22,148 nt of DNA. Source: a virus. The stretch lies in IMG/VR virus record IMGVR_UViG_3300021085_000250, positions 1-22,148 of that record; one strand, 5' to 3'. Numbering within the stretch: position 1 is the stretch's first letter; every line of letters starts with the position of its first letter. A model generated the notes under the pieces. It was given only the letters and a program-made list of their open reading frames with translations. It did no database searches and was not told where the DNA came from. This document shows positions 1 to 22,148 of this stretch, piece by piece. Made by a program: the position numbers and the translations under genes.

Positions 1-116
1 TAGCGAGCAAGAATGTCGCCAACGATACGCATTTTGTTATCGCCGTCTTTGTACTGAAAGGATGAGATTGATGATTTTTGGGCAGAACCCTTTTGTTGGT
101 TAAATGCAATAGCCAT
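1..116 (-). CDS. Probable ssDNA-binding protein, N-terminus only (cut by window edge)
   Basis: The first 38 residues are visible and begin MAIAFNQQKGSAQKSS; the gene runs off the left edge. Its ATG shares one base with the TAA stop of the upstream gene (TAATG), so the two are translationally coupled. The Gln/Lys/Ser-rich start followed by a segment reading DGDNKMRIVGDILAR resembles, from memory, the N-termini of phage single-stranded DNA-binding proteins. A location at the downstream end of a replication operon fits that role. No OB-fold core can be checked because it lies outside the window. The start is well supported; the function is tentative. Confidence 0.45.
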   Translation of the reverse strand, partial: MAIAFNQQKGSAQKSSISSFQYKDGDNKMRIVGDILAR

Positions 117-517
117 TAGTGTATAGTCTCCAGTGTGACTTCTTCATAGATAAATGTAATATCTTTTTCATCTACTATGAGTAGCCTATTATCGTTAATT
201 TCATCTAAAGGCACTGGACAATGCAGTGCGTCTAGTGTAGTTTTGTGAGTCGCGATATATTCTGGCAAGCTCCGTAAAGAAGCAAGCGCATAATAGATAC
301 ATAACTCTCTTTGGGTATACTTATGAGAATGGTACAGCAAAAACTCTGGGTGAACCAGAAAGGAACTGCCGGAAAAGTTTTTACTAGAAAATTTATAGAT
401 AGGGTCATACTTGTTAACAGGCACTTTATTGCCTATCAGCATATCCATTATTAGAATACAGGTGGAAATATTCCCCTGTGCCGTATCAAAAACCTTCTTC
501 CAATCAAATAAGAGCAT
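116..517 (-). CDS. Conserved-looking phage protein of unknown function, 133 aa
   Basis: I do not recognise this protein. It follows the D10-like helicase and precedes the probable ssDNA-binding protein, so a replication or recombination role is possible but not shown. It is mixed alpha/beta, rich in aromatic residues and acidic at the C-terminus, with no clear membrane segment; residues 17-31 are hydrophobic, with Ile, Met and Leu. The start is doubtful: the ATG at 517 lies only three bases past the -10 box of a consensus promoter, so a transcript from that promoter would begin inside the reading frame. Translation from 517 would need read-through from the helicase gene, and no convincing Shine-Dalgarno precedes it. 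The next in-frame ATG is codon 24 (448), also without a good ribosome binding site. Confidence 0.7.
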   Translation of the reverse strand: MLLFDWKKVFDTAQGNISTCILIMDMLIGNKVPVNKYDPIYKFSSKNFSGSSFLVHPEFLLYHSHKYTQRELCIYYALASLRSLPEYIATHKTTLDALHCPVPLDEINDNRLLIVDEKDITFIYEEVTLETIH

Positions 518-519
518 AT

Positions 520-548
520 ATTATACTTTGTTTTCACCAAGTTGTCAA
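520..548 (-). promoter_or_regulatory. Sigma70 promoter, minus strand, after the helicase gene
   Basis: TTGACA at 548-543 and TATAAT at 525-520 are separated by exactly 17 bases, a perfect consensus, with an A/T run upstream. The predicted transcription start, near 513, falls just inside the annotated start of the 133-aa gene. It may mainly serve the downstream probable ssDNA-binding protein. Confidence 0.85.
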
Positions 549-559
549 GAAATATTTTT

Positions 560-1843
560 TTAAAGGTACTTAATATCCCAACCCTGTTTCATGTAGAAGC
601 CGATACGATTCGAGGCTTGTTTTCGAGCCGTATTTCCTTTCAGATGTATATCTACTATCACAGGGTCTTTTTTACCTTCTCGTTTACGAATAACTCGCCC
701 CACAAGCTGCGTCAACAGGGGTTCATTATTAACGGGTGTGCCTAGAATTAGGCAACTGAGTGTGTCTACAGAGATACCTTCGGAAAATATCGCTTGTGTT
801 CCGTAAAGAATCTCTGCATCACCGTATAAAATTCTATCCACGAGCGTTTCTCTGTCCTCGTGTGCTACCTCGCCCGTAACACAAATGGCTTTATCGCCAG
901 TCAGCTCGGCGCAACGCTTCAAAAATCCTACTCGGTCGCTTACTACCAACACTTTATGCCCTTTTGCGGCGTAGGCCGCGGCAAGCATACTAACTGTGTG
1001 CTGATATTCTTCGTCTGTAGCTAACTTTGTCACTCTGTTAGCCCAGGGTATTCTTGCACCGTCCATAAACCTTATCTCAGACGGCACAACACGTACTGTA
1101 GGGGTCATATAGTTTTCTTTAGGTGGCTTAAAAAGAGTATTACCAAAGTAATCTCTGAACACAACGTGCTTTCCATCTTTTCTTTCTATAGTACCCGATA
1201 GACCTATCTTATATCTACAGTAGTTTGTATCTAAAATCCTCGAAAAGGTGGGACTACTAACGTGATGCATTTCATCAAGTATGATAGTCCCAAATTCTTT
1301 ACGAACCTTCTCGATATTACGGTATAAAGTCTGAGTGTTGCCAATTACGATAGGAGCGTCAAGATCAAACTGACCACTGCCTATGATGCCTGGCTTAAAT
1401 CCATAGACTTTCTCTACTTCTTTTGCCCACTGATTGCGTAGAGGGACAGTGTGAGTAACAACGAGTGTTTTCTGACCGAGTTTACCCGCGATAGCTAAAC
1501 CTGTAAATGTCTTGCCCCAACTGACCCATGCGTTAATTATGCTGTTATCTTCGATTTCATCATAAACCTTCTTTTGGCTTGGTCGAAGCTCAAACTTAAA
1601 CTCAGGAAATTCCACAGGCTTATTTACACGCCTATCGACTATTTCATAGTGCTCTGGTATCAAATCCGTACGCCCTATTGGTAATGAGACTAACCCATTA
1701 CGAATAATGCCCATATTCTTGATCACTTCAGGTGGGTCAAGAGGGTTGTGCGAGGGAATAGTATACGTGAGCTCTTTGTCGATCTGCTCTTGCAGTCGTT
1801 CATCGCAATCCATGTATATTCTGTGGCTTATAACTGCTTTCAT
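560..1843 (-). CDS. SF2 DNA helicase, T5 D10-like / UvsW-like
   Basis: This 427-aa protein has the motif set of superfamily 2 helicases and should unwind or remodel branched DNA during phage replication and recombination. A Q-motif-like segment (LRPSQKKVYDEI) is at residues 86-97. Motif I is at 105-112, reading AWVSWGKT: Lys111 and Thr112 are kept but the usual leading Gly of the P-loop is absent. Motif II is DEMHH at 190-194, motif III is SGT at 216-218, and motif VI is QLVGRVIRKREG at 379-390. Its position downstream of polymerase matches D10 of phage T5, from memory. The ATG overlaps the PhoH stop in an ATGA junction, and a consensus promoter follows the gene. Confident as an SF2 helicase; the D10 equivalence rests on order and motifs. 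Confidence 0.9.
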   Translation of the reverse strand: MKAVISHRIYMDCDERLQEQIDKELTYTIPSHNPLDPPEVIKNMGIIRNGLVSLPIGRTDLIPEHYEIVDRRVNKPVEFPEFKFELRPSQKKVYDEIEDNSIINAWVSWGKTFTGLAIAGKLGQKTLVVTHTVPLRNQWAKEVEKVYGFKPGIIGSGQFDLDAPIVIGNTQTLYRNIEKVRKEFGTIILDEMHHVSSPTFSRILDTNYCRYKIGLSGTIERKDGKHVVFRDYFGNTLFKPPKENYMTPTVRVVPSEIRFMDGARIPWANRVTKLATDEEYQHTVSMLAAAYAAKGHKVLVVSDRVGFLKRCAELTGDKAICVTGEVAHEDRETLVDRILYGDAEILYGTQAIFSEGISVDTLSCLILGTPVNNEPLLTQLVGRVIRKREGKKDPVIVDIHLKGNTARKQASNRIGFYMKQGWDIKYL

Positions 1844-2499
1844 AGTTCAAGTTCGTTCTTAGCAATAATATATGTTTTGACAAAGTCGGATCGCACAATG
1901 TCTTCAACCTCAAACTCAATAAAGTCGAAAAGACCCATACGCTTCAATACCTGAAAGAAATCTTTAATTCCGTTTCCTCGCAGGTCTGCTTGTCGGAAAT
2001 CTCCACAAAATATAACTCTAGTGTTCTCACCCATACGAGTGATAATAGAGTCTAGCTCGTGAAAAGACATATTTTGACACTCATCAATTAAGACTACAGC
2101 ATCTCGTAGTGTGATACCTCGAATGAACGAAGTTGTCATAAATTCTACTAAATTCTTTTGTTTTAGTATCTCATAGGCATCGCCTCTACCAAACAAATCA
2201 TTAGCAATATCTTTATAAGGTTCTTCGTAGACTGAAGCCTTCTCTTTCTCTGTGCCAGGTAAGAATCCAATGTCTCGTGTAGGAACTGCACTACGGATAA
2301 TTACTAACCTTTGATAAGCACCTTTTGTCATGTCATCATATGCTAGATATGACGATATGAAGGTTTTACCTGTTCCTGCGAGTCCGTGCAGAACCATGTG
2401 TTTATCAGATTCAAAGGCTTTTAGCTGGTTTCGTGTTAATGGTTCGATTTCTTGCAGGTCAAAATTAACACCTGCTAGAGTTTTTCGTTTTTTAGCCAT
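1840..2499 (-). CDS. phoH: PhoH-like P-loop ATPase
   Basis: The 219-aa protein has the PhoH arrangement of a RecA-like ATPase. Walker A is GLAGTGKT at residues 39-46, the segment VIIRSAVPTRDIGFLPG at about 66-82 is typical of the family, Walker B is VVLIDECQN at 135-143, and GDFRQ at 166-170 follows. Its length suits the short phage form. PhoH proteins are common in marine phages; the biochemical role is unsettled, with RNA or nucleotide-dependent functions proposed. It lies in the replication operon three bases after a 164-aa unknown and overlaps the helicase start by four bases, so it is probably co-translated with the helicase. Confidence 0.93.
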   Translation of the reverse strand: MAKKRKTLAGVNFDLQEIEPLTRNQLKAFESDKHMVLHGLAGTGKTFISSYLAYDDMTKGAYQRLVIIRSAVPTRDIGFLPGTEKEKASVYEEPYKDIANDLFGRGDAYEILKQKNLVEFMTTSFIRGITLRDAVVLIDECQNMSFHELDSIITRMGENTRVIFCGDFRQADLRGNGIKDFFQVLKRMGLFDFIEFEVEDIVRSDFVKTYIIAKNELEL

Positions 2500-2502
2500 A
2501 AA

Positions 2503-2997
2503 TTATACTTTCTTCCTAGTATCTTTGAGTTTTTCTTGAGAATACTCATACAGCACCCACGGAAGTCCATGTAGGTGAAGAACCCCTGCCCAAAGGTAAC
2601 CTTCTTCAGGAGGGCGTGGAACGGTAAAAGGAGCGTTATGCTCCCTAAACCAAACAAGTGTAGCAACATCTTTCTGTACTACACGCTTTATACGCAAGTA
2701 TTTTAACTGTGCGTAAACAGTCTTTTCGTATCGAAACGGCAAACCTTTATTGTCTATGAAATACTTAGTTTTTTGCTTCAATATGCCGTTGTACGAAGTA
2801 AGCATTTTTTTCATCGGATACAGACCTTTTTGAGGGGTCTGCATACGTCTAGCCCCGAGAGTAGTACCTTCCATATTGCGGTCATCAAGTATTTTACCCT
2901 CTAAAAAGAGTAAACCATCATGGGACTCCCACTCTCCTGAGTTTAGTACAAATACTGGGTACGTAATGTGCCCTGCCTCTCTAAATGTGATAGACAT
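2503..2997 (-). CDS. Phage protein of unknown function, 164 aa
   Basis: I do not recognise a family. The protein appears soluble, with no membrane segment or signal peptide. It is rich in aromatic residues and glycine in the C-terminal third (PFTVPRPPEEGYLWAGVLHL near 123-142) and ends in a Lys/Arg-rich tail, with many basic residues at 84-109, so nucleic-acid contact is conceivable. It begins two bases after the stop of a 58-aa gene and ends three bases before PhoH, so it belongs to the polymerase-PhoH-helicase transcription unit. Confidence 0.75.
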   Translation of the reverse strand: MSITFREAGHITYPVFVLNSGEWESHDGLLFLEGKILDDRNMEGTTLGARRMQTPQKGLYPMKKMLTSYNGILKQKTKYFIDNKGLPFRYEKTVYAQLKYLRIKRVVQKDVATLVWFREHNAPFTVPRPPEEGYLWAGVLHLHGLPWVLYEYSQEKLKDTRKKV

Positions 2998-2999
2998 AG

Positions 3000-3176
3000 T
3001 TACTCAGCTAAGCCTAGCTTTTCGTCTGTGTCTAAAATCTGCTGGGATGCTTTTACCCAGTTTGCGACTGTTGGGTTATAATCTACTCTGTCTTTATAGG
3101 TGTCTACAACCCACTGGGCCATGTTCTTACCTTTTCCGTGCGGAGATAATAACCATATTAAATCTGTATTACTCAT
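3000..3176 (-). CDS. Small phage protein of unknown function, 58 aa
   Basis: A short reading frame begins MSNTDLIWLLSPHGKGKNMA and ends DEKLGLAE. Its ATG overlaps the stop of the upstream membrane-protein gene in an ATGA junction, with AGGGA upstream as ribosome binding site, and its stop lies two bases before the next start. This tight packing and the lack of other coding in the gap make it a likely real gene. Composition is soluble and alpha-helical, with the central segment VDTYKDRVDYNPTVANWVKA. Function unknown. Confidence 0.68.
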   Translation of the reverse strand: MSNTDLIWLLSPHGKGKNMAQWVVDTYKDRVDYNPTVANWVKASQQILDTDEKLGLAE

Positions 3177-3439
3177 GTTCTGTCCCTCTCAGCTTGTAGG
3201 AATACTGCGTTTGTAATAATAGTTGGTACAATAATTAACAAGTGTACTGCTATTGATACAGGAATACTGTAACCTAGCCAACCCATGTAATAGATTGCGA
3301 TGATTCCAAAGAACCCGCACCACATTACGAATAACGCCAGTAGCAAATAAGCCTGTAATACTGGATCGGGAATGAATCTTAAAGGATTATACCTTAAGTC
3401 CATGACAATACGATATATTTCAACTACTCTTTCTAACAT
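3173..3439 (-). CDS. Small membrane protein, two predicted TM helices, 88 aa
   Basis: An amphipathic, basic N-terminus (about residues 1-25) is followed by two hydrophobic stretches, roughly 29-52 and 59-80, with a short Gly/Tyr-Ser-Ile-Pro turn between them, then a charged end (QAERDRT). This predicts an inner-membrane hairpin. The ATG has AGGAGA upstream, and the gene follows polymerase directly. The size and topology recall class II holins, but the lysis genes lie elsewhere in this window, so I leave the function open. It is co-transcribed with the replication genes. Confidence 0.75.
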   Translation of the reverse strand: MLERVVEIYRIVMDLRYNPLRFIPDPVLQAYLLLALFVMWCGFFGIIAIYYMGWLGYSIPVSIAVHLLIIVPTIITNAVFLQAERDRT

Positions 3440-3440
3440 A

Positions 3441-5732
3441 CTACTGTTCTCCTGTTTCTAGTTGTTCGCCATACATCTTCTCGAATTTACCGCCAGAATA
3501 ATCTTCGTGAACAATCTCAAAGTCGCAACCTACTGGAGCGCCAGGGATAGATAGACCTCTATCGAGCTGAATAAAGCTCTGTAGCTTCTCTTTGTATTCT
3601 TCTACTTCATCCTCTGGTACTTCTGCTAGAATGGAATCGTGTACGAGTGCAAATATACGAGCTTTCTTGCCGTTTGCTTTAATCCACTCGCTCATGTCTA
3701 TTGCCCCGAGAAGGTTAATATCACTAGCAGCAGACTGGACCAGAAAATTAAGACCAGACCTAATGCTATGGCTCTGGATGCCTTTGTCTGTCGATGCGAC
3801 ATTTGGTAATCTCCTTTTTCTACCGAAGTAGCTGTAAATAAATCCATTCTGTCGAATAAATTTTTGGTTATCTTCAATCCACGACTTTAGTTTGTGGAAA
3901 GCGTTGAAATACTCATCAATAACTTCTTGTGCTTCTTGTCTACTAAAGTATGTGCCTGAATCTTTTGTGACTTGCTCACTGATCTTGTTTGCTCCTGCAC
4001 CATACATGATACCGAAGGTTACAGCTTTAGCCGCCTGTCTTTGTGTGCTGTAGAGTTCTGCTACTTCACCTACTTCACAAGGTAGTTTGAATACTTTGTG
4101 AGCAATTGTACTGTGGAAATTACCTCCAGATCTAAATACATCCATCAATGCTTTATCTTTTGCCAGGATTGCAGCTACATATACCTCTGCTGTGGTCAAA
4201 TCCATAGCAACAATCTTATGCCCCGGAGCTGCTTTGATACAGCCTTTTACAATAGGATTGTCTCGAGGCAACTGTTGCATATTGAGTTTGCCGCTAGAGC
4301 TAAGCCTGCCAGAAGTAGTACCGTGAAGGTTAAACCCTGTACGTAGTCGGCTATCACGATCCAACTGCGGTAAGATCTTGTCCAAATAAGTATTTTTAAT
4401 TTTGGACTTTTGTCGAATGTTGAGTATAAGTCCTGGGATGTGCGATTGTTCTGCAAGCTCTCCAAGAACTTCCGCGTCTGTGCTATGCGCACCAGTGCCA
4501 GTCTTTTTACCAGTTGGATTGAGGCCAACGAAGTCAAACAACAGACTGCGAAGCTGTACAGTGCTATTAGGATTAAAATCTTTTCCATTAATTTCTTCAA
4601 ATTTACGAATAGCAGGTTCTTTGTAAAGCTCGGCTACTGCATCGTCAATCTCCTGTTGCATAAGGGACTGAGACTTGAGTAGACGTAACTTATCAAAAGG
4701 CACGCCATTGTCTTGGATGTCCGTTAGAAAACGGCAACCAGGAATTAGTATGTTATCATACACTTTTGCTAGACGTTTGTTCTGCTTAATCTTTACAAAC
4801 TTCTCGTAGAGAAGGAAAGTACAAGCAGCATCCATACCAGCGTATAGTTTCATAACGTCAAAGGGAATATCTCCCCAGTTGAAGTCGTTTTTGAGAATAC
4901 CATGCTGTTTACGATAGTTATCAATCCACTCGTACATTGGCTTCTCGTAGTCCCCGTAAGGTGTATACTTCATAGACAACTGCTTTAGACCGTGAGTACC
5001 AGGGTTCTCATCAATCAAGTAGTGTAGAAGCATTGTATCTTCAAACCTAGGGAATTTAAAGTTAAAGTGGTATTCGAAGAACGCCATATCAAACTTGGCA
5101 TTGTGGAATACTACTATCTTCTTATCAAATAATTCTTGTAACAAACGCTCTGTTTCTTCGTCAAAGCACTCTGTGTCTATGTATGCACCACGATCAGCTT
5201 CATAACTAAGGCTAATGCCCAGCATATGGCCATCTCTTGGATATAGTCCTGTGGTCTCCGAGTCAAGAGCAATGTAATCAAGAGGGGCGCAAATAGCAGC
5301 ACGTATAAAAGCATTGGCTTCCTCCGTATCTTGGATACCCCAAGCATTGTACTCGGTAATTACAGTATCTTGCTTACCACCTGTAATGTATTCTACGATG
5401 CTTTGCTTGGAGTCGTCCCATGTTCGCTGTGCTTCGGGCTTGAATGCGAGCATAGCGGGGTTAATGACAGGCAGGAACTTCTCTTCGACTTTCTTGCCAG
5501 AGTATTCTGTGACTGAGTTCACAGAGGTAAAGTACTTGAGTGCATCACTGCCGACTAGAATAAGCCAGTCGTAAGCGTCTACATCAATCTCGATGTCGCA
5601 GTCTCGTTTAAGTACTTTTTTGATATTTGGGTCTGAACAGAGCTGATACTGATCAAACTCAAACTCATTATCAAACTCTTTCTTAAAATTTGTTCTACTT
5701 GGTTTAGTTTCTACTAATGCAACTTTAGGCAT
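3441..5732 (-). CDS. polA: DNA polymerase, family A, with 3'-5' exonuclease
   Basis: This 763-aa enzyme is the replicative polymerase. The proofreading domain has Exo I (Asp157, Glu159 in LDSETTG), Exo II (Asn211, Asp215 in HNAKFD) and Exo III (Tyr297, Asp301 in YAGMDA). The polymerase domain has motif A with Asp511 and Glu516 (MDLTTAEV, where DYSQIEL is usual), motif B with Arg565, Lys569, Phe573 and Tyr577 (RQAAKAVTFGIMYG), and motif C with His698 and Asp699 followed by Ser700 (HDS instead of HDE). No 5'-3' exonuclease domain is present, as is usual for phage enzymes. It is a little shorter than the T5 enzyme. Phe573 corresponds to E. coli Pol I Phe762. The ATG lies within the end of primase (8-base overlap). 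Confidence 0.97.
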   Translation of the reverse strand: MPKVALVETKPSRTNFKKEFDNEFEFDQYQLCSDPNIKKVLKRDCDIEIDVDAYDWLILVGSDALKYFTSVNSVTEYSGKKVEEKFLPVINPAMLAFKPEAQRTWDDSKQSIVEYITGGKQDTVITEYNAWGIQDTEEANAFIRAAICAPLDYIALDSETTGLYPRDGHMLGISLSYEADRGAYIDTECFDEETERLLQELFDKKIVVFHNAKFDMAFFEYHFNFKFPRFEDTMLLHYLIDENPGTHGLKQLSMKYTPYGDYEKPMYEWIDNYRKQHGILKNDFNWGDIPFDVMKLYAGMDAACTFLLYEKFVKIKQNKRLAKVYDNILIPGCRFLTDIQDNGVPFDKLRLLKSQSLMQQEIDDAVAELYKEPAIRKFEEINGKDFNPNSTVQLRSLLFDFVGLNPTGKKTGTGAHSTDAEVLGELAEQSHIPGLILNIRQKSKIKNTYLDKILPQLDRDSRLRTGFNLHGTTSGRLSSSGKLNMQQLPRDNPIVKGCIKAAPGHKIVAMDLTTAEVYVAAILAKDKALMDVFRSGGNFHSTIAHKVFKLPCEVGEVAELYSTQRQAAKAVTFGIMYGAGANKISEQVTKDSGTYFSRQEAQEVIDEYFNAFHKLKSWIEDNQKFIRQNGFIYSYFGRKRRLPNVASTDKGIQSHSIRSGLNFLVQSAASDINLLGAIDMSEWIKANGKKARIFALVHDSILAEVPEDEVEEYKEKLQSFIQLDRGLSIPGAPVGCDFEIVHEDYSGGKFEKMYGEQLETGEQ

Positions 5733-6552
5733 ATAATTTACTCTTTAGTGTTTGTACTGATTTCAGGGGTAATGCACCTGGGTCTGTGTCCTTGAGTGCT
5801 ACGTTTCTACTAGCTAAGCCTACTCGCTCTGCCATGTCCTTTACTTCTTTTGCCGCAGTTTGCCCTGCGTCATCTCCATCAAAGAAAATTACTACTTCTT
5901 CTACACCTTGTATCGAAAGCATACGTAACTTATCTTCATTGATATTCTTTGTTCCAAAACAGCATACTGCATTGTCTAGTCCTTTATCGTGCAGATTTAC
6001 CATATCATAGATACCTTCTACAAGTATAACAGAACCTCTTATAGGCTCTACTACAGGGTATAGAGGCATCTTCGCACCCGCAGGCGAGATCATGTACTTA
6101 GGTGTACCACCTGTCGTATGGCGACCATTAAAGGCTACAATACGACCAGATATATCTCGTACTGGGAAGACAATCCGACCAATGTGGTCAGGATCATGGT
6201 GTTGGAAAGCTTCAAACCTCTTATATGTTTCGGGCTTGATGTCTCTCCAGTTACCTACATAAGGTATTATATTTTGGGGGAAAGACAAACCAACCGACTC
6301 AGACCTTTTCTCTCTAATAGTCTTTTTTAGTAATTCTCGTCTTAGTTGTAATTGGTTTGCCTTTTCGCCAAAATGTGTAAAAATGTTTCCTTTATACCCA
6401 CAGGAAAAGCACTGAAAGATACCAGTGATCTTGTCGATACGCATACTAGGATTTCTATCTGCGTGCTCAGGGTTAAGACAGCTAACAATAGCGTCTGCGC
6501 CTTTGGGTATAAAATAAACATCTCTTGAAGTTAGTAGTTCTTCTACTGTCAA
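5725..6552 (-). CDS. DNA primase, DnaG-type zinc finger plus TOPRIM
   Basis: The 275-aa protein makes RNA primers for lagging-strand synthesis. A CHC2 zinc-binding domain is formed by Cys25, His30, Cys48 and Cys51. A TOPRIM domain follows with Glu179 (ILVEGIYD) and the acidic pair Asp225/Asp227 (FFDGDDAG). It is short compared with bacterial DnaG and lacks the helicase-interacting C-terminus. The start is TTG (GTTGACA context) with AAGGA about nine bases upstream, overlapping the previous stop as TTGA. It sits between the replicative helicase unit and polymerase, the usual T5-like order. Confidence 0.94.
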   Translation of the reverse strand: MTVEELLTSRDVYFIPKGADAIVSCLNPEHADRNPSMRIDKITGIFQCFSCGYKGNIFTHFGEKANQLQLRRELLKKTIREKRSESVGLSFPQNIIPYVGNWRDIKPETYKRFEAFQHHDPDHIGRIVFPVRDISGRIVAFNGRHTTGGTPKYMISPAGAKMPLYPVVEPIRGSVILVEGIYDMVNLHDKGLDNAVCCFGTKNINEDKLRMLSIQGVEEVVIFFDGDDAGQTAAKEVKDMAERVGLASRNVALKDTDPGALPLKSVQTLKSKLYA

Positions 6553-6827
6553 CGTCCGATATCCTTAATGTTTTCTGTACTGATTACTTGGTATGCACCT
6601 TTGTTGTAGGCAGGTGCAATCGTATATTTACTATCTAGCTGTGGTTTTTCTACTAATAATGTGCTGTGTCCCTTGTCGTCAGAAGATGGATACTCTGGAG
6701 TCTCTCTGCGATAAGTCTTGGGAGCTTCGTAAGTTTTCCACTCAGTAACACGCTTCTTTGCTCTGGGCAAGGGCTTGCGCTTCCTACCAGAAGGAGTGTG
6801 TCGTAAACTGCCGAATGTAAGTGCCAT
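6549..6827 (-). CDS. Small basic phage protein of unknown function, 92 aa
   Basis: The N-terminal third is strongly basic (SGRKRKPLPRAKKR at residues 13-26) and the C-terminus ends with a patterned segment, YTIAPAYNKGAYQVI then STENIKDIGR, that I recall seeing in other phage proteins of unknown function. This suggests a nucleic-acid or replisome-contact protein with a conserved C-terminal peptide. It is the first gene behind the consensus promoter at 6855-6883, has AGGAGA upstream of its ATG, and overlaps the primase TTG start by four bases, so its expression is tied to primase and polymerase. Function not known. Confidence 0.8.
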   Translation of the reverse strand: MALTFGSLRHTPSGRKRKPLPRAKKRVTEWKTYEAPKTYRRETPEYPSSDDKGHSTLLVEKPQLDSKYTIAPAYNKGAYQVISTENIKDIGR

Positions 6828-6854
6828 GTGCTTTCTCCTGTAAAGTATCCGTAT

Positions 6855-6883
6855 ATTATACGCACTTTCACATAAGAAGTCAA
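6855..6883 (-). promoter_or_regulatory. Sigma70 promoter for the primase-polymerase-helicase unit
   Basis: TTGACT at 6883-6878 and TATAAT at 6860-6855 with a 17-base spacer; an A/T-rich tract with TTC directly precedes the -35. Predicted start near 6848, about 20 bases before the ATG at 6827. It lies just after the end of the replicative helicase gene. Confidence 0.9.
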
Positions 6884-6892
6884 GAAATATTT

Positions 6893-8242
6893 TTAAATAT
6901 CATCAATTTCTTCGCCTGTTTTATGCGAAGAATCTTCTTTCTCTTTAGGAGTGAGTGCAGACTCAGGGCCAATCTTCAGGCTATCCCAGTCTACCTCTGA
7001 TGTGAATGATTTCATAGAAGCACTACGCATCTTCACACAGTTCAGTGTGATACAAGCATCTTCGTGATCCCATGTTTCTAGCGTATAAGCAGCGTCTGCG
7101 GCATCAAGGATACCTTTAGCAAAACGTGCCTCACCACTAGCATCTGTTTGATATGGAGAGAATACTGTGCAGTCGTACTCTTGAGCCATAGACTTCAATG
7201 CTTTACTTACTTCAATTTGCTCTGTCCAGTCATACTGACCACCTCGTGATGGTAGACTCGACCGCTTTACCTGATTAATATAGTCAACGATAATGACACC
7301 AACACCCAGAGGTTTGACTTTTTTGTCAAGCTCGGCACGGATTTTGGAGAGAGTAAGTGCAGGGTCATACACTACGTCCAACTGCTGAGTCGGGAGAAGC
7401 TCGCAGGTGTTCTTCAGTGATGTGTGCAACTTATCAAAGTCACGATGTTCTCTATATTCCTTCAAGCGGTCTTGTCCATCAACATAGCGAGCTGCCCACC
7501 AACCTGCTACTTGTTCCCACTCAATTACACTCAGATTTTGAGTACGAAGGCGAGCGAAAGGAATTTTAGTAGCAATGGAACAACAGCGTTGAAGGATAGA
7601 CCGGCTATCCATTTCAATAGTGAAATACATAGCCGATTTACCACTAGCGTAAACATTGTTAGCAATGTTTGCACAGATAACAGACTTACCAGCACCTCGG
7701 CGACCACCAACCATAACAAGATCTCGAGGAGAGAACTGTATTTCGTAGTCGTACTCTTCGTTGAGTCCGAGTTTCATGTACTTGGCTAAATCTTCTTCTG
7801 GCTCGAACAGTTCAATACGTTGCATACTTTCCTGCGGGTCTTCAAGATCAACTTTATCTTCAACGTCTAGGACGATCTGATGTAAGTGGTTGACAGACTC
7901 CGAAGCATTTTCAAATGCAACAGAGTTCTCAACATAATCTTCTAGCGAGTCCAGAATTTCTTTTTGAGTGTATTCGTTCTTCAGATACTCGAGAAGCATA
8001 TGAGGGTCTGCATCGACCTCGACTGCTTCTACAGCGTAGAGTTTCTCTCGAGTAGCTGAGTCACGAATCTCAAATTTTAGATCTTCAATCGTAGGGACTT
8101 TATGAAACTCTTCACAGTGCTTATCAATAACCTTATAAAGGCTATGATACTCACTGGAAAAGTAATGCTTGTGCGCGACACTCCAGGTCTGAAAGTCCTG
8201 AAGCTCAAGCACTTGCTTTATGAGCGCACTAGCAATGTTCAA
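6893..8242 (-). CDS. Replicative DNA helicase, DnaB-like
   Basis: The 449-aa protein is a RecA-fold hexameric helicase that would drive the replication fork with the adjacent primase. Residues 1-140 form an alpha-helical N-terminal region rich in acidic residues. Walker A is GRRGAGKS at 180-187, with Lys186 and Ser187; Walker B ends at Asp320 (VIIVDYINQV), and a DnaB-like H4 region (QTDASGEARFAKGILDAADA) lies at about 365-384. The start is TTG at 8242 with GGGAG upstream; the next Met is residue 82, which would lose much of the N-terminal domain. The C-terminal about 20 residues are highly charged. A hairpin lies between this gene and the preceding D5-like gene. Confident. Confidence 0.93.
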   Translation of the reverse strand: MNIASALIKQVLELQDFQTWSVAHKHYFSSEYHSLYKVIDKHCEEFHKVPTIEDLKFEIRDSATREKLYAVEAVEVDADPHMLLEYLKNEYTQKEILDSLEDYVENSVAFENASESVNHLHQIVLDVEDKVDLEDPQESMQRIELFEPEEDLAKYMKLGLNEEYDYEIQFSPRDLVMVGGRRGAGKSVICANIANNVYASGKSAMYFTIEMDSRSILQRCCSIATKIPFARLRTQNLSVIEWEQVAGWWAARYVDGQDRLKEYREHRDFDKLHTSLKNTCELLPTQQLDVVYDPALTLSKIRAELDKKVKPLGVGVIIVDYINQVKRSSLPSRGGQYDWTEQIEVSKALKSMAQEYDCTVFSPYQTDASGEARFAKGILDAADAAYTLETWDHEDACITLNCVKMRSASMKSFTSEVDWDSLKIGPESALTPKEKEDSSHKTGEEIDDI

Positions 8243-8277
8243 TTTTGAAAGTCTCCCGATTTCAAATCTAAAATGTA

Positions 8278-8301
8278 GGGCAGACCCCGAAGAGACTGCC
8301 C
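8278..8301 (-). terminator. Hairpin with TTCG tetraloop downstream of the D5-like gene
   Basis: On the minus strand GGGCAG pairs with CTGCCC, and after a T-T mismatch an inner C-T-C pairs with G-G-G around a TTCG loop. Only a short T run follows, so termination may be partial. It lies after the stop of the D5-like gene and before the helicase start, where it could lower helicase expression relative to the DNA-binding protein or protect the upstream mRNA end. Confidence 0.6.
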
Positions 8302-8321
8302 TTGAATTAAGCTAAAAAGGA

Positions 8322-9047
8322 TTAAGCTGACGCTTTTTCTTTCTTAGCTGCGCCATCATAGTCAGAGGCTGACAAACCACGGCGGGTAAGCATAGTCTTA
8401 ACACCACGAGCAGTTTTGCCAATAGATTCTGCGATAGCTTCAACAGTCATGCCACCGATGTCAGTAAGGTCTGCCAAAGGATCATCTTTCGAAGTGCCTT
8501 TAGTAGTTTCTTGACGTGGGATAGCATCAATGTCGCCTGAACGAAGCAAGCTAAGAGCTTTACCACGTACAGAGTTTACTGAACGGTCTAGTGCGTCAGC
8601 AATAGCTTCTACGAAAGCACCGTCTTGTACCATAGATACAAAAGTAGCTTCTTCGTCAGGGCTGTAAGTTCTTACAGACTCAACTTTAGGAGCTGGCTTA
8701 ACGTGACCAGTCAGTTCCATAGACAAGATTTTGCCTTGGATTGACTTAGCTGAGAAAGCGCCGCCTTCAAAGTTTTCAGCGATTTCAGCATAAGTATAAG
8801 TGCCGCTGTTGTCAGTTACGAAAGCTGACAAAGTAGCTTCTTGAGCATCGCTAAATGCGCGTGAAGCACTTGCAGAGGCAAGTTCTACGTCAAAACCCAT
8901 CTTGCGAAGTTTGCTAGATACGGAACGAGTAGAGGTTTCAAGTTGTTCAGCTACTTCTGCAACTGTTGCTTGAGAGACAGGTGATTCATCACCTACGAAA
9001 TTAGTAAGAGCATCGGTACGCTCATCAGTCCACTTAGGAAGTGCCAT
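8322..9047 (-). CDS. T5 D5-like DNA-binding protein with four HTH/Myb-like units
   Basis: The 241-aa protein is built from repeated small three-helix units, at about residues 5-52, 63-114, 127-173 and 192-227. Each has a conserved start (KWTDER, AFSDAQE, TYSPDEE), a central AIA/VAE helix, and a recognition-like helix (TRSVSSKLRKMG, AKSIQGKILS, VNSVRGKALS, ARGVKTMLTRRG). Such units resemble Myb/SANT or GcrA-like DNA-binding folds. Its size and position beside the split ligase match T5 D5, an abundant early DNA-binding protein. The start is the ATG at 9047, with GGAG six bases upstream; a TTG 12 bases further up covers that site and is rejected. Role is inferred: DNA binding linked to replication or transcription. 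Confidence 0.8.
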   Translation of the reverse strand: MALPKWTDERTDALTNFVGDESPVSQATVAEVAEQLETSTRSVSSKLRKMGFDVELASASASRAFSDAQEATLSAFVTDNSGTYTYAEIAENFEGGAFSAKSIQGKILSMELTGHVKPAPKVESVRTYSPDEEATFVSMVQDGAFVEAIADALDRSVNSVRGKALSLLRSGDIDAIPRQETTKGTSKDDPLADLTDIGGMTVEAIAESIGKTARGVKTMLTRRGLSASDYDGAAKKEKASA

Positions 9048-9048
9048 T

Positions 9049-9798
9049 TTATTCTCCAATAAAATCTAAAAGGTTAGTTATGATTTGAACGCCAGATTCT
9101 CTGGCTTTCTTAGTTTTAGCAGATTCGACTCCGCTTTCATTCACCAGGATTGTGACATCCTTGGTCAAACTTGATTTGACCACATAACCAAGCTCTTGCA
9201 ATATGTTTTGAGCCTCGGCTTTTGTCTTGAAACTCTTTAGCTTACCAGAGATACAGACTATACCGTGGGTTGTGGTTGTAGTTTGTGTTTTTGCAAATTT
9301 AAAACTAAAAGGTAACAAAGACACTTGATAATACTCGTCATGTATCCAGTTACACAAATTAGTAGATGCTTTCTCGCCTAGACCAGCTTTACGGCACACA
9401 TCGTAGTCTATTTCTTCAATGTCTTCGCAGACTTTCGAGAGTTTTTCCGAGGCTGATTTACCAATTAACGGTATGCTGAAAGCAGGAAGCAACACATTAA
9501 GTGGTGCAGTCCTAGATCGTTGCAACTCATCTACTAACTTGACGGCAAGACGATCTGAAGATAAGGCAAGGGAAATCTCTTCAAGAGACAAGTCGTAAAG
9601 TTCCTCAAGAGAAACAATATCTAACTTAGCTATAGTAGCTGGCCCTAAGCCTTTGATCTTCAGTGTCTTGGCAAAGTGCTCGATGAGTTTTGCAACTTTT
9701 TCTCCGCAATGCGGATTTTTACAATACAGAAGATGATTGACCGCTACAAGTACCGAGCTGCAACTTGGGCAAACTGTGGGTGCTTCTATTGTGGTCAT
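9049..9798 (-). CDS. ligB: NAD-dependent DNA ligase, small subunit (zinc finger, HhH, BRCT)
   Basis: This 249-aa protein is the C-terminal half of a bacterial-type LigA made as a separate polypeptide. A four-cysteine zinc finger (Cys10, Cys13, Cys26, Cys31) opens it, helix-hairpin-helix repeats follow (IKGLGPATIAKL at 48-59; IPLIGKSASEKL at 109-120), and a BRCT domain covers about 178-249 (ISGKLKSF). It has no adenylation site and must work with the large subunit encoded just upstream. A consensus promoter lies between the two halves, and GAGGAGA precedes the ATG. The D5-like ATG begins one base after its stop. Phage T5 also has its NAD ligase in two genes. Confidence 0.93.
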   Translation of the reverse strand: MTTIEAPTVCPSCSSVLVAVNHLLYCKNPHCGEKVAKLIEHFAKTLKIKGLGPATIAKLDIVSLEELYDLSLEEISLALSSDRLAVKLVDELQRSRTAPLNVLLPAFSIPLIGKSASEKLSKVCEDIEEIDYDVCRKAGLGEKASTNLCNWIHDEYYQVSLLPFSFKFAKTQTTTTTHGIVCISGKLKSFKTKAEAQNILQELGYVVKSSLTKDVTILVNESGVESAKTKKARESGVQIITNLLDFIGE

Positions 9799-9824
9799 GG
9801 TCTCTCCTCTGAAATTGAAAGTAT

Positions 9825-9853
9825 ATTATACGGAAATTTAAGATTTCTGTCAA
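9825..9853 (-). promoter_or_regulatory. Sigma70 promoter between the two ligase genes
   Basis: TTGACA at 9853-9848 and TATAAT at 9830-9825, spacer 17, with an AATAATTC tract upstream of the -35. Predicted start near 9818, about 20 bases before the ATG of the small ligase subunit. It would drive that subunit and the D5-like gene independently of the large subunit. Confidence 0.9.
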
Positions 9854-9871
9854 GAATTATTTTTCTTCATG

Positions 9872-10798
9872 TCAAACAGGTTCTACCCGTCTGACAATCC
9901 GAGGTATAATATCCCCAGACCTAATAACTTCTACATAACAACCGATTTCAAGGTTTAGATCACGAATGTACTCGATGTTGTGCAGTGTAGCACGAGACAC
10001 GTTAGCGCCATCAATAACTACAGGATCTAAAATAGCCACAGGACTTACGACCCCTGACTTTCCTAGCTGCCATACAACATCTTTCAATTGCGTCATCTCT
10101 CCTGCCTTGACTGATTTCAGGGCAAAAGCACCTCGAGGGTGATTCGCTGTATGTCCCAAGGCATCAAACTTTACGTTTGACTTAAGTCGAAACACGTCAC
10201 CATCCGTAGGATAGTCACTACAGTCGAATCGAGTTACTACATTGAAACCTAACTTGTGCAACTCTTCGAGAGCACAAGGGTATTTTGTAGTAAGATGAGG
10301 CGTAGCATCGTATGCCACAAAGACTAAGGGGCGAGTTTTAAACTCAGCAAGATCATTAAGACCAAGCGACCCCGAAGCGAAGTTGCGGGCGTTTGCTATA
10401 CCATAAGGAGCAACTACTTCACCAGTAATCTGAACCAGGTTAGTATTACTAATCTGATTAGGTACTAGTGTAGCCATCTTATCAGTGATGTCTCTGCCTT
10501 GTATGCCGTCACCTCTCGTAAGAGCTAACTGGAGAAAACCCTCAACATACAACAGAGAAACTGCCGCTCCGTCTAACTTAGGAGTTTGAATGCACTCAGA
10601 GATATCTAAAGGAGCTTCGTGGATGTTAAAGCATTTTTGCAAACTGTACATACGATGAGCATGAGAAACCGCATCAGTTACTTGGTAACCAACTCGATTG
10701 TATTGATGCTTGGTCGCAAGAAGATCAAACTCTTCATCACTAAGAATCGGAGTACCTTCATAGTACAACTTACTTGCTCTGTCCAAAAATTCGTGCAT
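9872..10798 (-). CDS. ligA: NAD-dependent DNA ligase, large subunit (adenylation and OB domains)
   Basis: The 308-aa protein is the catalytic half of an NAD-dependent ligase that seals nicks in phage DNA. A compact Ia region for NAD binding contains YYEGTPILSDEEFD (residues 12-25). The adenylated lysine is Lys74 in KLDG, motif III is TGEVV at 125-129, and the HPRGAFALK segment is at 220-228. The OB domain has VSPVAILDPV and VSRATLHN (251-274), then IGCYVEVIRSGDIIPRIV (285-302), close to the LigA pattern. It ends where the zinc finger of a one-chain LigA would begin. AGGAGA precedes the ATG, about 20 bases after a predicted transcription start. Confidence 0.95.
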   Translation of the reverse strand: MHEFLDRASKLYYEGTPILSDEEFDLLATKHQYNRVGYQVTDAVSHAHRMYSLQKCFNIHEAPLDISECIQTPKLDGAAVSLLYVEGFLQLALTRGDGIQGRDITDKMATLVPNQISNTNLVQITGEVVAPYGIANARNFASGSLGLNDLAEFKTRPLVFVAYDATPHLTTKYPCALEELHKLGFNVVTRFDCSDYPTDGDVFRLKSNVKFDALGHTANHPRGAFALKSVKAGEMTQLKDVVWQLGKSGVVSPVAILDPVVIDGANVSRATLHNIEYIRDLNLEIGCYVEVIRSGDIIPRIVRRVEPV

Positions 10799-10823
10799 AG
10801 TATTCTCCTAAATAAGAAAGTAT

Positions 10824-10852
10824 ATTATACGGAATTTCAGGAAGATTGTCAA
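10824..10852 (-). promoter_or_regulatory. Sigma70 promoter for the large ligase subunit
   Basis: TTGACA at 10852-10847 and TATAAT at 10829-10824 with a 17-base spacer, preceded by AATAGTTC. The region from -20 to +5 closely resembles the promoter between the ligase genes (both have TTCCG before TATAAT and ATACTTTC after it). Predicted start near 10817. Confidence 0.9.
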
Positions 10853-10855
10853 GAA

Positions 10856-11155
10856 CTATTTATAGAGATCCTGAATTAGATCTGAAAAATGTTCTTCTAT
10901 TAGTTGCTTTGATTCCGCTAGAGATAGTATTTCTATTAGCCCTGCAAAAAGTTCCTTTGAGTTAGATAGATCAAGAGGCATTGCCACACCCTCAGGTGTA
11001 GGTTTCCACTCTTCGTCAAAGTCCAAGTAATACTTTCGTAAATGGATATACTCTATATTACGAAAGGTATTAATTGTTAATCTTATCTGTACTTCTTTTA
11101 CTTCATCGTAATGAATAACTCGAGAGTATGCTTCGGGGGCTTGGTGTAATTCCAT
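10856..11155 (-). CDS. PC4 (transcriptional coactivator p15)-like ssDNA-binding protein
   Basis: Residues 21-80 of this 99-aa protein follow the PC4 pattern: EVQIRLTINTFRNIEYIHLR, then KYYLDFDEEWKPTPEGVAMP, then a helix through about 80. PC4-fold proteins form dimers that bind single-stranded or melted DNA; bacterial and phage members are linked to transcription and recombination. T5-like phages carry a related protein, as I recall. The ATG shares a base with the upstream stop (TAATG) and has AGGAG just upstream. Its stop is next to the large-ligase promoter. Assignment rests on the motif pattern alone, with moderate confidence. Confidence 0.65.
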   Translation of the reverse strand: MELHQAPEAYSRVIHYDEVKEVQIRLTINTFRNIEYIHLRKYYLDFDEEWKPTPEGVAMPLDLSNSKELFAGLIEILSLAESKQLIEEHFSDLIQDLYK

Positions 11156-11430
11156 TATCTCCTGCCTTCGTTCTTAAGAACGGAAGCAAGAGGAACTACA
11201 CTAGACACGTTTGCAGGTCTTAGTAATCGGTATGAATCTGTATCCCAACAGAAGAAAAGTAATGTATCTGCAGTTTCCTTTGCCCTATTCTTTTTCTTTT
11301 GGATGTAGGGAGTTGAGAAGTCTAAAGTACAAACATTGTACTTCAGTTTTTTGGAGTGCTCACTACGATAAGTAATAATGGCGTCTCCATAGTCGTGCAC
11401 TAATCGTGCCAGTTCTTGCTTTTTCACTTT
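11155..11430 (-). CDS. Phage protein of unknown function, about 91 aa
   Basis: The body has a patterned segment, LARLVHDYGDAIITYRSEHS, then KKLKYNVCTLDFSTPYIQKK, which I believe recurs in other phages without a known role. It is basic and soluble. Two starts are possible: GTG at 11430, which has AAGGAG five bases upstream, and TTG at 11454, which adds eight residues (LNYYQGAK) but has a poor ribosome binding site. I chose the GTG on that basis, but the longer form cannot be excluded. It lies beyond a hairpin that follows the upstream HTH gene, so it is probably expressed by read-through. Confidence 0.7.
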   Translation of the reverse strand, partial: KVKKQELARLVHDYGDAIITYRSEHSKKLKYNVCTLDFSTPYIQKKKNRAKETADTLLFFCWDTDSYRLLRPANVSSVVPLASVLKNEGRR

Positions 11431-11504
11431 AGCTCCTTGGTAGTAATTCAGCAATCTTTATTGTGAATGTACTTACTGCGAGGTGCTTTTGCTAGATACA
11501 AGAA

Positions 11505-11533
11505 TACCCCGCTAGCCGAAACTAGCAGGGGTA
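11505..11533 (-). terminator. Hairpin downstream of the 148-aa HTH gene
   Basis: On the minus strand TACCCC, T, GCTAG pairs with CTAGC, GGGGTA around the loop TTTCGG, with one bulged T. A T-rich stretch (ATTCTTG) follows. It begins ten bases after the stop of the HTH gene and would terminate or attenuate its transcript, or shield the 3' end. Confidence 0.65.
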
Positions 11534-11542
11534 CTTGAGGAC

Positions 11543-11989
11543 TTAACCTTCGTTAATTGCTTGAATTACTTTGGTAAAGTACTGAGATGCTTTACCAGTC
11601 AGTTTAGCGATGATTTCTTCATCAGCTTCTTGACCTGCATCTCCTAGTGCGGCAATAAGAGCGTCTGCAGCTGCTGCTTTAGATACTCGTGTACTACCAC
11701 CACCATTAGACCCGCCGCTAGATTTAGCTGCAGGGGTTTTCTTAACATAAACGCCAGCTTTTGTTAAGATCATACGAACACCATTAGGTGATTCGTCTAG
11801 TTCTTCTGCAATATCTTTCACAATCTCCATACTGGTCTCTGGAGTTGGTTCTGCTTCTTCGTACATTGATACTGCTTGTGCTTTTTTATCGTCGTCCCAA
11901 GCCACTTTTCGTGTCCTCTTGTTAGGGTTTTTGTTTCCTGGGCAGTCACCCAGAGCTTTAAGTTGTTGACTATAGAATCTGTCGCCCAT
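11543..11989 (-). CDS. HTH DNA-binding protein related to the D5-like repeats, 148 aa
   Basis: Residues 29-83 form one HTH-type unit. The segment VKDIAEELDESPNGVRMILT matches the fourth unit of the D5-like protein (VEAIAESIGKTARGVKTMLT) closely enough to suggest common descent. A flexible Gly/Ser/Asn linker spans about 86-99, and a helical C-terminal domain covers 102-148. The ATG has AGGA upstream and lies about 20 bases after the predicted start of a promoter, so the gene has its own promoter and its own 3' hairpin and is probably well expressed. Likely a DNA-binding regulator or nucleoid-type protein; the target is unknown. Confidence 0.78.
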   Translation of the reverse strand: MGDRFYSQQLKALGDCPGNKNPNKRTRKVAWDDDKKAQAVSMYEEAEPTPETSMEIVKDIAEELDESPNGVRMILTKAGVYVKKTPAAKSSGGSNGGGSTRVSKAAAADALIAALGDAGQEADEEIIAKLTGKASQYFTKVIQAINEG

Positions 11990-12015
11990 AGCTTCCTCTC
12001 ATATTTTGAAAAACT

Positions 12016-12044
12016 ATTATCGCAAAATATAACCATAATGTCAA
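12016..12044 (-). promoter_or_regulatory. Sigma70 promoter for the 148-aa HTH gene
   Basis: TTGACA at 12044-12039 and GATAAT at 12021-12016, spacer 17, preceded by an A/T-rich tract. This is the only one of the ten promoters whose -10 departs from TATAAT. Predicted start near 12009. Confidence 0.85.
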
Positions 12045-12054
12045 GTAATATTTT

Positions 12055-12774
12055 TTACAACCTTTCAATTCTTACCCCGTAATCTCGCAAATGTTCTAGC
12101 TTGCATAATTCGTAGGCAGGTGCAAAGGCAGAAAAACCACCTTGTGTTACATTTGAAAAGAAAGTATCATCGCTCTCAACCTTCTGTTTCACATAGATTG
12201 CATATACAGGACAGCCGTATTTACTTTCATAGTCAGTATTTCCTAGACCAGGTTTACTTGCCACATACTCTGGAGTGAGTCGCTCTCTTACTTCTACAGC
12301 GGCATGGTATGTTGCCGACCACGCAGTCTCTCCGTTTGCGTAGTCTTCGGACAAACACTCGTCTGGATAGTAGTGAGGGTCTAGTCTTTCTTCTTTGGAG
12401 TTCGGTCTTTGTGGGACTCCAACTCTTTCAAGAATAGATCGTACAAAGGATGCACTTCTGAAGAGTGACTTGCTGATATCTGTGATAGTATCTCCTGTGA
12501 GGTAGCTTTCACACGCTTCAGCGATTTCTTCGCGTGACGCTGGACGACCCCGCAGAGACTGCTTTCGTTTTTTGACATATGCTTTTCTATCCTCATAGTC
12601 CTCAATAATCTTATTTAGCCTAGTTGTATTATAGGCTATGTTTAGAATATCACAGGCTTCCTTTTTGGTTATAGGTTTCTCCGAAGAACTGGGGTTTAGA
12701 AGTGCTATCACCTTCTCGATGTTTTGATTCGATAAGTTCTCGTAACTCTTTTTCTTTACTGTTGTTCTCGCCAT
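12055..12774 (-). CDS. Probable DNA-binding protein with two HTH regions, 239 aa
   Basis: The N-terminal half is basic and helical. One HTH-like region is at 34-58 (ITKKEACDILNIAYNTTRLN) and a second at about 80-121 (EIAEACESYLTGDTITDISK then SASFVRSILERVGVP), joined by a Lys/Arg-rich stretch (KKRKQSLRGRP at 68-78). The second half, rich in Tyr, Glu and aromatic residues, has no motif I recognise. The protein is likely a sequence-specific DNA- or RNA-binding regulator. Its first 125 bases overlap the end of the diphosphohydrolase gene in another frame; no good alternative start is seen downstream. Function beyond nucleic-acid binding is unknown. Confidence 0.75.
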   Translation of the reverse strand: MARTTVKKKSYENLSNQNIEKVIALLNPSSSEKPITKKEACDILNIAYNTTRLNKIIEDYEDRKAYVKKRKQSLRGRPASREEIAEACESYLTGDTITDISKSLFRSASFVRSILERVGVPQRPNSKEERLDPHYYPDECLSEDYANGETAWSATYHAAVEVRERLTPEYVASKPGLGNTDYESKYGCPVYAIYVKQKVESDDTFFSNVTQGGFSAFAPAYELCKLEHLRDYGVRIERL

Positions 12775-13051
12775 TCTCTAACTCCAATTCTAGTTTAAAC
12801 ATCAAGCAGCAAATAGCGTGTGCTAGATGTGAATAATTTGTTTCTGGGTCTTGTAGCTCGCCACCCATGTGGGCGAATATGTGCCGTAGTGCACCGCTTG
12901 TGTAACGCTTCTGTGCATTCTCTAACTTACGCCAGTTTTCTTCGTCATACTTCTGTGCTCCGAAAGTCAATACTTTTGCTACTTCAAGCGTAGCATTAGG
13001 AGGCAGAAGGTGCATTTTCGGCTTCTCACTATCAAACTTCCTGCCTTCCAT
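12650..13051 (-). CDS. Probable dATP/dGTP diphosphohydrolase (DUF5664-type, MazG-like)
   Basis: The 133-aa protein starts MEGRKFDSEKPKMHLLPP, then AKVLTFGAQKYDEENWRK, SGALRHIFAHMGGELQDPET and SHLAHAICCLMF, the pattern of the phage family named for dATP/dGTP diphosphohydrolase activity. Such enzymes hydrolyse deoxynucleoside triphosphates to monophosphates and adjust the pool for phage replication. ATG at 13051 overlaps the previous stop (TAATG) and has GAGGA nine bases upstream; an upstream GTG at 13078 is rejected. No PurZ gene is seen here, so there is no sign of a 2-aminoadenine genome. The last 30 or so residues are not part of the family core and overlap the next gene by 125 bases. Confidence 0.78.
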   Translation of the reverse strand: MEGRKFDSEKPKMHLLPPNATLEVAKVLTFGAQKYDEENWRKLENAQKRYTSGALRHIFAHMGGELQDPETNYSHLAHAICCLMFKLELELENGENNSKEKELRELIESKHREGDSTSKPQFFGETYNQKGSL

Positions 13052-13263
13052 TAAAATGTTTCCTCGATGCTCAGGCACTCATTAGGCTTAAAGTTGTAGC
13101 CTATTGCCTTCATAAAAGTTTCAAGCACCTCAACCATATCGTCTCGTGATAAGTCTTTCTCCATCACATCAATGCAGATGCGAGTGTTTACAGAGGTTAC
13201 ACTTTCATATGGGTAAGAAATTAACTGTACGTGTGGTTTTTCTGTAGCTGGTTTAAGCATCAT
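13051..13263 (-). CDS. Small phage protein of unknown function, 70 aa
   Basis: The sequence has the form MLKPATEKPHVQLISYPYES, then a beta-like stretch, then a helix with VEVLETFMKAIGYNFKP. I recall similar small proteins in phages of many types but no known function. It overlaps the ThyX end by about 11 bases and its stop is coupled to the diphosphohydrolase start (TAATG), so it is translated with these nucleotide-metabolism genes. Two consecutive ATG codons open the frame; either may be used. Confidence 0.75.
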   Translation of the reverse strand: MMLKPATEKPHVQLISYPYESVTSVNTRICIDVMEKDLSRDDMVEVLETFMKAIGYNFKPNECLSIEETF

Positions 13264-13900
13264 GTATAAACTCCTGTATCATAGGGAAGAAAGGTTCGAT
13301 TACATAGGCACACTGCTTTGCAATATCCATATGCTCTTTCTGTGTGCCTGGGGTAGTTCGTACATCTATGTAGTGAATCCAAGAACGTATTGTGCCCTGC
13401 ATATACAAACGAGTCTTTGTTAGACCTTCTGGAAGTACAGCACGAGCCTGTTCTTTGGCTATACCGTTCTCCAGTGCCCAGTTATAAGCTGCACTTGCTG
13501 ATTCAATTACTTTCTGCTGTTGTGCTACCCAGTGTTGGTGTAGTAATTCATCATCACTTTCAATACTGTTCTGACGATTCTTGGCATCTTGTAGTCTGGT
13601 TTCTCGTACTACATACGGATAGCCTTGCTCGTCTGGGTTAGCGTATCTTTGGCTAAACTCTTGAAAAGCAAAACTTCGATGCCGTACTATCTGATGTGCA
13701 ATGTCTCGAGTCGTATTGATCTCGATTGCAACACTCGCCATCTCAAAAGGAGACCAGTGTTTGTGTTTAATGAGATACCGAATCAGTTTCTCATTTGTCT
13801 CTGTATTGTTCTGGTTGCTAGGATTAGATACTCTAGCCATATACGCAATATCATATAAGATATTAGGCGAAGATGTTGATATAAGTTTTACTTGGCTCAT
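13253..13900 (-). CDS. thyX: FAD-dependent thymidylate synthase ThyX
   Basis: The 215-aa protein makes dTMP from dUMP using methylenetetrahydrofolate, with FAD and NADPH. The ThyX motif is at residues 73-86 as RHRSFAFQEFSQRY, matching RHRxxSxNExSxRY with substitutions at the Ser and Asn positions. A second family segment, EQARAVLPEGLTKTRLYMQG, follows at about 149-168, then TIRSWIHYI, which carries residues for dUMP binding. The length is normal. It supplies thymidine for phage DNA synthesis and lies beside the diphosphohydrolase. The ATG overlaps the previous stop (ATGA). Confidence 0.96.
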   Translation of the reverse strand: MSQVKLISTSSPNILYDIAYMARVSNPSNQNNTETNEKLIRYLIKHKHWSPFEMASVAIEINTTRDIAHQIVRHRSFAFQEFSQRYANPDEQGYPYVVRETRLQDAKNRQNSIESDDELLHQHWVAQQQKVIESASAAYNWALENGIAKEQARAVLPEGLTKTRLYMQGTIRSWIHYIDVRTTPGTQKEHMDIAKQCAYVIEPFFPMIQEFIHDA

Positions 13901-14496
13901 TTAGCTGTGATCCTTTTCTCGTAGTCTGCGTAGTCCTCGTTCCACCAGTCGGGTTTTGATCTGTGCGACCAAACGGCAAAGGTAGCTTTGTCGAGGTGAT
14001 AATAGTCTCGATAAGACTGAATTGGGTTGTCGTAATCTTTAAGCTCGTCTGGCATTGCTAGTCCGAACTCTGTGAATCCTCGTCTTGGTAGATTCCGTGG
14101 CTCTGGTAGCTTGTTAACCACTTCCACAATCGACTTGTGTTGTTTCGCATAGCGATAATGATATTCGTCATTAAGAGCGTTACCATAACAGTGTGTCCAT
14201 TCAAAATTGTCTAGCGATGAGCGTACCCAGATAGTGCAAGGGTGATTGTACATCATCGGTAGATACGGGGTTAGTGGTCGTTCTTCCATAGGAAGGTGTT
14301 TGATTTCTTTCTTCAAAGCATTCAAGTGATCACGCTCGTCTTTCTCAAGAGCGCGAGGTACAAACCCTAGATGCTCGTCTACCCAGATAGCAGTACACAA
14401 TAGCTGTGCTACTTCTAGGGGCATTTTTACAATGTGCTTGTCAACGTGATACTCGGCACACTTGTCGAGGTCTTGGTCAAGGTAAAATAAATTCAA
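13897..14496 (-). CDS. Conserved phage protein of unknown function, 199 aa
   Basis: The N-terminus (NLFYLDQDLDKCAEYHVDKH, then IVKMPLEVAQLL) and later segments (YNHPCTIWVRSSLDNFEWTH; GFTEFGLAMPDELKD) are strongly patterned with His, Asp and Trp. I recall the family as widespread in tailed phages but without a settled function. The invariant-looking His/Asp residues in the first 25 positions suggest metal binding or catalysis. The start is TTG at 14496, with GGAGA six bases upstream, about 20 bases after the predicted start of the promoter at 14524-14552. It opens the unit that leads into ThyX. Confidence 0.82.
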   Translation of the reverse strand: MNLFYLDQDLDKCAEYHVDKHIVKMPLEVAQLLCTAIWVDEHLGFVPRALEKDERDHLNALKKEIKHLPMEERPLTPYLPMMYNHPCTIWVRSSLDNFEWTHCYGNALNDEYHYRYAKQHKSIVEVVNKLPEPRNLPRRGFTEFGLAMPDELKDYDNPIQSYRDYYHLDKATFAVWSHRSKPDWWNEDYADYEKRITAK

Positions 14497-14523
14497 TGGT
14501 ATTCTCCGTAAATTTAGACAACT

Positions 14524-14552
14524 ATTATACTAAACTTCAAGGAGAGAGTCAA
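14524..14552 (-). promoter_or_regulatory. Sigma70 promoter for the thyX unit
   Basis: TTGACT at 14552-14547 and TATAAT at 14529-14524 with a 17-base spacer, preceded by AATAGTTC. Predicted start near 14517. It lies just after the stop of the GT29-like gene and divides the glycosyltransferase unit from the nucleotide-metabolism unit. Confidence 0.9.
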
Positions 14553-14560
14553 GAACTATT

Positions 14561-15292
14561 TTAATCCCACCTCGGAGGTCTTCGTCCACCGGTCATCTGA
14601 ATATAAGGTGTTTCTAGGTATGTTGGATTGTTTGTTAGAGGTTTACCTCTCCACAGAGTACCGACTCGTTTAAGACAGTCTTTGAATACTGCTATCTCTG
14701 CATCGGAGTCGTGGGCAATGTTTCCGTCCTCAGGCATCCAGTTTTCTGGTTCGTGCTCTGGTTTGATAAGAGGTAAGTGCCAGCTGCTTGCTGGAACATT
14801 GGACTCTGTGAGATTGCTATAAAACATTGTATGTCTTGTAAAGCAATCAAAATTATAGTATGTTACGCTTCCCCAGTTGTTTGCTACACGATCAAGGAAC
14901 AAAGCTGTTATCGCACCCGCAGAGAGTCTTTTACCGTCTTTTGCACCGTACTCTGTTTGGAAACCCTCGATAGTGTCCTCTGTGAACATATGTACGGAAT
15001 CTGGTGGGAAACCTAAAAAAGTATTGTAGCGAGAAGGGTTGAACAGGATAGGCATATCAGGTTCTAGATACTTATAACCTAGCATTCTTAACTGTCCTGT
15101 TGCCCATATGTCAGTTCTACTACCGACCCTGTCGAACAGCTCAGGTGCAGGAGGTGCTCCTTTACCAAAACGTAAAGTAAGGTCTGCACTATCAATTTGC
15201 TCGCCTTGTTCACTAGACAACGCGTCTAAACTATTTCCTACTACTGCTATACTTTTTCCATCAATAAATGCTTTAAACTCGTCTAAGGTCAT
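14561..15292 (-). CDS. GT29-like (sialyltransferase-motif) glycosyltransferase, 243 aa
   Basis: Residues 12-45 (KSIAVVGNSLDALSSEQGEQ then IDSADLTLRFGKG) match the L-motif of GT29 sialyltransferases, which binds the CMP-sugar donor. A later region (GKRLSAGAITALFLD at about 126-140) resembles the S-motif neighbourhood in such phage proteins. It probably transfers a sugar, but the donor and acceptor are unknown; candidates are phage virion proteins, phage DNA or the host surface. The ATG at 15292 has AGGAG six bases upstream and overlaps the GT8-like gene by 20 bases. An ATG at 15313 lacks a ribosome site. Moderately confident in the family, not in the substrate. Confidence 0.75.
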   Translation of the reverse strand: MTLDEFKAFIDGKSIAVVGNSLDALSSEQGEQIDSADLTLRFGKGAPPAPELFDRVGSRTDIWATGQLRMLGYKYLEPDMPILFNPSRYNTFLGFPPDSVHMFTEDTIEGFQTEYGAKDGKRLSAGAITALFLDRVANNWGSVTYYNFDCFTRHTMFYSNLTESNVPASSWHLPLIKPEHEPENWMPEDGNIAHDSDAEIAVFKDCLKRVGTLWRGKPLTNNPTYLETPYIQMTGGRRPPRWD

Positions 15293-15908
15293 TCCATTCT
15301 CCTGCAAAGTCATCTTGTGCGTACCTCTGGTACATAGGAGTACCGTCTGTGAAATGCACTGCTACTGGGTCATCATAAAAATCATAATAACCCACTAAAT
15401 AATTATATGTTTCGTCTAGTCTACCGATTTCACTTGCCCACTCCATTCTATGAAGGTGAGATGCGCTTTCAGTGTTTACTGTGTCTATCGTAAGATTTCT
15501 ACAATCTTCGTGTTCACAATTAAAGACCATCATTGATGACCACCACTTCTTTGGATACCAAACATTTTCGTGTTCGTTAAACTTTCTACTCTCTCGCACC
15601 TGCTTTACTAGATGCTTTACGCAAGTTACAGGAGCATCTGTAAGGTGTTGCAAAACTAGCGCAGGATCTTTTCTCCAAACAAAATCACTATCACAAAATA
15701 ATGCCACTCCTTCATAGCCTGCAAGAAGTGGTGTGAGAAACCTTGTGTAGGTGAACTCTGTGGAGCCGTCTTCTTCTCTATCGTATCCGAGAGACTGCAT
15801 CTCTCGAAGATCAATAACTTCCGCTTGATGCCCGAATCTTTTTATAGACTTCATACATACTAGCGTGTTCTGAGGCTGACGTGAGTCATGACCTATAAAT
15901 ATTCTCAC
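15273..15908 (-). CDS. GT8-like glycosyltransferase (GT-A fold), 211 aa
   Basis: The protein begins MRIFIGHDSRQPQNTLVCMK, a nucleotide-sugar binding start, and has the metal-binding DxD as Asp73-Ser-Asp75 in FCDSDFVW. Acidic residues in GRLDETYNYL and the VHFTDGTP segment near the end are typical of the GT8-type family. The start is GTG, overlapping the upstream stop as GTGA, with AAGGA about six bases upstream. Together with the next gene it makes a two-enzyme glycosylation unit. No signal or membrane segment: it acts in the cytoplasm. Substrate unknown. Confidence 0.75.
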   Translation of the reverse strand: MRIFIGHDSRQPQNTLVCMKSIKRFGHQAEVIDLREMQSLGYDREEDGSTEFTYTRFLTPLLAGYEGVALFCDSDFVWRKDPALVLQHLTDAPVTCVKHLVKQVRESRKFNEHENVWYPKKWWSSMMVFNCEHEDCRNLTIDTVNTESASHLHRMEWASEIGRLDETYNYLVGYYDFYDDPVAVHFTDGTPMYQRYAQDDFAGEWNDLRRV

Positions 15909-16027
15909 TCTTCTTCCTTATACGTGTGTAGTTCGCCCTTCTTCTTTGCTTCTCTCTTACGATCTTTAAATACTTTAGCTTTATTGTACTTTCGCTGGAA
16001 CTTCGCTACTGGATTCCTCTTTTTCAT
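15905..16027 (-). CDS. Small very basic phage protein, 40 aa
   Basis: The peptide begins MKKRNPVAKFQRKYNKAKVF and continues KDRKREAKKKGELHTY, ending EEE. About 40 percent of residues are Lys or Arg. Small proteins opening with RNPVAK and containing NKAKVFKD are common in tailed phages, as I recall, with unknown function; nucleic-acid binding is plausible. The ATG has GAGGTGA six bases upstream, a strong ribosome site placed inside the end of the spanin lipoprotein gene. The stop overlaps the GT8-like GTG (GTGA). Confidence 0.75.
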   Translation of the reverse strand: MKKRNPVAKFQRKYNKAKVFKDRKREAKKKGELHTYKEEE

Positions 16028-16403
16028 TCGTAGTCACCTCTCTGTAATATACAATTACTTCGCCTAACTGGCTAATGTATCTCTTGATTTCTTGCGTATT
16101 ATAAGCCATTAGCTCATAATCTGCAACTGTCATTGCGACAAACACGAGGTCTCCCCCATGTTTCTTTTTAATATCTTCCTCAAACTTATCCATGTAGGTA
16201 CGTTCTTCTTTCGGTATTTTTCTATCCGAAACTACATACCACTTGGGTTCTTTGAGGTTCAAAGGTCGAGGCATGGTAGGCTGTACAATATCTATCTGCA
16301 CGGGCTTACTTATAACTTCCACCTGTCTTGGCGGTACTTGTAGCAAACTACAACCACTAAGGGTTAGGATTGCTAATAGACTTACTGACGTCTTCAATCG
16401 CAT
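15981..16403 (-). CDS. Outer-membrane lipoprotein, probable o-spanin (Rz1-like), 140 aa
   Basis: A signal peptide with lipobox opens the protein: MRLKTSVSLLAILTLSGC, with Cys18 as the lipidated residue. A Pro-rich periplasmic region follows (VQPTMPRPLNLKEPKW) and the C-terminus is charged. The gene overlaps the end of the i-spanin gene by 47 bases in another frame, as Rz/Rz1 pairs do, so it probably joins the i-spanin to span the periplasm and fuse the membranes at lysis. It is longer than typical Rz1. AAGGAGGT lies five bases before the ATG at 16403, deciding the start over a GTG at 16460. Confidence 0.78.
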   Translation of the reverse strand: MRLKTSVSLLAILTLSGCSLLQVPPRQVEVISKPVQIDIVQPTMPRPLNLKEPKWYVVSDRKIPKEERTYMDKFEEDIKKKHGGDLVFVAMTVADYELMAYNTQEIKRYISQLGEVIVYYREVTTNEKEESSSEVPAKVQ

Positions 16404-16749
16404 CAAATACCTCCTTTGTTCTCTGGTTTGCCTGAGCTTGTATCTGCCCAGGTCTTGCACTGGCTATTTTAGCAAGGTTATGCCTACGAAAAATATCTAG
16501 GTATTCAGACATCTCAGCCTCATACTGCTGATTCTGTTGTTGCAGTGCAGCACTAGCTTTTGCTGTTTTCTCTGCATTCAGTGTGATTGCGGCTATTGTA
16601 GCCTTCTGCTCTTGATCTCGCAGGTCTTGGGCAATAATCACTGCTGCTTGCTCTTCTAATTTATTTTTCATAGGAATAACAGCGAACTGGTAGTACAGGA
16701 AACCCGCACTACCAATCGCTGCTATAACGCCTAATAAGATTTTAGACAT
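16357..16749 (-). CDS. Inner-membrane i-spanin (Rz-like), 130 aa
   Basis: A single N-terminal transmembrane segment at about 4-22 (ILLGVIAAIGSAGFLYYQF) is followed by a long helical, Ala/Glu/Gln-rich coiled coil through residue 80. A conserved-looking end reads SEYLDIFRRHNLAKIASARP then QRTKEVFDAIEDVS, as in many Rz-type spanins. Topology is N-in, C-periplasmic. It overlaps the lysozyme end by eight bases and the lipoprotein start by 47. It should bind the o-spanin lipoprotein to disrupt the outer membrane after endolysin action. Confidence 0.85.
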   Translation of the reverse strand: MSKILLGVIAAIGSAGFLYYQFAVIPMKNKLEEQAAVIIAQDLRDQEQKATIAAITLNAEKTAKASAALQQQNQQYEAEMSEYLDIFRRHNLAKIASARPGQIQAQANQRTKEVFDAIEDVSKSISNPNP

Positions 16750-17188
16750 TCTCTAACCTTGACATCAGTCGTTCTGCTCGGTTAGTAACCTGTCTATGCC
16801 AAAGTGAATCACGCCCCTCAACTGCCGCCTCTTTCCAATCTGCTCTAGCGATAGCTTTGTTCATGTTCTTAAACTTTGAAAGACGAGTTCGCCCCATATT
16901 GAACATCATATTAACAAGTATACCTTGTACTTCGTCTGGTAGTCCGTCAAAATCCCCCTGTCCGTATAAAGCGTGACACTCTGAGATTGCTGTATCGAGG
17001 TCACGATCGAAACACTCTTCAACTCTTTCTTCTGAGACTGGGGTTCCGATTGGGCTTCCGTACTCGGGGTCACTTTCAAGTACGAGGTGCCCGACTCCAA
17101 ATGTCGGATACCCAAGATGGTCGTTATAGAGTTCATACACTACTCCCTCATCAATCTTTAGCTGCTCAAAAACTGCTGCTCTATCCAC
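16742..17188 (-). CDS. T4-type lysozyme (GH24 endolysin), 148 aa
   Basis: The protein degrades peptidoglycan at the end of infection. It starts MDRAAVFEQLKIDEG, then VVYELYNDHLGYPTFGVGHL. The Glu in DEG, the Asp nine residues on (YND) and the Thr fifteen residues on (YPT) have the spacing of the T4 lysozyme Glu11-Asp20-Thr26 triad. No signal peptide is seen, so it needs a holin to cross the membrane. The start is GTG at 17188 with AAGGAG nine bases upstream. A TTG at 17326 in frame would add 46 residues that are not lysozyme-like and overlap a separate candidate gene. It is followed by the spanins. Confidence 0.92.
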   Translation of the reverse strand: MDRAAVFEQLKIDEGVVYELYNDHLGYPTFGVGHLVLESDPEYGSPIGTPVSEERVEECFDRDLDTAISECHALYGQGDFDGLPDEVQGILVNMMFNMGRTRLSKFKNMNKAIARADWKEAAVEGRDSLWHRQVTNRAERLMSRLENV

Positions 17189-17202
17189 TTTGTTTTTCTC
17201 CT

Positions 17203-17322
17203 TTATAAGCCGTAATGTATTACTGAGTAATAGATTACTGGTATTGGTGCACACAATGCGAACACTGCCGTAGCAAGATCGCAAAAAACGCACACGTGTT
17301 CGTTTTCTCGAAGGTTTTTCAC
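17203..17322 (-). CDS. Candidate holin or small membrane protein, 39 aa
   Basis: A GTG-initiated frame encodes MKNLRENEHVCVFCDLATAV then FALCAPIPVIYYSVIHYGL. The first 15 residues are polar with two Cys, and the remainder (16-39) is one hydrophobic segment containing two prolines, a single transmembrane span. AAGGAG lies seven bases before the GTG, and the stop sits just before the lysozyme ribosome site. A one-span protein immediately upstream of an unexported lysozyme is the classical place for a holin. It is very short for a holin, and a role in lysis is inferred from position only. Confidence 0.58.
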   Translation of the reverse strand: MKNLRENEHVCVFCDLATAVFALCAPIPVIYYSVIHYGL

Positions 17323-17347
17323 TCAAGTTCTCCTTAATTTAGCTTGT

Positions 17348-17366
17348 GATATAGTTAGCCTATATC
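17348..17366 (-). other. Inverted repeat at the hsp20 3' end
   Basis: On the minus strand GATATAG, loop GCTAA, CTATATC form a 7-base perfect stem that includes the hsp20 stop codon. The stem is AT-rich and no T run follows, so it is a weak candidate for a terminator or processing site between hsp20 and the lysis genes. Confidence 0.4.
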
Positions 17367-17777
17367 AACGTATTTTGGCATCGCTTCAGCAGGAATACGT
17401 TCTTCTAGTTGGATACATAGCAGTCCTCGCGCCATATATGCCTTCTCTAGTTCGATGTATTCTCCGACCTGAAAAGTTCTTTTGAAACATTTACCACTCA
17501 ATCCTTTGTGGAGGTACACTTCTTCATCTTTGGTCGTTTGCTTGCGAGTGCCTTGAATACTCAAGATATTCTGATGTAGGCTGATTTCAATATCTTTTTT
17601 ATCCCATCCTGGTATAGCAAGCTCAATTAAGTAGCCTGTTTCACCGGACTTGATTACGTTGTAACGAGGATAGCCATTATCAAAAGTATTATTAAGGAAC
17701 TGTTCGTGCATTCGGTCAAACCCTAAGAAAAATTTCGGCAGGTCTGCCATTGATAGCTGTTGTGTAGTAGTCATCAT
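17355..17777 (-). CDS. Small heat-shock protein, Hsp20/IbpA-like
   Basis: The 140-aa chaperone has an alpha-crystallin domain from about residue 38 to 128: YPRYNVIKSGETGYLIELAI, PGWDKKDIEISLHQNILSI, and YMARGLLCIQLEERIP. The N-terminal arm (MTTTQQLSMADLPKFFLGFD) and a C-terminal extension are as in IbpA-type proteins. Such proteins hold unfolded substrates; phages may use them in virion assembly or to buffer host stress. The gene has AAGGAG before two adjacent ATG codons (17777 and 17774). Two similar hairpins lie directly upstream in its leader and could form a translation-control element. Confidence 0.92.
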   Translation of the reverse strand: MMTTTQQLSMADLPKFFLGFDRMHEQFLNNTFDNGYPRYNVIKSGETGYLIELAIPGWDKKDIEISLHQNILSIQGTRKQTTKDEEVYLHKGLSGKCFKRTFQVGEYIELEKAYMARGLLCIQLEERIPAEAMPKYVDIG

Positions 17778-17787
17778 TTTACTCCTT

Positions 17788-17826
17788 GCGTCCTTTCGGA
17801 ACGCTCTGTGTCTCCTTTCGGTAGAC
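17788..17826 (-). promoter_or_regulatory. Paired GNRA-tetraloop hairpins in the hsp20 leader
   Basis: Two short hairpins of the same design lie side by side on the minus strand. The first (17826-17810) is GTCT-A-CC-GAAA-GG-AGAC and the second (17804-17788) is GCGT-T-CC-GAAA-GG-ACGC. Each has a 4-base outer stem, a one-base bulge, a CC/GG inner stem and a GAAA loop; the outer stems differ in sequence while both still pair. The second ends where the hsp20 ribosome site (AAGGAG) begins. This looks like a selected RNA structure, perhaps a translation switch, stability element or protein-binding site. Confidence 0.6.
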
Positions 17827-17842
17827 GGTGTTGTTCAGCCAC

Positions 17843-18079
17843 TTATGAGGCGGGCTGTTTGCCTAAGTAATCTTTGAGGTCTTGGTAGCCTCCAATATGT
17901 TCGCCATCTACCACTATCTGTGGTACTGTACGGGCGTAAGGAAACTTAGAGGTAAACTCCTCAACCGTATAGTTTTTGCCCAGCTTTTTGACAGAAATAT
18001 ACGCTTCCTTTTTCTCAGCAAGACTGTATGCCATATCGCAGTACACACAGCCGTCTTTCCCATAAATGACTATATTCAT
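17843..18079 (-). CDS. Glutaredoxin
   Basis: The 78-aa protein has the glutaredoxin active site CVYC at residues 11-14 (IYGKDGCVYC), the cis-proline loop TVPQI near 52-56, and the GGYQDL glutathione-binding segment near 63-68. It reduces disulfides, commonly supporting ribonucleotide reductase; no such reductase is in this window. The ATG overlaps the methyltransferase stop in an ATGA junction. It lies immediately before the hairpin-bearing leader of hsp20, so the two could be co-transcribed. Confidence 0.94.
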   Translation of the reverse strand: MNIVIYGKDGCVYCDMAYSLAEKKEAYISVKKLGKNYTVEEFTSKFPYARTVPQIVVDGEHIGGYQDLKDYLGKQPAS

Positions 18080-18606
18080 ATTTTCTCTACTTTAAACCTT
18101 ACTTCGCTTTGAGTATATGTCATTGTTCTTAGAATGAAATACTCGTTGAGTTTGTCTTTCCACCAATCCTTACTCTTTATAATTAAGTGTGCGTTTCTGC
18201 CGTCTGGCAAAGCAGTGAATGCTGGAATTGTACTAATTACGAAAAAACCGCACTTGAGCATACAATCTCTCATATGCTCAAGTACGTTATCCAATAATTC
18301 TGGCTCTATATGTTCTAGTACATCTGTACATATTACCATATGAGCTGGAGCAGGAAGAGCTGACTTACTAGGAACGGCAGGGTCATATTCATACAGTAAT
18401 AACTGACCTGGGTAGTTTCTCTGAAAGTGTCTCTTAAGACAGTCTTTATGATTACTACTTCCATAGTCGAGAGCATCAAAGCAACTGTACTCTCTTGCTA
18501 TTTTTAGTATACCTTTAGCGTGTGATCTACCTGTTCCGCCCCATAATTGATCTTTGTGTTCGTTTTCTAACTGCTCTTTATAATCTTTACTGATTAATAA
18601 GTCCAA
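18076..18606 (-). CDS. Class I SAM-dependent methyltransferase-like protein, 176 aa
   Basis: A Rossmann-type core is suggested by a degenerate motif I, FDALDYGSSNHKDC (about 43-56), and a clear post-I/IV segment, MVICTDVLEHIEPELLDNVL (about 89-108), as in the Methyltransf_11/23 group. Motif I lacks the usual second Gly (DYGSSN for DxGxG). The strand after the helix reads GFFVIST. The substrate cannot be told; the DVLEHI form is more usual for small-molecule or sugar/lipid methyltransferases than for DNA base methyltransferases, and no DPPY or PC motif is present. TTG start at 18606 with AGAGAGG upstream; it overlaps the preceding gene by 20 bases. Confidence 0.75.
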   Translation of the reverse strand: MDLLISKDYKEQLENEHKDQLWGGTGRSHAKGILKIAREYSCFDALDYGSSNHKDCLKRHFQRNYPGQLLLYEYDPAVPSKSALPAPAHMVICTDVLEHIEPELLDNVLEHMRDCMLKCGFFVISTIPAFTALPDGRNAHLIIKSKDWWKDKLNEYFILRTMTYTQSEVRFKVEKI

Positions 18607-18787
18607 GGTCGAAGCCTCTCTTTACAAGCTCGTTACGATACTTCTGCTTGTGTTTTGGTTTAGTGTTGCTATTTAACATAGCCTCTACCAACTCGTCTGT
18701 AGAGGTATTCTTCAAGTAGTAGTGGATCATGCCCACCTTTCTACGGTTTACGATTTTTGCTGTTGATTCTTTAAACTTAGCTGGCAT
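18587..18787 (-). CDS. Small basic phage protein of unknown function, 66 aa
   Basis: It begins MPAKFKESTAKIVNRRKVGM and has HYYLKNTSTDELVEAMLNS, then NTKPKHKQKYRNELVKRG. I recall small phage proteins with the HYY...STxELxEA...TKPKxKQKxRNELxxRG pattern in several marine phage groups, with unknown role. High Lys/Arg content suggests nucleic-acid binding. The ATG has GAGGA seven bases upstream. Confidence 0.75.
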   Translation of the reverse strand: MPAKFKESTAKIVNRRKVGMIHYYLKNTSTDELVEAMLNSNTKPKHKQKYRNELVKRGFDLGLINQ

Positions 18788-18953
18788 TTTTTTGTCCTCT
18801 ACTGTATTCTAATTTAAGTTCGTTGTAACACTGTTCTGCTACTCGTTTATCACGTGTACGCATATACAGACTGTGATTATCCTCTACTTTGTATATTGGG
18901 TCTGATACTAGCCCGTTATACTCTACTGTGATTTTAAGCTCATTCTTCTTCAA
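18777..18953 (-). CDS. Small phage protein of unknown function, 58 aa
   Basis: A TTG-initiated frame encodes MKKNELKITVEYNGLVSDPI, then YKVEDNHSLYMRTRDKRVAE, then QCYNELKLEYSRGQKNAS. It is charged, soluble and apparently beta then alpha. AAGG lies about 11 bases before the TTG, a weak but usable ribosome site. It overlaps both neighbours by about 11-14 bases, like other genes here, and fills a gap that would otherwise be empty. Function unknown; the start is less certain than the frame. Confidence 0.6.
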   Translation of the reverse strand: MKKNELKITVEYNGLVSDPIYKVEDNHSLYMRTRDKRVAEQCYNELKLEYSRGQKNAS

Positions 18954-19080
18954 GTTCTAACATCCCTTGATCTACTAGGTGTTCTATTGTTGTTTCAATA
19001 CCTTCTTGCTTACCCAGAGCGTGGCTTGTAAGCCCACACCCCACTAAACAAAAGATAAAGATTGCAATTTCCATAACCAT
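18940..19080 (-). CDS. Small membrane or lipid-anchored protein, 46 aa
   Basis: The N-terminus MVMEIAIFIFCLVGCGLTSH is one hydrophobic span with an LVGC motif that could be a lipobox (Cys15) or lie inside a simple membrane anchor. A cytoplasmic-type tail follows (ALGKQEGIETTIEHLVDQGM then LELEEE). I recall similar tiny phage proteins with a hydrophobic start and an EHLVDQG tail. GGAG lies seven bases before the ATG. It is the first substantial gene behind two tandem minus-strand promoters, so it should be expressed early or strongly. Confidence 0.7.
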   Translation of the reverse strand: MVMEIAIFIFCLVGCGLTSHALGKQEGIETTIEHLVDQGMLELEEE

Positions 19081-19113
19081 TTAATTCTCCGTTACTTGGA
19101 TTGGTATTTCCAT
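19081..19113 (-). CDS. Possible 10-aa leader peptide ORF
   Basis: A micro-ORF MEIPIQVTEN starts six bases after the predicted transcription start of the promoter at 19126-19154 and its TAA is immediately followed by the ATG of the 46-aa gene. The ribosome site of that gene lies within it. It has no ribosome site of its own, so it may be chance. Confidence 0.2.
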   Translation of the reverse strand: MEIPIQVTEN

Positions 19114-19125
19114 TTTAGAATGACT

Positions 19126-19154
19126 ATTATACGCAAACATAAGTAATAAGTCAA
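19126..19154 (-). promoter_or_regulatory. Sigma70 promoter, minus strand, proximal of a tandem pair
   Basis: TTGACT at 19154-19149 and TATAAT at 19131-19126, spacer 17, preceded by AAAGTTC. Predicted start near 19119, about 39 bases before the ATG at 19080. It drives the leftward block that starts with the small membrane-protein gene. Confidence 0.9.
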
Positions 19155-19200
19155 GAACTTTCTTTCAAATGCCGAATAATTTTCTATTTCTACTTCGTGA

Positions 19201-19229
19201 ATTATACTCTATACCAACTCAAAAGTCAA
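19201..19229 (-). promoter_or_regulatory. Sigma70 promoter, minus strand, distal of a tandem pair
   Basis: TTGACT at 19229-19224 and TATAAT at 19206-19201, spacer 17, with an all-A/T upstream tract. Predicted start near 19194. It is 75 bases upstream of the proximal promoter and faces away from the plus-strand promoter at 19260. Confidence 0.88.
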
Positions 19230-19259
19230 GATATTTTTTTAACATCTCATAAAAAGTTC

Positions 19260-19288
19260 TTGACATAACATCTCGTTTTCGATATAAT
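19260..19288 (+). promoter_or_regulatory. Sigma70 promoter, plus strand, first of the rightward block
   Basis: TTGACA at 19260-19265 and TATAAT at 19283-19288, spacer 17, preceded by AAAAAGTTC. The predicted start, seven bases after the -10, is 19295, which is the A of the ATG of the Myb-like gene. Its -35 is 30 bases of AT-rich DNA away from the -35 of the distal minus promoter. Confidence 0.9.
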
Positions 19289-19294
19289 ACTCCG

Positions 19295-19468
19295 ATGAAA
19301 AAATATAAAAGAAAGCCGTGGACAGATGAAGAACGTAAGACACTTGCTACCCACTACTTTCACCAAACCATAGAAACAATGGAAGATATGTTGCCAGGAC
19401 GTTCTGCTCAAGCGATTCGTAACCAAGTAGCATATCTCAGGAAGAGAGGATATAGGTTTAAGAAATGA
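19295..19468 (+). CDS. Myb/SANT-like small DNA-binding protein, 57 aa
   Basis: The protein reads MKKYKRKPWTDEERKTLATH, then YFHQTIETMEDMLPGRSAQA, then IRNQVAYLRKRGYRFKK. Trp9 with TDEE, the LPGR turn and the recognition helix SAQAIRNQVAYLRKRG fit a single Myb/SANT-type domain. The opening PWTDEE parallels KWTDER of the D5-like protein on the other strand. The ATG coincides with the predicted transcription start, so the mRNA would be leaderless. As the first gene from the rightward promoter it is well placed to be an early regulator. Target unknown. Confidence 0.75.
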   Translation: MKKYKRKPWTDEERKTLATHYFHQTIETMEDMLPGRSAQAIRNQVAYLRKRGYRFKK

Positions 19469-19548
19469 TGCCAGAACCCACAACAATTGCTTTGATATTT
19501 GGTCTGTTATTTCTTTACATATTTACAAGGGATACAGATGACGATTAA
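19465..19548 (+). CDS. Tiny membrane peptide, 27 aa
   Basis: The frame encodes MMPEPTTIALIFGLLFLYIF then TRDTDDD: a hydrophobic span at about 8-20 and an acidic tail, as in many phage membrane peptides. It overlaps the Myb-like stop (ATGA) and the bS21 start by 11 bases. An AGG lies in the upstream gene end. Supported by composition and packing only; function unknown. Confidence 0.5.
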   Translation: MMPEPTTIALIFGLLFLYIFTRDTDDD

Positions 19549-19735
19549 AGTAAGAAACGGAAACATAGAACAAGCATTACGTATTTTTCGTAGGAAGATA
19601 AACGATAGCAACAAACTGTTTGACTACAAAGAAAAACAGTACCACGAAAAGAAAACTACTAAGCGACAGCGAAAGCAAGCTGCTGCCAAACAGAGAGAGC
19701 GTAAACGACAATGCAAAATGGATATAAAATACTAA
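19538..19735 (+). CDS. rpsU: Ribosomal protein bS21, phage-encoded
   Basis: The 65-aa protein reads MTIKVRNGNIEQALRIFRRK, then INDSNKLFDYKEKQYHEKKT, then TKRQRKQAAAKQRERKRQ. This matches bS21: KVR with acidic or polar residues, a first helix with ALR.FKRK, a turn, then a basic second helix with YEKKTxKRxRK. bS21 sits near the anti-Shine-Dalgarno end of 16S rRNA and helps initiation. Phage-borne bS21 is known in aquatic phages and may replace the host copy in ribosomes. ATG at 19538 has AAGG seven bases upstream; an upstream ATG at 19499 is rejected. It overlaps the PhyH gene by 25 bases. Confidence 0.85.
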   Translation: MTIKVRNGNIEQALRIFRRKINDSNKLFDYKEKQYHEKKTTKRQRKQAAAKQRERKRQCKMDIKY

Positions 19736-20301
19736 GAAATATTATTCCTTCTACCTACCTGGAGATAGCCCAGAGAGAGACTTTGCGCTTAAAAATTTGG
19801 CTACTTGAGAACAATTTGGTCGGAACCCGTAGCGACTTAGGCTCAGGTACTTACTGGCAGGGCATAGAAACATCAGGCAGGCTCAGCAGACCTTTGAAGA
19901 TGATGTTTGAGAGTAAGTTCATGCTAGAACTAGCAAGGAAAGAGCTGGGCGATACATTCTATATGTACAACGACCAGGTGGTAGTAAAAATGCCGAAAGA
20001 AGAGTTTGCATTTGAACCTCACAGAGATAGTCAGTACGGACAAGATCCTACAGGTAACTTTGAAACTCTCAACTTTACCTGGATACTCGATGACCAACAA
20101 GATATAAGATTGCTGGATAAAAAGAAATGGGTACAGCCTGAACTAAAGGCAGGTGACATTCTTGTATTAGACGGCAACACAATTCACTGTTCGGGACACA
20201 ATTATTCCGACAAACCTAGACGTAACTGGTGTTGCGTTTATTCTAAAGAAAAGCCCAATTATCTGGACTTTTACTCAGAGAAAGTTACTTTTACTTCTTG
20301 A
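19711..20301 (+). CDS. PhyH-type 2-oxoglutarate/Fe(II) dioxygenase
   Basis: The 196-aa protein has the facial triad of a 2OG oxygenase: His104 and Asp106 in EPHRDSQYG and His159 in GNTIHCSGHN, with Arg170 or Arg171 (PRRNW) as the 2-oxoglutarate ligand. The segment KAGDILVLDGNTIHCSGHNY is typical of the phytanoyl-CoA dioxygenase family. These enzymes hydroxylate small molecules or, in some cases, proteins and nucleobases; phages of aquatic origin often carry one, with substrate unknown. Its start overlaps the bS21 end by 25 bases. The stop TGA is part of the next promoter's -35 hexamer. Confidence 0.88.
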   Translation: MQNGYKILRNIIPSTYLEIAQRETLRLKIWLLENNLVGTRSDLGSGTYWQGIETSGRLSRPLKMMFESKFMLELARKELGDTFYMYNDQVVVKMPKEEFAFEPHRDSQYGQDPTGNFETLNFTWILDDQQDIRLLDKKKWVQPELKAGDILVLDGNTIHCSGHNYSDKPRRNWCCVYSKEKPNYLDFYSEKVTFTS

Positions 20302-20326
20302 CAACTTGCCCAAATAGGCGTATAAT
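20298..20326 (+). promoter_or_regulatory. Sigma70 promoter, plus strand, second of the rightward block
   Basis: TTGACA at 20298-20303 and TATAAT at 20321-20326, spacer 17, preceded by ACTTC. The TGA of the oxygenase stop lies inside the -35. Predicted start near 20333, about 18 bases before the ATG at 20351, with GGGAGAAAG as ribosome site. Confidence 0.9.
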
Positions 20327-20350
20327 ATCTATATTAACTGGGAGAAAGAC

Positions 20351-20797
20351 ATGATTAACGTATACACTGAAGGCAAAGATTCAAAGAAGTTCCACACATT
20401 CATTGATGAGTGTGTAGTAGCCCTGTTCGACTTCGATACAGACTACACTATCTTTGTTGAGCTAAAGAAGTTTGTAGATGAAGGTGAAGAACTTGGCTCT
20501 CATGCAGGTTTTTGCATGGGTGATGAAGAAGAATCAGTCGTAAGTGTAGCAACGCACTGGATGCTCGACGACGAAGAAATCCCTTATAAAGACCACGAGA
20601 TTGCCAGTAACCTTGCGCATGAACTCACTCATGCTAAACAATTTTGTAGGGGTCAGATCAATATGATTGACCACGTTTGGAAACACAATGAAGTAAACCT
20701 TGACTGCAAAGACCTTGACTACATGGAGACTCCTTGGGAAGTTGAAGCCTATGCGTTCGAGGACATACTCACAGATTTATTATGGGAGAATGTATAA
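20351..20797 (+). CDS. HExxH zinc metallopeptidase-like (zincin) protein, 148 aa
   Basis: The zincin motif is AHELTH at residues 89-94, with His90, Glu91 and His94. A downstream Glu130 or Glu132 in PWEVEAYAFE is a good third zinc ligand. The N-terminal half is acidic and mixed alpha/beta, without a signal peptide, so it would act in the cytoplasm. Small phage zincins of this type are known from sequence but their substrates are not. It has its own consensus promoter and a strong ribosome site, so it heads a transcription unit of small genes. Confidence 0.82.
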   Translation: MINVYTEGKDSKKFHTFIDECVVALFDFDTDYTIFVELKKFVDEGEELGSHAGFCMGDEEESVVSVATHWMLDDEEIPYKDHEIASNLAHELTHAKQFCRGQINMIDHVWKHNEVNLDCKDLDYMETPWEVEAYAFEDILTDLLWENV

Positions 20798-20958
20798 TGT
20801 TAGATTTTATAGTTGCGTTGATAGCTATCATTTTCTTTGTAGCCCTTTCTTGGGGCATAATACTACAGACCAGAGATGAGCAAGCATTGTGGGAAGACCG
20901 CAAAAGCTACAACAAAATGAAAAAATTTATTGAAGAGAATGATAGTTCAAAGTTATGA
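20797..20958 (+). CDS. Small membrane protein, 53 aa
   Basis: MLDFIVALIAIIFFVALSWG is a membrane span (about 4-23), followed by a charged helical tail (IILQTRDEQALWEDRKSYNK then MKKFIEEN). It starts on the TAATG overlap with the zincin stop and ends in ATGA overlap with the zinc-ribbon gene. N-anchored, tail likely cytoplasmic. No family recognised. Confidence 0.68.
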   Translation: MLDFIVALIAIIFFVALSWGIILQTRDEQALWEDRKSYNKMKKFIEENDSSKL

Positions 20959-21317
20959 AAATAGTAAAGTTCAATAACGGCACTGGTGCACTACTGTGTA
21001 ATGATTGTGGTGTAATTATTGATTATGGATTTAACCACGAAGATAAAATTTATCTTTGCAACGAATGTTTAGGTACGCCGATGACCCCTCAAGAGATTGT
21101 AGACCATAAAAACAAATGGAAGATGGCAAATTACTTTGAGAGCCATACTCACACCGACCTTCGTAGTGAAGTAACTCAGTGGTGTAAAGACCACTGTTTC
21201 AAATGGCGGTATGATATTAAACGCTTTACAGACATCTATGGTGATACTGTAAGGTTTGAATTAGAAGAAGATTTTACAGCGTTCAATGACTGGTATAAGG
21301 AGAGAATTAATGGCTAA
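20955..21317 (+). CDS. Zinc-ribbon phage protein of unknown function, 120 aa
   Basis: Residues 15-38 form a likely zinc ribbon from two CxxC pairs, Cys15/Cys18 and Cys35/Cys38, after MKIVKFNNGTGALL. The second half (HTHTDLRSEVTQWCKDHCFK then WRYDIKRFTDIYGDTVRFEL) resembles small proteins seen in other marine phages, as I recall, and may be a fused second domain. ATGA overlap with the upstream membrane gene. It could bind nucleic acid or a host RNA polymerase component, which is inference only. Confidence 0.78.
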   Translation: MKIVKFNNGTGALLCNDCGVIIDYGFNHEDKIYLCNECLGTPMTPQEIVDHKNKWKMANYFESHTHTDLRSEVTQWCKDHCFKWRYDIKRFTDIYGDTVRFELEEDFTAFNDWYKERING

Positions 21318-21477
21318 GTTCTGGACACTATGGAAACACGCATTGGGTTCGTTTGATGAAGAAGATGGGTATGATGCTAGCAACGAGAACTTTATCTCAG
21401 CTATTCGTACTTTCATCGTACTCTCAAACCTAGCCTGTGCCTACATTATTATGTGGAACATCGTTAGGAGCTGGTAA
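21310..21477 (+). CDS. Small membrane protein, 55 aa, first of a tandem pair
   Basis: The peptide MAKFWTLWKHALGSFDEEDG then YDASNENFISAIRTFIVLSN then LACAYIIMWNIVRSW has an amphipathic Trp-rich start, an acidic middle and one membrane span at about 32-51. The ATG at 21310 has AAGGAG seven bases upstream and overlaps the previous stop by eight bases. Its layout matches the next gene. Function unknown. Confidence 0.72.
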   Translation: MAKFWTLWKHALGSFDEEDGYDASNENFISAIRTFIVLSNLACAYIIMWNIVRSW

Positions 21478-21683
21478 TGAAGCTAAGAACTTGGAGTAAA
21501 ATTAGAATGTGGTGGAGAATATGGGCGAAGTCCCTAGGAGAGAAGGTAGGTGAAACTGATAGACAAGCAAACACTATTGCAGTTATTCGTAGCATCTGGT
21601 GGCTTACACATATGGTTACTTGTATGGCAATTATACTTAACGCAGTAGCAAATCACGGTTGGGGACTCATTGGTTTATCTTAG
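21477..21683 (+). CDS. Small membrane protein, 68 aa, second of a tandem pair
   Basis: It begins MKLRTWSKIRMWWRIWAKSL, then GEKVGETDRQANTIAVIRSI, then WWLTHMVTCMAIILNAVANH: a Trp/Arg-rich N-terminus, an acidic/polar link and one membrane span at about 40-57. The order W..W.K.LG, then an Asn-x-Ile-x-x-Ile-Arg element, then the span agrees with the preceding 55-aa protein. ATG on a TAATG overlap, with AGGAG six bases upstream. Confidence 0.75.
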   Translation: MKLRTWSKIRMWWRIWAKSLGEKVGETDRQANTIAVIRSIWWLTHMVTCMAIILNAVANHGWGLIGLS

Positions 21684-21798
21684 AGTCTTATTATTAATTT
21701 GGTTAGCCTTCTCCATAAAGGCAAATGATGACTTATATGGAGTTCGCTATAGTATGAACGCACTACTTGAGTGTAGAAAGGTAAAACATGAGGCGTAG
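21670..21798 (+). CDS. Candidate exported peptide, 42 aa
   Basis: A TTG-initiated frame encodes MVYLRVLLLIWLAFSIKAND then DLYGVRYSMNALLECRKVKH, ending EA. A short basic start, a hydrophobic core and SIKA before Asn look like a signal peptide cleaved near residue 18, leaving a mature peptide of about 24 residues with one Cys. It overlaps the preceding gene by 14 bases and fills a gap that has no other coding. The start codon and ribosome site (GGGGA) are weak, so this is tentative. Confidence 0.48.
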   Translation: MVYLRVLLLIWLAFSIKANDDLYGVRYSMNALLECRKVKHEA

Positions 21799-21811
21799 AA
21801 GGAGAATATTT

Positions 21812-22048
21812 ATGGGTAAGAAAACAGTATTAATGATAGACCCGCCGCAAGGCTGGCACCACGGATTTCCTAAACCAGCACCAGAGAACTGGGGCTTAAT
21901 GGAATGGGAACAAAAAAGGCAGTGGTACATTGATAACAATTACCCTGCTAGAAAAATTGACAGCTACGGTGATAAGTTTTATTGCACTATGACTCACGTA
22001 GAGGTTGAAGATAACTACTTAGAAGGGAAGGCAAACTTACTACTATGA
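21812..22048 (+). CDS. Phage protein of unknown function, 78 aa
   Basis: The protein reads MGKKTVLMIDPPQGWHHGFP, KPAPENWGLMEWEQKRQWYI, then DNNYPARKIDSYGDKFYCTM. It is rich in Trp, Pro and His and has no membrane segment. The ATG at 21812 has AAGGAGA six bases upstream; an ATG at 21788 in frame (MRRRRRIF) would place the ribosome site inside the gene and is rejected. It overlaps the following start as ATGA. No family recognised. Confidence 0.72.
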   Translation: MGKKTVLMIDPPQGWHHGFPKPAPENWGLMEWEQKRQWYIDNNYPARKIDSYGDKFYCTMTHVEVEDNYLEGKANLLL

Positions 22049-22148
22049 AAGTACAAATTGGAAACTTTAGAGACGATGGAGAGCAAGAGATCTCTGTAAA
22101 AATTGATAAGTGGGACACTTACTCGATGGATCATACTCTTGCACACAT
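22045..22148 (+). CDS. Conserved phage protein of unknown function, N-terminus only
   Basis: The visible 34 residues read MKVQIGNFRDDGEQEISVKI then DKWDTYSMDHTLAH, cut by the window end. Phage proteins beginning MKVxIG...VKIDxWDTWSMDHTLAHI are widespread in tailed phages, as I recall, and their function is not known. ATGA overlap with the upstream stop. Confidence 0.72.
   Translation, partial: MKVQIGNFRDDGEQEISVKIDKWDTYSMDHTLAH

Follow-up and report, generated by a model that had tools for sequence, protein, structure and literature searches.

The hsp20 gene of a group of uncultured T5-like viruses of bacteria, mostly marine, is preceded by two tandem hairpins, each with a single bulged base. 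These twin hairpins are a conserved RNA element, new to Rfam release 15 (from which it is absent) and common in viral metagenomes. The element covaries as a structure, is linked to hsp20, is found as a single strong copy per contig and lacks the anti-Shine-Dalgarno motif of the ROSE thermometers; its descent and its mechanism are what we infer. Judging from leader comparisons, it is likely to have descended from a ROSE leader that lost its thermosensor. By analogy with known systems, we give slightly less than an even chance to the reading that this ROSE-derived leader would serve as an operator bound by a protein, Hsp20 itself being the likeliest. The arrangement suggests that these phages tune a chaperone at the head of a lysozyme-containing gene cluster. 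The window, i.e. the whole stretch of 22,148 nt analysed here, is one whole IMG/VR record and has the following features around the element:

17826-17810, minus strand: hairpin 1 (HP1), GTCT - bulged A - CC - GAAA - GG - AGAC (sequence, folding, covariation)
17809-17805, minus strand: linker ACAGA, in relatives mostly ACAG/AYAG, 2-7 nt
17804-17788, minus strand: hairpin 2 (HP2), GCGT - bulged T - CC - GAAA - GG - ACGC (sequence, folding, covariation)
17787..17827, minus strand: the element as a whole, scored at 60.1 bits (E 1.9e-14) by covariance model R1, whose 36 sequences include the window
17787-17782, minus strand: Shine-Dalgarno AAGGAG, outside HP1 and HP2
17355..17777, minus strand: hsp20 (PF00011, phrog_432), IbpA-like
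16742..17326, minus strand: phage lysozyme (PF00959), next gene downstream of hsp20
15981..16749, minus strand: two overlapping ORFs, a spanin-like pair (membrane protein and lipoprotein-like) by inspection
17843..18079, minus strand: glutaredoxin (PF00462), gene upstream of the element

The second-best match of R1 within the window reaches 7.2 bits. The gene behind the element is identified as a small heat-shock gene by its PF00011 match; it has two in-frame ATGs (17777 and 17774), the second of which is the start used by relatives and has the better spacing to AAGGAG. A family search with the spanin-like ORFs gave no informative match. The gene upstream of the element varies among relatives, and with glutaredoxin just upstream the element is probably intercistronic in the window. 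The nearest relatives of the window's DNA polymerase, at ~45% identity, are presumably T5-like phages. By eye, two adjacent ORFs at 9049-10798 resemble a split NAD-dependent DNA ligase, which we take to be present in T5-like phages as well.

The two hairpins were noticed in a preliminary description made from the sequence alone, and both are found, as described there, in the MFE and centroid structures of the 75-nt leader (-16.3 kcal/mol). With z at -2.0 and 8 of 200 shuffles folding equally well, the predicted folding significance of the window leader taken alone is modest. The string CCGAAAGG occurs twice in the window, in HP1 and HP2 only (expectation 0.33; at least two occurrences also arise in 3 of 100 shuffles). 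An Rfam scan of the window gave zero matches at both gathering and permissive thresholds, and nucleotide BLAST of the window against isolate phages gave none either.

It is the comparison among relatives, through RNAalifold and covariation, that settles the hairpin pair as genuine. Relatives of hsp20 were drawn from IMG/VR by protein similarity alone and yielded 144 usable leaders. The preliminary description would have been contradicted by relatives keeping hsp20 without the hairpins or without paired changes; two strict hairpins are present in 125 of the 144, one strict hairpin plus a degenerate second in 18, and a single leader (L291) is without any strict hairpin. For covariation we used two separate sets of leaders, aligned without gaps (36 and 31 sequences) and taken from both protein-found and pattern-found loci. 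In the larger set 99.3% of cells are paired (71.3% when shuffled) and the covariation score is 0.804, against 0.204 for shuffled partners; in the smaller set the score is 0.735 (0.210 shuffled), with 98.0% of cells paired. Slid partners score at most 0.17. Given the 36 homologous leaders, RNAalifold, unaided, returned exactly the two-hairpin structure. In HP1, 29 different 4-bp stems were counted among 45 unique sequences, and 97% of outer-stem cells pair versus 60% with shuffled arms. The proposed check for paired substitutions in related leaders thus found them, and the claim that selection acts on the structure, not on a copied sequence, is borne out.

What stays constant is the one-base 5′ bulge, mostly a purine (A or G in most relatives), and a C-G-rich 2-bp inner helix, CC/GG or at times TC/GA. 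The bulges of the window are A in HP1 and T in HP2, the latter no purine. The pair below the bulge is mostly Y-R, and an ACAG linker is frequent. A loop of GNRA type is kept as well, in several sequences (GAAA, GCAA, GTAA, GAGA, GGAA, and also the pentaloop GATAA). The stem sequence, the linker length (2-7 nt) and the spacing between HP2 and the ribosome site vary. The architecture first described therefore holds for the bulge and the inner stem, but neither the GAAA loop nor strict CC/GG is fixed among relatives. Likewise, HP2 adjoins the ribosome site in the window, as stated, but lies ~12 nt from it in the clade L180-L218.

The linkage to hsp20 was also approached without reference to protein: a DNA pattern run over IMG/VR returned mainly hsp20 leaders. 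All our pattern scans were built on the CC/GG or TC/GA core, so that elements with other cores elsewhere may escape them; the protein-only sampling is free of this bias. Of 121 distinct strict elements, 119 lie directly 5′ of hsp20 and the other two (L112 and L120) one small ORF upstream. These intervening ORFs (L112 7999-8256, L120 493-738) encode small exported proteins with no Pfam match. Of 18 whole records of up to 94.6 kb, 16 contain a single strong match to the covariance model, the two exceptions being one chance pattern hit and one leader that is cut off. Genomes of bacteria and archaea (257 Gb) contained 94 pattern stretches; among the 80 examined, two were real elements, both on contigs of marine MAGs and preceding an hsp20 of phage type, and none of the others had both stems with a gene behind. 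The twin form is lacking from the hsp20-encoding isolate phages examined (T4-like cyanophages, Melnitz, HTVC103P, PWH3a-P1 and Phosso).

Given that the downstream gene encodes a small heat-shock protein, the ROSE thermometers are the obvious known system to compare. As the preliminary description held, the leader is not a standard ROSE element with a hidden AAGGAG: the Rfam models RF01832 (ROSE_2), RF02523 (ROSE_3) and RF00435 (ROSE) gave no match to the window even at E 10, and the ROSE anti-Shine-Dalgarno motif UYGCU is absent from it. Among carriers this motif occurs in 1 of 97 leaders, versus 71 of 77 unique hsp20 leaders without the twin form (from T4-like and other phages), where it lies 5′ of the Shine-Dalgarno. 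The twin leaders thus differ from ROSE in having no UYGCU/Shine-Dalgarno hairpin, the Shine-Dalgarno being free of the conserved fold, and in the window the bulges are A and T where ROSE has G.

The resemblance lies in the other half of the ROSE leader, the stable upstream hairpin, with its core of one bulge above a Y-R pair, CC/GG inner pairs and a short loop. In 48 of the 77 non-carrier leaders there is one strict hairpin (stem, bulged base, CC, loop, GG, stem), its bulged base nearly always G, and several others apparently contain it with CU/AG as the inner pairs. The first hairpin of ROSE_3 (consensus GAU-G-CCGAAgUCGG-GUC) has the same bulged core as the twin hairpins. The E. coli ibpA leader, which scores 100.4 bits against ROSE_2, contains the hairpin GACCU-G-UCC-AUUGU-GGA-AGGUC and repeats the core in a further hairpin upstream (AGGACGC-G-CC-UGAU-GG-GUGUUCU), so that there too two bulged hairpins stand in tandem. 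When written-out leader sequences were compared, the ROSE-bearing L651 (CCGAGACGCCGAAAGGGTCTCACA) and the twin-bearing L244 (CCGAGACGCCGCAAGGGTCTCACA) proved to differ by one base over the first hairpin and its flanks. The ROSE Shine-Dalgarno hairpin, folded in isolation, also forms a stem, a bulged G, an inner stem and a tetraloop, and therefore HP2 may have arisen by duplication of the upstream hairpin or have the Shine-Dalgarno hairpin itself as its origin. The homology of a 17-nt hairpin is unprovable, and bulged hairpins could converge. There is thus a real ROSE connection, missed in the preliminary description, but it lies in the part of the leader that is not heat-sensing. In Pseudomonas ROSE leaders, where the upstream hairpin is non-melting, its function has been called not fully understood (PMC3669281). 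With twin leaders that have the stable hairpin doubled and no thermosensor, and related phage leaders that have both parts, the function of the ROSE 5′ hairpin becomes testable. Several T4-like phage leaders align to ROSE_3 (L582 at 40.2 bits, E 7e-5; Melnitz at 34.1; the gathering score is 43), and those of L582, L131, L620 and L607 are likely to be real, unlisted ROSE_3 thermometers just under the gathering score.

A different function for such hairpins is suggested by E. coli, where IbpA binds the structured 5′ UTR of its own mRNA, repressing translation; this requires R93, for which Lys is no substitute (R93K abolishes repression), position 34 (Y34) needs an aromatic residue, and self-suppression relies on oligomers (PMC10474464). 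The phages likewise have an IbpA-like protein and a structured leader on its own gene, but their equivalent of R93 is Lys. Position 93 (IbpA numbering) is K in 151 of 152 carriers, the window included, whereas it is R in 10 of 12 and 68 of 74 non-carriers of two sets. At position 36, next to Y34, 150 of 152 carriers have R and all non-carriers P; this P36 count is biased in the second non-carrier set, fetched with patterns that include PPYN, while its R93 count is unbiased and the first set is free of that search bias. Position 34 is Y or F in all carriers. In the window, K96 and R38 of Hsp20 (numbered from 17777) align with R93 and P36 of IbpA. After thinning at 75% identity, K93 is found in 31 of 32 carriers versus 2 of 39 non-carriers. 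In the tree 30 of the 32 thinned carriers fall in one clade (99/97), with two changes, while L047 and L070 lie outside it with weak support; the K93 contrast thus represents one or two events, and a Fisher p-value overstates it. The data for positions 36 and 93 would fit a co-change of protein and RNA, against which it must be said that the residue correlation is mostly within one clade. Lys93 could equally mean that RNA binding was lost, and changed specificity is our interpretation; a direct copy of the IbpA system is weakened by this residue. The only R93 among carriers is in L211 (of the L211-L213 group), and the first hairpin is degenerate there.

With these facts in hand, we rank autoregulation by Hsp20 ahead of an operator for another protein or an mRNA stabiliser, and these ahead of a thermometer, an antiterminator or a riboswitch. 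Because of the hsp20 linkage and the single copy per record, Hsp20 is the one factor surely co-present with the element, and the protein-binding tandem raised in the preliminary description gains support as a possibility. The two bulged hairpins would be a candidate double binding site for oligomeric Hsp20, and their 2-7 nt linker is in keeping with a flexible protein target of two sites. Free Hsp20 bound to both hairpins would keep ribosomes off the AAGGAG close by; protein aggregation during infection would draw Hsp20 off, and hsp20 translation would rise. Such a sensor of proteostasis would replace the thermometer, as with E. coli IbpA on its own mRNA. The ~12 nt between HP2 and the ribosome site in L180-L218 argues against simple occlusion, since a large bound particle would be needed there. 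More tentatively, and with the chances somewhat against it, the stable upstream hairpin of ROSE may be the ancestral binding site of the small heat-shock protein, which the T5-like phages would have doubled while dropping the thermosensor and changing the RNA-contact residues 36 and 93, a temperature sensor thereby becoming an aggregation sensor fed by protein alone.

The hairpins could instead be recognised, through their bulge, CC/GG pairs and GNRA loop, by some other protein, be it from the host (an RNA-binding protein, a ribosomal protein) or from the phage. The anatomy is that of an operator such as that of MS2, with a constant bulge above a mostly Y-R pair and GNRA-type loops, the pentaloop GATAA included. 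However, there is one strong copy per record, at hsp20 alone, no candidate protein was found, and a protein of host origin would need to be shared by many hosts, so we regard this as rather unlikely. We think no better of the proposal that the hairpins stabilise or insulate the mRNA, shielding it from 5′ decay or from upstream structure while the ribosome site stays open. They are predicted to be stable past 55 °C, and a ten-member clade (L019, L021, L022, L033, L044, L048, L064, L079, L086 and L090) has a near-consensus sigma-70 promoter (TTGACA-17/18-TATAAT) ~45 nt 5′ of HP1, which would place the element within a short structured 5′ UTR. For Pseudomonas ROSE leaders, a role of this kind has been put forward for hairpin I (PMC3669281). 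This leaves unexplained why the bulge and the CC/GG core are duplicated while the outer stems vary freely, and the window's element probably lies between two cistrons. A -10 box directly 5′ of HP1 was dropped as a general rule, as TATAAT is found there in some clades only.

A heat-sensitive switch, in which warming opens the ribosome site or the start codon, is attractive for a heat-shock gene, and start codons are predicted to be less accessible at 37 °C in 96 hsp20 leaders than in 172 controls (0.30 versus 0.54; the controls are genes of the same contigs, clade redundancy is uncorrected and the window leader does not follow the trend). In the clade L180-L218, for example in L188 just 5′ of hsp20, TCATAAAAGGAGAACTTTATGA could fold as an AT-rich hairpin whose loop contains the Shine-Dalgarno and whose stem contains the AUG, and a clade-specific thermolabile switch is possible there. 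The conserved hairpins, however, neither melt nor hold the ribosome site: the predicted formed fraction at 55 °C is 92% for HP1 and 98% for HP2, the ribosome site is outside both and UYGCU is missing. On these predictions the element, stable past 55 °C and with the ribosome site outside its hairpins, would not be a thermometer, and the switch envisaged in the preliminary description is very unlikely. Pairing of the start codon as a conserved switch was dropped, being clade-specific and absent in the window, whose AUG is predicted to be ~0.97 unpaired from 5 to 50 °C. The put RNA of phage HK022 is a cis-acting antiterminator, and a similar action on RNA polymerase for the hsp20-lysozyme operon could be imagined from the adjacent hairpin pair heading that operon and the terminator-like hairpins near it. 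But the element keeps its place within ~40 nt of the first gene's start codon and not relative to a promoter, which makes this highly improbable. Least probable of all is a metabolite riboswitch: a conserved structured leader in marine phages invites the idea, the manA motif also being found 5′ of ibpA (PMC2864571), but the element is too small, has no conserved pocket besides the hairpins, shows no alternative Shine-Dalgarno pairing and has no Rfam match.

Three known RNAs deserve comparison. The coat-protein operator of MS2/R17 is a short stem with one 5′ bulged base, 2 bp and a 4-nt loop; our hairpins share this short stem, single 5′ bulge, 2 bp and 4-nt loop but differ in having a GNRA loop, two copies and an unrelated protein. 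To our knowledge, a levivirus coat protein gene is not expected in a tailed phage. The pan motif also has bulged hairpins in tandem, suggestive of a dimeric protein site, but with two bulged As per stem; it belongs to pantothenate genes and is bacterial (PMC2864571). The manA motif, found in marine phages and sometimes 5′ of ibpA (PMC2864571), resembles our element in both respects, yet the Rfam scan of the window matches neither manA nor pan. CsrA/RsmA sites were dropped, GGA not being conserved. Finally, the leaders L219-L278 have an extra hairpin ~40-60 nt 5′ of HP1, with a constant loop TTCCACC followed by CGGG; its stems apparently covary (ACCACT/AGTGGT, CTCACT/AGTGAG), and it is perhaps the terminator of the upstream gene.
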